From a virus, in IMG/VR virus record IMGVR_UViG_3300042502_000300, positions 1-64,000 of that record: 64,000 nucleotides of DNA; one strand, given 5' to 3'. Of this stretch, positions 1 to 64,000 are shown in pieces. A program made the position numbers and the translations under genes. Within the stretch, counting starts at the first letter, position 1. Every line of letters begins with the position of its first letter. The notes beneath the pieces are model-generated. The model was not told the origin of the DNA. It ran no database searches and saw only the letters and a list, made by a program, of their open reading frames with translations.

Positions 1-440
1 AGCTCCCGTAGTACCTGTAGTTCCTTGCGATCCCGTAGCTCCCGTAGTACCTGTAGTTCCTTGTGATCCGGTTGCGCCTGTAGTACCCGTAGTTCCTTGC
101 GATCCCGTAGCTCCCGTAGTACCTGTAGTTCCTTGTGATCCGGTTGCGCCTGTAGTACCCGTAGTTCCTTGGCGGCCCTGAATGCCTTGTATACCCTGTA
201 TACCTTGTGAACCCGTAGCACCCGTAGTACCCGTAGTTCCTTGCGATCCCGTAGCTCCCGTAGTACCTGTAGTTCCTTGCGATCCCGTAGCTCCCGTAGT
301 ACCTGTAGTTCCTTGTGATCCGGTTGCGCCTGTAGTACCCGTAGTTCCTTGGCGGCCCTGTATACCCTGTATACCCTGTATACCTTGTGAACCCGTAGCA
401 CCCGTAGTACCCGTAGCTCCTTGTGAACCGGTAGCTCCCG
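1..440. repeat. Nested tandem repeats inside the collagen-like fibre gene
   Basis: The underlying unit is 9 bp (one Gly-X-Y triplet). Above it lie longer, near-exact copies: a block beginning gatcccgtag recurs 72 bp apart (29 and 101), and the 80 bases from 101 to 180 recur at 281-360, a 180-bp spacing. Such identity at DNA level means recent duplication. It also makes this a likely site of assembly collapse or length variation. Confidence 0.85.
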
Positions 441-1557
441 TAGTACCTGTAGTACCTTGTGATCCCGTAGCACCCGTAGTACCTTGAGACCCTGTTGTTC
501 CTACCGTACCTTGAGAACCAATTGCTCCTTGGGTACCCGTAGAACCTACAGCTCCTTGACTACCTGTTGCTCCTGTAAATCCTTGAACACCAGTAAGTCC
601 TTGAATACCTTGAGATCCTGTACTCCCGGTTGCACCAGTTGTACCTTGAGATCCCGTTGCACCTGTTGTACCAGTACTTCCTTGAGCACCTGTATTACCA
701 GTAATACCTGTAGTACCTTGTGCACCAACAGCTCCTTGTGCTCCTGTGTTACCAGTTGCACCAGTAAAACCTTGTAAACCAGTGGTTCCTTGAGCACCAG
801 TATTACCTGTAATACCTTGTAATCCTAAAATACCCTGTAAGCCTTGAGCACCGGTATTTCCTAGTATACCTTGTATTCCTTGTAGTCCAATCAAACCTTG
901 AGAACCGGTAGTACCAATGGTTCCTTGAGCACCTACTGCCCCTTGACTTCCGGTAGAACCTGTTGTTCCCTGTGCACCTGTGGCACCAATACTACCTTGT
1001 GCTCCAGTAGCTCCTGTTAAACCTTGTATTCCAGTAGCCCCCTGAGACCCTGTTGCGCCTGTAGCACCTGTAGTTCCTTGGCTACCAACTGTCCCCTGAG
1101 CACCGATAGATCCTTGTGATCCTGTCACACCTTGAACTCCTATAATACCTTGTATTCCCTGAGATCCAGTATTACCCAATGTACCTTGTATTCCCTGAAT
1201 TCCCTGAACACCCTGTATACCTTGAATACCTTGAGAACCAGTTGCGCCCGTCGTTCCTTGTGATCCCGTAGCTCCTTGTGAACCTGTTATACCTTGAATA
1301 CCTTGAGAACCAGTTGCGCCCGTCGTTCCTTGAGAACCTGTTATACCCTGTGATCCCGTATTACCTACAGTACCTTGTGTACCTTGAATACCCGTAAAAC
1401 CCTGAATACCTGTAGTACCCTGAATACCTTGAGCGGCATAAGCTCCATTTAAACCCTGTAAACCTTGCGTACCTTGCGCGCCTTGAATACCAGTGGTTCC
1501 TTGAGGCCCTCTTAATCCAGTGGTTTTTAAATTACCGTATTTATCTACTACCTGCAT
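1..1557 (-). CDS. Collagen-like tail fibre protein, N-terminal part (runs off left edge)
   Basis: The frame opens with ATG at 1557 and is uninterrupted to position 1. The first 18 or so residues ([17 protein letters not shown]) are a short non-repetitive head of the kind that anchors phage fibres. The remaining 500 or so residues are Gly-X-Y triplets rich in Q, T, A, S and I ([10 protein letters not shown] type), which should form a collagen-like triple helix. There is no stop codon in the window. The C-terminal part is probably the open frame at 62840-64000, because the two edges match in frame and in triplet register if the molecule is circular; the joined protein would be about 905 residues. 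Its start overlaps the end of the 1548-1877 gene by 10 bases, as expected within an operon. Role in host recognition is inferred from the family. Confidence 0.88.
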
Positions 1558-1877
1558 CTTACTGTATTAATATTAGGCATATCTTGACCCTCTATAGTGT
1601 ATGTTGTGCCTGATATGTTACACAAAGCTTCTATGCGATCTCCTTCATCTAAAAGGTATCTAAATTCATCAGTAGGTACATCTCCACCATCAAGCTCCAA
1701 TGAATAGACATCTATTGTTGAAGCAGTAGATGACGTATATTTAGATATAGTTATAGTATAAGCAGAAGGATTGTAGAATCTGATGAAATAAACTTCAGAT
1801 ATATTATTATCAGGCGCCGTATGTAATACCGTACCTGATGTTGAAACAATACCTTCATTACTAAACTTACCAGTCAT
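1548..1877 (-). CDS. Small virion-associated protein, probably tail or fibre related (109 aa)
   Basis: The sequence predicts beta strands throughout (alternating T, S, V and I residues, e.g. [21 protein letters not shown]). This fits a small beta-sandwich structural protein sitting next to the fibre. No signal peptide or catalytic motif is visible. It lies between the conserved 86-residue protein at 1897-2157 and the collagen-like fibre, whose start codon it overlaps by 10 bases, so the two are translated from one message. I recognise no specific family; the structural role is inferred from fold type and position. Confidence 0.7.
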
Positions 1878-1896
1878 ATTGATATAGAAATACCTA

Positions 1897-2157
1897 TTAC
1901 CATAATGCGATAATATTCGTAGCTGATGTATTTGTAGAGAAAACTCTAGTTACCTGTATTGGTAAAAATGATCCTGCCAATACACCGTAAAATACAACGT
2001 CATCACCACCTGCTGTCATGACTCTTAAGTTTCCAGCGCCGCCTACATAAAGAACGCAAGGCCAGTTTATATCTCCGCCACCTACATATGGAATGTCAGC
2101 TGTATTACTTGGGGTAACGACCGCCGCTCTTTCAACTTGTAATTTTTGATTTGCCAT
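1897..2157 (-). CDS. Conserved small phage structural protein (86 aa)
   Basis: The pattern CVLYVGGAGNLRVMTAGGDDVVFYGV, followed by a run of hydrophobic beta residues, resembles a widely shared small phage protein found near tail and head-fibre genes (the pattern is quoted from positions 34-59 of the protein in pieces: VLYVGGAGNLRV, MTAGGDDVVFYG). It looks like a compact beta-barrel of the decoration or adaptor type. No catalytic residues are apparent. It is in the minus-strand late set, 19 bases upstream of the 1548-1877 gene. Membership of the shared family is from memory of the motif. Confidence 0.72.
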   Translation of the reverse strand: MANQKLQVERAAVVTPSNTADIPYVGGGDINWPCVLYVGGAGNLRVMTAGGDDVVFYGVLAGSFLPIQVTRVFSTNTSATNIIALW

Positions 2158-2160
2158 CTT

Positions 2161-2421
2161 TTATTTTTTTGTTGTCTTACCGTTTGCACCATTGCGCGCA
2201 CGATTAATACTTGGTTTTTCTTTTACAAATTTACCACTTTTTGTGGAACTCATGTCAGGGCCTCCCTTGCCATCAATGCCAACAGCACGACGAGCCTTTG
2301 TATGTGCCGCTCTATATGACTTTCGTTCTTCTGTAGAGTTCAACTCACGCTGATATTCTCTCCTCTTCTCCGCTGCCTTCGGATTGCTCGCGTAGTACTT
2401 TGACGTCTTGCTTTGTCCCAT
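2161..2421 (-). CDS. Conserved basic phage protein (86 aa)
   Basis: A strongly basic, probably largely disordered protein. It has the order SKYYASNP, STEERKSYRA, GGPDMSSTKSGKF, SINRARN, which matches my memory of a small basic protein common in marine and gut phages near virion genes. It probably binds DNA or is packaged in the capsid. Its start overlaps the 3' end of the 2345-2575 gene by 77 bases. No enzymatic motif is visible and the function is unknown. Confidence 0.72.
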   Translation of the reverse strand: MGQSKTSKYYASNPKAAEKRREYQRELNSTEERKSYRAAHTKARRAVGIDGKGGPDMSSTKSGKFVKEKPSINRARNGANGKTTKK

Positions 2422-2575
2422 AAAAAATTCTATTTACCAATAATCCAGGATCGTTCCACGCTTCTTGTCTAGCTCCACATCCGCAGTCCTCTCCGACTAG
2501 CTTGTCTAGTCCGGTAACTTTGGTGATAGCAGCGACCGTGTCACCAATCCCTTTATGTCTCTTTATAATGATCAT
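2345..2575 (-). CDS. Small phage protein with IGDT and CGC motifs (76 aa)
   Basis: The N-terminal half (GIGDTVAAITKVTGLDKLV, then GEDCGCGARQ) matches a small conserved phage protein I recognise by motif, in which a Cys-Gly-Cys cluster follows an amphipathic helix. The last 25 or so residues are highly charged and lie wholly inside the next gene (2161-2421), so this C-terminal extension may be an accident of the overlap. Start is at 2575, overlapping the stop of the upstream 2572-2871 gene by four bases. Function unknown. Confidence 0.62.
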   Translation of the reverse strand: MIIIKRHKGIGDTVAAITKVTGLDKLVGEDCGCGARQEAWNDPGLLVNRIFYGTKQDVKVLREQSEGSGEEERISA

Positions 2576-2871
2576 CCTTTAATCCACTTCTTACTAGGAG
2601 ATGCCGTCTTACTAGGTGACCACTTTGCTTTGTCAGCCCAATAAGCAGCGCTCATCTTACCCTTAGATATATTCTTAGCATGACGACTCTTAAATGCCTC
2701 TCGCTGACCAACCGTCTGATTGGTCTTAACTCCCTGCTGACCGAAACGAATAAGCTTCACCTGGTCACCTTCCTTTGCCACAACAACGTGACTCTTAGTT
2801 GGGTGACTAGGTGTTCGTTTAGGTTTATTAAAACCTGTAACGCCTGCTCTTTCTAAACGAGGGTCTTTCAT
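2572..2871 (-). CDS. Conserved basic phage protein with RFGQQGV motif, DUF6321-like (99 aa)
   Basis: The segments GVTGFNKPKRTPSHPTKSH, VKLIRFGQQGV, AFKSRHAKNI and KMSAAYWADKAKW are the conserved blocks of a basic protein widespread in phages; I believe this is DUF6321, but the family number is from memory. It has many Lys and Arg and no hydrophobic core segment longer than a few residues, so it may bind DNA or coat packaged DNA. It is coupled by 1-4 base overlaps to both neighbours. No function is established that I can cite. Confidence 0.78.
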   Translation of the reverse strand: MKDPRLERAGVTGFNKPKRTPSHPTKSHVVVAKEGDQVKLIRFGQQGVKTNQTVGQREAFKSRHAKNISKGKMSAAYWADKAKWSPSKTASPSKKWIKG

Positions 2872-3164
2872 TACTTACGCTTAGCCAATTTAGCCATTGC
2901 AGCTTTCATACCGTACTCTCTTGACATCTCTTTCTTGCCTTCTTTTTTCTCATGTTTTACCATAGCGGCCTTAGATGCGTACTTCTCTCCGGTCTTCTTC
3001 TCAACCATTGGTTTGCTTTTTGCTTTCATAACTTTTGTTGTTTTTGCTGCTTGTTTAAAATTACTTGCTGTTGGAGCTCCCTTGTCTCCAGGTTTGCGCA
3101 TTGTCTCGCCTGATCCAGCTTTAATTCGCTCTCTCTTTGCGTGAATGTTGCTATATAGTCCCAT
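2871..3164 (-). CDS. Lysine-rich small protein, first gene of the leftward unit (97 aa)
   Basis: I place the start at 3164 (MGLYSNIHAKRERI) rather than at the more upstream ATG, because the upstream frame runs through the promoter at 3181-3188. The protein is about one quarter Lys or Arg, with repeated K-A-A-M-x-K patterns (SKAAMVKHEKK, MKAAMAKLAKRK), and looks like a histone-like or virion-packaged basic protein. It opens a train of overlapping minus-strand genes. Function unknown. Confidence 0.75.
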   Translation of the reverse strand: MGLYSNIHAKRERIKAGSGETMRKPGDKGAPTASNFKQAAKTTKVMKAKSKPMVEKKTGEKYASKAAMVKHEKKEGKKEMSREYGMKAAMAKLAKRK

Positions 3165-3170
3165 TATGAA

Positions 3171-3188
3171 TATATTTGTACAAATATA
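3171..3188. promoter_or_regulatory. Palindromic divergent promoter
   Basis: TATATTTGTACAAATATA is a perfect 18-bp palindrome made of two head-to-head Bacteroidota -7 elements (TAnnTTTG). The rightward element is 3171-3178 and the leftward one 3188-3181. Each is followed by 15-16 bases to a start codon: 3194 on the plus strand and 3164 on the minus strand. Transcription in both directions should start within the palindrome or just beyond it, so the two promoters probably exclude each other. Confidence 0.75.
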
Positions 3189-3193
3189 ATAAA

Positions 3194-3718
3194 ATGAAAC
3201 CAAAAGTAAAAATTCATAAGCGTAGAAGACGCAGGAAAAAGGTATATACCGGTAGAGAGACTAGATGGGACTTCATGCAACATTGGACAGTTATACGCAA
3301 ATGGGCCGTCCTGAACTATGAACTTAAGAGCACGGCAGACCTAGAGATATTAATGCACCTATACTCACGACAACTGTTTACCCTACCCGAATGCTATGAA
3401 TGGGCAAAGTTTATGTCTTGGGATCGACACCGATTTAATAGATTGCTTGCTGAAGGTTGGATACATGTATGGAGGACTAGAAGTTTAGGTGAGTCAGCCA
3501 TGTATGAACTGACACATAAGGCTAAGAAGATGATCACCTCAGTGTATAAGAAAATGACAGGCCTAGAGCCAATTCCTGAATCATCTAGACGAAATAAGGC
3601 GTTCAGAAAGAACGCCCCATTCGCACAAAAAACATTAGCTAATGCTATACGTTCATTTAATCAAGAACACAAACAACATCTTTCTCTTGTATTAGATAAA
3701 GACGAGTTTCCCCAATAA
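3194..3718 (+). CDS. Conserved phage protein, winged-helix-like, possible regulator (174 aa)
   Basis: Start at 3194 (MKPKVKIHKRRRRRKK), 15 bases after the -7 element. A run of about 12 basic residues leads into an all-helical domain (HWTVIRKWAVLNYEL, DLEILMHLYSRQLFTLPE, WDRHRFNRLLAEGWIHVWR, YELTHKAKKMITSVYKKM). That order of helices plus a short wing is like MarR-type DNA-binding folds, and similar proteins occur near the structural genes of many phages. Its last 62 bases overlap groES on the opposite strand. A role as late-gene regulator is inference from fold and divergent promoter. Confidence 0.8.
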   Translation: MKPKVKIHKRRRRRKKVYTGRETRWDFMQHWTVIRKWAVLNYELKSTADLEILMHLYSRQLFTLPECYEWAKFMSWDRHRFNRLLAEGWIHVWRTRSLGESAMYELTHKAKKMITSVYKKMTGLEPIPESSRRNKAFRKNAPFAQKTLANAIRSFNQEHKQHLSLVLDKDEFPQ

Positions 3719-3917
3719 AGACATCATGGCCTGCCACCTTATCAAATAGGATGGTATCCCCTGCCTTAATGTCTAAGACATTAGTGCCAGGCTCAACGAT
3801 GCGTGCCTTGTGGTATCTCAAATCGTCAGAGTCCTCCCCTGATAGGAGAAGACCGGACTTTGTTTCCTTTTGCTCGATGATCTTGTCGATCAAGATAAAC
3901 TTATTTATTACCTTCAT
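3657..3917 (-). CDS. groES: GroES-type co-chaperonin (Cpn10)
   Basis: At 86 residues this is slightly shorter than bacterial GroES (about 95). It starts MKVINKFILIDKI, has the mobile-loop region KETKSGLLLSGEDSDD that docks on GroEL, then a barrel pattern IKAGDTILFDKVAGHDVFIGE and the closing strand YLIQEKDVVCVL. GroES caps the GroEL cavity during ATP-driven folding. The gene follows groEL, overlapping its 3' end by 17 bases, the reverse of the usual bacterial groES-groEL order. Its 3' end overlaps the convergent 3194-3718 gene by 62 bases. Together with groEL it is probably dedicated to folding phage virion proteins. Confidence 0.9.
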   Translation of the reverse strand: MKVINKFILIDKIIEQKETKSGLLLSGEDSDDLRYHKARIVEPGTNVLDIKAGDTILFDKVAGHDVFIGETRLYLIQEKDVVCVLD

Positions 3918-5469
3918 AGTCTCTTACGTTTGTGATGATTGAACTCGTGCTCATGATCGTCGTAGCGACTGACACGGCGTTTAATAAGGCGTTCTTAGTG
4001 ACTTTCGCTGGGTCAATGATACCAAGCTTCATCATGTCGCCGTACTGCTCTCCCTTAACGTCGTATCCCTCGTTCTCGATAGGTAACAACCCACCAATAA
4101 TCTCGTCAGCGTCTTTACCGGCATTTGTCACGATCTGACGCATAGGCGCCTCAAGTGCATGGTGCATGATCTTAATAGCAGTTGAACTCAAGTCAGAAAT
4201 GTTGCGAGCTCGTGAGTTGATTAATGCAGACCCACCACCAGGAAGGATACCCTCCTCCTTAGCAGCTCTTACCGCACACACAGCATCGTCAATACGATCC
4301 TTCTTCTCCTTCTGCTCAATGTCGCTCAATGCTCCAACATATATAACAGCAACACCGCCTGATAAGTTGGCAACTCGCTCGTTCACGAAGTCAACCTCGT
4401 TCTTGTCAGTTATACCGTTCGTTGATTCTTTTAATGATGCGATATGAGATTCAACGGCGTCAGCCGTTTCGATTGTTGGGATAAAGATCGTATTGTCCTT
4501 ACTAACAACTACGCGTGCAGCTGTTCCCAATGTATCTAACGTGATTAACGATAAGTCATCACCAGTATTCTCACTGAAATATGTTCCGCCCAAAGCGATT
4601 GCCAAGTCGTCCAATAAATCTTTCTGACGGTAACCAAATGATGGAGGTAAGATGTTACATGCCTTAATTTTACCCTGAGCAACGTTCATGTTCAACGTAG
4701 CCAAAGCGTTTGCACCTAACTCACCGATGATCAACAAAGACTTTCCTTGAGATACAATAGGAGCTAAGATCTTCTCCAAGTTCATTAAGTTATTGATCTC
4801 ATGGTCGCTGATCAAGATGTATGGGTTCTCTAACACACACTCCTGACGCTTATGGTCGTTGATGAAATACTTCGATGTCATACCGCGCTCGATACGCATA
4901 CCCTTCAATACGTCAACATATGTATTGGTTGTCTGACTGTTCTCAACAGTTACCATGTCAACCTGACTGAACGCATCGCCGATCATCTTACCGATCTCCT
5001 TGTCATTGTTCGCGCTGATTGATGCCACGTCGTATAACTTCTTACCGGTAACTTTCTTGCTTACCTTGTCAAGATCTTTTACAACTTTAGCTGTAATTTC
5101 GTTAATCTCACGGATTACCTCAGTTACATTGTCCTCGTCAGTCAAATGCTCGTCAGCAGCGTCGATAATAGCCTCGGCTAATACAATCGATGTAGTCGTT
5201 CCGTCACCTGCAACCGTCGCAGTGCGCTCAGCTGCCTGACGCATCATGATTACAGCCAAGTTCTCGACCGGATCCAACAAATTAATCGACTTAGCGACAG
5301 TCACACCGTCCTTTGTTACCGTAATACCACCGATGTGGTTCTCTGATTCAATTAGTACCGTGCGTCCGCGCGCCCCTAAAGTACTTTTTACTGCTCCGGC
5401 AATCGTCTTGATCCCCTTTTTGAGCTTTTTTTGGCCTTCAGAGGCCTCTAATACTTGTTTTACTACCAT
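3901..5469 (-). CDS. groEL: GroEL-type chaperonin (Cpn60)
   Basis: The start MVVKQVLEASEG at 5469 gives 522 residues, close to the usual 540. Diagnostic features are present: LKKGIKTIAGAVKSTLGARG at the N-terminus, TKDGVTVAKSI, the ATP-site VAGDGTTTS near residue 87, an apical domain with GLS-poor but recognisable LLIIGELGANALATL, RIDDAVCAVRAA containing the ATPase Asp, and EEGILPGGGSALI. The usual Gly-Met-rich C-terminal tail is missing; the protein ends in IITNVRDYEGNK. It is highly divergent from bacterial copies, which argues for long residence in phages rather than recent capture. The promoter is at 5495-5488. Confidence 0.95.
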   Translation of the reverse strand: MVVKQVLEASEGQKKLKKGIKTIAGAVKSTLGARGRTVLIESENHIGGITVTKDGVTVAKSINLLDPVENLAVIMMRQAAERTATVAGDGTTTSIVLAEAIIDAADEHLTDEDNVTEVIREINEITAKVVKDLDKVSKKVTGKKLYDVASISANNDKEIGKMIGDAFSQVDMVTVENSQTTNTYVDVLKGMRIERGMTSKYFINDHKRQECVLENPYILISDHEINNLMNLEKILAPIVSQGKSLLIIGELGANALATLNMNVAQGKIKACNILPPSFGYRQKDLLDDLAIALGGTYFSENTGDDLSLITLDTLGTAARVVVSKDNTIFIPTIETADAVESHIASLKESTNGITDKNEVDFVNERVANLSGGVAVIYVGALSDIEQKEKKDRIDDAVCAVRAAKEEGILPGGGSALINSRARNISDLSSTAIKIMHHALEAPMRQIVTNAGKDADEIIGGLLPIENEGYDVKGEQYGDMMKLGIIDPAKVTKNALLNAVSVATTIMSTSSIITNVRDYEGNK

Positions 5470-5487
5470 TTTATTTGAATTTAGATA

Positions 5488-5517
5488 CAAAAATAGTAAT
5501 AAATTGTCATATATTTG
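5488..5517. promoter_or_regulatory. Divergent promoters for groEL (minus) and the 5522 gene (plus)
   Basis: The leftward -7 element TATTTTTG occupies 5495-5488, 18 bases before the groEL start. The rightward element TATATTTG occupies 5510-5517, with only four bases before the ATG at 5522, so that message should be leaderless or nearly so. No clear -33 TTG partner at canonical distance was found for either. Confidence 0.6.
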
Positions 5518-5521
5518 TATT

Positions 5522-6154
5522 ATGGCATACATAGAACACAACTTTTTCCCACTAAAGGTATTCGTTAGAAACGAGTACATGTACCAACACACCAAAGGAC
5601 AAGGTGAATTCACCCCAGGAGTGATCATGTCGGTTAGATGTATGCCCGGACAAGCTGCGTTGTTCCAAGTACTACTTGAAAATGGTGTCATGAGAGACAA
5701 ATTACCTAGTCACGCACTACTTACCGAGCCTGAGACGCCTGAGGTAGACCTGCCGTTTCACTTTTTACAGATATGGAACTGCTTCTCATACAACTTCACC
5801 CTACTACACCTCTCATATGTGTATGATACCAAGGTAGAAGTGTTCATGAAGGACCATAAGTTCTATCCAGGTAGCTACTATGCGACAATAAACTGGGGAT
5901 CAAACGACCTAAATACCGACCTGTCACTAGCAGAAGATCCGCTAGAACATAAGTCACACCATATCATCCTACTAGACAACGGGCAGATCGCCCTACAGCC
6001 AAACAATCGTATCAAATGGTCTGAGCCTAGCTTTGTAACTAAACCATTCCCCGAACGACCTGACTATATGGTCAACAAAGATTACTACAACTGTGAGGGA
6101 TTTGAAAAGTGGCAGACCGAAGACTCCGAGCGAATGTTCTACGATACGGAATAA
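5522..6154 (+). CDS. Conserved hypothetical phage protein (210 aa)
   Basis: Start at 5522 (MAYIEHNFFPLKVFVRNEYM), four bases after a -7 element; a longer upstream frame exists but runs antisense through groEL. The protein is acidic and rich in aromatic residues (PFHFLQIWNCFSYNF, GSYYATINWG, HHIILLDNGQIALQPNNRI) and looks like a soluble beta-rich domain. It carries no transmembrane segment and no catalytic motif I know. It is a single-gene unit divergent from groEL and ends just before the heptamer array at 6157. I do not recognise a function. Confidence 0.8.
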   Translation: MAYIEHNFFPLKVFVRNEYMYQHTKGQGEFTPGVIMSVRCMPGQAALFQVLLENGVMRDKLPSHALLTEPETPEVDLPFHFLQIWNCFSYNFTLLHLSYVYDTKVEVFMKDHKFYPGSYYATINWGSNDLNTDLSLAEDPLEHKSHHIILLDNGQIALQPNNRIKWSEPSFVTKPFPERPDYMVNKDYYNCEGFEKWQTEDSERMFYDTE

Positions 6155-6156
6155 TA

Positions 6157-6295
6157 TGTCGCAAATATAGCAAACATTTGCCCCCAATCTGTCACAGTAA
6201 TTTAAAAAATTGTGACAAGAATGTCCAGTTTTTTGTCACAAAAACATGACAAATTTGTGACGGAAATGTCGCAAGTATCTACTAAATATGCGACA
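6157..6295. repeat. Array of TGTCRCA heptamers phased at about 11 bp
   Basis: TGTCRCA or its complement TGYGACA occurs at 6157 (+), 6190 (+), 6211 (-), 6234 (+), 6256 (-, last base differs), 6267 (+) and 6289 (-). Degenerate copies lie at 6222 (+) and 6245 (-). Start-to-start distances are 33, 21, 12, 11, 11, 11 and 22 bp when the degenerate copies are filled in, so nearly all sites fall on one face of the helix. The array lies between two convergent genes, so it is unlikely to be a promoter operator. Confidence 0.75.
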
Positions 6296-6385
6296 CACCT
6301 ATATACTAAAAGTACCACAGGTGCTATTGATTAGAATGATTATTTAGCGAAGGGGGTCCGCTTAATTATGGCGAATATGCCACAA

Positions 6386-6412
6386 TAAAAAAGGGCTACC
6401 TTTCGATAGCCC
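6386..6412 (-). terminator. Rho-independent terminator of the leftward 6425-7967 unit
   Basis: On the minus strand GGGCTA (6412-6407) pairs with TAGCCC (6398-6393) around a short loop and is followed by a run of T (6392-6386). It begins 13 bases after the stop of the 6425-7582 gene. Confidence 0.85.
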
Positions 6413-6424
6413 CTCTAGAATAAA

Positions 6425-7582
6425 TTATTGGTTTACCTGATTATATTGGAAACCTCCTCTTGTATAAGCATCTCTTTCGGCCGCTTCCTTTTTAGCTTTT
6501 TCGCCAATTGCTTTCAATTTAGTGTCGATAGTATTTCTATTGGTTGCATTATCTTGAGAATATTTGTATTCAGCAATACGACCTCTTTTGTCGATTGGCT
6601 CCTCATTCTTATTTTTACCCTCATTGTATCCAGGAGTAAAATAACTAAGGTTACCCTTCTCCATTTTCTTGCTATATCTTTGAGCACCTCTAGATTGCTT
6701 AACTTCCATCTTAGCGGCAGCAACCTGTTTTGCTTTGCCTTCTGGTGAAAGAGTATTATCTCTACGAGCCTCTTGTAAACCCTTTTTCAAATAATCTTTT
6801 CGGATACCCTTAATTTCTTTTGAAGAAAGATCAGTGAAGTCTTGACCTGCTGCACCTGTACTAGCCTTAGCTTTGAATAACTTCTCTTCTCTATTATACC
6901 CTCTAGAATTATCTCCTGTCTTACCAATCGATCCAATTACTTGCTTAACATAACGCTTACCAGATCCTTTAGTCGTAGCTCCCTTACCAAGGAAATTCAT
7001 ATCAGGACTTTTACCTCTGCGAATTGGTTTACCAGGACTAACAAAAGCTGGGTTTTCTTTTTCAACAAATTGTTTGATACCACCTTTTCTAGTTTTAATA
7101 GGTTCAGGCTTAAGAATATTCATTGTACCTGTAAGCTCTGGCACCTTAGGTTGTTCTCTTTTAACAGGAGCAGTAGGTTTAGCAACATCACCCATAAAAT
7201 TTGCCCATTTGCCACGTTGAGTGTCTTTACTTACCTTTACCCAACCATAATCAGGCGCATCTGGATTATTCTTTTTTTGATATGCATTGAACTCAGCTAA
7301 TTCACCAGCCTCTAATTTTCTCATATTACTATCAGAAGTATTTCCAGCATCTAAAACTCTGTAATCAGCTGGACCTTGCAACTTACTCTTTTTATAAGCC
7401 TCCATCTGCTTATTATAAGCCTTTACTTCATTGTCGTAGTTCTTATAAGCTTTATAATTCTGATCATACTTATCCCAATCACCTTGGTTGGATACATTAG
7501 ATACCCCAGGTTTTGTACTCACAGATGGTTTCTGTGGTGGAGTTGTCTTTGTGGTCAATCGACCTGTCTTCATTCTTGCCAT
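6425..7582 (-). CDS. Basic, low-complexity hypothetical protein (385 aa)
   Basis: A Lys-, Asn-, Gln- and Gly-rich protein, mostly predicted to be disordered. Early on there is a charged Tyr-rich helical stretch (DKYDQNYKAYKNYDNEVKAY). Conserved-looking Pro and Lys-rich linkers follow (KPEPIKTRKGG, PGKPIRRGKSPDM). The N-terminus GRLTTKTTPPQK closely resembles DRLTSRTTPPQG in the 7707-7967 protein, suggesting a common short signal. It is the last gene of a three-gene minus-strand unit. It could be an internal virion or DNA-binding protein; nothing catalytic is visible. Confidence 0.75.
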   Translation of the reverse strand: MARMKTGRLTTKTTPPQKPSVSTKPGVSNVSNQGDWDKYDQNYKAYKNYDNEVKAYNKQMEAYKKSKLQGPADYRVLDAGNTSDSNMRKLEAGELAEFNAYQKKNNPDAPDYGWVKVSKDTQRGKWANFMGDVAKPTAPVKREQPKVPELTGTMNILKPEPIKTRKGGIKQFVEKENPAFVSPGKPIRRGKSPDMNFLGKGATTKGSGKRYVKQVIGSIGKTGDNSRGYNREEKLFKAKASTGAAGQDFTDLSSKEIKGIRKDYLKKGLQEARRDNTLSPEGKAKQVAAAKMEVKQSRGAQRYSKKMEKGNLSYFTPGYNEGKNKNEEPIDKRGRIAEYKYSQDNATNRNTIDTKLKAIGEKAKKEAAERDAYTRGGFQYNQVNQ

Positions 7583-7710
7583 TCTAGCGCGATTTTTATG
7601 ATTAATAAGTTTATATGCAACTCATATGAGTCCAGAAGATCGTCCGGTCGGTAGTACTCAAAGCCTACATTTAAACCATACGGTATTCTGTTCTCTATGT
7701 AGATGTTCAT
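7570..7710 (-). CDS. Small hypothetical protein (46 aa)
   Basis: This short gene fills the gap between its neighbours. Its ATG (7710) overlaps the upstream stop in an ATGA, and its own stop lies 13 bases inside the 6425-7582 gene. The product begins MNIYIENRIPYGLNVGFEYY and is mixed alpha/beta with a hydrophobic C-terminal helix (INLLIIKIALEW). The precise coupling on both sides is the main evidence that it is real. Function unknown. Confidence 0.68.
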   Translation of the reverse strand: MNIYIENRIPYGLNVGFEYYRPDDLLDSYELHINLLIIKIALEWQE

Positions 7711-7967
7711 GGTTTCATTTGTCTTTTTCTGACCTTTGGTTCGTATTCTCTGCCTACCTTGCTTTTTACTATCCTTGAAACAAGAGGATTTTTAACAGGT
7801 TCCTGCGCTCCATGTACGAAAGGCGTTGTAGTGTGTTTTTGCCATTCAGTTCTCTTAGTTTTCTCCATTTCATCCTTCATGCTTCTCATACCCTGAGGAG
7901 GCGTAGTACGACTTGTCAAGCGATCGATCGCAGCGTTCTTAAATGGGATATTACTGTAGTCTTTCAT
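7707..7967 (-). CDS. Small basic hypothetical protein with TTPPQ motif (86 aa)
   Basis: First gene of the leftward unit, starting 15 bases downstream of the -7 element at 7989-7982. The protein is charged and probably disordered (EMEKTKRTEWQKH, KVGREYEPKVRKRQM). It shares the RLT-T-TTPPQ segment near its N-terminus with the 6425-7582 protein. Function unknown; the shared segment may be a binding or packaging signal. Confidence 0.72.
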   Translation of the reverse strand: MKDYSNIPFKNAAIDRLTSRTTPPQGMRSMKDEMEKTKRTEWQKHTTTPFVHGAQEPVKNPLVSRIVKSKVGREYEPKVRKRQMKP

Positions 7968-7981
7968 AACTATTTTTTTTA

Positions 7982-7989
7982 CAAATATA
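7982..7989 (-). promoter_or_regulatory. Promoter -7 element for the 7967 gene
   Basis: TATATTTG on the minus strand (7989-7982), a perfect TAnnTTTG match, 14 bases before the start codon at 7967. Confidence 0.65.
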
Positions 7990-8534
7990 ATAATTTTTTA
8001 GATGGTCGGAGGTTTTGGGTAATGGGGGGGTTTCACGCGAACGCTCGCAAAAGGAAAACGTTTTAGAAATCGACCGGGGGGTTGCCATTTCCAAAAGTTC
8101 GGCCAGGATTTTTGGCTTTTTGGTTTGGGCTGTCGGTCTGACGTTAGGTCGGTCATTCCGTGCGGTCGGTCGGTGGGTTGGTGTGCGTGTTGGGTGGGTA
8201 GGCAAGCCGTATTGATTCCGCGCCCATGTTATTGATACCATACCCATCCCCTCGAGCGCTCGACCAATCGGTCGGTCAATCAATCAATCGGTCGGTCGTT
8301 TTGCGCGGTTGCTCTGACGTGCGGAGGGGAGGGGTTGGGCCTGCCGTAATTAATACCAATCAAACCGAATACATTCATTTGTCGTATCGTTTCACACTGA
8401 AAGCCTTTGTCAGTAAGCGTTTGATACGCTTTTATTCCGTGTTCAAACGTGTCTCCTTATTTAGAATGAATATAAATTAGCATTTATTTGAATCTTTTTT
8501 GTTGAAAATGTATTAACAATCCAAATAAGTTTTG
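7990..8534. other. GC-rich repeat island without convincing genes
   Basis: This stretch is far richer in G and C than the rest of the window. It carries GGTCGGTC at 8147, 8164, 8270 and 8290. The last two lie in a 20-bp direct repeat of CAATCGGTCGGTC (8265 and 8285). There is also a perfect palindrome CGAGCGCTCG at 8253-8262 and G-runs (e.g. gaggggaggggttggg near 8325). Open frames on both strands here are low-complexity and lack coupling to neighbours, so I treat them as chance. It lies between divergent transcription units, so an origin, centromere-like or regulatory role is possible. Confidence 0.6.
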
Positions 8535-8542
8535 TAGATTTG
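8535..8542 (+). promoter_or_regulatory. Early promoter -7 element
   Basis: TAGATTTG matches TAnnTTTG and is the best candidate for the start of the rightward early region. A T-rich stretch with TTTTGTTG lies about 35 bases upstream, slightly further than the usual -33 position. Predicted transcription start is about 8546-8549. Confidence 0.55.
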
Positions 8543-8547
8543 ATACA

Positions 8548-8953
8548 AGCAAACGAGCTAAGCATACCACAAGAGGTTACGATGACGAATCAGTATTCAA
8601 GTGGTAGATTGAAAAGATAAAACTAGACTAAGTGCCTTTCGAGGAGTTCACCTGGGTTAAGCGGTTCAAAGTAAATCAGTTTAGACAGCTTTATTAAAAG
8701 TACATTGACATAAGATATTATTTGAGACTGCAATCGGTGAGGAGGTCAATACGATAACACAAAGCTAGGACGAACCTAGGGCATGCGATACACTACTCAG
8801 GTGGTCGCATGTCGAAACCACAGCTTCAAAGCTGTAGGGAATAAGAAGAGGGCATGCAGTTTAACGTGGTATGCAAAACACCTCTAGCATGCGATGAGCA
8901 TTTTATGAGAGCGACACTCAGCTAGAGGACTAACCAACTAAATCCAACTAACC
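8548..8953 (+). ncRNA. Long structured leader or non-coding RNA upstream of the early genes
   Basis: About 400 bases separate the promoter from the first start codon, with no gene longer than a dozen codons. Several perfect stems can be drawn: CTAGG 8765-8769 with 8775-8779; CATGCGA 8782-8788 with TCGCATG 8805-8811; ACAGCT 8820-8825 with AGCTGT 8830-8835 around a TCAA loop; CCTCTAGC 8881-8888 with GCTAGAGG 8921-8928. GTGGT (8801-8805) can alternatively pair with ACCAC (8817-8821), so two folds compete. GCATGC recurs at 8781, 8852 and 8887. I do not recognise an Rfam family. Confidence 0.5.
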
Positions 8954-9064
8954 ATGGAAGCAAGAATCATCAGAATCGAAGGAAGGTATGAAATCATAGG
9001 TTTCTTTCAAGACGGCGTATTAGTTAGAACACGCAAATTATTAATCCCATTTAGAGCAAGATAA
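8954..9064 (+). CDS. Very small early protein (36 aa)
   Basis: The first start codon after the structured leader opens a 36-residue product (MEARIIRIEGRYEIIGFFQD) with alternating beta-type residues and a basic tail. Its stop shares bases with the next start in TAATG, showing translational coupling to 9064-9360. Function unknown. Confidence 0.62.
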   Translation: MEARIIRIEGRYEIIGFFQDGVLVRTRKLLIPFRAR

Positions 9065-9360
9065 TGAAAGCAATAGTTCAGGTAAATTACCGAGACATGA
9101 AAGGTAATGAATATCAGGTACATGAGATTGTATCTGATAGAGTAACACTAGAGTACAAACTATCAGGACAAACAATATTGGTAGACTTTAATCTAAGTGA
9201 AGTTCAATTGGTAATAAATCAAATTTATTTACTCAGGAATCAGGCTTACAGAGATGCAAGATTCGTTAGCTACACCCACAAGAAAGGTTATGTATTCGAA
9301 TACTCTATGCCAAATGGTAAAACTTACAAAAATTTAATCAAAAACCCCCTTAATCCATGA
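9064..9360 (+). CDS. Early hypothetical protein (98 aa)
   Basis: A beta-rich soluble protein (AIVQVNYRDMKGNEYQVHE, TILVDFNLSEVQLVINQIY) with Lys- and Tyr-rich C-terminus. Coupled upstream by TAATG and downstream by ATGA overlap. No motif or family recognised. Position in the early train suggests a role in host takeover or regulation, which is inference only. Confidence 0.72.
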   Translation: MKAIVQVNYRDMKGNEYQVHEIVSDRVTLEYKLSGQTILVDFNLSEVQLVINQIYLLRNQAYRDARFVSYTHKKGYVFEYSMPNGKTYKNLIKNPLNP

Positions 9361-9506
9361 CAATTCTACAAACAATTAAAGTAACTATCAATGGGACGTT
9401 GGTAGTTGCAGACCAAGTAAAAGGCCAAGGCCGTCAAGAAATTTACTACAAATTAGACGGCAATTTATTAACATCAGACGAATTTTGGAAAAAAGTAAGG
9501 GCATGA
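9357..9506 (+). CDS. Small early protein (49 aa)
   Basis: Begins MTILQTIKVTINGTLVV in an ATGA overlap with the previous stop and ends in an ATGA overlap with the next start. Predicted as a three-stranded sheet plus helix (SDEFWKKVRA). Too short for family recognition; the coupling at both ends supports it. Confidence 0.66.
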   Translation: MTILQTIKVTINGTLVVADQVKGQGRQEIYYKLDGNLLTSDEFWKKVRA

Positions 9507-9646
9507 AAGCAACAATTCAATTCATCAACAACTACGGAAAGCATGTGGTTATTGATTGCAAATTCAACGACAAACGTCACTTAGACAATTTTATTAACTA
9601 CATACAAAAGAGGTACAACTATGTACTTGATGAGGTATGGTATTAA
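9503..9646 (+). CDS. Small early protein (47 aa)
   Basis: Begins MKATIQFINNYGKHVVIDCKF and ends in a Tyr-rich amphipathic helix (LDNFINYIQKRYNYVL). The N-terminal strand pattern resembles that of the 9064 and 22224 proteins, so these tiny proteins may share ancestry. Coupled upstream by ATGA. Confidence 0.64.
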   Translation: MKATIQFINNYGKHVVIDCKFNDKRHLDNFINYIQKRYNYVLDEVWY

Positions 9647-9658
9647 AACTTAGAAATC

Positions 9659-9832
9659 ATGAGAACATATTTTTATTGCATAGAAGATAGCTACAGACAA
9701 AGAACAGGTCATTACAGAAGCATTCAATTAAACGAAAGTGATATCGAATTGGATAGGTTCGGTTTTAAAACATACAACGGGTATTTCTTATTTGAAGATG
9801 AGTACCAAGTACAATTGGCTTGCCAAGATTAG
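9659..9832 (+). CDS. Small early protein (57 aa)
   Basis: Begins MRTYFYCIEDSYRQRTGHYR; acidic and rich in aromatic residues, likely a small folded domain. It lies 12 bases after the previous gene. The 92-base gap behind it contains a short hairpin (CCTGC 9881-9885 with GCAGG 9890-9894) followed by T-rich sequence that could act as a weak terminator. Function unknown. Confidence 0.64.
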   Translation: MRTYFYCIEDSYRQRTGHYRSIQLNESDIELDRFGFKTYNGYFLFEDEYQVQLACQD

Positions 9833-9924
9833 CTGACGAGTATTCAGTATACGAAAACAATTAAATGAGGGTATCCTCAGCCTGCCCTGGCAGGTTTGTT
9901 CCTAATCATTAAAACCTTTTAAAC

Positions 9925-10047
9925 ATGGAAAAAATTCTTAACGGCGTATTGACTGCGATAGCGGTTGGTATGGGTAGCACATTAGTGTATGCAATCAGCT
10001 TTGCAATCTATCAAATAGTAACAAATAGTCCAACTCTTTACATCTAG
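9925..10047 (+). CDS. Single-span membrane peptide (40 aa)
   Basis: Nearly the whole product is one hydrophobic helix (VLTAIAVGMGSTLVYAISFA) with a short charged N-terminus. Such early phage membrane peptides often target host membrane or exclusion systems, but nothing here is specific. It follows the weak hairpin near 9881. Confidence 0.58.
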   Translation: MEKILNGVLTAIAVGMGSTLVYAISFAIYQIVTNSPTLYI

Positions 10048-10052
10048 AAATT

Positions 10053-10343
10053 ATGGAAAAATTTGCAAGACGTTGCGATATCACTGGGCGTGGTATGAAC
10101 GAGGGATATGTATTCGGAGACGGCGAACTTTGCTTCGCTGAGAGAGAGGATTTAATTAGACACTTAAAGACATTAGATTGGGAGAATGCGGACGGCAAAC
10201 GTTCACAAGACATTGATGAAGACGATGTTGATAAGTTGTTGGAGTTCTTCTACAATGAAGATATGTACTACTACACGGAATGGGACTTCTACGATATTGA
10301 CGAGGAGTACTACGATGCAGAAGGAAATGAATACACACTTTAA
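10053..10343 (+). CDS. Acidic early protein with CDITGRGM motif (96 aa)
   Basis: The N-terminus RRCDITGRGMNEGYVFGDGE has the look of half a zinc-knuckle followed by Gly-turns and recurs, from memory, in other Bacteroidota phages. The C-terminal 45 residues are extremely acidic and Tyr-rich (EFFYNEDMYYYTEWDFYDID). Such a tail could mimic DNA and bind a host nucleic-acid protein. Starts six bases after the preceding gene. Function unknown. Confidence 0.75.
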   Translation: MEKFARRCDITGRGMNEGYVFGDGELCFAEREDLIRHLKTLDWENADGKRSQDIDEDDVDKLLEFFYNEDMYYYTEWDFYDIDEEYYDAEGNEYTL

Positions 10344-10355
10344 AAAATAGAAATC

Positions 10356-10715
10356 ATGGGAAGATATTATAACGGGGACATCGAAGGCAAGTTTTGGTTC
10401 GGTGTCCAATCAAGCCACTCAGCAGATAGATTTGGTGTAACAGGACATGTGCCTGAGTACATCGAATACCAATACAACGAAGAGGATAAACCAGGCGTTG
10501 AGGCTGAATTAAAGAGAATAGAAAAGTCATTAGGTGACCAATTGAAATTGATGGAAGACTTTTTTGCTACAAATTACTCTTATACCAATGACAATTTAAT
10601 TGGAAACGGAATTGACGAAAATAAACTAAGCGAATATGCGGACTATGTATTAGGCAAGAAAATTCTTGACTGCCTAAACGAGAATGGATATTGCGAATTC
10701 ACAGCAGAACTATGA
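10356..10715 (+). CDS. Conserved early phage protein (119 aa)
   Basis: The N-terminal block MGRYYNGDIEGKFWFGVQSS matches a protein I have seen in several Bacteroidota phages without a function. A beta-rich start is followed by two amphipathic helices (EAELKRIEKSLGDQLKLMEDFF). Its stop overlaps the next start (ATGA). Possibly a host-interaction protein. Confidence 0.75.
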   Translation: MGRYYNGDIEGKFWFGVQSSHSADRFGVTGHVPEYIEYQYNEEDKPGVEAELKRIEKSLGDQLKLMEDFFATNYSYTNDNLIGNGIDENKLSEYADYVLGKKILDCLNENGYCEFTAEL

Positions 10716-10882
10716 AACTACAAAACAAACAAACAATACTCATTGACGATAGTCAATCAGTATTAACTGGAAACTACGAATTAGTTGGTCAGGTAGCCGG
10801 GACATCTAACAAGTACATAGTTAGGTGTCCTGATACCGATGCAATCCACATTGTCGAACTAAATTTAATTGATGTAATATGA
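10712..10882 (+). CDS. Small early protein (56 aa)
   Basis: Start at 10712 (MKLQNKQTILIDDSQSVLTG), preferred over an upstream ATG because it forms an ATGA overlap with the previous stop. The pattern is a small beta-barrel (NYELVGQVAGTSNKYIVRC, HIVELNLIDVI). Its stop again overlaps the next start. Function unknown. Confidence 0.68.
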   Translation: MKLQNKQTILIDDSQSVLTGNYELVGQVAGTSNKYIVRCPDTDAIHIVELNLIDVI

Positions 10883-11025
10883 AAGAGAGACTAGAATATC
10901 TAAGACAAGAGCTTAGATCAGAGAGAATAAGTTGGGGCGAGTTAATAGAACTACAAAGCTTGTCGGCATATATCGACAAAGATGACGTAGAACTATTAGA
11001 AGCATCCGGAGTAGAAGAATTTTAA
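10879..11025 (+). CDS. Small helical early protein (48 aa)
   Basis: Begins MKERLEYLRQELRSERISW and is all helical, with a pattern seen in short helix-turn-helix hairpins (SWGELIELQSLSAYID). ATGA overlap with the gene before it. Function unknown. Confidence 0.65.
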   Translation: MKERLEYLRQELRSERISWGELIELQSLSAYIDKDDVELLEASGVEEF

Positions 11026-11036
11026 AACCAAACAAC

Positions 11037-11210
11037 ATGAAGAACATAACAATCCTAGCAGTCGGTATAATAATCGGCATGTCGATCGTTGCAGTAATGA
11101 AACTAAGCGACCGACCAAAACCTAGACCTTTCAGACCAATCAGTGTAGAGCAGTTCGAAAGGGAGCAACCCCCGGTCTTACAAAAGTACGGCAAGTTAAT
11201 CGTTGATTAA
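11037..11210 (+). CDS. Membrane-anchored small protein (57 aa)
   Basis: The N-terminus is a signal-anchor helix (ITILAVGIIIGMSIVAVM) without a clear cleavage site. About 33 polar residues follow, containing a proline-rich stretch (DRPKPRPFRPISVEQF). It should sit in the inner membrane with its C-terminal part outside or inside, orientation unclear. It closes the first early cluster and precedes the repeat-rich gap at 11211. Confidence 0.65.
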   Translation: MKNITILAVGIIIGMSIVAVMKLSDRPKPRPFRPISVEQFEREQPPVLQKYGKLIVD

Positions 11211-11546
11211 AGCTTTACTTTAAGTATGTTACGTTTGTGCCTCACAATCAACAAGTTATGTTAACCCATGTTGATTTGATGTTGATTTTTTTGACGTAAG
11301 TGCCTGATTATCAGGCGTTCATGTCAGAATGTCGAAAATGAACCTCGACTTTTATATTTTTACACACATAGAGAGATACGTTCTCTCTATGTATTATATA
11401 TAATTTTTAATTTTTTTTCTATAGTAGGGGGTAAAATTAACATTCTGACATAAACCCTTATAGAATAAGGGATTAAGAAAAAAAAATCAACATAAAACCA
11501 ACACTAACTACCCAAAAACCAACATTAAACCACCAAAACCAACATT
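11211..11546. other. Repeat-rich intergenic region resembling a replication origin or control region
   Basis: No gene fits here. The motif AAYCAACA occurs at 11246 (+), 11269 (-), 11280 (-), 11485 (+), 11496 (+), 11517 (+) and 11537 (+), with neighbouring copies 11, 20-21 or 23 bp apart. Inside lies a 12-bp perfect inverted repeat (ATGTCAGAATGT 11321-11332, ACATTCTGACAT 11440-11451). This encloses a 10-bp hairpin (CATAGAGAGA 11367-11376 with TCTCTCTATG 11382-11391) and a 35-base almost pure A/T stretch. Two further hairpins are GCCTGA 11302-11307/11311-11316 and CCCTTAT 11455-11461/11465-11471. The 11367 hairpin plus T-runs could also terminate the upstream genes. Confidence 0.65.
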
Positions 11547-12134
11547 ATGAACGCAGTAATCGAAGCCTTTTTAGTAGGCAAAAAGAAAAAACAAGGCAAC
11601 GGCCAAACAGACGGCCGTTCGCTCTACCTATTCGGCAACTTAATCGCGGAGCACCGCGAAGACGGAATGTATGTATCGAATGCCGGCTGGCCAACCAGAA
11701 CGACAAACAAATGGTTAAACATGCTACCTGATACTCGTGTCTACTCACATAAAAAAACTCCTTACCTGAACGGCGAGAAATGGGACGGCGATATGACAAA
11801 GGTAAACGACAACGTTCAGCCTGAGGCAAAGCATGTCGGCGAGATATTCGACATGACATGCGAGTACATTCGCTTAGACGGTTGGAGGGGATATTCAAAA
11901 CCAATCTATTCAGTTCACATGGAACCGGACACAGGAGGGTGGGACGACAGTCCATATCCAAACGCTCAGGCGTTGATCAAGGAAAAATTAGCTGAGCTAA
12001 AGGCTATAGGAATTCCGGTAAAAGTTGTAACATCTGAGACGTCAAACGTTTTCTGTGTAAACCATTTCATTATTGTACCACCTAAATTTTATAACGATGC
12101 AACCACAAGACTTGAACTTCGAAACGTGGGATGA
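11547..12134 (+). CDS. Early hypothetical protein (195 aa)
   Basis: Starts immediately after the AACCAACA repeats. The sequence has a basic N-terminal loop (GKKKKQGNGQTDGRS), several beta strands (SLYLFGNLIAEHREDGMYVSN) and conserved-looking Trp/Gly turns (GWPTRTTNKWLNML, LDGWRGYS). No known motif. Because the repeats abut its start codon, it could be the protein that binds them, or be regulated by them; both are guesses. Confidence 0.75.
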   Translation: MNAVIEAFLVGKKKKQGNGQTDGRSLYLFGNLIAEHREDGMYVSNAGWPTRTTNKWLNMLPDTRVYSHKKTPYLNGEKWDGDMTKVNDNVQPEAKHVGEIFDMTCEYIRLDGWRGYSKPIYSVHMEPDTGGWDDSPYPNAQALIKEKLAELKAIGIPVKVVTSETSNVFCVNHFIIVPPKFYNDATTRLELRNVG

Positions 12135-12339
12135 GTTATTCGACTACATCCTAGAGAGTAAAATTAACGGCCAAAAGAAGCAGTCGTTAGAATTATTTAA
12201 CGCGCTCCCAAATCGGGAGCATAGACAAATGTTCATTGACCATGTCAGTGAGGCATATCATTACGAGGCGATGCATAACGGCCAACAGAACGAGTTAGCA
12301 GACACATTAAAATTTTATTATGAAAGTAGAGATAGTTGA
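12097..12339 (+). CDS. Small acidic helical protein (80 aa)
   Basis: Start at 12097 (MQPQDLNFETWDELFDYIL), lying 38 bases inside the previous gene. All helical, with a conserved-looking EHRQMFIDHVSEAYHYEAMH segment. Its 3' end overlaps the next start by 20 bases. Function unknown; such small helical proteins are common in early phage trains. Confidence 0.66.
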   Translation: MQPQDLNFETWDELFDYILESKINGQKKQSLELFNALPNREHRQMFIDHVSEAYHYEAMHNGQQNELADTLKFYYESRDS

Positions 12340-12445
12340 GAGCTGGTCATCAGCTAAGACAATCGGATTTGCGGTTAGCTATTCGATTGAGGATAAGGAG
12401 ATACTTATTCATTTTTTGTTTCACGGCATATTCATAAAGCTATGA
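12320..12445 (+). CDS. Very small early protein (41 aa)
   Basis: Begins MKVEIVESWSSAKTIGFAV, beta-rich with a hydrophobic C-terminus (IHFLFHGIFIKL). Overlaps both neighbours, with an ATGA junction to the next gene. Function unknown. Confidence 0.58.
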   Translation: MKVEIVESWSSAKTIGFAVSYSIEDKEILIHFLFHGIFIKL

Positions 12446-12603
12446 GGTTCTATGCAAAGTACACCTTGTTCGGGTATAAGTTCAGGCAAGGTGAGATGAA
12501 ACGAAACAAAGACTTAATCAGGCGTTATCATCATAGGGCAGTTGTCAATGAAGATGGTAACATTATTATTCAAATCGGTAAATTTAAAATTGTATTAACA
12601 TGA
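12442..12603 (+). CDS. Small basic early protein (53 aa)
   Basis: Begins MRFYAKYTLFGYKFRQGEM; strongly basic middle (KRNKDLIRRYHHRA) between beta strands, suggesting nucleic-acid binding. Coupled by ATGA overlaps to both neighbours. Confidence 0.62.
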   Translation: MRFYAKYTLFGYKFRQGEMKRNKDLIRRYHHRAVVNEDGNIIIQIGKFKIVLT

Positions 12604-12938
12604 GAGCACAAACGAAAGAAAAGTACATGACAGTATTGAGATACATGCATGAACAAAACAAACCATTTTCACTTTTAGAAATCAAGCAGAAAGCAGGTGC
12701 GCATAGCACGATGTTATCATCATGCGTAAGGCTTGGATTGATCGAGCGTAAGAAAGGTAAGTACAGTTGGGTAGGCGACGTGCCAACAAAGACAACTGCC
12801 AATCGGGTGCATGCGAATCTACGCAAGACGTATGAAAGGCCAGTCGAAAGGAAGGTAGTCCAACCGATCAAACGAACAACGCGACGTAGAGTTCGCACGG
12901 CAAGTATTTTATGGGGTCTAATTAAATTCAACTACTAA
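12600..12938 (+). CDS. Winged-helix DNA-binding protein (112 aa)
   Basis: Residues 5-60 form a typical winged helix: KYMTVLRYMHEQNKPFSLLE, IKQKAGAHSTMLSSCVRLGL as recognition helices, then the wing IERKKGKYSWVG. The C-terminal 50 residues are a basic tail with many Arg (KRTTRRRVRTAS). It probably binds DNA as an early regulator. ATGA overlap with the gene before it and TAATG with the one after. Target sites might be the phased repeats at 6157 or 11246, but nothing links them directly. Confidence 0.76.
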   Translation: MRAQTKEKYMTVLRYMHEQNKPFSLLEIKQKAGAHSTMLSSCVRLGLIERKKGKYSWVGDVPTKTTANRVHANLRKTYERPVERKVVQPIKRTTRRRVRTASILWGLIKFNY

Positions 12939-13105
12939 TGTATCACATCTGCTACCTCCTCACAAATGGTGATTGTGATGGGATAAAATGCTCAGGCATT
13001 AACATCGAAGCGTCAAGCTATCAGGACGCAATTAAAAAATTCCAGAAGGAATGTTCTAATCAGATAGTTTATATTTGTAAGCAAGAAATAATACACCAAT
13101 GTTAA
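12938..13105 (+). CDS. Small early protein with five cysteines (55 aa)
   Basis: Begins MYHICYLLTNGDCDGIKCSG. Five Cys in 55 residues could bind a metal or form disulfides, though spacing does not match a standard zinc finger. TAATG junction upstream, and the 3' end overlaps the next start by seven bases. Function unknown. Confidence 0.62.
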   Translation: MYHICYLLTNGDCDGIKCSGINIEASSYQDAIKKFQKECSNQIVYICKQEIIHQC

Positions 13106-13266
13106 CTGCTTACGACATAAAGTTTGACAACGGCAAACACACACGAGTGATGGCTCCCAACAAGAGCATTGCCGTTGTATACTTTATGTTATTCTTCGAC
13201 ATGGACATAGAGTCCATTGAAGAATGTAGAGTTCAAATCATTATCGAACAATTTAATCTTAACTAA
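13099..13266 (+). CDS. Small early protein (55 aa)
   Basis: Begins MLTAYDIKFDNGKHTRVMA, beta-rich at the start with a helical hydrophobic middle (SIAVVYFMLFFDMDIESIEE). Overlaps the previous gene by seven bases. Function unknown. Confidence 0.62.
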   Translation: MLTAYDIKFDNGKHTRVMAPNKSIAVVYFMLFFDMDIESIEECRVQIIIEQFNLN

Positions 13267-13268
13267 CC

Positions 13269-13409
13269 ATGGCAATTCTATTTTGCGCCTTGATGTTTAT
13301 CACGGCACATTCTCGCTACGCGGTAGTGAGATATCTAGGCGTATCTACCGGATTTATCGGTATGATGTTTTACACAATTGTATTTACTAATCAATACCTT
13401 TTAAAATGA
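13269..13409 (+). CDS. Small membrane protein (46 aa)
   Basis: Two hydrophobic segments (MAILFCALMFITAHS and GFIGMMFYTIVFT) separated by a basic turn (RYAVVRYLG) suggest a two-helix inner-membrane protein. ATGA overlap with the exported protein at 13406, which hints that the two act together at the envelope. Function unknown. Confidence 0.6.
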   Translation: MAILFCALMFITAHSRYAVVRYLGVSTGFIGMMFYTIVFTNQYLLK

Positions 13410-13774
13410 GAAAATTATTTATTATGTTGCTGTTGGCAGGGAGTGCCAACGCACAATGGGTTCCAATCAAGGGCTTTCAAGAGGATAGCCCAGGCAACTT
13501 CAGTTACTATTCAATGGACAAGCAGAACGCCATTGACATGTGCAAGGAAGCTTTGCGAATTAACAACGTCAACCTATCTACAATTGGCGTAGATAAGAAA
13601 CACGACCCGATGATCAACAACCACTTAATGAAACCTGATCAACCTGATATGGTGTACATGGTTTATGTTGCAAAGTCAACTAGTGGGTATGTCGTTCGCT
13701 TAGTATTCAGAGAGAATCAATACTTTGAGATTGAAGAGGACTTTATGACAATCGTGTATGAAGGCGTGGAATGA
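13406..13774 (+). CDS. Exported protein with signal peptide (122 aa)
   Basis: The first 17 residues (MRKLFIMLLLAGSANAQ) are a textbook signal peptide with an Ala-X-Ala-type cleavage site, so the roughly 105-residue mature protein should reach the periplasm. The mature part is mixed alpha/beta (MCKEALRINNVNLSTIG, DMVYMVYVAKSTSGYVVRLV) with no known motif. An early phage gene for a periplasmic protein suggests superinfection exclusion or envelope control, which is inference. Confidence 0.78.
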   Translation: MRKLFIMLLLAGSANAQWVPIKGFQEDSPGNFSYYSMDKQNAIDMCKEALRINNVNLSTIGVDKKHDPMINNHLMKPDQPDMVYMVYVAKSTSGYVVRLVFRENQYFEIEEDFMTIVYEGVE

Positions 13775-14147
13775 TTTAATATCTGACAAGTATGTCACCA
13801 TGTACACGACTGAGAGGTCGATGTACTACATTGACAAGGGCGTTCGCATCGAGCGTTTCAATGAAAGTGGTGACATAATTGTTCAGAACACCATGACAAA
13901 CTCAGAGAAGTTTGTTAAGGTTACACCTCAGCAGTATGAGGTGTTCGAGAACTTGGGTTGGTACCCAGGTATACTGAAGGTAAACATCGACATCATTGAT
14001 TCCAAGTTGATCAAGGCTAACTACCAAATGAAGCTAGCGCTCAACAATGAAGAGCCTACTGAAAAAATATACGCTCAAAGGGAAAAATTGTTGTTGAAAT
14101 ATTTTGAATATAAGAAACGTTTTAATAAATTTGTAGACTTAAATTAA
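13758..14147 (+). CDS. Early hypothetical protein (129 aa)
   Basis: Overlaps the exported protein by 17 bases. N-terminal beta region (YVTMYTTERSMYYIDKGVRI), a Pro-Gln turn (VKVTPQQYEVFENLGW), then a long charged helical C-terminus (IYAQREKLLLKYFEYKKRF) that could form a coiled coil. No family recognised. Confidence 0.72.
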   Translation: MKAWNDLISDKYVTMYTTERSMYYIDKGVRIERFNESGDIIVQNTMTNSEKFVKVTPQQYEVFENLGWYPGILKVNIDIIDSKLIKANYQMKLALNNEEPTEKIYAQREKLLLKYFEYKKRFNKFVDLN

Positions 14148-14152
14148 ATAAC

Positions 14153-14365
14153 ATGAGAAATAACGGAGATGAACCAATAAATTTTATTGAACTTGGTCGT
14201 AAAGGGTTAAATGGTTTAACTAAACGCGAATACTTTGCAGGATTGGCTATGCAAGGATTAATGGCTTGTTCTGTTATTTCTGCTTCAAGAAAAGAAATAG
14301 CAGAGGAAGCAGTAAAACAAGCTGATGATTTACTTGAAGAACTTGAAAAAACTAAATCAGAATAA
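14153..14365 (+). CDS. Conserved small phage protein with LTKREYFAGLAMQGL motif (70 aa)
   Basis: The central block GLTKREYFAGLAMQGLMA followed by a helix ending in ADDLLEELEK is shared, from memory, by many phage and prophage proteins of 70-100 residues located near replication and recombination genes. No function has been assigned that I know of. All helical, cytoplasmic. Confidence 0.78.
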   Translation: MRNNGDEPINFIELGRKGLNGLTKREYFAGLAMQGLMACSVISASRKEIAEEAVKQADDLLEELEKTKSE

Positions 14366-14386
14366 CTTATGCACTGGAGAAATTTA

Positions 14387-14845
14387 ATGAAAGACAACAA
14401 ATACCTTGGGGCATGGGACCTAGAGGTAGCCGGTAAGTACGAGCCGAAGGTCGTTACAATCGAGCGCATCTATGCCGACACTATGGTCGGAGAGATGGGT
14501 AAGGAGGACAAGGTATTCGCCAAGCTTAAGGAGTTTCCAAAGGCTATGGTGTGCAACCGGACAAACTTCAAGCGATTAGAGACATTCTTTGGGTCATTCA
14601 ATCCGGACGACTACATCGGCAAGCAAATCGTTTTGACGACTGAGAAGGTTAAGAGTCCACAAGGCTTGGTTGATGCGTTGCGTTTCAGCACACGACCAAT
14701 CCCTCAGAAGACCAAGGCTAAACTGACTAAGTTGGATGCCGCGGTTGACTCGATTAAGAACGGACGATCAACCTTTGATAAAATCGCTGATGCTTACGAA
14801 TTGACTGACGATCAGGTTAAAGCTTTGAAGGATGCTTCGAATTAG
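14387..14845 (+). CDS. OB-fold-like phage DNA metabolism protein (152 aa)
   Basis: The block KYLGAWDLEV followed by strands, then RTNFKRLETFFGS, DYIGKQIVLTTEKVKSPQGL and VDALRFSTRP matches a family I recognise in phage recombination modules that lies next to YqaJ-type nucleases. The pattern of strands suggests an OB fold. The C-terminal 40 residues add a small helical domain. I prefer start 14387 (MKDNKYLGAW), but 14369 is possible. It overlaps the nuclease gene by 14 bases. Role in ssDNA handling is inferred. Confidence 0.75.
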   Translation: MKDNKYLGAWDLEVAGKYEPKVVTIERIYADTMVGEMGKEDKVFAKLKEFPKAMVCNRTNFKRLETFFGSFNPDDYIGKQIVLTTEKVKSPQGLVDALRFSTRPIPQKTKAKLTKLDAAVDSIKNGRSTFDKIADAYELTDDQVKALKDASN

Positions 14846-15617
14846 GTCATCCAAATGTAGCGCTCTCTTTTCAGGACCGATTGGAGGGCTTACGCCTAAG
14901 CAGAAGGAGACATTGAGTGACTACCTATCAAAGATACAGTTAACAGTTAAGCAGGCAGAGGAGAGAGATAGGCTACAACAGAAGGAGAAGGATGCCAATG
15001 AGCTACCTGAGGGTGCTAAGACATTGATCCAGGAGATCATTGACGAGAAGATGTATGAGTACCATGTAGAGTTAGACAAGCGCGAGCTTGAGAAGGGCTG
15101 GGCTGTTGAGGAGCAATCAATTGAGCGTTACAACCGATTGTTCTTTACTGACTACAAGAAGTTGGAGGATGGTGACATGTATGCATCGCTTGAGTACGGC
15201 ATATCGAAAGGTCATCCGGACGTTGTTGACGAGCGTGATATGTTGGTACTTGACGTGAAAAGTTCATGGAATAAGAAGACATTCACGAAGACTATAGAGA
15301 AGGCTACCAAGAAAGTTAAGGAGTCAGGGTATGATTGGCAGGTTAAACATTACTTGTACATGCTACGCAAGATGACTGGTAAAGATTGGCGTAATGGTGT
15401 GGTAGCATTTGTATTGTGTTCAACACCTGAGGAGTTAGTTCCTGAGTGGGAGGGAGACCAACTGCACTATGTGGACCACCTACCTGACAACATGTTGGTG
15501 ACCAGGGTGATGTTGACGTTGACTGATGAGGAGATTGAGTTCATGGAGGCTAGGCTTGAGTCAGCTGAGAAATATGCAAACGAGTATATTAAGTACCTGA
15601 AAAACAAGAACTTATGA
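14832..15617 (+). CDS. YqaJ/RecB-family PD-(D/E)XK exonuclease
   Basis: The nuclease core is visible around residues 120-145: SKGHPDVVDERDMLVLDVKSSW contains the Asp and the D-V-K of the PD-(D/E)XK motif, and the helix QVKHYLYMLRKM is the QxxxY element typical of the YqaJ/Cas4/RecB group. The N-terminal 110 residues are charged and helical. It probably resects dsDNA ends to feed recombination together with the 14387 and 15911 (SSB-like) genes. At 261 residues it is in the normal range. (The quoted motif spans HPDVV to VKSSW.). Confidence 0.82.
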   Translation: MLRIRSSKCSALFSGPIGGLTPKQKETLSDYLSKIQLTVKQAEERDRLQQKEKDANELPEGAKTLIQEIIDEKMYEYHVELDKRELEKGWAVEEQSIERYNRLFFTDYKKLEDGDMYASLEYGISKGHPDVVDERDMLVLDVKSSWNKKTFTKTIEKATKKVKESGYDWQVKHYLYMLRKMTGKDWRNGVVAFVLCSTPEELVPEWEGDQLHYVDHLPDNMLVTRVMLTLTDEEIEFMEARLESAEKYANEYIKYLKNKNL

Positions 15618-15898
15618 AAGTAAGAATCAAATCAGCTAAGACGTATGTAGGCCTTGATCACTTGGTGGGTAAGACATTCGATGCTGTCAAGGTTAATTCC
15701 GACTACAGTGGGTATTATGTAGACGTTGAGATAATAAAGGGTAAGACTTCATCACTATACTTCCTACCATGGGAAGTTGAGGAGGTTGACGAAGTAATTG
15801 AAAAGATACATGACTATCAATCAGCAATTTCTCTTGCGTCTATATCAGTATTTTTAATAGCAGTTATCTTAATGATAGTTTTAAAATTTGTAATCTAA
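15614..15898 (+). CDS. Small protein with C-terminal membrane helix (94 aa)
   Basis: An N-terminal beta domain (RIKSAKTYVGLDHLVGKTFDAV, of which the core is TYVGLDHLVGKTF) is followed by a long C-terminal transmembrane segment (ASISVFLIAVILMIVLKFVI). A tail-anchored inner-membrane protein is likely. It overlaps the nuclease stop (ATGA). Function unknown. Confidence 0.68.
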   Translation: MKVRIKSAKTYVGLDHLVGKTFDAVKVNSDYSGYYVDVEIIKGKTSSLYFLPWEVEEVDEVIEKIHDYQSAISLASISVFLIAVILMIVLKFVI

Positions 15899-15910
15899 TA
15901 ATCAATAAAT

Positions 15911-16231
15911 ATGTTTAAATTCAAAGGGATCGTCCACAAGGTTGGCGCGACAAATCAAGTGTCTGACAAGTTCAAGAAACGTGAGGTAGTATTAACAGAT
16001 GGAGCGACTGAATATCCTCAGTACATCCCATTTACATTTGTCCAGGACAAGTGTTCGTTAGCTGATAGTTTAATTGAAGGTCAAGAGGTTGAGTTTTCAT
16101 TCAGTCTTAAGGGACGTGAGTGGACAAGCCCACAAGGTGAGGTTAAATTCTTCTCTACAATCGAGGCATTCAACGTAGCTGGGGCGCCTGCACCGGCACC
16201 TGCTTCAGAGGAAGAGGACTTACCATTCTAA
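15911..16231 (+). CDS. Single-stranded DNA-binding-like protein, DUF3127 type
   Basis: The 106 residues fit the DUF3127 pattern of Bacteroidota: FKGIVHKVGATNQVS, FKKREVVLTDG, YPQYIPFTFVQDKCSLAD, GQEVEFSFSLKGREW and a linker rich in Ala and Pro. The C-terminus ends in EEEDLPF, the acidic tip by which bacterial SSB recruits replication partners. It probably coats ssDNA in phage replication or recombination. A hairpin terminator follows at 16238. Confidence 0.85.
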   Translation: MFKFKGIVHKVGATNQVSDKFKKREVVLTDGATEYPQYIPFTFVQDKCSLADSLIEGQEVEFSFSLKGREWTSPQGEVKFFSTIEAFNVAGAPAPAPASEEEDLPF

Positions 16232-16236
16232 TATTA

Positions 16237-16260
16237 AGGGGGAGCGATCCCCCTATTATT
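16237..16260 (+). terminator. Hairpin terminator after the SSB-like gene
   Basis: GGGGGA (16238-16243) and TCCCCC (16248-16253) form a strong stem with loop GCGA, followed by TATTATTCTT. The T-tract is imperfect, so termination may be partial. Confidence 0.65.
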
Positions 16261-16262
16261 CT

Positions 16263-16270
16263 TATCTTTG
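16263..16270 (+). promoter_or_regulatory. Promoter -7 element for the 16284 gene
   Basis: TATCTTTG is a perfect TAnnTTTG element 13 bases before the ATG at 16284 and directly follows a terminator hairpin, marking a new transcription unit. Confidence 0.68.
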
Positions 16271-16283
16271 TTAAAAACTTATT

Positions 16284-16625
16284 ATGGCACCAAACAAATT
16301 TATCGGACAATTGTTCCAATCTCGCGACATGATGCATATCGCGCATTTACAAACTACATCATTCGCTGAGCACAAGGCATTGAATGCTTATTATGATGGG
16401 ATCCTTGACTTAACTGACTCATTTACTGAGAAGTACTTCGGTGGTAACAAGAGAGTTGAGTTTACAATTCCTGAGTCCAAGAACATGGATGCAGTGTCTC
16501 ACATGAAAGAGATGAAGAAACTTATTGAGGCTGAGCGTGCTAACTACAGCTCTGACCTCCAGAACATTATGGATGAGATGCTCGGATTAGTACACGAGAC
16601 ATTATATCTTTTGACTTTAGTTTAG
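16284..16625 (+). CDS. DUF5856-like helical phage protein (113 aa)
   Basis: The pattern HIAHLQTTSFAEHKALNAYYDGIL, then DLTDSFTEKYFGG and a C-terminal pair of helices containing LGLVHETLYLL resembles DUF5856, a ferritin-like helical bundle in large phages (family assignment from memory; the key residues are His, Glu and His of HLQTTSFAEHKAL). If it truly is ferritin-like it could bind iron. It has its own promoter and terminator, so it is an independent unit. Confidence 0.7.
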   Translation: MAPNKFIGQLFQSRDMMHIAHLQTTSFAEHKALNAYYDGILDLTDSFTEKYFGGNKRVEFTIPESKNMDAVSHMKEMKKLIEAERANYSSDLQNIMDEMLGLVHETLYLLTLV

Positions 16626-16673
16626 GTTTCAGTTAGAATTCTGAGGTTAGCCCTCCATGTGGGGAAAAATTCT

Positions 16674-16705
16674 AGGTAGGTGTGCATGGACATCCTATCT
16701 TTTTT
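16674..16705 (+). terminator. Terminator after the 16284-16625 gene
   Basis: AGGTAGG (16674-16680) pairs with CCTATCT (16694-16700), with one G-T wobble, followed by six T (16700-16705). Confidence 0.6.
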
Positions 16706-16717
16706 AAATCAAATCAA

Positions 16718-16951
16718 ATGAAATATTGGACATCTACATCAACTGTGGACAGCTCGCTTGGCGACTCTATTGTCGAATCAGTAATCAATAAATATAAGAA
16801 ACGCTCCCAAACTGGGATCAACAAGTACGGCACAACAATGGACCGGGAAGATCTATCAGTCTTGGATTGGCTACGCCATGCCCAGGAGGAGGCTCAGGAC
16901 TTGACGTTGTATCTTGAGAAGTTGATTGTGAAAGAAGAGCTTAAGTTATAG
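16718..16951 (+). CDS. MazG-like short helical protein (77 aa)
   Basis: Start at 16718 (MKYWTSTSTVDSSLG). The motif GINKYGTTMDREDLSVLDWL and HAQEEAQDLTLYLEKL is common in phages and resembles the all-alpha NTP pyrophosphohydrolase fold, where the Glu-Glu-x-x-Asp helix binds magnesium. It is shorter than a complete MazG unit, so it would have to act as a multimer or be a binding relative. Role in nucleotide-pool clean-up is inference. Confidence 0.72.
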   Translation: MKYWTSTSTVDSSLGDSIVESVINKYKKRSQTGINKYGTTMDREDLSVLDWLRHAQEEAQDLTLYLEKLIVKEELKL

Positions 16952-17090
16952 CACCCCATTGCCTCTCTTAGATGCACACTAGTGGGAGTACGATAGACAG
17001 GACAGCTGACTGATTCTATCTAGCTGTGTAAGGCTAAGTGTATTCGCGCTTACACATGACCACCAAGCTAAAGTCGGGTGGTTATTTTAA
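16952..17090 (+). ncRNA. Candidate structured small RNA with pseudoknot and terminator
   Basis: There is no open frame. CCCATT (16955-16960) pairs with AGTGGG (16981-16986). GATAGA (16992-16997) pairs with TCTATC (17015-17020), while ACAGCT (17002-17007), inside that loop, pairs with AGCTGT (17022-17027) outside it, an H-type pseudoknot. TGTGTAAG (17025-17032) pairs with CTTACACA (17049-17056), overlapping the pseudoknot by three bases. The region ends in a terminator-like hairpin at 17059-17082. No separate promoter is obvious, so it may be a processed 3' end. Confidence 0.5.
17059..17088 (+). terminator. Terminator closing the structured RNA region
   Basis: ACCACC (17059-17064) pairs with GGTGGT (17077-17082) and is followed by TATTTT. 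Confidence 0.62.
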
Positions 17091-17186
17091 CGCCAACAAA
17101 AGACAGTAAATGAAAATAGTGGCAAATGTTTGATAACAAATCAATAAACAAAAAGGGGTAAAAGTTGCCCCTTATATTAAATAGAA

Positions 17187-17309
17187 ATGATAAATCAGAA
17201 TAAGATGACAGAGAAAACAAAGGCAATTATATTCTTACTATTTATATTGGGTGTATTTTGCTATGGACTACTACACTTAGTAAGTTACATTTTTAGAGGT
17301 TGCTTTTAA
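17187..17309 (+). CDS. Single-span membrane peptide (40 aa)
   Basis: ATG codons at 17187 and 17205 share the frame. The product is a charged N-terminus plus one membrane helix (AIIFLLFILGVFCYGLLHLV). It stands alone between the structured RNA and the DnaA-like gene. A short inverted repeat (AAGGGG 17153-17158, CCCCTT 17168-17173) precedes it. Function unknown. Confidence 0.55.
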   Translation: MINQNKMTEKTKAIIFLLFILGVFCYGLLHLVSYIFRGCF

Positions 17310-17350
17310 GTAAGTTGCCAAGTAGTGAATCAAATTAAATAATAAATAAA

Positions 17351-17635
17351 ATGGAAGAGAAAATCAAACAATTAATAGAACGTGATGCATTGGCATCCAA
17401 GTCGCAAAAGCAAAAGCATGTACATAGACGTCATTACCTCTTCTACTTATTGAGAGAGCGAGTCGGTATGACACTGGAGGCGATAGGTGAATTATTTAAT
17501 CGGGACCACGCTACAGTCATCCACGGCATCAATATCTATAAGTCCAGGGAAGAGATGAAAGATCCATACATGAACCGAGACATTGCTGAATATAAAGAAT
17601 TCCTACAAGATGATAACTTACTTCAAATCAATTAA
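17351..17635 (+). CDS. Stand-alone DnaA domain IV-like DNA-binding protein (94 aa)
   Basis: Residues 30-75 match the C-terminal DnaA-box-binding domain: RHYLFYLLRERVGMTLEAIG and the signature GELFNRDHATVIHGI. The AAA+ ATPase and other DnaA domains are absent. It would bind origin-like sites without ATP control, either to mark the phage origin or to compete with host DnaA. It overlaps the primase-helicase start by 26 bases, so the two are co-translated, which fits a role in replication initiation. Confidence 0.85.
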   Translation: MEEKIKQLIERDALASKSQKQKHVHRRHYLFYLLRERVGMTLEAIGELFNRDHATVIHGINIYKSREEMKDPYMNRDIAEYKEFLQDDNLLQIN

Positions 17636-19958
17636 TGACACCAACACACCATATCATGTAGACGTAAGCGAAGCAATCAAGAGAATTAGAAACGGAAAGT
17701 CAAAAGAATTAGTAGAGGCTGTCCGTAAAGAGACGGACAAAGAAGGCCGTAATGAGAAGAAGAAGAAACTTCCTGCTATTTGTTTTTCCGGTACATTCTC
17801 CAGACGAGCAGACAATGCGATACTTGAGCATAGTGGGTTGATATGCATCGACTTTGATGGATTCAGAGACGAACAGCATTTAGAGACCAAGCGACAGGAG
17901 TTGATCGATGACGACTACAGCTACTGCGTATTCACATCACCATCAGGCGATGGGCTTAAGGTACTTGTAAGGATACCAAAAGATGCTTCCAACCATAAGA
18001 AGTACTTCAACTCTTTACAGAAGCATTACAACTGCGATGAGTTTGACGTTACAAGCAAGAACATCAGCCGTGTATGTTATGAGTCGTATGACCCTGAGAT
18101 CTTCGTTAACGAGCTGTCATTCGTTTGGTCAGAGATAGAGGCCGAGGATGAGTATAAGCCTCAGGTACGTCCAATGATCAAGGTAGATGACACCAACGAG
18201 ATAACAAGACGTCTGACAATTTGGTGGAGCAAGAGCTATGGCTTAGTACCTGGACAACGCAACAACAACTTGTTTGTACTAGCGGCCGCACTAAATGAGT
18301 TTGGTATTGATCAGGCAACAGCTCAGCAGGTGTTGATGAACATCGATGCCTCAGGTGAGATGCATAAGGAGATACCAACCATTGTCATGAGCGCATACCG
18401 AGACATCAGTAAGCACGCGACAAAGTTCTACGAGGATGTTGACAAGACTCAACAGATCAAGCGAGATGTTAAGATGGGTATGCCCAAGGAAGAGGTGGCT
18501 AAGATACATGGCGTTGAGGAGGTTTATGATGATGAGGAAGATGATGATGTATTTTGGACTAAGTCTAGCAAGGGTAAGGTTGAGTTGGTTCCATTCTTAT
18601 TCAGGAAGTATCTTGAGAAGTATGGGTTCTACAAGTACTACCCAGTTGGATCTTCATCGTTTGTATTCGTCCGTGTGGTAGACAATACTATCAACGATGT
18701 CAACGAGGACATGATCAAGGACTTTGTACTTGACTACCTATTAACCATTGACGATATGTCGGTATACAACTTCTTTGCATTGAATACTAAGTTTTTCACT
18801 GAGACATTCTTAAACTATGTGCCAAAGATTGACGCTAAGTTTAAAGAAGATGGTCCTGATGAGGCTTACTTATATTATAAGAACTGTGCTGTTAAGGTTA
18901 CTAGAGATAACATCATTCGAATAGACTACAAGGACTTAGGAGGTCATGTATGGGACAAGCAGAAGATCGATCGAGACTTTGCTAAGTCTGAAGATGCCAT
19001 GTGTGAATTCAAGCAGTTTGTTTCAAACATATCCGGAGATGGTTCTGAGAACCTAAGGTCTATGGAATCAACGCTTGGGTATTTGATGCACTCACATAAA
19101 CCACCTAGCTATTGCCCGGCAGTTATATTAAACGATGAGGTGATCAGCGACAACCCTGAGGGTGGTACTGGTAAGGGAATCTTTGTTAAGTCCATCAGCC
19201 ACATGAAGAAGCTAGTGACCATAGATGGTAAGGGATTCAGCTTTCAAAAGTCTTTCCCATACCAAAGGGTTCAGGTAGATACGCAGACACTAGTCTTTGA
19301 TGACGTCTCAAGGCACTTCGACTTCGAGAGGTTGTTCTCTATCATTACTGAGGGGATAACGCTTGAGAAGAAGAATAAAGATGAGATTCATATTCCATTT
19401 GAACGATCGCCTAAGATTATTATAACAACTAACTACGCGATTAGAGGTGCTGGTAATTCATTCGAGAGACGTAAGTGGGACCTTGAGTTTAAGCAATACT
19501 ATTCAAAGTCATATACACCTGAGAGTGAGTTTAATCATATGCTATTCAGTGGTTGGGATAAGGCTGAATGGAATAGGTTTGACAACTACATGATCAAGAA
19601 CATACAGCTATACTTAAACAAGGGGTTAGTTCGCAGTGAGTTTAAGAACTTGAGAACGCGTAAGTTTATCGCTGAGACATCGGCAGACTTCTGGGAGTGG
19701 TGTATGGATAGGGACAACCTAGACACCAAATCAAACGCCAAAACATTAGGTCAGTCATTATTTAATAAATTTACTGAGCAGTATTCTGACTATGGCCAAT
19801 ACGGCAGATATAAGATGTCTCACAATAAATTTTACAGGTGGTTAGATTCTTATGGTGAATATGCGTTTGATAGTAAGCCAAAGATATATCGATCGTCAAA
19901 TGGTAAGATGGTTGAGTTTGTCGTTAGAGAGGTTAAGCAGAATGAATTAAATTTTTAG
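17610..19958 (+). CDS. VirE_N/BT4734-type primase-helicase (782 aa)
   Basis: Start at 17610 (MITYFKSINDTNTPYHVDV). Residues 1-150 fit the BT4734-like/VirE N-terminal domain, with HSGLICIDFDGF and SPSGDGLKVLVRI as the metal-binding and nucleotide-contact pattern of primase-like folds. Residues 200-290 form a helical linker domain. An SF3-type helicase follows: Walker A NPEGGTGKGIF near 515, Walker B LVFDDVSRHF near 558 and sensor KIIITTNYAIRG near 600. It should prime and unwind phage DNA. No polymerase is encoded nearby. Confidence 0.88.
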   Translation: MITYFKSINDTNTPYHVDVSEAIKRIRNGKSKELVEAVRKETDKEGRNEKKKKLPAICFSGTFSRRADNAILEHSGLICIDFDGFRDEQHLETKRQELIDDDYSYCVFTSPSGDGLKVLVRIPKDASNHKKYFNSLQKHYNCDEFDVTSKNISRVCYESYDPEIFVNELSFVWSEIEAEDEYKPQVRPMIKVDDTNEITRRLTIWWSKSYGLVPGQRNNNLFVLAAALNEFGIDQATAQQVLMNIDASGEMHKEIPTIVMSAYRDISKHATKFYEDVDKTQQIKRDVKMGMPKEEVAKIHGVEEVYDDEEDDDVFWTKSSKGKVELVPFLFRKYLEKYGFYKYYPVGSSSFVFVRVVDNTINDVNEDMIKDFVLDYLLTIDDMSVYNFFALNTKFFTETFLNYVPKIDAKFKEDGPDEAYLYYKNCAVKVTRDNIIRIDYKDLGGHVWDKQKIDRDFAKSEDAMCEFKQFVSNISGDGSENLRSMESTLGYLMHSHKPPSYCPAVILNDEVISDNPEGGTGKGIFVKSISHMKKLVTIDGKGFSFQKSFPYQRVQVDTQTLVFDDVSRHFDFERLFSIITEGITLEKKNKDEIHIPFERSPKIIITTNYAIRGAGNSFERRKWDLEFKQYYSKSYTPESEFNHMLFSGWDKAEWNRFDNYMIKNIQLYLNKGLVRSEFKNLRTRKFIAETSADFWEWCMDRDNLDTKSNAKTLGQSLFNKFTEQYSDYGQYGRYKMSHNKFYRWLDSYGEYAFDSKPKIYRSSNGKMVEFVVREVKQNELNF

Positions 19959-19960
19959 GT

Positions 19961-20266
19961 ATGGACTTTACATTAGTAGTTATTAAGAAACGCCTTGACT
20001 TGACAAATGAATTGATCAGGTTTTCAAAGGTAGGTAGTCGTCAACGTGCTGAGTATGAGGCAATGATAAAGGACTACCAGGACACGCTCGATTTTTTAAA
20101 TGGAGTTACCGATAAGATGGAATACGTTCCTGAGTATTCGGCTAGACAGTTAAGGCGTCAACTACTATGGTTAAGCCCGGACGTGAATCAAGAAACAATA
20201 GATGAAGTCAATTCTAATTTAGAGAAATTAAATGCTAAGAGACTATCAAAAAGAGATAGCAACTAA
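19961..20266 (+). CDS. Small helical protein between the two helicases (101 aa)
   Basis: Two bases after the primase-helicase and overlapping the next gene by 35 bases. All helical and charged (LDLTNELIRFSKVGSRQRAEYEAM shortened: LTNELIRFSKVGSRQRAEY; DEVNSNLEKLNAKRL), probably a helical hairpin. It may be a helicase accessory or loader, an inference from position only. Confidence 0.72.
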   Translation: MDFTLVVIKKRLDLTNELIRFSKVGSRQRAEYEAMIKDYQDTLDFLNGVTDKMEYVPEYSARQLRRQLLWLSPDVNQETIDEVNSNLEKLNAKRLSKRDSN

Positions 20267-21467
20267 GGCAAACAATATTCTTCGTAGCAAAGGCATCGTG
20301 TACTTAGCAATGGAAGTGAGGACCGGTAAGACGTTAACCTCACTAGAAGTTGCTAAGTTATATGGTGCTCAGAACGTATTGTTCTTGACTAAGAAGAAGG
20401 CCATTAGAAGCATCCAAAAGGACTATGCAGATTTTGGATATTCCTTTCAGTTAACAGTCATTAATGACGAGTCTATGCATAAGCTAGACGATGCGCACTT
20501 ATATGACCTAGTGATCCACGATGAGCACCATAGGTTCGGGGCATTCCCTAAGCCTGGGCTAGCTACTAAACTTTACAAGAAGATGTTCGGAGATAAGCCA
20601 ATGATCTTCCTGTCGGGTACACCAACACCTGAGTCGTTCAGTCAGATGTACCATCAGTTTTGGGTAAGCTACCGATCACCATTCCTGAGCTACCAAAATT
20701 TCTACCGGTGGGCTGATGACTACGTTAAGAAGTTCCAACGGACGATCAATGGATTTGCAGTGAACGACTACTCAAGTGGTATAGAGCTGAAGATTATGTC
20801 AGCCGTTGCACCATACATGATCACCTTCACGCAGAATCAGGCTGGGTTCAGCACTGAGATTGAGGAGGAGGTTTTGTATGTCGACATGACTGAGAAGACA
20901 AAGATGATTGTGAAGAAGTTAGAGCGCGACTTGGTCGTTGAGGGGAAGGAAGAAGTTATTTTGGCTGACACTCCGGTTAAGTTGATGCAGAAGCTACACC
21001 AATTGTGGAGTGGTACTGTGAAGTTTGAGAGTGGGAACAGCATGACGATTGATACCACTAAGGCTGAGTTCATTAAAAATAGGTGGCACGACAAAAAAAT
21101 AGGCGTGTTCTACAAGTTTAAAGAAGAACTGAGCGCACTGAGTCAAGTATTTGGTCCCGATAAGTTGACAACTGATCTAGAGAAGTTCGACAATGAGGGC
21201 TATCAGGTTATAGCCTTACAAATTGTGTCCGGTCGTGAGGGTATATCCTTAAAAAATGCTGACTATGTGGTGTTCTTTAACATTGATTTCAGCGCCACGT
21301 CGTACTGGCAAGCGAGAGACCGGATGACTACCATGGAGCGGAAGTTCAATAAAGTGTATTGGGTATTCAGTAATGGTGGCATTGAGGACAAGATTTACAA
21401 AGCTGTCAAGAGTAAAAAGAGTTATACGTTAAACATATTTAAGAAGGATTATGAAGCCAACAAGTAA
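20232..21467 (+). CDS. SF2 DEAD/SNF2-like helicase (411 aa)
   Basis: All helicase motifs can be read: LRDYQKEIA (Q-motif-like), Walker A MEVRTGKTLTS near residue 30, Walker B VIHDEHHRFG (DEHH) near 97, motif III FLSGTPTPESF near 130, motif V SGREGISLKNADYVVFF near 335 and motif VI YWQARDRMTTM near 360. It is a compact ATP-dependent dsDNA translocase of the kind many phages use in replication or recombination. Confidence 0.92.
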   Translation: MLRDYQKEIATKANNILRSKGIVYLAMEVRTGKTLTSLEVAKLYGAQNVLFLTKKKAIRSIQKDYADFGYSFQLTVINDESMHKLDDAHLYDLVIHDEHHRFGAFPKPGLATKLYKKMFGDKPMIFLSGTPTPESFSQMYHQFWVSYRSPFLSYQNFYRWADDYVKKFQRTINGFAVNDYSSGIELKIMSAVAPYMITFTQNQAGFSTEIEEEVLYVDMTEKTKMIVKKLERDLVVEGKEEVILADTPVKLMQKLHQLWSGTVKFESGNSMTIDTTKAEFIKNRWHDKKIGVFYKFKEELSALSQVFGPDKLTTDLEKFDNEGYQVIALQIVSGREGISLKNADYVVFFNIDFSATSYWQARDRMTTMERKFNKVYWVFSNGGIEDKIYKAVKSKKSYTLNIFKKDYEANK

Positions 21468-21762
21468 AGAAGTAATTAATGAGTTGTGTAAAATATTAAA
21501 CGCAACACCAAAAGAAATAAAAGAAATAAAAGGATTTATTACACCAGAAGAAAAAGCAAAAGATTTAATTGATATTTATTCAAACATTCTTTCTTATACA
21601 AAAGCAGATAAACAAGAAGTTGATGAATCTGCCAAAGATTGCGCATTGATTGCAGTTTATATGGTAATCAAGTGCTGTGAAGAGTACGATGAGGCACACG
21701 AGGCCCATACCACTCAGGTTGATTATTGGAGAGAAGTTAAACGAGAAATAATGCATTTATGA
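21451..21762 (+). CDS. Hypothetical helical protein (103 aa)
   Basis: Overlaps the helicase by 17 bases and the next gene by four. All helical: KEVINELCKILNATPKEIKE, LIDIYSNILSYTKA and ALIAVYMVIKCCEEYDEA. The downstream half has the look of a helical bundle with two adjacent Cys. No family recognised. Confidence 0.7.
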   Translation: MKPTSKEVINELCKILNATPKEIKEIKGFITPEEKAKDLIDIYSNILSYTKADKQEVDESAKDCALIAVYMVIKCCEEYDEAHEAHTTQVDYWREVKREIMHL

Positions 21763-22001
21763 AGCAATGCTTTGAATGTAGGAGAATCCTATCATTGGAT
21801 AGCTTCACCGAGAACAGACGACACTACACATTGAAGACTGACCTTGGAAGAAATCGTGTGTGTAAGATCTGCACGTTTGAGCGATCGGTTAAGAGCCATA
21901 GCCTTGTGCAGTACAACTTTGAGGATAAGAAATTTGATAACATTAAGTTCGATGACATCGGTCAGGTGGCAGAGTACTTTACTAAAAACAATATGATATG
22001 A
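21759..22001 (+). CDS. Zinc-ribbon-like small protein (80 aa)
   Basis: Two CxxC pairs, CFEC at the N-terminus and CKIC at about residue 34, with the intervening GRNR stretch, are typical of a zinc ribbon related to HNH-associated or phage transcription-factor domains. The C-terminal half is acidic (FEDKKFDNIKFDDIG). No nuclease His residues are evident, so binding of nucleic acid or protein is more likely than cleavage. ATGA overlaps on both sides. Confidence 0.74.
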   Translation: MKQCFECRRILSLDSFTENRRHYTLKTDLGRNRVCKICTFERSVKSHSLVQYNFEDKKFDNIKFDDIGQVAEYFTKNNMI

Positions 22002-22222
22002 AAGAAAATTCAATAGAGTGGCTATACCAACAGCTATGGGAGATGCCAAAGGATAAGTTAGCTTGGTATGCATTGAAGCAAGAAGCCAAGAGAAAGTACG
22101 AGGATGAGATGTTTGATGCCATTAAGTTTGGAGGCGCATTAGTAAGAGCCTCAGAAGATATTACAATGGAAAGAATGGCAAAAGAGTTTGAAATACTTAG
22201 AGAAAAATATAAATCAGAATAA
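21998..22222 (+). CDS. Conserved small helical phage protein (74 aa)
   Basis: Begins MKENSIEWLYQQLWEMPKD and is helical throughout (LKQEAKRKYEDEMFDAIKFG). The opening W-L-x-x-Q-L pattern followed by an E-K-rich helix is common in small phage proteins of early operons. Function unknown. Confidence 0.7.
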   Translation: MKENSIEWLYQQLWEMPKDKLAWYALKQEAKRKYEDEMFDAIKFGGALVRASEDITMERMAKEFEILREKYKSE

Positions 22223-22223
22223 T

Positions 22224-22454
22224 ATGAAAGCAACAATTGAATATGACGGAGACGAAGAAATAGAAGATCTTCGCACTGCCTTAGATGGCTACAAGTGGAA
22301 GGGCGCTGTATTGGATTTAGACCTAGAACTTAGAAAGATTACTAAGTATGGGGACGTTGATCAAAGAGAAGCTACTTCAGACGAAAGAGCATTAGCTGAA
22401 ATTCTTAGAATAGAATTAAGAAACATACTAGAAAACTATAACTTAAAATTATGA
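22224..22454 (+). CDS. Conserved small phage protein (76 aa)
   Basis: Start at 22224 (MKATIEYDGDEEIEDLRTAL), the in-frame ATG directly after the previous stop. The pattern ALDGYKWKGAVLDLDLELRKITKY, then a helix ending NILENYNLKL, recurs in phages as a small helical protein; the diagnostic part is ALDGYKW and LDLELR. Its stop overlaps the next start. Confidence 0.74.
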   Translation: MKATIEYDGDEEIEDLRTALDGYKWKGAVLDLDLELRKITKYGDVDQREATSDERALAEILRIELRNILENYNLKL

Positions 22455-22612
22455 AAGTAACAATTGAGCTAGACGATAGAGTCTACACAGCAGAAGATCC
22501 GGAAGCAGAATACTTTTGGGAGTTAGCAGAGTTATTTGTATCTACAGCTCGATCAGCTGGGTATACAGATACAACAATTAAAAAGCATGTATGCGACCTG
22601 GAGACACTGTAA
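22451..22612 (+). CDS. Small hypothetical protein (53 aa)
   Basis: Begins MKVTIELDDRVYTAEDPEA, one strand-turn-helix unit (FWELAELFVSTARSAGY). Joined to its upstream neighbour by an ATGA-type overlap and running 22 bases into the next gene. Function unknown. Confidence 0.65.
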   Translation: MKVTIELDDRVYTAEDPEAEYFWELAELFVSTARSAGYTDTTIKKHVCDLETL

Positions 22613-22890
22613 TATGTATCGATGATTCGATAAAGGCCGATATGATTGAGTTCGTGTCGGCCGCTTATCCTAACTGGATAAAGAAGGGAAACAAGTATAC
22701 CATAAGGAGAATTTTACTTAATGATGACATAGTTCCGGGAATTTTACTTAATGAGGTGGAAAACCCCTTAATATTCATCCATTTGATAAATAAAGTACAA
22801 GAGCCTGCCTTTGGTATGTTTAGATTTGCTAAATTTGCTCATGACCGAGCAACAAATACAGTCGAAGCTTATCAAGAGATTGGAGTCTGA
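22591..22890 (+). CDS. Conserved phage protein, SH3-like (99 aa)
   Basis: PGDTVICIDDS, then a turn-rich segment WIKKGNKYTIRRIL, GILLNEVENP and the end pattern EPAFGMFRFAKF are shared with small phage proteins often described as SH3-like barrels (recognition from memory of the pattern). The 3' end overlaps the VRR-NUC gene by 50 bases. Function unknown. Confidence 0.74.
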   Translation: MRPGDTVICIDDSIKADMIEFVSAAYPNWIKKGNKYTIRRILLNDDIVPGILLNEVENPLIFIHLINKVQEPAFGMFRFAKFAHDRATNTVEAYQEIGV

Positions 22891-23098
22891 TGGCTACTAT
22901 GTCATTAAGTTGTCGGTCACTAACAAGACTGGAATCCCGGACCTCATAGCAATACCAAAGAACTCAGACGTAGAATTCATAGAAGTCAAACGGCCTGGTC
23001 AAAAGCCACGGCCATTACAAGTATATAGGATAAATGAAATTAAAAGGCACGGCGTCTCAGCAAGAGTCTACAATGGTGAGGAATTCCTTGACTATTGA
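22841..23098 (+). CDS. VRR-NUC domain nuclease (85 aa)
   Basis: Start at 22841 (MTEQQIQSKLIKRLESDGYYV). The compact PD-(D/E)XK core reads TGIPDLIAIPKNSDVEFIEVKRPG, with the catalytic Asp of PDL and the E-V-K triad, followed by QVYRINEIKRHG; the diagnostic pieces are GIPDLIAI and EFIEVKRPG. Stand-alone VRR-NUC proteins are typical phage structure-specific nucleases that may resolve branched DNA. Confidence 0.87.
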   Translation: MTEQQIQSKLIKRLESDGYYVIKLSVTNKTGIPDLIAIPKNSDVEFIEVKRPGQKPRPLQVYRINEIKRHGVSARVYNGEEFLDY

Positions 23099-23441
23099 AA
23101 AGAACAGGACAGTAATTAGACAACTAACAGTTGAAGGGAAATCAGTAGAATACATAGCAAAGCATATAGGTGTAGGCACACATGCGTTAAGCAGGAAGTA
23201 CCTAAGCTCACTAACAGCTAACGTAGAGCTACATAGAGTGGAGATAGGACATAAAGACGAGCCTTACTACCTTACTGAAGAAGAAATGTTAAATGAAGTT
23301 AAATATGATTATAATACTTTAAGTGATGAAGAAAAACAAATCTATAACGAACGACAAGAAGCTGGCAGCCTTGGTAGGTATTTTACCAGTGATGATGGAT
23401 TTCATGGAGGACCTTCAAACTATTTATCCTGTGGTCTATAG
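23073..23441 (+). CDS. Helix-turn-helix protein (122 aa)
   Basis: Start at 23073 (MVRNSLTIEKNRTVIRQLTV). Residues 10-45 form a homeodomain-like helix-turn-helix: VIRQLTVEGKSVEYIAKHIGVG and THALSRKYLSS, of the type seen in resolvases and small terminases; the recognition helix is SVEYIAKHIGVGTHALS. The rest is acidic. The gene overlaps neighbours on both sides (26 and 119 bases). Could be a regulator; I cannot tell the target. Confidence 0.68.
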   Translation: MVRNSLTIEKNRTVIRQLTVEGKSVEYIAKHIGVGTHALSRKYLSSLTANVELHRVEIGHKDEPYYLTEEEMLNEVKYDYNTLSDEEKQIYNERQEAGSLGRYFTSDDGFHGGPSNYLSCGL

Positions 23442-23607
23442 CCGTGATATTAAGAAAGCCGGTAATGATTTTATTAAGGCGGTAGAAAAGAATAGCGACA
23501 TGGTCTACAAGCGTATGAAAGGTGAGGAAGATAAAGAGTTAGAACAATTCTACCATGACATCATCAATATGGGCAACTACTTCAGAGAATGGCTAAAGGA
23601 TTTATAA
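23323..23607 (+). CDS. Small helical protein (94 aa)
   Basis: Overlaps the helix-turn-helix gene by 119 bases in another frame, a larger overlap than usual, so one of the two 3'/5' boundaries may be off. Predicted all helical (VGILPVMMDFMEDLQTIY, ELEQFYHDIINMGNYFREWL). No motif. The second Met at 23326 is an equally good start. Confidence 0.62.
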   Translation: MMKKNKSITNDKKLAALVGILPVMMDFMEDLQTIYPVVYSRDIKKAGNDFIKAVEKNSDMVYKRMKGEEDKELEQFYHDIINMGNYFREWLKDL

Positions 23608-23846
23608 GATACACAGTCATTTGGATCAGTCAGAACCTAGCTATTCCGTTCTGGTCGATCGGTCACATTCACTTAATGACTACAGTCTATGCTGATGTGG
23701 TAGAGGTAGTTAGCTCTATCGGCATGAACGCAATTGTAGCAATTGGTTTTTACATAAGTTATAAGGAAGATGGAAGGAGTGTATGCTATAAGTGTTCGGA
23801 TAAAAGCGATGCCGATCAAGGCAGGGACCAAGCTATTAAAGATTGA
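23589..23846 (+). CDS. Membrane protein, two helices (85 aa)
   Basis: Hydrophobic segments WISQNLAIPFWSIGHIHLM and VVSSIGMNAIVAIGFYIS suggest a two-span inner-membrane protein with a charged Cys-containing C-terminal tail. The start overlaps the previous gene by 19 bases. Function unknown. Confidence 0.62.
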   Translation: MAKGFIRYTVIWISQNLAIPFWSIGHIHLMTTVYADVVEVVSSIGMNAIVAIGFYISYKEDGRSVCYKCSDKSDADQGRDQAIKD

Positions 23847-24015
23847 TAAGGTCATAGATAATATACCAATTGCTATAGATAGTCAAGGCAAATTAATGAG
23901 CGAATACTTCATTAAGAAGGTAATTAGAAGAGATCATATAGATAAGTACAGAATTTCATACGAAGTATTATCAAAAAAATATTTGTCAGGATTATGCCAC
24001 AATGTTAAAAATTGA
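23770..24015 (+). CDS. Hypothetical beta-rich protein (81 aa)
   Basis: Begins MEGVYAISVRIKAMPIKAG and reads like a small beta-barrel (TKLLKIDKVIDNIPIAIDS) with a basic helical end. It overlaps the previous gene by 77 bases; a shorter start at 23809 is possible. It ends directly before the promoter at 24016. Function unknown. Confidence 0.64.
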   Translation: MEGVYAISVRIKAMPIKAGTKLLKIDKVIDNIPIAIDSQGKLMSEYFIKKVIRRDHIDKYRISYEVLSKKYLSGLCHNVKN

Positions 24016-24023
24016 TATATTTG
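24016..24023 (+). promoter_or_regulatory. Promoter -7 element for the 24031 gene
   Basis: TATATTTG, a perfect TAnnTTTG match that ends seven bases before the ATG at 24031, so the transcript should have almost no leader. Confidence 0.65.
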
Positions 24024-24030
24024 TTTGTAA

Positions 24031-24192
24031 ATGAGCAGTGTAAACTATGTAAACTTGATGATGACGGAGATCAATGATCTTACCGATTGCATCTACGAGT
24101 CTCTCATAGACGACGATACACAGGAGCTTAAATCAAACATTCAAAATCTAATCCGCGTACTTAAGGATCTCCAAAGGTCGCACGAAGACTAA
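24031..24192 (+). CDS. Small helical acidic protein (53 aa)
   Basis: Begins MSSVNYVNLMMTEINDLTD and is one helical hairpin (NIQNLIRVLKDLQRSHED). It follows a good -7 element and ends four bases before the next start. Possible adaptor or regulator for the 24196 protein; function unknown. Confidence 0.64.
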   Translation: MSSVNYVNLMMTEINDLTDCIYESLIDDDTQELKSNIQNLIRVLKDLQRSHED

Positions 24193-24195
24193 TGT

Positions 24196-25359
24196 ATGGC
24201 ATTATATACCGAAAGGATACACGAGCTTTATGCAAGTGGTGTAACCAACAAGGCTGAGATTGGCCGGATACTGATCAAAGAATTTAATCTTGACACTAGC
24301 GAAAACACCATGCGTGTTATGGTGTCTAGGACATTAAGCAAGAATGTTGATTGTGATGAAGGAGTCAAGGACGCATGCGAAAATTTAGGCATAAGCCCAA
24401 GCTCAGTACCATACATGTGGCTCAAGTCAAAGGAAGCCTCCCTCTTTATTAAGAATCCTAACTACAAGGTATCTGAGATTGACTATGACAAGATCATAGC
24501 TGATTGCATGGATGGATATGTTCCATTAATCAAGAAGTATGTTCACCCGGTAAATTCATTCGATCGTTTGATCTGGACAGATGTCCACGTCGGAATGGAT
24601 GCCAGTCGTAAAGGCTTGGCGTTATATGCTACCGATTGGAATGCTGATGTATTGAACAAGCAGATTGATGAGATGGTTTCGTTTGTTGTAGGTAATAAAA
24701 AGAGCGATTACTTGATCATTGATGAGTTAGGTGACTTCATGGATGGATGGGATGGTGAAACGACGCGTAAGGGCCACAAACTACCTCAGAATATGACCAA
24801 CGAAGAAGCATTTGAAGTTGGATTGAAGGCTAAAGTATTATTAATTGACAAGCTAGCAAGTGTATATAAACACATTACATGTAACAACATGTGCGAGGAT
24901 AACCATTCAGGCGCCTTTGGCTATGTTGTTAATGCAGCATTTAAACATATTGTTGACTGCAAGCATTCAAACGTTACGGTAATAAACCATCAACGATTTT
25001 TAAACCACTACATAATAGGTGATCATGGATTCATCATTTCGCATGGTAAAGATTCCAGGAACCTTAAGTTCGGATTCAAACCACAACTTGACCCAAGAGG
25101 CGCTGAAAAAATATCTCAATACATTAGACACAATGAAGAGCTCAGAAAATGTAAGTTCATTGAATTCAGTAAAGGAGATTCGCACCAGTGCCTGTTCGAC
25201 ATGTGCACTTCAGATGAATTTGACTACTTCAACTACCCGGCATTCTCGCCGAGCTCAGAGTGGGTACAAACAAACTTCAAAAAAGGGCGGTCCGGATTTG
25301 TCTTCCAAAATGTAGACATGCACTCGGACCGCAAGATTATTACCCCTTACTTTTTTTGA
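24196..25359 (+). CDS. Calcineurin-like metallophosphoesterase with N-terminal helix-turn-helix (387 aa)
   Basis: Residues 5-45 resemble a helix-turn-helix (YASGVTNKAEIGRILIKEF, NTMRVMVSRTL). The metallophosphoesterase core follows: D-x-H in TDVHVG near 128, GDFMDGWDG near 178, CEDNHSG near 232 in place of the usual GNH(D/E), HGKDS near 282 and GDSHQ near 327. This is enough metal ligands for an active two-metal enzyme, probably acting on nucleotides or DNA (MRE11/YfcE-like). The protein ends in the early region and overlaps the convergent giant gene by 20 bases. Confidence 0.82.
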   Translation: MALYTERIHELYASGVTNKAEIGRILIKEFNLDTSENTMRVMVSRTLSKNVDCDEGVKDACENLGISPSSVPYMWLKSKEASLFIKNPNYKVSEIDYDKIIADCMDGYVPLIKKYVHPVNSFDRLIWTDVHVGMDASRKGLALYATDWNADVLNKQIDEMVSFVVGNKKSDYLIIDELGDFMDGWDGETTRKGHKLPQNMTNEEAFEVGLKAKVLLIDKLASVYKHITCNNMCEDNHSGAFGYVVNAAFKHIVDCKHSNVTVINHQRFLNHYIIGDHGFIISHGKDSRNLKFGFKPQLDPRGAEKISQYIRHNEELRKCKFIEFSKGDSHQCLFDMCTSDEFDYFNYPAFSPSSEWVQTNFKKGRSGFVFQNVDMHSDRKIITPYFF

Positions 25360-28300
25360 TTATCTGATCAGCCTTCATTCCGTTCTGAATGTCTCTCAAC
25401 ATATCTTTTGTTGGCGATGGATTTATCTCTAGTAATTTGATGTACTCAGACTTTTGATCACCTCTTAGACCCCCATTTCTTTCGACAAATTTAATCTCAT
25501 CAATAGCTGTCTCAGTAGTTTTCTTTGTCTTAATAAGATCTCTTTCGAACTCATTTAAGTCACGACCTAGCTCCTTTTTAACTTCACTATAGCTCTCCTT
25601 TTGAGTTTTAGACATTGACTCAGCGTCTTTGACTATCTTGAATGACTTGTTAGCAATCTGATCAAGCTCTCTAGTACCATAAATAGTAGCCGCAAATTTC
25701 ATCATAAGCGGGGCTGTTAATTTATCTCTAGACTCCTTAGATAAGAACCTTTCATTGTTATAATTATCAGTGTATTCACCACTGTTCCAAGCATTAAACA
25801 ATTCTAACAATTCAACTCCTTTCTCCCACTGAATACTTAATGACCCTTTATTAGCCTCTGTATCAATATAGAAGCTTCTAGCATTCTTTTCTTCAAAGGC
25901 TTTTTTCTTTTCTTCAATCTCGTCATCCGTAAGATTGCCTTTTTGTTTCAGTTTATTAACATAATCCTCTACTTGTTTTTGATCAGCCTTGAATAAACTA
26001 CTTCCCTTCATAGTCTTATTTGCCAACATTAACGTGTAATTATCTAGCAGAGGAACAGGTGAAATAATGTCTGTAAATAACTTAGAATAAGAGCTGAGTT
26101 TTGCATTATTTAATAGCTTATTGTATAGTTCTTCTTGGTCATCGTCATCATAGCCTAATGCTGAAAGAGCTGAAGTTAATATTGCCTTAGCTATGTAGTA
26201 TCTAATTGAATTATATACAGCAATCTCTCCAGCAATTGAAACAAGTGATCTAGATGAAGTTGCAATATCTTTACCTGAGAACAACGAGTTTAAGTCGTTC
26301 CACATCCTGTTCTTTTGGTTGATACCAAACGATGCGAATGGGAAGAATATACTTCTAAGTATTTTTACAGCCGAGCTCTTACTTGTGAATAATTTACCTC
26401 TTAATGCGGCATCTGTTGAATCCATGTTTCTATCTACCATTAACTGAGCATAGTCAGCTGCTTTGTCATTTACTGGCTTAGTAGTATCAACTGACTCAGT
26501 AAATCCAAGCAATCCCTGCTCAACCAATGATTTACGATAGTATGCCATCCATGCTAATTTACGAGCAATAGCATCTGGATATGCAACCATTATATTAAAC
26601 AGTCGCATATTTTCCTTAGCGATAAATTTCAATACATATTGATCAGGTCTATTGTTTAAGTCAGCTTTTTCGATTGACTTATCAACTTCCCCCATTGCCA
26701 CAAGTATTTCGTCTCCTCCAACGTTTGCAATTGATCTACCTGATTTAGATATAAATTCAAATACATCCTTAGAAAAATCAGTAGGTCTGATATATTCTCC
26801 AGCGTTTATAATCGTATTGGTCATACCAGATGAGAACTGATTTACAAACTGACCAATCCCAACAAGTGCACGAGCAGCGCCAAATTGAGCCATATAGTCT
26901 GTTAGTTTATTTAAGACAGCTAGACCATCGTCAGTAACAAAATTACTTCCCTTCTTAGTTCTAACATAGTCAATCATTGCTCCCTTTATAATCTCTAGGT
27001 CTTCATTAGATCCTAAGATTTTTTCATTTTCCTCTGAGTTAAAGAACCCTTCAAATTGTCTGATAGGTCCAGCAGTATATAAGTCAACTAATGCATTTCT
27101 ATACTGCCTAAACATATTGTTATCAAAGTCAAGGTCGATATGCATACCTTGTTGCAAATTTTTCGGTCTTGTTATTGGCATCAATATACCTGCCTTATTC
27201 TTATCAAATGTTTGATTTGCATAGTTAGATATACCAAAGAAATCCATTGTTGAATTATCTTGATTAGACCCAAAGGTTTTTTTAAGGTCAGTCATCTTAT
27301 AAACATAAGGGGTATAGTTTATATCTTGAGTAAGTATTTGATTATACATACCAAGAGCTAAGTCACTTAATGGATCAACTATGTCGGCAAACATATCTAT
27401 AGCAAAGTTAACAGCTTCAATGTTTTCTTTCTTAGCCTTACTTAAAACCATGTCTATACTGACGTCATCTCTAAACACCCCAAGATCAGTCAATACCTTC
27501 TTATATACAACTGCTTTTTTCTGATCAACTGAATTTCCTTTGCTTAGTGTATCAACTGAGTTTCTTAAGATAGTAATATTTCTATCAAATTCCTCTTGCT
27601 GTAATTCCTCACTAGCAACCATTGTTCTCAATAGGTTTGCAAGTGCTCCCCTTTGGAATATATTCTCGGCAGTATTAAATCCTTTTACTTTACCAAACTT
27701 AGACAAATACTCTCTTTGTTTCTTCATGGCTTGAGCTTCGGCTTTGTTTGCTCCGTTCTCAATGTCTTGTATACCTGATGCCTTCTTATAAGCTAATAAC
27801 GCCTCTTTTGTTCTGAACTTTCTTTCAAGTATTAAATTAAGTTGAGATAGTGCCTTGAACTTAATTTGAGCTAGTCCTTTAGATCTAAGTACTCTCAAAG
27901 GTTTTGCTTTACCCTTGAACTTAGTGACATTCTCTTTACCAATGTAAAGACTCATTAATTCACTAAGTCCAGCGATAGATCCATTTGTGAAGTATGTGTC
28001 TAAGGCATCCAATATTCTAATCGACTCTTTGGTCGGAATGATTGTCGGATCAATTGATGCAGCTTTTTTAACAATATCAGGATCTGAATCCTCAACCATC
28101 TGCTCAAACTCAGCAAGCCTCTCTTCAATTTGGTCTAATACCTCAGCATTAAAATCTTCCGGAACCTTCAAGTCTTTTAGTTCAGCCTGCATAACATCAG
28201 CTGCAACATTATCGCTTGGTTTACCGGTAATTCTTTCGTATAGGCTTCTCAAGTTACCTAGCAAAATCTCTGTTTGTCTAGCCTCCTCATCAAAAACATA

Positions 28301-31300
28301 CTGAGCAACCATTTGGAAGTCAGCTTCTTTCTTCCAGTTAATTACACCTTTTACCGCTTGGCTTTTTCTAACTGAGTCATATATAGCTTGTGCTACCTCT
28401 ATGTAGTCGTCGATATCTTCTACCCACTTAGGATTTAGTTGACTAAACCCTTTTGCTGCTATAGCAAATGGATTTGAAGCGCCTTTAAGATTTTTCTTAA
28501 TCTTATTCTTCATTCTAGTAGCACGCTCTACTTTGTCAATATACTCCGCCTTGTCAAATACTTTAGCTACATAGTCGTTGAACCTCTTAACCATCTCAGG
28601 GTTATCTAAGTTCACCCTATTAAGGGTAGAAATAACAGTGCTTGCTTGCTTAAGGTTGATTGATCCTTTCTTAACCATTGCTTTAACGCTATCACTGATT
28701 GACTTTCTAACTTCAGTTTGAGCTTTCTTTTGTTCTCTTTGCGCTCTGACCTCTAGTTTGATCTGACCGATTAATGCTTTAGCTTCATCGTTCACAATCA
28801 CCACCTTAGGCTTTTGGCCCAAAATTTTTGGTGCTTTTTGGAACTTGATCTTTTGCTTAGAGAATAAAGTTTTCTTTGGATCTATAATTACATAGTTCTC
28901 GATATCTTGCTTTAGCGTTTCAAGGTTTGTATCTATGAATTTAATGCCATCATACCCTCTGCTATTTAACTCATTAAATAGTTTCTTGGTATCTGACTCA
29001 CTCATAGATGTTTCAAATCTAGGGTCGATTAACTCAAATAAATTAAGCTCATCAATATTCCATCCTTCACCTGCTTCTAGTCCTAACTCCTTGATCAAAT
29101 CAAAGGCAATTTTTTCGTCAGCTAGTTTTGTTTCATCTATATCAAATTCAACTACCTTACCATTATTATCCTTAGCATATAGTTCAGCTTGTTTCTTGTC
29201 TTTTGAAACGTATAAAGGTTCGTTGCTTTTTAAATCTGATTCATTGACAATATCACCTCCATGATATACTAATTGTTTCTTGCGTTTGGTAAATCCTTTT
29301 GTTCTTGCTTTCTCAGCTAATGCTTCTTGCTTTGCACCTTTCTCAGCTGTGAATCCCATTCCTCTAGCAATATCTGTAGATACATCAGGACGTTGTTCCT
29401 TAAAATATTGAGGATTTGTTTCTTGTAATTCAGCCTTAAACTTAATCTTATTTGGAGATGTTAAATGAGTGTATGTTCTATCTTCTCTTCTAACAAAATT
29501 CTTTGAGTTTACCCTAGTATATTTATCATCGTATGATTTATCCTCAGGAAATTTCTCTTGTACTATTTTCTTTAATCGGTCTTTGTCAAGGTTTTCCTCA
29601 TTAAAAACCATTTGTGATTTAGCAAACTCACTAAAGTTTTCATTCACTGGATATAGACCATCTAATAAAAATGACTCATCAGTATATGGTAATTTACCAT
29701 TAAACAAATGGTGTTTAATCCCTTTGCTATCAATACCTGATATAAATTGATCTATACCTTCAGAAGTAGGTAATGTCATCTCAAATCCAGCAGCTAATAA
29801 ACCACCTTCATCAGAAGCGTACATCTCTTCAGTGAATAAAGTATTATCACCGTATTCATTTAAGAATGCCATTCTATTAAACCCTAGGTCTTTTAATGAC
29901 TGTTTAATATATGGCGTAGATTTATTGGTTCTTATATCAGCCTTTTCAGGCAATAATGTTTTTAATATTTCTCTTCTTACATCAAACGTAGTGTCTTTGA
30001 CAAACTCTTGAGCAAAACCAACCTCATCAAATTTCCCTGGATTTTTAATAAGCTCAATTAACTTTTGATGTGTTTTATTTTTATTCAAAGCATCAACAAC
30101 TGACTGCTTAGACTCAATGAAATTTACAAATGAATCAGATATTGCTTTGTAGTTTGTTTTGTTTTGTTTCTGTAATTCTATTAATCCTCGTCCAAAATAT
30201 TTACCACCATAGTAATTACCAACAGTTGAGCTAGGGTTTTGAACCATAACTAAAACAGCTATCTTTTCATTTGGCCCATATCTATTAACCATCTTAGATA
30301 TAGTTGTTTTTGCTGTCGTCATATCTACAGAAGCAAAGCCAATTTTACCATCGACATTTTCTTTTATAGCTATGTATCCAACACCACCATATATTGGATC
30401 TCCATTTGAGTCATATCCAACTCCTGTGGCATCTGATTGTATCATAAATACTTTTCCGTCGTATTTATCAACTACATCTTTTAAGCTTTTAGTAGGGATA
30501 TTTGTTACAAAGTCAACATCATATTCTGCTTTTCTTTGATACTTAATTTTCATTGGAGCGTTAGGCTTAACGCTTGCAGCTTCACCAACTGAATAAGGCT
30601 CTAACTGAGTTATGTCCTCACCAACGTTCAATCCTCTAGTGACTGCATTAATAAAGTTCACCGCATCCTGAGATGTAGATTCCTTAGTAAATACATTACC
30701 AAGACCAAGTTTCTTAAACAATCTATTGATTAAGGCTTTGAATTTAGTGAGCCCTGTCGTAGTTAACTCTTCTTGGTTTGCGGCCAAGATACCACCCAAC
30801 TGAGCAACAAACTCATCGGACCTTGTCTCTAGTGTTTCTTGATCTGTCTCTCCTTCATATCGTTCAATGAATGCATCTAACTCAGCAAGCCTAGCCTCGT
30901 CTTTTATGATACCTCTAAGGCCATTAGCCATGTCGATAATATATTTACCCTTAACACCATTTACCATTAATGCATGGTGAACAGCTTCGTGTAATAATGT
31001 TACCGTATTGGCTTGTGACATATCTAAATGAATCTCTCCATCAAAATAAGATCCAGCACTTGACTCGCTTTCAATTGATTGCTTGTTCTCTCCTGTCTTA
31101 TTAGCTATCGCATCGCTATACTGATCCGTATTTTCGTGGAGGTATATCTTAACACCAGGTAATGCCTTAAGTATATTTGTAGCCGTTCTAACGATTGGAT
31201 TTCTTTTATACTTAACAGACATCGTTCTGACGTTCTTTTCAGTAATTTCGTTCTCAGAAGCAATAGCTGCTTTTGGTTGAGTAGTAGTTTCTAATAAAGG

Positions 31301-34300
31301 ACTTATTAGTTTATCATACTTATTGTATATCTCATTATACTTAGCTAAAACTTTAGCAGGCATAAGAGTTTTATCTATCTCGCCATTTACTTTGTAGCTT
31401 TCTATTTTAGGTATAGCCTTAAGAAGTTCAGCCTGTTCCTCAGCTCTGTATACAGCTACTTGATCAACCTCAGCAGTTGTTCCCATTTCGGGAGCAGTTA
31501 CCGTCTCTGCTTGAACTACAGGAGCTTGCTGTGCCATAACATCATTGATGGTCTGTGCATTAATTGCACCGCCCACAACGGTAGGTAGGATTACATCTAG
31601 GTTTCTCTGAGCTTCCTGTTGAGCTGCTTGCACTTGTTCAGGTGTAGCGTTCTCCTCAATCTTAACAGATGCTGATATGTATCCAGGACGAGGAGTTGTT
31701 ACTCCTTGCTCGAAGATATTTTTACCATCACCACCTTTACGAGAGAACGCAACGGCATATTGATTGCCGTCTTTGCCTTCTACTACGGCTATGCCTTGGT
31801 TTTGATTAGGTAATTGAGACCTTACGTCACCAACATTATCTTGTTCAGATATTGATTCATAACCTCTAATGATACCACCTATCTCAGCCTTAGGAGCTAC
31901 TTCAGTTACTTCTTTAACTTGGATAGGTTTGGTCTCAAGTAATACTCCCTCTTGCTGTATCTGAGTAGCCAAGTCCATTGGTACAAGATTTCCTGTCTCT
32001 AAATCTGTAGTAGACTCATTAGTTACCTCATACTTCTTACCATCAAGATCAAATACTTTTACTTCTTTCCCTTGGACTTTTTCTTCTTGTTTAGATTCCT
32101 TTAAAGTTTGAAGTTCTTCCAATATGGATTGCCTTGCCTCAGGAATTAAATTACCTTGTCCTACTTCTTGTTTTGAAGCATTATCAGATGCTATCATTCC
32201 TTCTAGCTCTGATATTCTTTTTACTTTTTCTTCTTGGGTGATTGGACCTTCTTCGGTAATGATTTCCCCTTGGACGCCTTGTCCCATTCCTTCACGTTGA
32301 CCCCCTGCTTCTCCAGTTGTTTCTGGTTCGCGTGGAAGAACTTCCTCTGTGCTTCGCTCTTGTACGGCATTTTTACTGATTGTTTTTAATTCTTCATTAA
32401 TCGCATTGATGCGCTCAGTCTGAGCAGCAACAAGCGACGGGTCTTTCCCGGCTATTTCTTTTTGTAAGTTATCACGTTCATTTAATAATTGGAACGCTTG
32501 GTATTTACTCTCGTCTTTTATTTCTTTTGGAATCTTATTTACTGTAGCCTCAAGTTCATCAAGATTGCTTAATACTTGCTTAGCATCTTTTACAGTCATA
32601 TTTCCTAATAATACCTGATCCTTTATGTTTAATTTATAGATCTCCTTTGTAGTTGGATTTGTAATTAGGTCCTCAATATTATTTAGCTGATACTTTGTAA
32701 TTTCTGTCTTTGATGTCTGAGCTGTCTGAGTTATTGAGTTCATTCCAGCACCTCCTAAATAACCTAATTTAAAGCTAGTGCCTAAACGATCAAATACTTC
32801 TCCCCACGTTTTAGGATTCTCAAAATATTTCTTGCCATTCAATTCATTAAAGACATCCTTTAATACCATGTCAGAAGATTCTTGTCCTAATTCTGTAGAT
32901 CCCTCAATAAATCCAGCGGCATTTACTTGAATAAATCCATTTGCTAATGCAGCTTTATAGTTGTTCTTTACAGCTAGCTCAAACATTTCAGCTGTAGCGT
33001 TTTCAGGCAATTCTTTTACAACCTGTTTTAATATCCAGTTTGTTAATCCCTTTCCTCCCGGTGACTTAGAAAACATCTTGGATAATCCATATTTTTCAAG
33101 TAATCCAACAGTGGCACCAAACGTTGCCGACATTAATATTTTTTGAATTTCTGGAATATCTCTAAACTCAGGCGCATTCATTTGGTCCTTCATGTTCACA
33201 TATGATGCGGCATATAAACCTAAAGTAGCACCTCCAGGTGATCCTGTCATTAAACCAGCAATGGCAGATCCTCCAGATTCAGCAAGACCAAAAACTAAAG
33301 TCTCAAGTGTTGATCTACCTTCACTGCTTGTATATACATCACTTACTGACCCTGGAGCTAATTGAGTTAAAAATCCTTGTAGGTCGCCTTCATTGAGAGA
33401 AGTATCCTGCTCTAGTAAAAACCTCCAAGAGTTCTCAGCTCCTTTTAAAAATGCATATGTTGTACCTGTTAATAGGTTACCTCTTTTTGATTCAACTAGG
33501 TAATTAGATGCAGCAACTTGATCGATATCAATCTTATCACTACTAGCCTGTAAGTATTCATTATTAACATTAATAGCTTCTTGCCTTATTGCTTCTTTCT
33601 CTTCTTTTAGTTTTGGCAAGTAGATATTATTATAATCTTCTTGTGATATCTTGCCTGCTTCGTAAGCTTCTTTTGCTTTAGTAGACCAATCTTCATAGTC
33701 TTCTTTTTTGGCTTTAACGTCTTCAAATTTTAGTTGAACTTCAGCTAGAGTTGTCTTAACATTTTCTAGTTCAGCTTTAGTAAAAATGGCTGATTCCATA
33801 TTTTCATCAGTCATAGCCTTAGCAGATCTTTTGTCTTTTTCTTTGCTTAATACTAGTTCTGCATCAACCAATTTTTCAGATAATGCTATTCTATCATATG
33901 GTGTAGCATTGCGAATCTGCTCTGTTAGATCTTTTACTTTTTGATAAGCATATGAATAATCCTTAGAATTCATTTGAATATTTAACCATCCATAAAGTCT
34001 ATTTGATTCTTCTTTGTTTCGATCAGAAGTCCAGTTGTCTAAGCTTATTTTCTTAGTCTCTCCGGTGATTTTATTTTTAACTAATACCTCATCGTAACCT
34101 GCACCGGATTCCTCTACCTCTATATAGTCATATCCATTAGTGACTTCTCTTAATTTAGATACAACATCCTCTTCATCCATTCCAACAAAACCAGAATTTA
34201 TGAAAGTTAGTTTCTTGTCTATCTGCTCTTGTCTTATAAATTCAGGATCATTTTCGTCATAAACCTTAAATGTCTTTTCAAATAATTCCTGAGATTTATC

Positions 34301-35158
34301 AGCAGTTTCTTTTGGTTTAGCGGCTGTTACTACTGACTTATATAGACCCATTGACGCAAGTCTATCTGCATGGAAGTCATATGTTTTTTGGTCTATATTT
34401 TTATTTGCTAGTAACTTATCCCAATACTCTATGGTATCTCTTTGAGAAGGTTCTTTTTTAGGATTTGGATCAACCCATTTTTGTTCAGGTTCTTTTTCTA
34501 CTACACCAGGAGCATAAACATTTAGTCTATCTAGATCAAACTTAGTAGCTTTTTTTGCCTGTTCATTTAGTATCTTTTCTCTCTCACTTATCTTATCACC
34601 TGTTAGTGGCACATAATTGTTACCTACTTTTTTCATCCATTTATTTCCGCTTCTTTTGTATAAAGCGTCTGGATTGCTAGGAAGTATATATAGTTCTTCT
34701 TTAGGTTGAGGTTTATATTCTACGGTATTAGCTTCAATTTTTTTAATACGATTGGGATCAGTGACTTTCTTATAGTCAAAGACACCATATTGCTTTTTAT
34801 ACCAACCGTCTGCTTGCTTCTTGAAGAATACCCCTTCTGCTTGTCCTGGAATGGTATATATACCCTCACCTTTTAAAGATGAAGACTCCGTAGGCTTTGT
34901 TGTTGTTTTGGATAAGCGATCCAATGAAGTATTGTCTTGATCCAATGTTGATTGTGAAACCTCTTTTTTTTTTCCGCCAAAATATGAGGCGTGAAATGCA
35001 TTAGCGTCAAGGTCAGTCATTTTATTCTGTTTCAAGTATGACCAAATTTCTTTTGATTTTGACGGATCACTATACGCATTATAAAACGCATTAGCATCAA
35101 GATCGGTTAATTTATTAGTCTTGAAGTAATTATAAATTTGTTGATACTTTTCGTTCAT
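25340..35158 (-). CDS. Giant polyvalent internal virion protein (3272 aa)
   Basis: This is the longest gene in the window. The N-terminus has two copies of a TDLDANAF repeat (residues 8-62) and then two copies of a YxxP-YK-W-K unit near 95 and 150. A Gly/Ala-rich hydrophobic stretch at about 620-690 could enter a membrane. A zincin motif HEAVHHA lies near 1390. Near 1966 is an ADP-ribosyltransferase-like region (LVYHGGD, LYVSKDKKQAELYAKD). The last 1200 residues are largely helical, with FFPFASFGINQKNRMW near 2940. Such polyvalent proteins are ejected with the genome. No RNA polymerase catalytic Asp cluster was found. Confidence 0.88.
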   Translation of the reverse strand: MNEKYQQIYNYFKTNKLTDLDANAFYNAYSDPSKSKEIWSYLKQNKMTDLDANAFHASYFGGKKKEVSQSTLDQDNTSLDRLSKTTTKPTESSSLKGEGIYTIPGQAEGVFFKKQADGWYKKQYGVFDYKKVTDPNRIKKIEANTVEYKPQPKEELYILPSNPDALYKRSGNKWMKKVGNNYVPLTGDKISEREKILNEQAKKATKFDLDRLNVYAPGVVEKEPEQKWVDPNPKKEPSQRDTIEYWDKLLANKNIDQKTYDFHADRLASMGLYKSVVTAAKPKETADKSQELFEKTFKVYDENDPEFIRQEQIDKKLTFINSGFVGMDEEDVVSKLREVTNGYDYIEVEESGAGYDEVLVKNKITGETKKISLDNWTSDRNKEESNRLYGWLNIQMNSKDYSYAYQKVKDLTEQIRNATPYDRIALSEKLVDAELVLSKEKDKRSAKAMTDENMESAIFTKAELENVKTTLAEVQLKFEDVKAKKEDYEDWSTKAKEAYEAGKISQEDYNNIYLPKLKEEKEAIRQEAINVNNEYLQASSDKIDIDQVAASNYLVESKRGNLLTGTTYAFLKGAENSWRFLLEQDTSLNEGDLQGFLTQLAPGSVSDVYTSSEGRSTLETLVFGLAESGGSAIAGLMTGSPGGATLGLYAASYVNMKDQMNAPEFRDIPEIQKILMSATFGATVGLLEKYGLSKMFSKSPGGKGLTNWILKQVVKELPENATAEMFELAVKNNYKAALANGFIQVNAAGFIEGSTELGQESSDMVLKDVFNELNGKKYFENPKTWGEVFDRLGTSFKLGYLGGAGMNSITQTAQTSKTEITKYQLNNIEDLITNPTTKEIYKLNIKDQVLLGNMTVKDAKQVLSNLDELEATVNKIPKEIKDESKYQAFQLLNERDNLQKEIAGKDPSLVAAQTERINAINEELKTISKNAVQERSTEEVLPREPETTGEAGGQREGMGQGVQGEIITEEGPITQEEKVKRISELEGMIASDNASKQEVGQGNLIPEARQSILEELQTLKESKQEEKVQGKEVKVFDLDGKKYEVTNESTTDLETGNLVPMDLATQIQQEGVLLETKPIQVKEVTEVAPKAEIGGIIRGYESISEQDNVGDVRSQLPNQNQGIAVVEGKDGNQYAVAFSRKGGDGKNIFEQGVTTPRPGYISASVKIEENATPEQVQAAQQEAQRNLDVILPTVVGGAINAQTINDVMAQQAPVVQAETVTAPEMGTTAEVDQVAVYRAEEQAELLKAIPKIESYKVNGEIDKTLMPAKVLAKYNEIYNKYDKLISPLLETTTQPKAAIASENEITEKNVRTMSVKYKRNPIVRTATNILKALPGVKIYLHENTDQYSDAIANKTGENKQSIESESSAGSYFDGEIHLDMSQANTVTLLHEAVHHALMVNGVKGKYIIDMANGLRGIIKDEARLAELDAFIERYEGETDQETLETRSDEFVAQLGGILAANQEELTTTGLTKFKALINRLFKKLGLGNVFTKESTSQDAVNFINAVTRGLNVGEDITQLEPYSVGEAASVKPNAPMKIKYQRKAEYDVDFVTNIPTKSLKDVVDKYDGKVFMIQSDATGVGYDSNGDPIYGGVGYIAIKENVDGKIGFASVDMTTAKTTISKMVNRYGPNEKIAVLVMVQNPSSTVGNYYGGKYFGRGLIELQKQNKTNYKAISDSFVNFIESKQSVVDALNKNKTHQKLIELIKNPGKFDEVGFAQEFVKDTTFDVRREILKTLLPEKADIRTNKSTPYIKQSLKDLGFNRMAFLNEYGDNTLFTEEMYASDEGGLLAAGFEMTLPTSEGIDQFISGIDSKGIKHHLFNGKLPYTDESFLLDGLYPVNENFSEFAKSQMVFNEENLDKDRLKKIVQEKFPEDKSYDDKYTRVNSKNFVRREDRTYTHLTSPNKIKFKAELQETNPQYFKEQRPDVSTDIARGMGFTAEKGAKQEALAEKARTKGFTKRKKQLVYHGGDIVNESDLKSNEPLYVSKDKKQAELYAKDNNGKVVEFDIDETKLADEKIAFDLIKELGLEAGEGWNIDELNLFELIDPRFETSMSESDTKKLFNELNSRGYDGIKFIDTNLETLKQDIENYVIIDPKKTLFSKQKIKFQKAPKILGQKPKVVIVNDEAKALIGQIKLEVRAQREQKKAQTEVRKSISDSVKAMVKKGSINLKQASTVISTLNRVNLDNPEMVKRFNDYVAKVFDKAEYIDKVERATRMKNKIKKNLKGASNPFAIAAKGFSQLNPKWVEDIDDYIEVAQAIYDSVRKSQAVKGVINWKKEADFQMVAQYVFDEEARQTEILLGNLRSLYERITGKPSDNVAADVMQAELKDLKVPEDFNAEVLDQIEERLAEFEQMVEDSDPDIVKKAASIDPTIIPTKESIRILDALDTYFTNGSIAGLSELMSLYIGKENVTKFKGKAKPLRVLRSKGLAQIKFKALSQLNLILERKFRTKEALLAYKKASGIQDIENGANKAEAQAMKKQREYLSKFGKVKGFNTAENIFQRGALANLLRTMVASEELQQEEFDRNITILRNSVDTLSKGNSVDQKKAVVYKKVLTDLGVFRDDVSIDMVLSKAKKENIEAVNFAIDMFADIVDPLSDLALGMYNQILTQDINYTPYVYKMTDLKKTFGSNQDNSTMDFFGISNYANQTFDKNKAGILMPITRPKNLQQGMHIDLDFDNNMFRQYRNALVDLYTAGPIRQFEGFFNSEENEKILGSNEDLEIIKGAMIDYVRTKKGSNFVTDDGLAVLNKLTDYMAQFGAARALVGIGQFVNQFSSGMTNTIINAGEYIRPTDFSKDVFEFISKSGRSIANVGGDEILVAMGEVDKSIEKADLNNRPDQYVLKFIAKENMRLFNIMVAYPDAIARKLAWMAYYRKSLVEQGLLGFTESVDTTKPVNDKAADYAQLMVDRNMDSTDAALRGKLFTSKSSAVKILRSIFFPFASFGINQKNRMWNDLNSLFSGKDIATSSRSLVSIAGEIAVYNSIRYYIAKAILTSALSALGYDDDDQEELYNKLLNNAKLSSYSKLFTDIISPVPLLDNYTLMLANKTMKGSSLFKADQKQVEDYVNKLKQKGNLTDDEIEEKKKAFEEKNARSFYIDTEANKGSLSIQWEKGVELLELFNAWNSGEYTDNYNNERFLSKESRDKLTAPLMMKFAATIYGTRELDQIANKSFKIVKDAESMSKTQKESYSEVKKELGRDLNEFERDLIKTKKTTETAIDEIKFVERNGGLRGDQKSEYIKLLEINPSPTKDMLRDIQNGMKADQIIKKSKG

Positions 35159-35163
35159 ATTTA

Positions 35164-36585
35164 TTATCCGTTAAATTTTGATGTATTTCCTTTTCCTTTA
35201 CCTTGGGAATAATCTACATATTTCTTCCATTCGTCTGGATTACTAAACCCTTTGAAAAATTGACCAGCATTGTAAAAAGTAGTATTAGTCACTAATTCAT
35301 CTTCTCCTCTTGCGTTTTTTTGATAAACATTTATAGTTTGATTTGGCCCTGACTTAAATGTATATTTACCACCAACACTATAGCTTTGTAATCTGCTCCA
35401 ATCCGGTGAAGCGACTATTGATCTAATTTCATCCATAGTCTTGCTATCATACTTTGTATTATTGTTGGTGTTATTGTTATTGTTGTTTGATGTATTTCTA
35501 GATGGAGTGCTTACCTCATCTTGAGTTGATTTACTTTCTAGATAAATACCTACAGTTCTTATAACTGCATCTTCAGCTGCTTTCATTTGAGCTGGAGTAA
35601 GTACAGGCTGATAAGTGTCTGTGGCGTCTTTACGCATTTCAATCAATCTACTTGAAGCTTCTTCTGCAAATAGAGCTTCTTCCTCAGGTGTCATTGGTTC
35701 TAGCTCTTTGAATCTTCTAGTATCATTTTCTTTTTTGATCATGGAGAGCATCTTATTGTTATAATCTGCTTGGTTCAGATATGCAACATATTTACCTCCT
35801 GTATTATCTCTTAAGATACTTGCAGCCATCCTTGGATTATCAGTAAGTGCTCCTACAAGATCAGTCAATTTATCTGCGTAATCGTCATTTTTTCTAACGT
35901 CATCAATTGTATTGATACCATCTTCTTTAAGAAATGGCGCCCATTCTTTTACTACAGCACTTACTTGTCCATTTAAGTCTACCTTATCAAATACCATATT
36001 ATTAGGTAATGCCATTGATCTTAAACTTTGAACTGATTGAGGATCTAATTGACCGGTATTTGGATCAACTCTTCCCATGCTCATATTTCCACTCTCGTCA
36101 ATAAATATCTTCTTATCTTTTAGATCAGATGTTTGAGCAAAGAATTCGTTTGAATCAATAGCTAATCCTGACACTGTACCATCTTGTTGTTGTTTTTGAA
36201 TCTCAGCCATACGAGCGTCATACGTCTTAACAGTATTAGCAAATGTACCCCAATTCTCCATTACGGTGCTCATCTTTTGCTTATACTCCTTAGGGCTTAG
36301 TTGACCTGCCTTTAGTAACTTATTCCACTCGTTAATCTTTAGAACGGCATTTTGAGATGCGTCCAAGGTCATCGTTTGAAACGTCTGACTTTTTCCAAGC
36401 TCAGTATCACGAATAATCTTAGCATTATCTGCTTGAATCTGATCAAGTTGTTCCTTCTCAAGTTCTCGTCTTTCACCAAAACCTGATATGGTTTTAGAAA
36501 GATCCGAGGTCAGTTTACCTAAGTCTAGTCTTTCTTCCGATGGAATGTATCCGTAATATTCTTGTCTCCTTACCATGTTAGTCAT
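35164..36585 (-). CDS. Internal virion protein, T7 gp15-like position (473 aa)
   Basis: Helical throughout, with N-terminal GKLTSDLSKTISGFGERREL, a middle rich in Gln and Asp, a run of Asn and Thr around residues 365-380 (a flexible linker) and a compact C-terminal part (GGKYTFKSGPNQTINVYQK). It lies between the gp14-like protein and the giant protein, the order of the T7 internal core proteins that build the ejection tunnel. It overlaps the upstream gene by eight bases. Function assigned by position and helical content, not by a motif. Confidence 0.72.
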   Translation of the reverse strand: MTNMVRRQEYYGYIPSEERLDLGKLTSDLSKTISGFGERRELEKEQLDQIQADNAKIIRDTELGKSQTFQTMTLDASQNAVLKINEWNKLLKAGQLSPKEYKQKMSTVMENWGTFANTVKTYDARMAEIQKQQQDGTVSGLAIDSNEFFAQTSDLKDKKIFIDESGNMSMGRVDPNTGQLDPQSVQSLRSMALPNNMVFDKVDLNGQVSAVVKEWAPFLKEDGINTIDDVRKNDDYADKLTDLVGALTDNPRMAASILRDNTGGKYVAYLNQADYNNKMLSMIKKENDTRRFKELEPMTPEEEALFAEEASSRLIEMRKDATDTYQPVLTPAQMKAAEDAVIRTVGIYLESKSTQDEVSTPSRNTSNNNNNNTNNNTKYDSKTMDEIRSIVASPDWSRLQSYSVGGKYTFKSGPNQTINVYQKNARGEDELVTNTTFYNAGQFFKGFSNPDEWKKYVDYSQGKGKGNTSKFNG

Positions 36586-37315
36586 TAGTATATAACATTC
36601 TTTTCTGTGATTTGTTAAGTCCTTTCCACCAACCTTTTAATTGATCATCTGACATTTTACCAACAGCTTCAAAGTCTAAATCTTGGCCATTAACCTTTCC
36701 AAATTGATTAAATTGATCCGGATTCCATTGTTTTGCTCCTAATGTATTCTGATCTAATGAAGTGCCTTTATATAATCCAATCATTTTATCAATTCCTCCA
36801 GCCGCTGTTCCTAATGCTGAGAACGCGCTACCAATAGCAGCATTTCTATTTGCTTCTGCGTCAGCTCTTCTAATGCTAGCGTCTTGTGCCTCATTGGTTC
36901 CAATGTTATACTCTCTCTCAGCTCTTCTAGCCTCAATTCCTTGACCTGCCTCTGCTTGAGCCATATCTCTTTGGAATTGAGTTTGATTTGCTTGAGCAGC
37001 TTGTTGTAGGTATGCTTCGTTTCCTGCACCAACTAATTGACCGATACCACCAATGATACCCTCAGCACCAGTTCCCTGAAGAGCTGCGATTGCTTGTTGA
37101 GTTTGTTGGTCTTGTCCTTGTTGAGCTAACTCAAAACCAAGACGAGGGACTTGAACCCCTTTAAATTGATTCGTCTCCTTAATTGCTTTGAGGTTCTTAT
37201 TGGCCAAGTCATACTGAGATGCGGCCTTCTTCATGTCTTTATTTGCTTTAATAGCTTGAGCGGCCGATAGACCAACTCCTCCTAATGCTACTAATGTTGA
37301 TGTGACTGCTGCCAT
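36578..37315 (-). CDS. Internal virion protein, T7 gp14-like (245 aa)
   Basis: The N-terminal hydrophobic Gly/Ala segment (STLVALGGVGLSAAQAI) is followed by a long Gln/Ala-rich helix (LAQQGQDQQTQQAIAALQG and on through QAAQANQTQFQRDMAQAEAG) and a second Ala/Gly-rich segment (AAIGSAFSALGTAAGG). This is the composition of the T7 gp14-type ejection proteins that enter the outer membrane. It begins two bases after the GNAT-like gene ends. Confidence 0.78.
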   Translation of the reverse strand: MAAVTSTLVALGGVGLSAAQAIKANKDMKKAASQYDLANKNLKAIKETNQFKGVQVPRLGFELAQQGQDQQTQQAIAALQGTGAEGIIGGIGQLVGAGNEAYLQQAAQANQTQFQRDMAQAEAGQGIEARRAEREYNIGTNEAQDASIRRADAEANRNAAIGSAFSALGTAAGGIDKMIGLYKGTSLDQNTLGAKQWNPDQFNQFGKVNGQDLDFEAVGKMSDDQLKGWWKGLNKSQKRMLYTND

Positions 37316-37316
37316 A

Positions 37317-37718
37317 TTATAGTGTTTTTATCATTTCTATACAACCGGTGCTACCTACATGGTAGCCACAAGCTGCAAAACTATTCAACAGATTTTGGTT
37401 CTTTAGAGATGTATAGATATACTTACAGCCGTTCGTTTCTTTCGCTAACTCAGTAAGTGTATTTATAAGAAACTCTATAGCCTCTTTTCTGTCTTTATTC
37501 TTATACTGAAAGTTAGATACGATGAACTCTATGATCGCTGTCTTTGAGTTTGTAAAGTATATAAACCCTGCGCATATTTCAATACCATCCTTCGATACCA
37601 TCACACCACCGGTTGCATCCTGTGGTAGAAAATCTCGTGGTGGCGGAGTCCATCTCCAATCCTTCCACCAAGATGATAACACATCGTAATCACCTTCGTT
37701 TAAGAACCTAACTTCCAT
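37317..37718 (-). CDS. GNAT-like acetyltransferase of the structural operon (133 aa)
   Basis: Start at 37718 (MEVRFLNEGDYDVLSSWW), because the -7 element CAAATTTA at 37722-37729 overlaps a more upstream ATG. The succession RFLNEGDYDVLSSWWKDW, then a strand-turn AGFIYFTNS, IIEFIVSNFQYK and a helix ending in SFAACGY reflects the GNAT fold; the acetyl-CoA-binding Q/R-x-x-G-x-G/A loop is not clear, so it may be inactive. Comparable small GNAT-fold proteins occur among phage tail genes. Confidence 0.72.
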   Translation of the reverse strand: MEVRFLNEGDYDVLSSWWKDWRWTPPPRDFLPQDATGGVMVSKDGIEICAGFIYFTNSKTAIIEFIVSNFQYKNKDRKEAIEFLINTLTELAKETNGCKYIYTSLKNQNLLNSFAACGYHVGSTGCIEMIKTL

Positions 37719-37721
37719 ACA

Positions 37722-37729
37722 CAAATTTA
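37722..37729 (-). promoter_or_regulatory. Promoter -7 element for the GNAT-like gene
   Basis: TAAATTTG on the minus strand (37729-37722), three bases before the ATG at 37718, lying over the end of the 37727-38449 gene. Leaderless transcription is expected. Confidence 0.55.
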
Positions 37730-38449
37730 AGGAAAACTTTTGAATAACGATGCCCCAACGGCAAACAATGTTACTTCATAGCTTTTGTCATTCTCAAGGT
37801 CAACCTGTAGGTAGTATCCTCTAGGTCCAAATGACTCAGCTACTGCATTTTTTATGATAACTATCTTATCTCCAACTGTAGGGGATACTAAAACACCTGT
37901 AAGATCTATTGCATATTCTGAAAAAGATAAAACAGTTGCAATGGTTACTAGTGAGGACCCAACTATTTTACATACAGTGTCACCTACATTTAAATTTACT
38001 TGTATAGGTGAAGCAAAGAAAATAGTTGAACTCAGAATTTGATTTATATTCCCAATACCTTGAGTAGATAGCAATGAATAGTCAGTATTATTCGATGGTC
38101 TTCTTATGTGGGCATACCACTTACCTTCTTTTTTCTCATACCAATCATAGTCAATATACCCTTCATCTAAGTTGGTATGCATTATAGCTTTCCACTCGTG
38201 GCTACTATCTAAGTACAAGTTCTTAAATTTCTTTACCGTGGTAGGTTCAATATTGAATATCGTACTAAGTGTAGATGTATACTGTGTCTCATAAAAATTA
38301 TTCCTTACCGGGTTCAAGTTATGGAGATACAAATTTCCCCTTTTAAATGTATAGAAATTGCTATTCATGTGAGTCATCCATTCGGGGACATACGACCACC
38401 TGGACGTCCATCCATTGGCGTAGTTGTAATAAGATAGCATATCTTCCAT
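37727..38449 (-). CDS. Tail or connector structural protein (240 aa)
   Basis: The N-terminal half is rich in Trp, Tyr and Asn (YNYANGWTSRWSYVPEWMTH, FKRGNLYLHNLNPVRNNFY), reads as beta-propeller or barrel strands, and contains a WYEKKEGKWYAHIRRP segment. From memory, a similar block is found in the C-terminal part of crAss-like 'muzzle' proteins, so this may be a detached domain of the 42033-45971 protein. The C-terminal half (LNVGDTVCKIVGSSLVTIATV) is a plain beta-sandwich. It has its own -7 element. Confidence 0.68.
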   Translation of the reverse strand: MEDMLSYYNYANGWTSRWSYVPEWMTHMNSNFYTFKRGNLYLHNLNPVRNNFYETQYTSTLSTIFNIEPTTVKKFKNLYLDSSHEWKAIMHTNLDEGYIDYDWYEKKEGKWYAHIRRPSNNTDYSLLSTQGIGNINQILSSTIFFASPIQVNLNVGDTVCKIVGSSLVTIATVLSFSEYAIDLTGVLVSPTVGDKIVIIKNAVAESFGPRGYYLQVDLENDKSYEVTLFAVGASLFKSFP

Positions 38450-38454
38450 AGATA

Positions 38455-38462
38455 CAAATTTA
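38455..38462 (-). promoter_or_regulatory. Promoter -7 element for the 37727-38449 gene
   Basis: TAAATTTG on the minus strand (38462-38455), five bases before the start codon at 38449, another near-leaderless arrangement. Confidence 0.55.
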
Positions 38463-38468
38463 CGAATT

Positions 38469-39380
38469 TTAGACCAAACAGCTTTTCATTTCCTTTATCA
38501 GCTTATAGTAGTTGTAAGAGCATCGTTTATCATTGAGCTTAAGGTCAGCACCAAACGGAAACTTATGCATGTAGTCAGCCTTATAGAACATCTCTTGCTT
38601 GTTGTTCTGCACTCCGGCATTATGAAAGAAGTATACATCATCCCACCGGCTGATCGGACAAGTGGCCCAGCAGAAGTCAAACTCCTTAATCACCTCGACA
38701 TGCTTACCGAAATACCAAGCGTTCCATAGCTCGGCCCACATGCTTGCTGTCCATGACTGTATGCCGTATGGATCGCCTTCCTTTTTAACGTGCTGCATTT
38801 TAACCAAAAGCTTGTATAGCGCCTTAGCATCAAGCTCTACCTTCTTCCAATATATTGACGTTAGGTTCTTCATTAGCTTCTGAGCTCCTCCGCTGTTGTG
38901 TTTATTTGCCTTAACGATTTCTTTCTTTATGCCAACTTGGTTACACATAGCATCTAACACTTCCTCACCTTTACTCATTATATAATCATATCCTATATAT
39001 GACACAGTATCAGAGAAATACCATGTGTCATCAGCCAAGTAAGGACTGAAGTCCATGTACTTTGTAAATATAAAGTCAGCGTCGTGAAAAAAGAACGCAT
39101 CATTCGATGGATGCAATTCAAAATGCTTCTTAAGTATATGTGCTTGAATAGCAGGAGGATAGTTGCATTTACCTAAAGTATCCTCATAAAAATAAAAGTG
39201 GGCTACATCTGAATAGTTCTCCACAAGCTTCTGCCATGACTCAGGAATATCATCCTGATATCCTGCAATGACATCAATATTTTTATATCCTAGCGATGTG
39301 AAGTTGTGGATATAAGCCTCAACCTGCCAAGCGTAATAGTCTAGCGCCGGTTGCGCTGAAATCATTCTAAGTGTCCTCAT
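38469..39380 (-). CDS. GT-A fold glycosyltransferase-like protein (303 aa)
   Basis: The start at 39380 forms a TAATG junction with the upstream gene. Near residue 90 the segment FFFHDADFIF contains the D-x-D that binds the metal-nucleotide sugar in GT-A enzymes. Downstream, near 255, SRWDDVYFFHNAG carries the His/Asp pattern seen near the acceptor site. A helical region between them (MKNLTSIYWKKVELDAKALY) is less typical. A phage sugar transferase within a tail operon suggests decoration of virion proteins or DNA; the substrate is unknown. Confidence 0.78.
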   Translation of the reverse strand: MRTLRMISAQPALDYYAWQVEAYIHNFTSLGYKNIDVIAGYQDDIPESWQKLVENYSDVAHFYFYEDTLGKCNYPPAIQAHILKKHFELHPSNDAFFFHDADFIFTKYMDFSPYLADDTWYFSDTVSYIGYDYIMSKGEEVLDAMCNQVGIKKEIVKANKHNSGGAQKLMKNLTSIYWKKVELDAKALYKLLVKMQHVKKEGDPYGIQSWTASMWAELWNAWYFGKHVEVIKEFDFCWATCPISRWDDVYFFHNAGVQNNKQEMFYKADYMHKFPFGADLKLNDKRCSYNYYKLIKEMKSCLV

Positions 39381-42031
39381 TAACAAGATATTGAACCACC
39401 GGTCCAATCACTGCCATCCCATTGGTATGCAATATTTGTAATAATCTGCAAGTACCAAGCTGCTGGAGCAGGATCGGATCCTAAAAGGTCAACAAATATA
39501 CCATTTCCGGGAATTCCAATTGCACCATTGACATAAAAATTTTCAATATTTAATACAGTACATACGTTAGCGCTGCTAACATTACTTGACAATATCAATA
39601 ATGTAAGCGGCGGTGCTGTCGTTGTAGTTGTTGTCGTCGTTGTAGTTGTTGTCGTTGTTGTACTAGTAGTTGTCGTTGTTGTAGGAATAGATGACAAACA
39701 CTCAAAACAACTTCCGTATGAATACCATATATATGCATCTGGGCTTGTTGGTGATAGAACTGAGTTTAATGTACTACAAATACCATCATCATCTTTAACT
39801 ACTGTGCCTAAAGGCAGTGCCTCAAATGATTGAAATGCTAATACTTTATAGGTAGCTGTTCCACAAATGATTGACCTATAATAATATGTAGGTACAGTCG
39901 TAGTTGTACTAGTAGTTGTAGTAGTTGAGCAGTTATATATATCAAGTATTTGACCGGTATTTGCTATTAATAGTGCATATGTATTTGCTAGGTAAACAGC
40001 TTTAAACCACTTAAAATCACCATCAAATAATGTTGTACCTGCTAAGTCGTAGTAAACAAAACTGTTTACTGCCAAACTGTTGAAGTAAAATGTTGTCGTT
40101 GATCCAGTCTGACTACATGCATTTCTATATGATACCTGAGGATCTAAATCTAAAAGAAACGCTATCAATGGAGCGACCGTTGTAGTTGTAGTTGTCGTCG
40201 TTGTAGTCGTTGTACCACTACATGCCGTACAATCTCCGTATACAACTAATGGATTCTCAGTTAAAAAATATGGATATGTAGCGGCAATTGAGTCGGTAAT
40301 ATACCAACAATTACCATCTTCAGTCTTAACAGTATCACTTATGGTAGCACCTCCAACGGTAGTATCTAATAGTGTTACTTCAATTGTTGGATCTTGACAA
40401 GATGTAGCTGTAAAGTAATCACCTGCCGGTAACGTAGTTGTCGTAGTACTTGTAGTTGTCGTAGTGGCTCCCGGACAGCTGAATGCCTTCATCACCGTAC
40501 CGTCTTGATCAATCTGAATAACGTCAGCTGAATTATCTAAGTAGAACCATTTCTCACCACCCATAAATGGTTTGGATAATTCAGGATCGTAGAATATAGT
40601 ATCCTGAACAACAGGCACAGGCTGTGAACCAGTAAAGTATAATTGAGTATATGTTGGTATTACCGTGCACGCATCTGAAGCTACCTCCTTAAATTGCTCT
40701 ACATCTATAAGACAAGGTTGAGCATCTGAAGAGGATAAGACAACAATATCAATCAAAGTATTGTCAGACGTTCCAAAACAATTGGTAGCGGTAATTGTTA
40801 ATCTATATGTACCGGTTGGAGCGTTATTAAATGAAACAACACCATCAGCAAATACAATACTACCTACAAAATTATCTGAAACAATTTCCCATGATGTTGG
40901 ATTATTTAATGCGTTTATCTCTTCAAATGTTTGAGAGTTTGATGTAACTGTTATTGTTCCCTCATAAATAAATGGAGGTGCATACTCATAACAATTACAA
41001 CCTGCAACACTTATAACTAATCCATTTTCATCTGCCTCAATATATGTCTTGTTAGTTGGGCTAGGTACCGTGCAAGTGACAGTATCAATCATATGCAATG
41101 TTCCAGGATTCGAATACCGTTCACTACCATCTGATACGGTAAAAACAACATCATTTACCGTCGGCAAAGCACCTGATCCGTTGTGGTATAATACGTCGGT
41201 TGGACATTGGCCACATACATCAGATGGTATACCATCAGCTGTATCTAAATAGAATGATGTTAGGTATGTACTAATCTTATTTACAATCCATAGTGAATTA
41301 GTAAATGGTGATGATACAATAAGATTTGAAGTTGACTCAGAAGTATCTTTAAAGAATTCCAATGTCCCAACACCATTGTTAACTAGTCCATTATATGGAT
41401 AAACTAAACCAATTTCATCCTCAGGTATACCAGCCGCAATTAATGCATTATAATTTGCCAAGCTATTTACACCAACATATAAGGAGTCTCTTATAATTGT
41501 TCCATTCCACTCAACCTGAAATCTTGTAGGTTGATCAGGGTCCATTAAGTTGTAAGATATTCCAGCTCTTCCGATATCAGCACCTAACTCAAAGCCAATT
41601 TCTCTAGAATCAGTTTGTCCCAAGTAAGATACAACCGAATCCATTTTATCCTCATAGTCCCATAGTAAATAAACGTATGTATAGTTATTTGGATTATTGA
41701 ATACAAACGTTCCTTCAAACTCAGTACCGTTAAAATAGACAGGTATCTCAGTAGCTAAAGAAAGAATTAATGTCTTATCTTCACCAGTATATTGAGTATC
41801 AGAAACTAAGTAATACAATTTATTGTTTAGTGTAGGAGCTAATTCTCTATAGTCTCCATAAATATCACCTGCCTTTACCGTTACAGTTGCCCCATTGTAT
41901 GGTATGTAATCTACACCACCAACGCCTGAGGCTGTGTCAAATAAAGCTATTCCACTACTACTTAATATTGTATTTCCAATTGTATATTCACTGCTTCCAG
42001 TATATTCAAATGCTTGTTTCGTTTTACTCAT
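39380..42031 (-). CDS. Modular tail adhesin with poly-threonine linkers (883 aa)
   Basis: Start at 42031 (MSKTKQAFEYTGSSEYT). The N-terminal 480 residues are beta-sandwich domains of Ig-like type with a SGSFNAT-poor but PKD-like stretch (FVFNNPNNYTYVYLLWDYED). The C-terminal 400 residues alternate Cys-bearing modules with runs of Thr (up to about 15 residues long). One module type ends FYD-F-G-WF-QID-G-C, the other starts in a C-x-D/T strand pair and ends with C-x-x-C. Likely a host-binding fibre, possibly glycosylated on Thr. Confidence 0.8.
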   Translation of the reverse strand: MSKTKQAFEYTGSSEYTIGNTILSSSGIALFDTASGVGGVDYIPYNGATVTVKAGDIYGDYRELAPTLNNKLYYLVSDTQYTGEDKTLILSLATEIPVYFNGTEFEGTFVFNNPNNYTYVYLLWDYEDKMDSVVSYLGQTDSREIGFELGADIGRAGISYNLMDPDQPTRFQVEWNGTIIRDSLYVGVNSLANYNALIAAGIPEDEIGLVYPYNGLVNNGVGTLEFFKDTSESTSNLIVSSPFTNSLWIVNKISTYLTSFYLDTADGIPSDVCGQCPTDVLYHNGSGALPTVNDVVFTVSDGSERYSNPGTLHMIDTVTCTVPSPTNKTYIEADENGLVISVAGCNCYEYAPPFIYEGTITVTSNSQTFEEINALNNPTSWEIVSDNFVGSIVFADGVVSFNNAPTGTYRLTITATNCFGTSDNTLIDIVVLSSSDAQPCLIDVEQFKEVASDACTVIPTYTQLYFTGSQPVPVVQDTIFYDPELSKPFMGGEKWFYLDNSADVIQIDQDGTVMKAFSCPGATTTTTSTTTTTLPAGDYFTATSCQDPTIEVTLLDTTVGGATISDTVKTEDGNCWYITDSIAATYPYFLTENPLVVYGDCTACSGTTTTTTTTTTTTVAPLIAFLLDLDPQVSYRNACSQTGSTTTFYFNSLAVNSFVYYDLAGTTLFDGDFKWFKAVYLANTYALLIANTGQILDIYNCSTTTTTSTTTTVPTYYYRSIICGTATYKVLAFQSFEALPLGTVVKDDDGICSTLNSVLSPTSPDAYIWYSYGSCFECLSSIPTTTTTTSTTTTTTTTTTTTTTTAPPLTLLILSSNVSSANVCTVLNIENFYVNGAIGIPGNGIFVDLLGSDPAPAAWYLQIITNIAYQWDGSDWTGGSISC

Positions 42032-42032
42032 T

Positions 42033-45000
42033 TTATTTCTCTTTATTAAAAGCAATTAGACCAATGTCAGTTAATTTACCACGTCCTTGAGTAAGAATAA
42101 ACTCTAACTCTAGACCACAATATGTAACAACAAATTTAACGCTTCTAGACGATGCAGTCAAGTTATTCTGAACATTTGCATATATGTCTTGAGAGTTTGA
42201 TCCTGACATACAATAAGGTGGAAGATTAACCCAGTCTGTCCCATCACCTATATTAACAAGTTCAACAGTCCAAGATGTAGTTGAATTGATATTAAACATG
42301 AAATAACTTTGCCCTAATGTTGTACCAGGAACTGTTCTAACTGCTGGTGTTATTGACGTTCTACATGAATTTCTTTCTATATTATTACCCGAAATCATGT
42401 AAGTCTGATTATGTGGATCGTATCCACCTAGCTTCTGAGTATTAGGAGCAAGGCTAAAGAAGTCAATGAAGTAGTCACGCATACCATTTTCAGATATCTC
42501 AACAACATCGAATCCTGTCATCATTAATACCACACCTCTTCTAGCGTCAGCAAAGTAGTAATTATTAGACCAAACCGCAAAACTCTCAGGATTGTCACTA
42601 ATACCATATTCACTCTGACTAGCTATCTGCGTACCAAGTACTTCAGGTACTGAAGCGACTTGACTACCGCCAACAGCATCAACCAATAAATTTTTACCGT
42701 AGTAAACTGAGGTAATTTTATCTTGGTGTAATACCAATAAGTCAGTATCACGAGCGAACAGCTTTCTTACCGGACCAAAAGACTTATCTAGGTTCTTGAA
42801 GTTAGCTAGAGATAAATTAAATTCGTTCAATCGGTTGATTGATGAATCACCTCTATATAAACCACTATACGTTAGAGAAGCATACTTGTGTTCCTCTTCA
42901 TAATCCTCAATAATAGTACTAGCTCTTAAACTATAATCCATTCTAGGTGCATTGTAATCGTCTAGAATTCTATATGACTCAAGGCCATTACCATATGCAA
43001 AAGCATTGTAGTCACTATTCTTAAAGTTAGAGTTATTAATATTTAATTGAGCAGGATTTAACCCAGCCCCTTGATCTTGATCAGTATCATTAAAACCTAT
43101 AGCTCCAGATTCAACGGTTCCTGGAAAAGCAAAGTCAATTATAACAGTATATCTATCAGGTGTATCTAACACTTCATAGAAGCCAATAGGTATATTATTT
43201 GCTCTAATATAAACCATGTCACCTACGCTAAAATAATGAGGGAATTTATGATCTATATTAGATAATCTTGTACCTAATGTATCTGATATTGATATATCAT
43301 AATGCCAAAGTACAATATGTTTACCGCTCTCAATAGGATAGGTATGGCTTAATTCATGAAAGATATCAAGATCACTTTCTCTTGGAACAGTCTCAGCGAT
43401 TAATTGTTTATTTGATGGAGTTTGTGTAACTTTAATTTCAGCTTGAATTAAGTTTAGACTACTTCCTTTGTTTTTACCAAAGCCTCTTATAAGCATCCAT
43501 TTAAGCGGATTGTTAGGCTCAACTTTAATAACATTAGTCCCTGCATTAAAAACAGAAGTTTTATTAGACCCATTTCTAAATGTAACAGCGGCAGACCCTA
43601 TATTTGAGTTAGATTGATTATATTGTATAAATGTTTGATATGCACCTGACATCCAAAACCATTCCTCAATATCTCTATAATAATTAGTAGAAGTCCAAGA
43701 CATACTACTTGCTTTTTGACCAGGAGCATTTACAGCCGGACCGTCATTTAAAATATTTATAGATATAACAGCACCAGGGAATATAGATCCAGGAACTAGT
43801 AGAGCAGAATGACCCCCATAATAACTAGGATTCCAAGATGCTAAATAATTACCATTTGGATTATATGTTGAATAATATGGAGCAGTTGGAAGTCCATTAA
43901 ATCCAGATGGTTGACTAGGCGTTCCATTTAAACTTACTACACCTCTTACGTTAAAAACAAATTTATCTCCAACGCTATAGCCAGATGATGCGCTAAACAA
44001 TATAAATAATTGAGTAGATACAGATGATATTTGAATTGTAGATGTTGTTATTTGTACAGGAGCGCTCCAAGTAGGATTTATTGGATCTACACTATTTGTC
44101 CATTTAAAAGTAGTTCCACCTGGTAGTATTTCTATAGTTATTCGAGAATCTCCAGATGATGTAGATAGGGTATTATTAACGGTAATTGTAGGACCCGTAT
44201 TCTGTAATGTATTGTCGCCTGTAGATGAATAATAAACAGGCCCTGATACATAAAAAATATTACCCTGTACAACAGCAGGTGTAGGAATTCCACTAGAATT
44301 ATTTTTTGGCCCTTTACCACTACCTAACCAATTGTAAGTATTTTGTACTTGAGAACTTAAGAAAGTATCATTAGCAGAGGCTTTTATTTTAAAATATAAA
44401 CCTTCTACAGCATTTGTTAAGAAATTTGCTTGTTTATATTCAAGTTCAAGAACCTTAAACTGCTTATTTGAATGAGTAGGTCCATTATCAAATGTCTTGA
44501 ATATAATATAGTCATTAACTACAACCTTATCACGATCAGCTTCATTTATTAAGAAATACCTATAGTTACCTTCTTTTATAAATGTTCTTGGAAAGATATT
44601 ATAATAATCACCCCTTGCTTGTTTAACAAATATTCGATAATTAGTTGCCCAACATGGGGCAGGGCTATTTATAGTCATTACTAAGCTATTTGCTTGATCA
44701 GAAACAGCAGGCGGTATATATACACTACTAGATTTATCATTTATATCGTTAGTATTACTTGAAGTAAGTACTGTAGTCATGCGTCCATAATCATCAGCAT
44801 AAGCAATGCCAAGTTCATAGTCACGATCACTTCTAAATGTCTGTGCAGGTGTGCCTGATGTTATAGTTTCAGAGCTATAACCTACCTTATAGTTGATATT
44901 AATAAACTCATTATCACATGAAGTAATATCTCTAAACTGAGTATAATTTCCATAGATTAATCGGTTACCAACAATCTCTTGTGCCGAAGCCAATAATGGA

Positions 45001-45971
45001 ACGTTATCGAATAAACGAGTCGTCTGATCAGCCGGTAGCGCTGCATACGTCTTGTTATTCATGAACGTAAAACCATAAGAGGCATTATTTGATATATTTA
45101 GTTCATCCTTATTGAATGAGTCTACAATTCGAACGTTTAATCCGCTTGTATCTCTTACAAGCAATTGAATCTCTTTAACAAACTCATTCCCAGTCTCAAA
45201 CTCTAAATTAATCTGATTGTAGATGTTTACCATCCCCTTATTTTCACCAGTCTCTACGTCAATAGAAAATTGCTTAGGGTGAAAACATACGGCTGAGTAT
45301 GGAGACATAGCGCTATACTCGTTATCAACATACTTAAATCGATAACTGAAGTATAAGAACTTCTGCTCAATATTATTTGGCCTAAGGTCTACAGTGTTAG
45401 TATTTGATAATCTAATATAAGGAGCACTTAATGGCGGTCTAAGTACAACATTGATATCATCATCAATCTTAGGATCACTGATGTTATACGTCTTACATCT
45501 GCTGATATTTATACGTCTTGGTGGATTATAACCATCTGTCCAAAATAACAAACTACCATCATCGTTATATATGTAATTAACTCCGGTGATAATATATCGA
45601 CCATTAAAGTTAAGTTGTCCGGTAGTACTACCTAATACTAATACAGTATCTCCTGTTAACTCGTTGTACTCAAATATACCATCAAAGTTATCTGATGTTA
45701 CAAACCAATAGATTAAGTTCATAGCCTCATATGGTAGAGCTCCAATAACAATTGGGTTTGATATTGAACTCAGTCCACGAGCTTGAAGTATGGTATTTAT
45801 ATCGGCAATTTTTTCATTACCGTAAGGATTCTGAGCGGCTCCGATAGTTGATCCTTCAGATGTATTTACTGTAACGTTTACAGCATCCAAATACTCTCCA
45901 TCACCAACAAGACGTTTGTCCACGTCTTTATTCATCCTACCGGATAAGAACTTTTTTTCTATTTCAGCCAT
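42033..45971 (-). CDS. Large tail/connector protein, crAss-like muzzle or stabilisation family (1312 aa)
   Basis: The N-terminus (KFLSGRMNKDVDKRLVGDG, then EYLDAVNVTVNTSEGS and GAAQNPYGNEKI) is the conserved opening of the large 'stabilisation' proteins next to the portal-ring genes of crAss-like phages, as far as I recall. The rest is long beta-rich sequence with repeated Gly/Tyr turns. It probably forms the narrow end of the tail tube that contacts the host. It follows the ring-type genes at 45974 and 46886. Confidence 0.8.
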   Translation of the reverse strand: MAEIEKKFLSGRMNKDVDKRLVGDGEYLDAVNVTVNTSEGSTIGAAQNPYGNEKIADINTILQARGLSSISNPIVIGALPYEAMNLIYWFVTSDNFDGIFEYNELTGDTVLVLGSTTGQLNFNGRYIITGVNYIYNDDGSLLFWTDGYNPPRRINISRCKTYNISDPKIDDDINVVLRPPLSAPYIRLSNTNTVDLRPNNIEQKFLYFSYRFKYVDNEYSAMSPYSAVCFHPKQFSIDVETGENKGMVNIYNQINLEFETGNEFVKEIQLLVRDTSGLNVRIVDSFNKDELNISNNASYGFTFMNNKTYAALPADQTTRLFDNVPLLASAQEIVGNRLIYGNYTQFRDITSCDNEFININYKVGYSSETITSGTPAQTFRSDRDYELGIAYADDYGRMTTVLTSSNTNDINDKSSSVYIPPAVSDQANSLVMTINSPAPCWATNYRIFVKQARGDYYNIFPRTFIKEGNYRYFLINEADRDKVVVNDYIIFKTFDNGPTHSNKQFKVLELEYKQANFLTNAVEGLYFKIKASANDTFLSSQVQNTYNWLGSGKGPKNNSSGIPTPAVVQGNIFYVSGPVYYSSTGDNTLQNTGPTITVNNTLSTSSGDSRITIEILPGGTTFKWTNSVDPINPTWSAPVQITTSTIQISSVSTQLFILFSASSGYSVGDKFVFNVRGVVSLNGTPSQPSGFNGLPTAPYYSTYNPNGNYLASWNPSYYGGHSALLVPGSIFPGAVISINILNDGPAVNAPGQKASSMSWTSTNYYRDIEEWFWMSGAYQTFIQYNQSNSNIGSAAVTFRNGSNKTSVFNAGTNVIKVEPNNPLKWMLIRGFGKNKGSSLNLIQAEIKVTQTPSNKQLIAETVPRESDLDIFHELSHTYPIESGKHIVLWHYDISISDTLGTRLSNIDHKFPHYFSVGDMVYIRANNIPIGFYEVLDTPDRYTVIIDFAFPGTVESGAIGFNDTDQDQGAGLNPAQLNINNSNFKNSDYNAFAYGNGLESYRILDDYNAPRMDYSLRASTIIEDYEEEHKYASLTYSGLYRGDSSINRLNEFNLSLANFKNLDKSFGPVRKLFARDTDLLVLHQDKITSVYYGKNLLVDAVGGSQVASVPEVLGTQIASQSEYGISDNPESFAVWSNNYYFADARRGVVLMMTGFDVVEISENGMRDYFIDFFSLAPNTQKLGGYDPHNQTYMISGNNIERNSCRTSITPAVRTVPGTTLGQSYFMFNINSTTSWTVELVNIGDGTDWVNLPPYCMSGSNSQDIYANVQNNLTASSRSVKFVVTYCGLELEFILTQGRGKLTDIGLIAFNKEK

Positions 45972-45973
45972 AG

Positions 45974-46882
45974 TTATTTAATCCATTTATCCTTGCCTCT
46001 AAGACTCATAAGAAGTCTAGCAGGATGTAGGTTACTTAATCTAATCTTTGTATTTCTAAGTGAAGCTGTCTTCTCTTTCTTAACTCTATTTACAATGTAC
46101 TCTTGTACACCATATTTATTGCTTAACAATGCCCACTTAAGGTAGTTGTATATGTACTCCTCAGCTAACTTGTTTATAGTGATTAAGCTGTCATCTCCGT
46201 TCTCCATTCCGTCTGAAATGTATTCCAAAACGATGAATGAGTTTTTAACGCCTGATGAAAAGTCAATTACACCGGCTGCTTTGTTGATTGTGAACTTAGG
46301 GTTTGAGTTCGCGTAGGATGGGTCCATCCCAAAACGTCCACCAATGTTATAGCCAAAATACCAATTGCCATCATAGTTCCATCCGTATGATCCGTTGTAT
46401 GGGCCAGTACCGGTGTATAAGTGTTGCTCTTGGTTTAAAATGTCAAGTTTTGACTGACCTACAACTACATTACCATTTGAGTCAAACACGATGTCACCTT
46501 GGTTGTCTTGTAGGTATGCAGTAGAAGACATCACTGATCTGTTTTCAGACAATTCTAATAGAACTCCTTGACGAAGCATTGAGATCCTAACATAATTGAT
46601 ATAGTCAGGTGGCATAACCAACTTCAAGTTGTCACCCATCTCAAACTCAAGAACCTTAATGTTTCTTAATGCATCATAGTTTAACTCTTGAATTGCTCTC
46701 TTGGCATGAAACAAGATTGTCCAGCGATCAACATTGTTAACTAACTTATCATTCCCTACATACATAAGGATGAAGTTATTTATAATGTCAGCCAAGCTTA
46801 CATACTGGTATGATCCCCAGTTTGCATCTTCAGGAACATTTCCATTATTTGTATAGTACTGATAATTACTAATGTAAGCCAT
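45974..46882 (-). CDS. Ring/tail tube protein (302 aa)
   Basis: The motif AKRAIQELNYDALRNIKVLEF and MPPDYINYVRISML, close to the N-terminus, corresponds to a conserved connector protein I know from crAss-like and related podoviruses. The C-terminus is basic (RVKKEKTASLRNTKIRLSN). Together with the 46886 and 42033 genes it should form the tail stump below the portal. Confidence 0.78.
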   Translation of the reverse strand: MAYISNYQYYTNNGNVPEDANWGSYQYVSLADIINNFILMYVGNDKLVNNVDRWTILFHAKRAIQELNYDALRNIKVLEFEMGDNLKLVMPPDYINYVRISMLRQGVLLELSENRSVMSSTAYLQDNQGDIVFDSNGNVVVGQSKLDILNQEQHLYTGTGPYNGSYGWNYDGNWYFGYNIGGRFGMDPSYANSNPKFTINKAAGVIDFSSGVKNSFIVLEYISDGMENGDDSLITINKLAEEYIYNYLKWALLSNKYGVQEYIVNRVKKEKTASLRNTKIRLSNLHPARLLMSLRGKDKWIK

Positions 46883-46885
46883 CTA

Positions 46886-47578
46886 TTATTGTTTTTGTTG
46901 TGCGTCTTGTACCTCTTCGCTTTTTGCAGCTTGTGCTACATCTGCTTCTCTAATCTGAACACCGGCATAGTATAAAATCTTTACAACCAAATTAGCAAAG
47001 TCACTGTTTGGTAGCTCAAAGTCTTTATATCCTGATGCAGATGCACTAAATACTGGCTCACCATTACCTATAGTGTTATAAGTCCAATTTGGATCCTCTG
47101 GATATCTAATGTATTGAGCTGTAACATTACCTTGAATTGTTGTTGGATAAACAACTATACCATTATTTTCTAATGTATATACAGGATAAGAAACACTAGG
47201 CGCTGTAAGATTAGAACTCAATAAGTAGTTTATTTTTCTATGACTAACCTTCTCTATTTCCTTATTATTAAGATAAAGCAATTTATCTAAGAAGTAATAA
47301 TCAGGTGGTGGTATGAAATATGGACTAGAGTAAGACAATGCAGTTTTCTCTGAAAAAGAGTCAATTACTTCACCTATGTTTTTTGGAATGTCGGTATATC
47401 CCTCTCCATGCATTCGAGCGTTCTGCTTATTGATCGCGTTGCTATACAAGAAGGTATAATTCTCAAATATATCTAACTGAGCTTGCTTGGCATATAGATT
47501 GAACTCCATAGGAGTCACATAGCCTCTATTCTCTTTGTTTAGTATGGATAAAACGATATTTCGAACATCATTAATCAT
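46886..47578 (-). CDS. Head-tail connector/adaptor protein (230 aa)
   Basis: N-terminal helices (VRNIVLSILNKENRGYVTP, EFNLYAKQAQLDIFENY) are those of an adaptor that contacts the portal clip; the middle is beta-rich (PVYTLENNGIVVYPTTI) and the end is a charged helix (AQAAKSEEVQDAQQKQ). It has its own promoter at 47600-47593, directly behind a terminator, which marks a new late transcription unit. Confidence 0.76.
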   Translation of the reverse strand: MINDVRNIVLSILNKENRGYVTPMEFNLYAKQAQLDIFENYTFLYSNAINKQNARMHGEGYTDIPKNIGEVIDSFSEKTALSYSSPYFIPPPDYYFLDKLLYLNNKEIEKVSHRKINYLLSSNLTAPSVSYPVYTLENNGIVVYPTTIQGNVTAQYIRYPEDPNWTYNTIGNGEPVFSASASGYKDFELPNSDFANLVVKILYYAGVQIREADVAQAAKSEEVQDAQQKQ

Positions 47579-47592
47579 GTGTCTGCTTTTTA

Positions 47593-47600
47593 CAAAGATA
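47593..47600 (-). promoter_or_regulatory. Promoter -7 element for the connector unit
   Basis: TATCTTTG on the minus strand (47600-47593), 14 bases before the start at 47578 and immediately after the terminator hairpin at 47609-47634. Confidence 0.68.
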
Positions 47601-47603
47601 AAT

Positions 47604-47634
47604 AAAAAAAGGCACTTCGATTAAAAAGTGCCTT
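47604..47634 (-). terminator. Terminator after the 47656-47946 gene
   Basis: On the minus strand AAGGCACTT (47634-47626) pairs with AAGTGCCTT (47617-47609), followed by seven T (47610-47604). Confidence 0.85.
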
Positions 47635-47655
47635 CTCAGTAGTAGGTTGCTAATA

Positions 47656-47946
47656 TTAAGCAATAGTAATACCAGATACAGCAAAAGGAAGGTTATTCAC
47701 TTCATATGCTACAGCCGTCCATGGTGTTTGCAATGCGCCAATAAGTGCATTTTGAATTGCATCACGCATTGTCTCATTTCCTGCAGGTGCTGTTGCGTGT
47801 GTAATTGTTACAACGTCAGTTGCTGTACTTGCTTTGTAGTGAACGTGAACAGTTGTTGTTGACTCTTGCTCAATTAAAACAATACCTGTTGCAGATAACA
47901 ATTGATTTTGCTCATTTGTTACGGGGATACTTAAAAATTTTTCCAT
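47656..47946 (-). CDS. Small virion protein, possible decoration protein (96 aa)
   Basis: Beta-rich and Thr-rich (SATGIVLIEQESTTTVHVHY) with no charged helix; it looks like a small head decoration or ring protein. It lies between the 253-residue protein and the connector and is bounded by its own -7 element (47983-47976) and a terminator, so it forms a one-gene unit, as would suit a protein needed in many copies. Confidence 0.72.
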   Translation of the reverse strand: MEKFLSIPVTNEQNQLLSATGIVLIEQESTTTVHVHYKASTATDVVTITHATAPAGNETMRDAIQNALIGALQTPWTAVAYEVNNLPFAVSGITIA

Positions 47947-47975
47947 GTCTTAAAAATTAATGGGTTTATAAAGTA

Positions 47976-47983
47976 CAAATATA
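47976..47983 (-). promoter_or_regulatory. Promoter -7 element for the 47656-47946 gene
   Basis: TATATTTG on the minus strand (47983-47976), abutting the stop codon of the 47984-48745 gene, with 29 bases to the ATG at 47946. Confidence 0.65.
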
Positions 47984-48745
47984 CTAATTATTGGAAATCT
48001 TTTCTTCCAAGAACTTGTACAACTCTAATCCTTCATTAGACTGTAAGAATGAAGCCAACACATAGATATGGTCTTCTCCAAACGGAACAGTCAATAAACG
48101 CTTCTTATTATCTTTTAAGTTGTAGTATATGTCCTTGCCATTTCTGAATGTCAAGTATCCTTCTGAGATTGCTTTGAATGCAATATTGTTAATTGTCAAT
48201 GATGGATCATCTAATGCTTCCATGAAGTCTTGAGGGTAACGCTTAGCAAATAACATCATATCACGTTTAATCTCAGCTGAACTCATCTTGTCTACATTTC
48301 CATGTAATACCAATCGAGCGATGGCTTCTAATTTACCAAAGTCATTATTTGACAAATCACGAACTGCAATTAATGCATCGATTTCTGATACCAATTCCTC
48401 AACATACTCTTGAGCATCTTTTTCAGAGTCAAATTCATAAAATTCATTTCCATTACCAGGGTGGTAATGTAAGAACTCTTGAAGCACTGGGTTTGTTCTT
48501 GGAACTGTTAAAACTCCATCTTCAAATACGATTGGTTCTAAGATTGCATTTGCATCTTGCTCATGTTCGAATGGACTCTTTTGATTTCTTGCATATCTTA
48601 ATGTAAAATTGACTCCTTCTTCTTCATCGAAGTAAAGTAATCTCTTTCGCTTTGTGTCGCGAGATAAGATAAAATAAGTTAATGGGGCTGAATCACCTGT
48701 TAATAGATAGGTGCGATCTTTTGATTCTAGTTTTACTCTTTTCAT
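47984..48745 (-). CDS. Head-associated hypothetical protein (253 aa)
   Basis: Directly follows the capsid gene. An N-terminal beta domain (KLESKDRTYLLTGDSAPLTY, YFDEEEGVNFTLRYARN) is followed by an acidic helical C-terminus (EYVEELVSEIDALIAVRDLS, DDPSLTINNIAFKAI). Proteins of this size behind the capsid gene are often head-completion or minor head proteins. No motif is recognisable, so the function is inferred from position. Confidence 0.7.
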   Translation of the reverse strand: MKRVKLESKDRTYLLTGDSAPLTYFILSRDTKRKRLLYFDEEEGVNFTLRYARNQKSPFEHEQDANAILEPIVFEDGVLTVPRTNPVLQEFLHYHPGNGNEFYEFDSEKDAQEYVEELVSEIDALIAVRDLSNNDFGKLEAIARLVLHGNVDKMSSAEIKRDMMLFAKRYPQDFMEALDDPSLTINNIAFKAISEGYLTFRNGKDIYYNLKDNKKRLLTVPFGEDHIYVLASFLQSNEGLELYKFLEEKISNN

Positions 48746-48765
48746 TTGATATAATTTAATTTACA

Positions 48766-48800
48766 ATAAAAAATAGAGAGGGACACTGCTGCCCCTCTCT
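48766..48800 (-). terminator. Terminator behind the major capsid gene
   Basis: On the minus strand AGAGAGGG (48800-48793) pairs with CCCTCTCT (48782-48775), followed by an A/T tract with six T (48773-48768). It lies 13 bases after the capsid stop, so it should enrich capsid transcripts relative to downstream ones. Confidence 0.82.
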
Positions 48801-48812
48801 GATTTGTTCTTC

Positions 48813-50249
48813 TTATTTGAAGATGAAGAAGTTGTTAGCTCCTAATGTACAAAGCGCACGCTCTGACAAGAAGTTAACCTCCATTGCATCTAGGTCACTT
48901 GTTTGTGCACCACCTGCTGATCCTGTCATCCATGTTTTGTAACGACGGTTTTCAGATTCAGAAGCACGGTAACGAACGTGTAAGAATGGACGTTTTGCAT
49001 TTTTACCAAGAACTTGGTCATAAACGTTCATTGTTCCAGCAGGAACTAAGATACCGTTAATGTTTCCACCTACTAAACCACCACGAAGAGTCGCGTCGTT
49101 CAAGTATTTCCAGTCTGTTTTGTAGAAGTCATATCCACGACGGAAGCTAGTGAAACCTAAGTTCAATGCCATTTGCTCATCGTTATCAAACAATCCGTAA
49201 GACGTACCACCTGCTCCGTAAGAGTTTTGTGCAGCCAACATATCGTCGATATCGAAAGAGAACTGACGGTTGATGAACAATGTGTTCTCAGCGATAGCTC
49301 CTTGTTTGTCTAAACGTTGTACGATTGTGTCGAAGTCAGACAATGCAGATGGAATACCACCAGACCAAACGTTACCACGGTTCTCTACTTCGTAGAATAA
49401 ACCTTTAGTACCAGCAGCAGTAGATGCAGGTCCTTGTCCAGCGAACGTTGTTGAACTTGCAGGAGATAATTGAGCTAATGCAGCAGATGCTGCTTCAGCA
49501 GGAACACCTTCTACCATTGCCATCTCTAAGTAATCCTCATAACGTAAACGAGTCTCATGCTCAGACTTCATATACCAAAGGTATCCTGTAGCTCCGTTCT
49601 CAGTTGTTATTTCAACCCATCCGATTTGCGCCATATCAGATCCTGATACTGCGTATTTATCTTTGATGATGATTGGTTTAACGTCGAAGAATACATCTTG
49701 AGCCTCCAAAGAACCTTGCATTCCATTTGTTCCTTTTTGGAACTCAGATCCATAAACAAATGCAGTGAATGTAGCACTTGTATCACCAGCAGCAATACCA
49801 GATGCATTGTACAAAGCAACTGTAAAACGAGTTGCATCACCACCAGCAGGAGATGCTGTAACAACACCTTTGTAAGATGTAGCACCACCGTTGTTAGATA
49901 AGAATACAGTTTGACCTAATCGGAATACACAAACAGCTGTACCGATATCAAATGTAACAGTACCATCACCACCAGTAGCACTAACAGGAGTAACTGTAGT
50001 GTACTTTGTGTGTAAACGACCTTGTTCTGCCCATTTGATTAAGTCAGAGTTTGTAGGAAGCTCAGCACCAACCATACGCAAGAAAGATGCGATAGAACGG
50101 TTACCGTAACGCTCGAATTCCTGCTCGTAAGTGTCAGGAAGAAATTGATTTAAGAAATTGAAATCGGTCATGTAGTTATCAGCTACAGCGATTTTTTGTG
50201 CACTTGGAGTTAAACTTACCCCAGGAGTGCCTGCTAAAATACCAGCCAT
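48813..50249 (-). CDS. Major capsid protein (478 aa)
   Basis: The N-terminal arm and E-loop pattern (VADNYMTDFNFLNQFLPDT, QEFERYGNRSIASFLRMVG), a beta-rich insertion (TVTPVSATGGDGTVTFDIG) and the long C-terminal P-domain (GLFDNDEQMALNLGFTSFRRG, VRYRASESENRRYKTWM) fit an HK97-fold capsid protein. Position between the scaffold-like gene and the head-associated gene, and the strong terminator behind it, support the assignment. There is no protease gene next to it. Confidence 0.85.
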   Translation of the reverse strand: MAGILAGTPGVSLTPSAQKIAVADNYMTDFNFLNQFLPDTYEQEFERYGNRSIASFLRMVGAELPTNSDLIKWAEQGRLHTKYTTVTPVSATGGDGTVTFDIGTAVCVFRLGQTVFLSNNGGATSYKGVVTASPAGGDATRFTVALYNASGIAAGDTSATFTAFVYGSEFQKGTNGMQGSLEAQDVFFDVKPIIIKDKYAVSGSDMAQIGWVEITTENGATGYLWYMKSEHETRLRYEDYLEMAMVEGVPAEAASAALAQLSPASSTTFAGQGPASTAAGTKGLFYEVENRGNVWSGGIPSALSDFDTIVQRLDKQGAIAENTLFINRQFSFDIDDMLAAQNSYGAGGTSYGLFDNDEQMALNLGFTSFRRGYDFYKTDWKYLNDATLRGGLVGGNINGILVPAGTMNVYDQVLGKNAKRPFLHVRYRASESENRRYKTWMTGSAGGAQTSDLDAMEVNFLSERALCTLGANNFFIFK

Positions 50250-50254
50250 TTTTT

Positions 50255-51370
50255 CTAGTTTTTATTTTTACTTTTAATAACTAATCTATTACCAAAACCA
50301 CTTGGTTCAGACGCTCTAACCTGCATACCCTCAGATTTGTTAGTTACTTGGGGTGCTTGTCGAACCATATCAATATTTTTTGATTCTTTAGCAATCCCAT
50401 CAACTGCCTCTGCTTTACCCTTCTCATAGAAGAACTTAGCAAATTTCTCAGGGTTTGAGGCTACAGCAATCGCTCTATGGAATACTTCCGCATCTTTCAA
50501 GTAACCTTCTTCATTTAAGAACTTATTTACAAAGTTCGATAAGTTAGATTGTTCTTGAATCAAAGACTTGGCATCTGCTGGTGTGTAAACAACTTTCTTA
50601 TTCTCATCAATGTTGAATCCGAAACCTTCGAATTTATCAGAGAATAACTCATTTGTTTTGTCAGCAAAATACTTCGACTTCTTTGCTTGGTCTTCCTGGG
50701 CTTCAGCTCCAGACTCTATTTGTTTCTTGTAAGCAGAGTATGCATCTCTTTCTTCTTGTGGAACAAAGGTCTCCCTTGACTCAAGCGGAACCTTGTACTG
50801 ATCCTTCAGTTGATTAAAATACTCCTTAGCTTTAGCAAGCTCTTTTTTCTTTGCTACTTGTTTTTTCTTGATTTCCTTTTCGTCATCAAAATCTTCATCG
50901 TAACCAAACCTAGTCTCTAACTCAAACTTTACATCATCTAAGTCTAATCCTTTGTTTTGTTCTCGATTATATTCAAGAAGCAAAGTATCCTGATCCATGG
51001 TGTTGTAGTCTCTATTCAAATTGATAAAGTCTTCAATACCACGTCCAGTTTCTTTCTTGTATTTAAGGAATGCAGAAACATCCTCAGGTAGATCTTCATT
51101 AGCAGAACGTTGCTCAGCTAAATCATCTAAAGAGTTAATCTCTCTATTCCATCTCTTACCTAGGTAAGATACAACACTAGATTCGTCTAATTCAACCGGC
51201 TCGTTTGCCGGAGGTGTTTCTATAGGTGCATCTGTTGGTGTTTCAACATTTGAAAGATCAATTACTGGAGTTTCCTCCGATTGCTCTTCATGCGCCTTTA
51301 ATAATTCTGTCTCTTTTTCTGCTAGCGACTTCTCTTCGTAGTCAACTGTTCTTACTGTAAATTCACTCAT
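50255..51370 (-). CDS. Scaffold-like protein (371 aa)
   Basis: Very acidic and helical (EKETELLKAHEEQSEETPV, KYKKETGRGIEDFINLNRD), with a C-terminus that turns basic (SGFGNRLVIKSKNKN) as in capsid scaffolds that dock to the coat protein with their positive end. It lies directly upstream of the capsid gene, the usual position, and has its own promoter at 51399-51392. It has no protease motif, so the capsid is presumably built without a fused protease. Confidence 0.78.
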   Translation of the reverse strand: MSEFTVRTVDYEEKSLAEKETELLKAHEEQSEETPVIDLSNVETPTDAPIETPPANEPVELDESSVVSYLGKRWNREINSLDDLAEQRSANEDLPEDVSAFLKYKKETGRGIEDFINLNRDYNTMDQDTLLLEYNREQNKGLDLDDVKFELETRFGYDEDFDDEKEIKKKQVAKKKELAKAKEYFNQLKDQYKVPLESRETFVPQEERDAYSAYKKQIESGAEAQEDQAKKSKYFADKTNELFSDKFEGFGFNIDENKKVVYTPADAKSLIQEQSNLSNFVNKFLNEEGYLKDAEVFHRAIAVASNPEKFAKFFYEKGKAEAVDGIAKESKNIDMVRQAPQVTNKSEGMQVRASEPSGFGNRLVIKSKNKN

Positions 51371-51391
51371 TATAATTAGATTTAATTGTTA

Positions 51392-51399
51392 CAAAGTTA
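51392..51399 (-). promoter_or_regulatory. Promoter -7 element for the scaffold-capsid unit
   Basis: TAACTTTG on the minus strand (51399-51392), 21 bases before the start codon at 51370. A dedicated promoter here would boost scaffold and capsid synthesis. Confidence 0.6.
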
Positions 51400-51417
51400 A
51401 GTATTATTTACTTACGT

Positions 51418-53847
51418 CTATTTTGGTCCAAAAGACTCTAAGTCAAATCCATCAAGACTATCCTCAGTACTCTCGAAATTCTTAGGAGGTAAATTGTTTT
51501 GTCTTTGATTAATTAACTCAGATTGGCGTGTAGCTTGCAAGTCAACTCGTTTGTCTTTTGCCTTCTCTTTATCCATATCTCTTTCCTTGATAACCTGACC
51601 TTCCATGCCTTTTAATTGCATGTTGTATTGGAACTCTACATCCATTAATTGACGCTTAAGTTCAACCTCTGCCTGCATCTCTTGAATTCTATATTGAGCT
51701 TCAGCTTGTTTAAGTTGGATCTTGGATTGAGCTTCCAATTGGATAAGTTGTGCTTTCTGTTCAGACGCAGCCTGTTGAGATTGGATGTTCGATTGCATTT
51801 GCATTTGGAACTCCATCTCTTTTTGTTTCTGCTGTTGTTCCATTCGACGCTTACGTTTAACTTTAAGCATCTCGTTGGCCAACTTGATATTATTGATCAT
51901 TCTAATGTCAATAGCATCCTCTAGGTCAATCGTTTGTTGTTGAAGTGATATCTGAATATTTGCCTCAAGCTGAGCTCTCTGTTCCTCATCTGGAGCAAGG
52001 TCAATAAAGATACCAAAGTCATGAAGATATAAGTCTTTAATATCATCTAAGATAGCTACATTATACTTACCAATCTGCATAGCAAATTCTTCTGCAAAGT
52101 CAGAGTATTCTAATACGTCAGCTATACGAACTGATAAACAATCAGCTAATCGTTTAGTAGTGTATAATCCTGACTCAAGGATATGTCTAGTCGCTGTGTT
52201 TGAATTTAATGCAGCCAATTTCTGAACACCTACCAATGCATCAGGATGAGGGGTAGATGCATCTCTAGCCTCATTGATACCTGTCACATCGCGGATCATA
52301 TTTAAGTAGTGGTTGTAGTTACCAATCAATGCAGCCATCTTACCTTGACCTGAGTTAGTATTTAACTCTTGGATAGGAATACGCGCATTGTTAAACTCAC
52401 CTTCTTGAGTATAACTACGTCCGATAACACTACCTGTTTGGAAGTATAGCTTCAATGCATCCTCCGGGTTGTATGCTGCACCTGTACCTAAGTCAACCTC
52501 ATTAATACCATCGGCATCGATAAATACACCATCAGGAACAACTCGTGCCATGACTTGTTGCAACTTAAGGTGTGTTAATTGGATCTGATCAGCAAATGGA
52601 ATCATACGTCTAACCAAAGACTCGATGTTTCCTTTATACATTCTTGGAGCATGTACCACATAGTTAGGAAGCGCTTTTTGAGTAGCTGACTTAGGTCTAA
52701 CCATGTTTTTCATCATCTCCCACTTGACAAGGATATTTGAACCTCCAACAAGAATACCATCATACCAAACATCACGAACTGCCTCTACTCTTTCGTATAG
52801 CATTCCATCTTCTATGATTGGGTTAAATGACTCATCCTTACGAATAACTCTTTCTCCTCCGTTCTCAAGTAATTTCTTTTTCCATACAAAACGTTTGTCA
52901 GTTTTGTAGTTGAAGTATAATAATGTAACGACCTCATTTAAGAATGAGTCGTCTTGGTAATTTCTTACAATAGGGAAGTAATCATACCATGCAGAACTAG
53001 CGTTTCTAATTTCTTGAAGTTGCTCGTCTGTAAGTGTAGGATCAATTTTAAGTAGCTCAGTATAGTGAACCATCTTAACCTCACCAAAATAATAACAGTC
53101 AGAGAAATCGTTCTTCTCAGTATAACTGTAGATCATGTTAGCCGGGTCAACATAGTCAACCTTAACACCATCGTTTACTAAGAATGTGTGTCTCACAGCT
53201 CCAATACCGATAGTGGTAACGTCATAGTCATATAACTTCTTGATATGCTCATAGTCGTTCATCTTGAGCAATGTATCAATAGCTACCTCTTCTGCGATCT
53301 CAATACTTGGTTTGTATTTTAACTGCATGTATAAAGACAACTCTTCGTCGTTCTCAGGAAGTTCGTTTGGATCAACATTAAATGCATCAACACCAAACTC
53401 ATCTTTAGTTAACTGAAGGAAGTCTTTTGCCACCATATCAGCCTCGATCATATCCTGGAAGATATTCTTTTTCTCAGCCGACATAACGTCTTGTGCCTCT
53501 GCCTTGATAGCATAAGGACGCTCAGACATACCGTTTACAACAAGGTCTACGAACTTGGGAATAATGGAAATAGGAGACCAGTCTAAGTTTAACATAGACA
53601 TATCTCCGTTAATAGACAATTCATCTTTGTATTTCTGAATTGGCTGCTCTCCTCTTGCGTATAGCCTCAATCGGTGGAATTCCCCCCACTGATGATAGAA
53701 CCTACACGAATTTGCTTTTCTTTTGAACCACTCACCCTCAATAGACTTTGCTACCTTAAGACCGTACTCGAAAGTAGCTTTCTCTTCGTCGGTAGCCATC
53801 TGATTCGGGAACGGCCTTTGGGAAATTAAAACTTGTGGTTTCTCCAT
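51418..53847 (-). CDS. Portal protein (809 aa)
   Basis: Portal features are a central core with SLYMQLKYKPSIEIAEEVAI, stem-forming helices, the WKKKLLENGGERVIRKDES wing and a long Gln-rich C-terminal coiled coil of about 110 residues (RRMEQQQKQKEMEFQMQM) that would sit inside the head. It starts on the base where the terminase gene ends (TAATG). Twelve copies form the entry pore for DNA. Its length is at the high end for portals, as in crAss-like phages. Confidence 0.87.
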   Translation of the reverse strand: MEKPQVLISQRPFPNQMATDEEKATFEYGLKVAKSIEGEWFKRKANSCRFYHQWGEFHRLRLYARGEQPIQKYKDELSINGDMSMLNLDWSPISIIPKFVDLVVNGMSERPYAIKAEAQDVMSAEKKNIFQDMIEADMVAKDFLQLTKDEFGVDAFNVDPNELPENDEELSLYMQLKYKPSIEIAEEVAIDTLLKMNDYEHIKKLYDYDVTTIGIGAVRHTFLVNDGVKVDYVDPANMIYSYTEKNDFSDCYYFGEVKMVHYTELLKIDPTLTDEQLQEIRNASSAWYDYFPIVRNYQDDSFLNEVVTLLYFNYKTDKRFVWKKKLLENGGERVIRKDESFNPIIEDGMLYERVEAVRDVWYDGILVGGSNILVKWEMMKNMVRPKSATQKALPNYVVHAPRMYKGNIESLVRRMIPFADQIQLTHLKLQQVMARVVPDGVFIDADGINEVDLGTGAAYNPEDALKLYFQTGSVIGRSYTQEGEFNNARIPIQELNTNSGQGKMAALIGNYNHYLNMIRDVTGINEARDASTPHPDALVGVQKLAALNSNTATRHILESGLYTTKRLADCLSVRIADVLEYSDFAEEFAMQIGKYNVAILDDIKDLYLHDFGIFIDLAPDEEQRAQLEANIQISLQQQTIDLEDAIDIRMINNIKLANEMLKVKRKRRMEQQQKQKEMEFQMQMQSNIQSQQAASEQKAQLIQLEAQSKIQLKQAEAQYRIQEMQAEVELKRQLMDVEFQYNMQLKGMEGQVIKERDMDKEKAKDKRVDLQATRQSELINQRQNNLPPKNFESTEDSLDGFDLESFGPK

Positions 53848-56066
53848 TATTTTATTATTTCGCTTCTGTTTCCACGATTATCGTATTTTACAAATTTAAT
53901 ACTTATTTTTGATTCCTTCTTCTCAGGTGTAAACATATACTTGCGTGTAGCCATAATAGCTAAACCTGAACTGATGGAGGCATCGTGTTTTGTTCTATTA
54001 TTAATATCAAATCGAGCCCAATCTTCTAATGTCCTAGTAAAGTACATAGAACCCATCGAATCAGAATCTCTATAAGTTCCTTCGCTATCTAAACCAACAT
54101 ACTCCTCAATATAAGACTCAATAGCTGCCGCGTGAGCCTGCTTAACATCCTCAGATGAGTTAGGTATTCCACCAAGCTCTAATTCGGTCTTAGATAGCTT
54201 ATGTGTCTGCTTGTCAGGTCTGTTCATTACATAACCCCTATACCCTCTATTCTTAAAGTGATATAACAGTCGGGCCTTATTGTTCTCAGGGAGTATTGGC
54301 ATACCATAGAATACACATGCCATTAATACATCCTCAAAGAATATCTCAGCAGTTTGTGGTCTAGCTACATATTCTAAAAAGAACTCATTTGTAGGAGCCT
54401 TTTCCATATGAAACTTAGTTAACCCATGTAGTGCACCATTAGATCCACCACCACCTACTACTCCAGAGATATCATAGGGGTCACATCCAAACGCTCCTAT
54501 ATGCTCATTTGCTGGGAACCTTCTTCCGTTTTTATAAACAATACGATTCCTTAGTCCCTGCTCAGGAATCCATGACACATAGAACCTACCCTTAGGGTCA
54601 GGCGTCCAAATAACCTCGCTATCTTTTACTCCACCTTTCCAATGGAAGTAACCTCTAGTAATGACGCGGTCCTTTATCATAGAGTCGTTGTAGTCAATCT
54701 GTTGGTATATCTTTGTCAAGTTAAATAACGATTGCTTTGACTCATCTCTAAACGCGTGAGACTCTGTGCGAGGGAACTGACGATAGAACTCATTGAGTGC
54801 ATCAGAATCAGACTTTAACGCTGCTACCTCATTGTTCCAATAGGTAATTACACCGTTATAAATCATCTCACCATCAACTCCTTTTACCGGCTTCTTTGGG
54901 TCCTCAAATACAGGCCAACCATACTCATCGATATAACCCTCGTAGTTCCACTCCATAGGAATGAATAAGGCATATAGTCCCGACTTAGTCTGACCATTGG
55001 CAGATCGTTGTCTAGGGTCGCTATCGTTAAATAGTTTCTTGAAGTTCTCACCACCTTTTGATAGTGCATTTGATGTTGATCCCATCATACACTTACCGAT
55101 GATCTTAGATCCCAATCGAAGACAGGTCTTTGTTACTCGCCAGTTGTTTAGAATGTTCTCAGGCTTCTCCCATTTACCACTCTCGTCATGTACAAGTAAC
55201 AATAACTTCTCACCATCATAACTGTTGTCAGCTGTGTTCTTCCAGTCGATGGTAGTATCCAACCCTTCTATGTCATCCTCGCGCTCCTCATCCATGTTCT
55301 TACGAGTAATCTTACTCGCAGGAACGCGGAAGGCTAACTCCGTCTTCGGGTTATCCATACCGTCCTGGATCGGCTTGAAAAAGAAGGGGTAATTTCTTAC
55401 AATAGGTACAACCTTGTCGGTAAACATCTTCTTAGCATCCGATCCTGTTTTAGATAGGATTCCAAGACGAGAGTCACGGACAATTGTACCTTGGTTTGAT
55501 GTCTCAGATGATGACATGAAAGAGAAACCTGAACGACGGTTCTTTAGGTAACACATACCAAACGATCTGTTGTCAGCCTTACATGCCTCCCAATATATAT
55601 AGAATATCCGGTTTGATTCACGGAAGTCAGGTAGACCGACGTCAATCTTGGTCCACTGTAAATACATATAGTGCGTTCCGGTAAGATAGGTAGGTTGACC
55701 GTTGTTCATAAACCAATGCCCATGCTCACGTCTGTCAAACTCACTCTCAATACTATCTACATACTTAGATTTGAACGCATTGTCTTTCCTATTCCAATCA
55801 AATATTGACTTGATCTTCTGTAGTTCAGCAGGATACTCTTGTGCCTTCCATCTGTTATTTGTATTCTCTATTTCTTTTGGTATAGAAGGTAGAGCTATCT
55901 TTAGCCCATTGATCTCGTATATTGGACCAATTGTTCCATCTTTTGATATGACTATAAGGTCGTACTCAGGGTGATAACCATAATTCCAAGACTTATGTTT
56001 GTTCTTAGTAGATACAACTTGACGTTGTAGGTAGTTATCTAATATGGAGTATAACTTATTTTCCAT
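53847..56066 (-). CDS. terL: Terminase large subunit (739 aa)
   Basis: Start at 56066 (MENKLYSILDNYLQRQV); a longer version from 56099 is possible. The packaging ATPase has a degenerate Walker A (KNRRSGFSFMSSS near 175) as in crAss-like terminases and a Walker B LLLLVHDESGKW near 290. The nuclease domain follows with GCDPYDISG near 530 and a final Asp in RTKHDASISS near 715. It cuts concatemers and pumps DNA through the portal. It is adjacent to the portal and to the candidate small terminase. Confidence 0.9.
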   Translation of the reverse strand: MENKLYSILDNYLQRQVVSTKNKHKSWNYGYHPEYDLIVISKDGTIGPIYEINGLKIALPSIPKEIENTNNRWKAQEYPAELQKIKSIFDWNRKDNAFKSKYVDSIESEFDRREHGHWFMNNGQPTYLTGTHYMYLQWTKIDVGLPDFRESNRIFYIYWEACKADNRSFGMCYLKNRRSGFSFMSSSETSNQGTIVRDSRLGILSKTGSDAKKMFTDKVVPIVRNYPFFFKPIQDGMDNPKTELAFRVPASKITRKNMDEEREDDIEGLDTTIDWKNTADNSYDGEKLLLLVHDESGKWEKPENILNNWRVTKTCLRLGSKIIGKCMMGSTSNALSKGGENFKKLFNDSDPRQRSANGQTKSGLYALFIPMEWNYEGYIDEYGWPVFEDPKKPVKGVDGEMIYNGVITYWNNEVAALKSDSDALNEFYRQFPRTESHAFRDESKQSLFNLTKIYQQIDYNDSMIKDRVITRGYFHWKGGVKDSEVIWTPDPKGRFYVSWIPEQGLRNRIVYKNGRRFPANEHIGAFGCDPYDISGVVGGGGSNGALHGLTKFHMEKAPTNEFFLEYVARPQTAEIFFEDVLMACVFYGMPILPENNKARLLYHFKNRGYRGYVMNRPDKQTHKLSKTELELGGIPNSSEDVKQAHAAAIESYIEEYVGLDSEGTYRDSDSMGSMYFTRTLEDWARFDINNRTKHDASISSGLAIMATRKYMFTPEKKESKISIKFVKYDNRGNRSEIIK

Positions 56067-56331
56067 TCCTTGTCTTAGCCCTTCCTTCAGCCCAACCACC
56101 TTTACCGGCAGTTACCTCAGCTGGTTGAGCCTCTCTGCTTTCTTCCTCCTCAATCTTTGTAAGCATATACATAGCATCCTCAAATGCTAGACGTTTAGCT
56201 GACGCAGCGTTCTTCATCTTATCTGCCGATATATCATCCTCAGCATGAGTAATAATAGGCGACTTAAGTACCTTGATAAGCTCATCAATTGCTTGCTTAG
56301 CTGCTTCTACAATCTCTATTTTTTTAGACAT
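56056..56331 (-). CDS. Candidate terminase small subunit (91 aa)
   Basis: An all-helical acidic protein (AAKQAIDELIKVLKSP, SADKMKNAASAKRLAFEDAM) with a short basic tail. It sits directly upstream of TerL, where small terminases lie, and overlaps TerL by 11 bases. From memory, this sequence (SADKMKNAASAKRLAFEDA) is conserved in front of terminases of crAss-like phages. It lacks an obvious helix-turn-helix, so small-terminase identity remains inference. Confidence 0.66.
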   Translation of the reverse strand: MSKKIEIVEAAKQAIDELIKVLKSPIITHAEDDISADKMKNAASAKRLAFEDAMYMLTKIEEEESREAQPAEVTAGKGGWAEGRAKTRNGK

Positions 56332-56873
56332 ATATTCCGGTTATACATTCGGTAAAGAATCTCATCGTCAATCTTAAACTCATACTCGCAGTCAGGTGTA
56401 TAGGAAACAATGTCTCCTTGCTCAACCTCGTCCATCTTATCGTTCTTATATACCAACTCCCCCCACATCTGCTCTAGGCCGCCTGTTTGATTGAACATTC
56501 GGTCCTCTGATTCAATTGGTCTAACAAAAACAAATGGATCTGGAGCCTGCCATTCTTCACCTCTTTTAAATAGATAAATCTGATCAGGTTCAGCAATAAA
56601 TAGGTCATCAATTAAGTGATGCCAACTACTACGTTGCCTACCCTTCATGTCGTAGTAGTACTTAAAAACATTGTGGTGTACACATACAGTATCGCCCGGT
56701 TGGATTGGACCATCGTAATATATAGGAACGGAGACAACCTCTGCGAATCTATTAGATACGCGGTGATCTTCCTGAGAGGTACTAATAATAAACTCGGAAT
56801 CTCCGAATTTTCTTATGTTATCGTACCGCCTCAAGCCAACCGGCTTTATGATGAAGCAGTAGGGAGCTTTCAT
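56316..56873 (-). CDS. GroES-fold-like protein in the packaging operon (185 aa)
   Basis: Start at 56873 (MKAPYCFIIKPVGLRRYDN), a TAATG junction with the gene before it. The first half has the order of a Cpn10 barrel: FIIKPVG, a loop of Gly and Ser/Thr (KFGDSEFIISTSQED) where the mobile loop would be, RFAEVVSVP, the turn GPIQPGDTVCVHHN and a final DDLFIAEPDQIYLFKR. The second half repeats weaker strands (EVEQGDIVSYTPDCEY, another turn-and-strand pair). It may be a co-chaperonin for the phage or host GroEL, or a structural barrel. Confidence 0.62.
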   Translation of the reverse strand: MKAPYCFIIKPVGLRRYDNIRKFGDSEFIISTSQEDHRVSNRFAEVVSVPIYYDGPIQPGDTVCVHHNVFKYYYDMKGRQRSSWHHLIDDLFIAEPDQIYLFKRGEEWQAPDPFVFVRPIESEDRMFNQTGGLEQMWGELVYKNDKMDEVEQGDIVSYTPDCEYEFKIDDEILYRMYNRNICLKK

Positions 56874-57094
56874 TAGAAATCTATTTTGTACTCTATTGAG
56901 ATTGGCATATTCGCCGAAAAGTTTTTCCAGCAAACAATAGCGCCATCCTGTATGATCCAAATAGAAATAGAACCATCATCATTCTTAATGATGGATTCGA
57001 TTTGATATTCATCACGGAGAACGCTTTGACCTACAACGTAGTGCATGCACTTCATGTAGTCAGGACCAACCGATATTTTTCTAATTAAATTCAC
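56873..57094 (-). CDS. Small phage protein (73 aa)
   Basis: Begins MNLIRKISVGPDYMKCMHYV and reads as a small beta-barrel (IIKNDDGSISIWIIQDGAIV). TAATG junction with the GroES-like gene downstream. The motif GPDYMKCMHYVVGQ is, from memory, conserved in the packaging operons of related phages. Function unknown. Confidence 0.72.
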   Translation of the reverse strand: MNLIRKISVGPDYMKCMHYVVGQSVLRDEYQIESIIKNDDGSISIWIIQDGAIVCWKNFSANMPISIEYKIDF

Positions 57095-57323
57095 CTGTTT
57101 GAAGGTTTACTTTTACATCGCCATACTCGTTGTAAATCTCTTCTTGAACAGAAGCCAAGTCATGAGCAGCGATTTCCATGTTTGCCATTATTTGGTTCTT
57201 CTGAACTTTAAGACGCTCGAAATTGATCTCGATATCTGCGATGTTAAACTTAAGGTCTCTGAATTTTCTGTTAGACTCGATCAATCGATCAAGCTGCTCT
57301 TGTTTGATTTTCTTTGTTTTCAT
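57081..57323 (-). CDS. Coiled-coil protein (80 aa)
   Basis: Almost entirely a charged coiled coil (LDRLIESNRKFRDLKFNIAD, INFERLKVQKNQIMANMEI) with a C-terminal strand. It overlaps the next gene by 14 bases. Such short coiled coils in front of terminase genes may help packaging or assembly; no function is known. Confidence 0.72.
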   Translation of the reverse strand: MKTKKIKQEQLDRLIESNRKFRDLKFNIADIEINFERLKVQKNQIMANMEIAAHDLASVQEEIYNEYGDVKVNLQTGEFN

Positions 57324-57352
57324 TTTATTAGATTTGATGTAAAGGTACTAAA

Positions 57353-57754
57353 TTATGCTGATATGTACCAAGTTGCATTAGAATGATTATACTGTAAACA
57401 TACTGGAGTGTTTGCTGTTAATGCTCCTGGGGCGCCAACAATTGACGCACCTGCTGATGCCCATTGCGTAGTAGAACGAGTAACTGTTGACATTACGACA
57501 TACTTAGCACCATTTAAGTTTGAGTTAGATTCAGGAAGAATAATCGCAAATGACGCACCTGCTGTTCCTGTAAAGTATGTATTGGTCTTAGTAATCGTAT
57601 GAGACGTTAATAAGTTTGTAGTAACAATCTCAGGCGTAGCATTCAATGCCAATAAAGCTTGTACGTTAAAATTCTTTTGAGAACCATTTTCATCTGTACC
57701 GAATACGGTACAATTAACATTTGGTGCTACTACGTTATAATTATTTACTTTCAT
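57353..57754 (-). CDS. Beta-rich virion protein (133 aa)
   Basis: Thr, Ala, Ser and Asn-rich beta sequence (NFNVQALLALNATPEIVTT, GASFAIILPESNSNL) typical of a small fibre or head decoration domain; the end (CLQYNHSNATWYI) has a Trp-Tyr edge strand. Its start overlaps the stop of the upstream small basic gene by three bases (ATGA). Function inferred from composition and position only. Confidence 0.7.
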   Translation of the reverse strand: MKVNNYNVVAPNVNCTVFGTDENGSQKNFNVQALLALNATPEIVTTNLLTSHTITKTNTYFTGTAGASFAIILPESNSNLNGAKYVVMSTVTRSTTQWASAGASIVGAPGALTANTPVCLQYNHSNATWYISA

Positions 57755-57885
57755 CTTCCTTGTCCTCGGTTAAGTTTCTTATAGTTCTTTGAAGACTTCA
57801 ATTTAGATGTCTTGCATTTTGAATGAATTCCAGGGCGACTTACCTTCACCTTGATCAATGACGTAGATTCTCCCTTCTTTTTCAT
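57751..57885 (-). CDS. Small basic phage protein (44 aa)
   Basis: A 44-residue Lys-rich protein starting MKKKGESTSLIKVKVSRPG. The end, SKCKTSKLKSSKNYKKLNRG, is, from memory, very similar to a small protein present in many crAss-like phages next to the packaging and lysis genes. It is preceded by a -7 element, four bases upstream, and its stop overlaps the next start. Function unknown. Confidence 0.74.
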   Translation of the reverse strand: MKKKGESTSLIKVKVSRPGIHSKCKTSKLKSSKNYKKLNRGQGR

Positions 57886-57889
57886 ATCA

Positions 57890-57897
57890 CAAATTTA
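57890..57897 (-). promoter_or_regulatory. Promoter -7 element for the packaging operon
   Basis: TAAATTTG on the minus strand (57897-57890), only four bases before the ATG at 57885. It should launch a leaderless message running through terminase and portal genes. Confidence 0.62.
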
Positions 57898-57906
57898 ATA
57901 AAAAAA

Positions 57907-58581
57907 TTAGAGACTCTTTAACATAGCAATCATTCGAGGGCAAGGATAGATATCAGACTTGTCTTTTCTAAATGAGTTGTGGCTATATACACCATTCTCT
58001 CCTTTTAATCCTCTAACTGAAATGTCCCACATGTCTTCATCACGATACGTCAAATCAATCTTATATAGTTCACCCCAATACAACATCAATTGACGTAGAG
58101 ATTCAATCTGTGCGTCTGTGTATGCATGGTAATACTTACGGCCTTTGTATGGCTTATCTAGCTCACATATCTGATCGATAGGAACCTCCCTACTCACATA
58201 GTTATAGAACTTATCACCCTTCTTAGTTAATGGACCCCAATTGCATATCTCAACAGCTACACACATTGGATCGATTGACTTATAAGGAACACCTTTAGCT
58301 CTGAATATATCTTGCTTAAGGCCTAGGTGGTATCCCCAATACTTTGAACTAAACGCCTGACAGATCTCTCCGTCGTATGTATCTTTTGATTGTCCCTTTC
58401 CTGAGATAACTACACATGTTGCAATACGACCTCTGTCGTCATTGTCCCACATCTTAATTGTACCTACACCTGAGCTGTTTCCTGCTGTGTGGTGTAATAC
58501 GATCATACTCTTCTTTGTCTCAGTCTTAATGTACTGAGATTCCTTCATAGGAACCTGCTTGATATTAGATGGTAGCTTCAT
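57907..58581 (-). CDS. N-acetylmuramoyl-L-alanine amidase endolysin (224 aa)
   Basis: Amidase_2 fold with zinc ligands: MIVLHHTAGN (His-His), AVEICNWG and the C-terminal H-x(n)-K-x-D pattern YSHNSFRKDKSDIYPCP, followed by a short helix. It cleaves the bond between muramic acid and the first Ala of peptidoglycan. No cell-wall-binding domain or signal peptide is present, so release needs the holin immediately upstream. Confidence 0.9.
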   Translation of the reverse strand: MKLPSNIKQVPMKESQYIKTETKKSMIVLHHTAGNSSGVGTIKMWDNDDRGRIATCVVISGKGQSKDTYDGEICQAFSSKYWGYHLGLKQDIFRAKGVPYKSIDPMCVAVEICNWGPLTKKGDKFYNYVSREVPIDQICELDKPYKGRKYYHAYTDAQIESLRQLMLYWGELYKIDLTYRDEDMWDISVRGLKGENGVYSHNSFRKDKSDIYPCPRMIAMLKSL

Positions 58582-58582
58582 A

Positions 58583-59032
58583 TTATCTCCATTTATCGCT
58601 TTCGCTTTTAAGACCTGTGATAAAGTCTCTAAACGATTTTAAAATATCTTTCCCGGTAACATCTTTATAACTCTCGTTCATGCTCTTAACTTCGATGAAA
58701 ACAAAGAACAATGCAACAGCTTTAGTTAACAACAACTCGATTGATATGAAGTGAGATATGATGTCACCTGCGATATACTTCTCAACCAAGTAAAAGAAAA
58801 ATATTGCGGCTGCATAGATAAGGCATTTGATACCCGTTGCCAACATCTTTTGACTAGTAATTATATCTCCAATCTTAGCAGTTGATCCAGCCTTACGTCT
58901 GCTTTTAATAGATCTCCAGATTCCAAAACCTAGATCAAAACCGATAGAAATTAATGCAACTGTGACTAATGGTCCGATTGGCGCAAATAGCGTAATAAAG
59001 CTTGACAAAATGATAATAGTGTTTGTTTTCAT
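58583..59032 (-). CDS. Holin-like membrane protein (149 aa)
   Basis: Four hydrophobic segments can be drawn (TIIILSSFITLFAPIGPLVTV and similar; CLIYAAAIFFFYLVEKYI; LLLTKAVALFFVFIE) separated by a basic loop (WRSIKSRRKAGSTAKI). The IEVKSMNESYKDVTGKD end resembles phage holin family 4. It sits between the endolysin and the spanin-like gene, so its job is to open the inner membrane for the amidase. Overlaps the spanin by four bases. Confidence 0.82.
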   Translation of the reverse strand: MKTNTIIILSSFITLFAPIGPLVTVALISIGFDLGFGIWRSIKSRRKAGSTAKIGDIITSQKMLATGIKCLIYAAAIFFFYLVEKYIAGDIISHFISIELLLTKAVALFFVFIEVKSMNESYKDVTGKDILKSFRDFITGLKSESDKWR

Positions 59033-59457
59033 CTAAAAAATTTATATGCCCGATATAAGATATAAAGTACTACAAATATAATCAAAAAAGCCAACAGGTT
59101 GTTTAACAGCTTCTTCCAAAATGGGTACTTCTCATAATACTTAACAGGGATCTTTCTCTCCACTATTTTAGTGATGTAAACAGGGTCACATTTGCCTTGG
59201 ATATATACCTTCTTTTCTTTTGGTACATACCACGTTTTAACAGTAACTCTGTCTTTAGTTAGAGTTATTGTATCAACAAGCTCTCTCAATGTTACCACAG
59301 TGTCTGTATGTACCTCAGGGATGTATAGGTTGATAGTATCATGGATAATCAATGTATCCTGAGTTAACAAATAAGGATACTTCTCAACTAGACGAGTAAA
59401 ACGTTTTGTTGGGCTACACGATGCCAATAAAATTAATAATGGTAGTATATATTTCAT
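59029..59457 (-). CDS. Unimolecular spanin-like lipoprotein (142 aa)
   Basis: A lipoprotein signal (MKYILPLLILLASC, lipobox LLASC with the Cys at residue 14) places the N-terminus in the outer membrane. The C-terminus has a strong transmembrane helix (LLNNLLAFLIIFVVLYIL) for the inner membrane. The middle is beta-rich (INLYIPEVHTDTVVTL, VKTWYVPKEKKVYIQG). A single protein that spans both membranes is the hallmark of u-spanins such as T1 gp11. It lies next to holin and amidase, completing a lysis cassette. Confidence 0.82.
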   Translation of the reverse strand: MKYILPLLILLASCSPTKRFTRLVEKYPYLLTQDTLIIHDTINLYIPEVHTDTVVTLRELVDTITLTKDRVTVKTWYVPKEKKVYIQGKCDPVYITKIVERKIPVKYYEKYPFWKKLLNNLLAFLIIFVVLYILYRAYKFFR

Positions 59458-59466
59458 AATGCTAAA

Positions 59467-61689
59467 TTACAACATTCCTAGCATATACTTTTCTGCATTT
59501 TTAATTGAGTCGTCTGAAGCGAGCATAATCTTAATTATATTAGGATCAATGTGTTCAGGATGGACATACCAATCTTCATAACAACTAGTTTCATTAGGAG
59601 CTATATTGCTAGCTATAAGTAAATATCCCTTACTTAATAAAAAGCTTCTTGACTTGCTTCTAAATGCTCCTGATACATCTGTATAATGGTCATGCTCATA
59701 TGTAATTACACCAAAAGTACATTGATCCCAAGGCAACATTGTAAGTATTTCATAAGTAGTTGAAGGTGGTTCACAATCTACTTGTAAGTAATCAATATGA
59801 CCTTTAAGAATTGAATAGTCAAATTTTGTTGCATCGCATAAAATAATCTCATTTTTTCTATGCTCTTTAAATTTTTCTACCTCATGTGGTAATATTTCTA
59901 ATGAAGTCCCTGTCCATCCAAACTCTTCTAAAAGGGCTGTATTGCTTCCATGAAATGGATCAGCTGCTCCAATCTCAAAATATGTACCGTTTTTCTTTCC
60001 ATTAAGCATGGATAAAGTAAACATGTCTTGATATGTTTGAGAGTAATTCTTTTCAATATTTTCTGATCCAGGGAACTTATATCTTAAGTGATTGTAAAAT
60101 CCTTTATGATACCTTAAAAATGGATCAGGTCCAGAACCTAGTGATGTAATATTAGACTGAACTAATTTTTGATATCTTTCGCTTAACTTACAACCATTAT
60201 TAACTAATTTAATAAATTCATCTCTTGATTCTTGTGACCTTCCAATCCACCATGCGGTGACGGCCTTTTGAAAATAAAGCTGATAAGAATCCTCATATCC
60301 TACATTATTAGATACCTGTTGAGCATTTACTTCAAAAGCTAATCCAGTAACTGCGTAATTATATGCTTCATGATATTGCTGTCTTGCTTCCGCCCACTCA
60401 CTTAAAAATAAATAAGCTTCTGGCCTTTCTGGCGCAAAAGATACTGCATTTAACCATAAGCTCTTTTCTGTAGTTCCTCTTCTTCCTTGTGTTGCTAAAC
60501 ATTTAGCCACCATAAGTAATGACTCATAAACATCATCATCATTCCATCCATATTCTGCTGATCTTAAATAAAAAGATAAACCAGATGCTGTATGACCCTG
60601 ACTAAAGTAAAACTCACCTAATTCAAAATTATTACCAGAATGGAATGGATCCATAATAAAATTTTCTAATCTTTGCGGAGTTAATCCTTTAGACTTATAC
60701 TCTTGTTCTTCATCTAATACAATATTTGTCATTGATTCAAATGTATGCCTTGGTAGCCTTAAAATAAAAGCTGTTGAGTCTTGAAAACCAAATGGTATAA
60801 TAAAATCATTACCATCGTATGCTAAACCGCAAGAGAACTCAATATTTGCAGTCATGAACTTAAATTCTTCTGATGAACCAACAATATTCCAATCCATATC
60901 CCATACAATAAATCTATGGTAGTAATGCGCGTCTTTTCTCCCTTGTTCATTTTTCCATAAATCTACCTCATGTGTAAGTGCAATTCTATAATCTCCTATG
61001 GTAATAACCTGAGAGCCACCTCTAATATCTCTTGGAAAATCAACATCATTATGCACAATATGAATTGTTTCTGAAGTACCATCATTTATATTTACTTTGA
61101 CTACTTCTGTAGGATTAGTCCATTTAACGTAATGATAAGGCATATCAAGAATAGGCATCCAATTTTTTTCACAGTACGAATGAGTAGGCGGCTCTATTCT
61201 ATATCTTTCTGATTCCTTTCCAAGAACTTCAATTTTAGATAACTCCATTCGGCCTTCACCGTCTATTTTAGTATCCCTACGAACCCCTGTTAGGAATAAG
61301 TTATCATCCCAATATGCTATTCTCGCATCTTCCAAGCCTATAAATTCCCAAACAGGCGCAACATCTAATTTAGATGTATCAACTTTTTTATATTGATCAA
61401 TACAAAGTGTATTTGGATCTAATCCACATATATAATTAGTTGTTCTAAGAGTAACATCATCTTCTGGATTAAGATATGCTAACGGCCCCCATGGGGTTTG
61501 AAATTGCTGATTTCCTTCGCTATGATATAAAGTATACTGAACATGCCTTAAATTTAATAAGTACGCCCCATCTTTATATATTAATGATGGATTAGTAAGT
61601 CCTAAGCCATCTGTAATATTTGAAGGAAGTAAAAGATAGTTAACAGAGCCTCCATCTTCTAAGGCTGTTTTACAAAGATTATTATTCAT
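59467..61689 (-). CDS. GH130-like propeller, TPR and FkbM-methyltransferase fusion (740 aa)
   Basis: Residues 1-330 read as a five-bladed propeller with a GLEDARI motif near 120 and LRHVQYTLYHSEG, as in GH130-type and related sugar phosphorylases. Residues 345-530 form TPR-like helices (GEFYFSQGHTASGLSFYLRS, WAEARQQYHEAYNYAVTGL). The C-terminal 190 residues are an FkbM-type SAM methyltransferase: GTYFEIGAADPFHGSN near 573, LEEFGWTGTSLEI and the Asp-rich IDYLQVDCEPP near 636. A glycan-reading and methylating protein in a phage suggests modification of host-surface or virion sugars. Confidence 0.8.
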   Translation of the reverse strand: MNNNLCKTALEDGGSVNYLLLPSNITDGLGLTNPSLIYKDGAYLLNLRHVQYTLYHSEGNQQFQTPWGPLAYLNPEDDVTLRTTNYICGLDPNTLCIDQYKKVDTSKLDVAPVWEFIGLEDARIAYWDDNLFLTGVRRDTKIDGEGRMELSKIEVLGKESERYRIEPPTHSYCEKNWMPILDMPYHYVKWTNPTEVVKVNINDGTSETIHIVHNDVDFPRDIRGGSQVITIGDYRIALTHEVDLWKNEQGRKDAHYYHRFIVWDMDWNIVGSSEEFKFMTANIEFSCGLAYDGNDFIIPFGFQDSTAFILRLPRHTFESMTNIVLDEEQEYKSKGLTPQRLENFIMDPFHSGNNFELGEFYFSQGHTASGLSFYLRSAEYGWNDDDVYESLLMVAKCLATQGRRGTTEKSLWLNAVSFAPERPEAYLFLSEWAEARQQYHEAYNYAVTGLAFEVNAQQVSNNVGYEDSYQLYFQKAVTAWWIGRSQESRDEFIKLVNNGCKLSERYQKLVQSNITSLGSGPDPFLRYHKGFYNHLRYKFPGSENIEKNYSQTYQDMFTLSMLNGKKNGTYFEIGAADPFHGSNTALLEEFGWTGTSLEILPHEVEKFKEHRKNEIILCDATKFDYSILKGHIDYLQVDCEPPSTTYEILTMLPWDQCTFGVITYEHDHYTDVSGAFRSKSRSFLLSKGYLLIASNIAPNETSCYEDWYVHPEHIDPNIIKIMLASDDSIKNAEKYMLGML

Positions 61690-61707
61690 TTAATGCTGAT
61701 TATACAG

Positions 61708-61715
61708 CAAATATA
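61708..61715 (-). promoter_or_regulatory. Promoter -7 element for the glycan-fusion gene
   Basis: TATATTTG on the minus strand (61715-61708), 18 bases before the start codon at 61689 and just before the end of the preceding gene's coding region. Confidence 0.65.
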
Positions 61716-61718
61716 CAA

Positions 61719-61874
61719 TTATTCTCCCTTCAAAGCTCTTATTTCTTCATATATTGCAAGAAGTTCTGCTTCTTTTTGAGCAATAATTTCTTCTTGTGTA
61801 GGTTCAGCTACTTCAATAAACTCAACTCGAACTAATCCGTTCTCATCGTAAATTTCGTTTCTTACTTGTGGCAT
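61719..61874 (-). CDS. Small coiled-coil protein (51 aa)
   Basis: I prefer the start at 61874 (MPQVRNEIYDENGLVRVEF), 10 bases after the preceding stop, over a longer version that overlaps that gene. An N-terminal strand pair is followed by a charged helix (EEIIAQKEAELLAIYEEIRA). Such tiny coiled coils next to fibre genes may help fibre trimerisation. Function unknown. Confidence 0.68.
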   Translation of the reverse strand: MPQVRNEIYDENGLVRVEFIEVAEPTQEEIIAQKEAELLAIYEEIRALKGE

Positions 61875-61884
61875 AGTTATTTTT

Positions 61885-62544
61885 TTATAAGGCTTGAATG
61901 AAAACTGCAGCGTGTCCATTACTTAACAAACTCCAAACGCCCGTTGATGGAATAGGTCCTGGAGGAGGAGTTACAAAAGTAAAATTTGTCGTGAGCACAG
62001 CGTAATTCATTGTTGAACCTGGTGAACTAACTCCCAAAGGTAAACAACTACCTGAGGCAAATCCTGTAAATTGTGCACCGGCTTGATTATGTATTGTTCC
62101 AATCCAATAAACAGTGTTTGCATCAAAAACAAAACTTCTCGCCGTGACTGTTTTTAATCCAGTTGTTGAACAATCTAAATTCGTGGATTCATAAAGTTTC
62201 GAACTTGGATAACCGTTCAAATCACTGTAAATTAATATTTTTGCTAATGATCCAGCTGATGCAATTACAACATTTATAGCAAAATTACTTGCCGTAAATG
62301 TTGTTTTTGGGATAATAGGAATAAATGACATTCTGTTTGACGAAGTCGGTTGATTGGATGAGCCACCGGCGTTAACTAATTGCCCGGAAAAATACTGGCC
62401 CGAAATTGGTTTGGTGTTAAAATGAACTCCACCGCCTCCCCCAACTACTAAATCCCCACTACCTAAAACCGAACTTCCGTTTATTGTTTTGATGTTTGTC
62501 CCACTTACTAATGGCTCTTGTATGTTTGTATCACCTATTTTCAT
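61885..62544 (-). CDS. Tail fibre or receptor-binding protein (219 aa)
   Basis: The N-terminus INGSSVLGSGDLVVGGGGG is a common anchoring motif of phage fibres, followed by a beta-sandwich C-terminal domain with many Ser, Thr, Gly and aromatic edge residues (VVIASAGSLAKILIYSDLNG, VYWIGTIHNQAGAQF). A receptor-binding tip is likely. It overlaps the next gene by four bases. Confidence 0.76.
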   Translation of the reverse strand: MKIGDTNIQEPLVSGTNIKTINGSSVLGSGDLVVGGGGGVHFNTKPISGQYFSGQLVNAGGSSNQPTSSNRMSFIPIIPKTTFTASNFAINVVIASAGSLAKILIYSDLNGYPSSKLYESTNLDCSTTGLKTVTARSFVFDANTVYWIGTIHNQAGAQFTGFASGSCLPLGVSSPGSTMNYAVLTTNFTFVTPPPGPIPSTGVWSLLSNGHAAVFIQAL

Positions 62545-62843
62545 GATATAAAATTTGGTTTAACATTAATAGAATTAGTTTTACCTTCCATTTGAGACAA
62601 TAAAAGTCCTTCTAGTTTAGGCATATCTAAATTCATCCAACTTAATAATTCTTGTTCAGTTAAGTCTTCTAAAGGAATAAAATTATTAGGATCTGGCTGG
62701 CTAAAACACTCTTCACCATATATAGAATCTGTAGTTTTTCCTATAGTTCCAAATAATCTCCAAGAAGCCCTAATGACAACATCAGTTAAGCCATCTTTTA
62801 TTTTAAGGCACTCTAAGTTTTCTATTTTAAGTTTTGTCATCAT
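62541..62843 (-). CDS. Tail-associated small protein (100 aa)
   Basis: The pattern [40 protein letters not shown] is shared with small proteins found beside phage tail fibre genes, perhaps fibre chaperones or collars (recognition is from the pattern PDPxxFxPLxxLTExExLxW). Overlaps both neighbours by four bases. Function not established. Confidence 0.72.
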
Positions 62844-64000
62844 AATTCAATCCAAGTATTATCTGGTTGGAATCTTATAACTACTCCGGTACCAGTATCA
62901 TAAATATTATGACCTATTAATCGTACAACTTCACCTGTAGCTGATGGAGCCACCTCAGTTACAGATCCTGCATTTCCTGTATTACTTGTTTCAATGTATA
63001 ATGGAGCACCAGGGGCTGCTGTACCATTTTGAGTATGTTTTGTAGTTATAATCATACCGTCTAATAATACTGCAAATGTAGCATCAGTTGCTACATCATC
63101 AAGTGCTATTCCTAATAAATTAATAGATGTAGCAGCCGCGGCAGAATTGGCTAAGTACCATTTGTTTTGATTGCTGCGTAAATAAACTAATTCACCTTTT
63201 GCTATATTCTCACCTGCTGTTACTTGGGTTAATGTTTGACCATTAAAGTTTCCTGTCCAAGATTGTATGTCTGTATAATTAGAAATAGATGAAATCCCCT
63301 GATTAGGTTGGAGAGTTATATTAAGTTCGGCATCATCACCTCCAGCATATAAAGATGAATTTCCTTTATTCCATTTCAAATAATTATCTAAACTATCAAC
63401 AATATCTCCTAATACTCCAATATTACCTTGCACATCAAGTTTATATCCTGGGGTATTGGTTCCAATTCCTACATCGCCTGTAGAATTGATTGTCATTTTT
63501 TGAGTACTATTGGTAAAGAAATTAATTTTACCAGAAGTAGCTGTATTATAAACAATCATATCTCCAGAACTAAGCTGAGCTAGAATAGCATTATTGGATG
63601 GTTGATTAGCTGTTTTAAATGCTACACCTGCTATTGCGTTAGATCCTGTGTTTGTATTCTCAATTAGTTCTCCAAATGCAAATGTATTATTATTAATCTG
63701 AATATGATATTTAGAAGTAGGAGATGTTGTACCTAACCCTACATTAGTACCATCATCAAAAATTTGACTATTACCTATCGCAGTACTACTTGTGAATTTT
63801 GATACATAATTTGTTGTACCACTAACTCCAGGTCCGGTAACACCTTGAAAGCCTTGCACTCCTTGCATACCTTGTATACCTTGTGTACCTTGAATACCTT
63901 GCAACCCTTGTATACCTTGTATACCTTGTGTACCTTGTGTACCTTGTGTACCTTGAATACCCTGTATACCCTGTATACCTTGTGAACCCGTATCTCCCGT
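62840..64000 (-). CDS. Collagen-like tail fibre protein, C-terminal part (runs off right edge)
   Basis: The frame is open from position 64000, so the ATG at 63904 is not the start. It begins in Gly-X-Y repeats ([14 protein letters not shown]) and passes into a non-collagen part from about residue 50: [24 protein letters not shown], a [19 protein letters not shown] repeat of beta-helical fibres and a C-terminal beta domain ([19 protein letters not shown], ending [10 protein letters not shown]). No self-cleaving S74 chaperone motif is visible. It probably continues the 1-1557 gene across a circular junction. Confidence 0.85.

Follow-up and report, generated by a model that had tools for sequence, protein, structure and literature searches.

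A mirrored array of helically phased half-sites as the probable replication origin of a 64-kb flavobacterial-type podovirus

Introduction

Origins of replication generally combine helically phased iterons with an A/T-rich region at which the DNA opens, helped by IHF or HU (PMC5043065). In iteron plasmids and in phage lambda the iterons are bordered by the A/T-rich region on one side (PMC5043065), unlike in the locus described here. PICI origins consist of an AT-rich region flanked by two sets of iterons, and drive plasmid replication (PMC6092414). PICI and SaPI elements such as SaPIbov1 and EcCICFT073 encode a Rep helicase of the D5/DUF927 class, in some cases joined to a primase, and have element-specific iterons (PMC6092414, PMC7581432), which helicases of this kind recognise through their C-terminal domain (PMC7581432). 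The SaPI Rep seems to occupy its iterons in the form of two hexamers. In phage P4 the initiator is the alpha protein, a fused primase-helicase of the D5 class, and ori and crr carry type I iterons. The likeness of P4 to the system described here lies in this shared D5 class; the alpha protein and its cognate ori are also mentioned in PMC6092414. In the PLE satellites of ICP1, the origin co-varies with the DNA-binding domain of the initiator, a change for which a nuclease directed at the origin has been proposed to select (PMC8263062). Replicons of the pRN1 and BIP-1 type likewise combine an AEP primase, an SF3 helicase and a winged helix with a cis element 3′ of the replication gene, but that element is a large stem-loop and not a mirrored iteron array (PMC4234260).

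Lactobacillus phage A2 (NC_004112.1) has a GenBank rep_origin at 32208–32717, directly 3′ of its primase gene. In that DNA we find two sets of inward ACGGGA half-sites (4 + 4) that flank a centre of 79% A/T, with the right inner pair 8 bp apart. The A2 origin has reportedly been demonstrated experimentally.

We analysed a 64,000-nucleotide window that is nearly the whole of a 64,170-bp virus record. Its source is a large, uncultured phage of Bacteroidota bacteria, a 64-kb podovirus of the flavobacterial type; akin to it are the Flavobacterium elemo phages and the Cellulophaga phages, with portal proteins about 47% identical. An initial annotation had pointed to nested, symmetric repeats at 11246–11544 that looked like a replication origin. 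The observation as a whole stands, with the anatomy of the locus corrected.

Results

Twelve inward half-sites around an A/T-rich centre

The locus occupies a 336-bp non-coding gap (11211–11546) between two small genes. An Rfam search of the region returned no matches, and comparison with annotated phages over 9–15 kb gave no nucleotide similarity. The features of the gap are as follows.

11226–11284, + strand: outer left half-sites, cores at 11226, 11258, 11268 and 11279 (ATGTTA or ATGTTG, inward), kept in relatives
11246–11258, + strand: IHF/HU-like site AATCAACAAGTTA, a match to the IHF consensus WATCAANNNNTTR, lying among the outer left half-sites
11321–11334, + strand: inner left half-site pair ATGTCAGAATGTCG, 8 bp apart
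11335–11437, no strand assigned: A/T-rich centre, 103 bp, 76% A/T; presumed unwinding element
11366–11392, + strand: central hairpin with an 11-bp stem, inside the centre; not conserved
11438–11451, + strand: inner right half-site pair TAACATTCTGACAT, 8 bp apart
11455–11471, no strand assigned: short inverted repeat CCCTTAtagaaTAAGGG (CCCTTA-TAAGGG), between the right inner and outer half-sites
11488–11545, + strand: outer right half-sites, cores at 11488, 11499, 11520 and 11540 (CAACAT or CAACAC)

Between 11226 and 11545 there are twelve half-sites with the consensus AAATCRACAT and the core YRACAY, six on the left (NTGTYR) and six on the right (YRACAY), all pointing inward and none reversed. 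From the centre outward they are spaced by 8, 42, 11, 10 and 32 bp on the left and by 8, 42, 11, 21 and 20 bp on the right, the innermost three spacings being identical on the two sides. The last right half-site (core 11540) abuts the ATG of the next gene at 11547.

Of the motif AAYCAACA, which the initial annotation had placed on both flanks, the window has 14 copies (7.2 expected), 7 of which do lie within 11246–11544. The copy at 11246, however, faces the wrong way for the array and is part of the IHF-like site, and the half-sites at 11226, 11258, 11321, 11329, 11438 and 11446 had been overlooked; with them the set becomes six plus six. Similarly, the 12-bp inverted repeat described earlier exists, but on each side it is really two half-sites 8 bp apart, and the supposed 35-base A/T tract shrinks to an uninterrupted run of about 27 nt (11392–11418) within the 103-bp centre.

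We scored mirrored clusters of half-sites across the window. The best inward score was 12; elsewhere in the window no cluster scored above 6, and outward-facing ones reached 4. Dinucleotide shuffles reached at most 8 (300 whole-window shuffles) and 6 (2000 local shuffles), and the score of the array was never attained.

The array is conserved independently of its flanks

Relatives were gathered via the primase-helicase and a neighbouring 195-aa protein, which gave more than 100 related loci. The search for the repeats in related phages, proposed with the original observation, found the array in essentially every contig of sufficient length; it was single in each genome (18 contigs examined), and lay 5–10 kb upstream of the primase gene where that gene was present. 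Among 37 arrays, 413 half-sites pointed inward and 39 outward. In 17 of the 21 representative arrays each side had its 8-bp inner pair, and the centre measured 88–123 bp with 74–87% A/T across 36 arrays.

Other than in the inner pair, half-sites are 10–11, 20–21, 31–32, 42–43, 53–54 or 64 bp apart. As suspected from the first reading, the spacings follow the helical repeat, as iterons of origins do, with R = 0.85 near 10.6 bp (149 spacings in the 21 representative arrays); the formally tiny Rayleigh p-value is overstated, because the arrays share ancestry. The IHF-like sequence WATCAANNNNTTR is matched 34 times in 43 arrays, with an expectation of 2.5; a few of these matches overlap half-sites, and arrays of the TCGTCAT type lack the sequence.

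Genes around the array change while the array does not. The right neighbours of 40 arrays belong to 12 unrelated protein families and the 37 left neighbours found to 10, and two loci with near-identical arrays (L058 and L061) have different genes on the right. In MW202828, whose primase is 49% identical, the core of the array is kept, next to groEL and across the strand switch.

The hairpin of the initial annotation (there 10 bp) exists, but as an essential element it had to be rejected: folding z-scores range from −5.5 to +1.3 with a mean of −1.35, 16 of 36 arrays fall below −1.5, and the hairpin is absent in a close relative, L083. Cumulative GC skew, proposed as a check, switches not at the locus but near 7.9 kb, the point at which the genes change orientation; in relatives the switch lies 0.5–6 kb to either side of the array. 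Since the skew follows gene orientation, it is uninformative here. Separately, the position of the short inverted repeat at 11455–11471 is partly conserved, being seen in several relatives with a changed loop (CCCTTATTCTATAAGG).

In one clade (for example G029, G030, G031, G034 and L098) every half-site reads ATGACG/CGTCAT, in up to 12–13 copies, instead of TCRACAT. The set of half-sites has thus been rewritten in concert at least once, from TCAACAT to TCGTCAT.

The same layout in other phages

We scanned 2.9 million viral contigs blindly with a DNA pattern, using inner pairs of the TCGTCAT type as the query. The scan returned 29 contigs, comprising the group of the window phage and unrelated lineages. 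In one of these lineages, family X, the array lies 9–160 bp 3′ of a primase-helicase gene with NrS-1 HBD, D5_N, DUF5906 and Pox_D5 domains, wherever the end of the gene is present, although not every member shows each of these domains. In L292 the array lies some 170 bp beyond the 3′ end of a BT4734-type primase-helicase gene, and another lineage with the same layout, family Y, encodes a DUF927 helicase; two further matches (L296 and L305) are not cleanly assessable.

Relatives of the family X protein include those of phi105, Lactobacillus phage A2 and Listeria phages. The top mirrored cluster lies 36–165 bp 3′ of the primase stop codon in phi105, Listeria PLM26, JNU_P5, RcapNL, Shaobing and Wrath, and is not beside the primase in 5 of 12 reference phages (Bas82, phiSASD1, Javan346, phiEG37K and Adolin). 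In phi105, a phage of B. subtilis, the candidate array is about 50 bp past the 3′ end of the primase gene. A mirror scan with exact 6-mers misses the array of the window itself, whose degenerate half-sites escape it.

A pattern scan of genome contigs gave six matches, among them one strong array in a Prevotellaceae MAG (L280, CACZMV010000031). On this bacterial contig, positions 279–659 hold an array-like cluster of four AAGATGTCA and four TGACATTT around an A/T palindrome. The L280 assembly encodes DUF5906 proteins, and the cluster is possibly the origin of a prophage or island, of the same class.

We also noted podovirus-like contigs (L287, L289, L291, L299, L303, L306–L310, L312, L313 and L237/L258/L277), several of them with DUF2201/ATPase genes, whose arrays have half-sites of one type or the other (TATGACGTTATGACG or AATGTTA). 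In the L313 genome there are in addition a polymerase of the PolA type and a DUF927 helicase whose coding sequence is divided between two frames.

The candidate initiator

Two genes of the window were considered as sources of the protein that reads the half-sites.

17601–19958, + strand: AEP-D5 primase-helicase gene (BT4734-like_N + DUF5906); most likely initiator and putative array binder
17351–17635, + strand: stand-alone DnaA domain IV protein; unsupported as array binder

The primase-helicase combines AEP primase and DUF5906 domains, and Foldseek matches its structure model, the helicase part of which is of low confidence, to AsfvPrimPol and poxvirus D5/E5. In a comparison of about 35 protein families among the phages, the primase-helicase has the most conserved-column changes linked to the half-site motif: 13 of 366 otherwise near-invariant columns, against 8 of 358 in a control clade, all from a single switch event. 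Several of the 13 columns cluster in a linker at about residues 277–295. Fixed differences from the nearest relatives of the TCAACAT type number 1 in 180 in the primase domain, 22 in 50 in residues 241–300 and 14 in 60 in residues 721–780. The last segment holds a predicted C-terminal winged helix, whose recognition helix is unchanged across the motif switch. Because it reflects one evolutionary event, this covariation is only a lead. An HTH-like stretch in the linker was considered as the DNA-binding part and rejected, as it is deleted in the array-bearing G025 and G041. If the array is an origin, the phage's AEP-D5 primase-helicase is probably its initiator.

Discussion

A probable PICI/A2-type origin away from its helicase gene

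Judged from its sequence, the region 11226–11545 is with high probability the theta-type origin of this 64-kb flavobacterial-type podovirus, with the AEP-D5 primase-helicase as the most likely binder. The reading of the locus as an origin is well supported because the architecture is conserved, the half-sites are helically phased, the array is independent of its flanks, and it matches the A2 origin and the PICI layout; three hints that had first been advanced for it, the DnaA domain IV gene, the hairpin and the GC skew, found no support.

By analogy with the SaPI Rep, the primase-helicase would bind the two inward sets of half-sites as two opposed oligomers, the 10.6-bp phasing placing the half-sites on one face of the helix. 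An IHF/HU-type protein would probably bend the DNA between inner and outer sites. The A/T-rich centre would melt under strain, and helicases would then load on opposite strands. Primers would be made for the host polymerase, as we infer from the lack of an early gene large enough for an obvious phage polymerase. The outermost right half-site overlaps the 5′ leader of the next gene, which makes an added regulatory role possible.

Comparison with the described systems places the locus closest to A2 and the PICIs. Like the window phage, A2 has inward half-sites around an A/T-rich centre, an 8-bp inner pair and an AEP-D5 (P4-family) primase, which in A2 is adjacent to the array; its half-sites are fewer and unrelated in sequence. 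The likeness to PICI origins is one of layout, and the exact 8-42-11 mirror spacing is the one described here for the window element. A D5/DUF927-class Rep helicase is encoded in the same element (DUF5906 with an AEP primase, putatively the cognate binder), but the carrier is not a satellite: it is a 64-kb phage with portal, terminase and structural genes of its own. Several points count against the proposed model, among them the weak covariation of the primase-helicase with the motif and the five reference phages whose top mirrored cluster is not beside the primase. In addition, the array lies about 6 kb upstream of the primase gene, whereas in A2 and the PICIs the origin, like the array of family X, is immediately 3′ of the primase or rep gene; and the CGTCA-type arrays do not have the IHF-like site. 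The region is very probably a phage replication origin, apparently a mirrored iteron origin of the PICI/A2 type that has come away from its helicase gene.

Alternative explanations

It is improbable that the region is an origin whose initiator is the stand-alone DnaA domain IV protein, or host DnaA, reading the half-sites as degenerate DnaA boxes. A protein of the Bac_DnaA_C family is indeed encoded beside the primase, the half-site AAATCAACA agrees with TTATCCACA at 6 of 9 positions in a direct comparison, and variants of the recognition helix (RDHATV, RRHTSI, RRHSLV) roughly track the clades. This tracking, which at first made the protein an attractive binder, breaks down in two cross-matched pairs. 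G034, with a TCGTCAT array, and G040/41, with a TTGACAT array, have near-identical DnaA domain IV proteins with the same helix, RHHSVV, and G031 and G040 share the helix of the second paralog, yet differ in half-site. Moreover, a Pfam HMM detects no DnaA domain IV in four array-bearing records (G003, G004, G020 and G026), nor was the domain detected in the array-bearing family X phages searched. A DnaA protein is thus not found wherever the sites are, and its helix does not track them, as would be expected of an oriC-like origin.

Slightly less probable still is an operator or an early promoter and leader, in which a regulator bound to the repeats would control the downstream operon. Such a role would fit the position of the last right half-site, which in many phages directly adjoins the ATG of the following gene, and a −7-like box (TAnnTTTG) is present at 11230 of the window; but no −7 box of the Bacteroidota type is conserved in the arrays, an operator would not be expected to have a mirror-symmetric A/T centre, and the array stays unchanged beside flanking genes from at least 10–12 families, in MW202828 even beside groEL across the strand switch. 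A partition (centromere-like) or packaging site is very improbable. Centromeres of the parS/parC type are also iterated sites of one protein, but the window ORFs scanned gave no ParA or ParB match in Pfam, tens of kilobases separate the array from the terminase and portal genes, and the counterpart layout in A2 is annotated as rep_origin. We give as little weight to a mere transcription terminator followed by an A/C-rich leader with chance repeats. The central hairpin, followed by T-rich DNA, does have a terminator-like score; it is, however, the half-sites and not the hairpin that are conserved, and the array is far beyond chance and kept across unrelated phages. A replication origin read by the primase-helicase thus remains the preferred explanation.

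Implications for phage and satellite replicons

A layout published for small phage satellites is found here in full-size phages. The data moderately favour a picture in which mirrored arrays occur in several unrelated lineages, sometimes kilobases from the helicase gene, with a concerted half-site switch that possibly served to escape satellites or origin-directed nucleases. If correct, this would provide a defined origin and initiator for a large group of uncultured flavobacterial-type phages, and a sequence signature for finding origins in phages with AEP-D5 helicases. A layout so far regarded as specific to satellites would extend to full-size phages, with a bearing on the way in which satellites gained their replicons. 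The switch of all motif copies between close relatives would also offer a natural system in which to study the joint change of specificity of an initiator and a dozen sites.

Additional observations

Stand-alone DnaA domain IV proteins often occur as two paralogs per phage, second copies being found in L128–L136, and their DnaA-box-reading helix is unusually changed (RDH to RRH or RHH). These proteins may target the DnaA boxes of the host and work, for instance, as a dominant-negative form of DnaA.

Elsewhere in the window, a 3272-aa ORF without a Pfam domain lies beside the structural genes on the leftward strand (25340–35158), and a collagen-like or tail-fibre repeat gene with tandem repeats of 9, 18, 36 and 180 bp occupies the contig end (1–1430). 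Dense simple repeats of the CGGTCGGT type fill 8000–8350, where leftward and rightward genes diverge; G004 has similar GC-rich repeats, and so does MW202828, at nearly the same position (CGACGCGACG).
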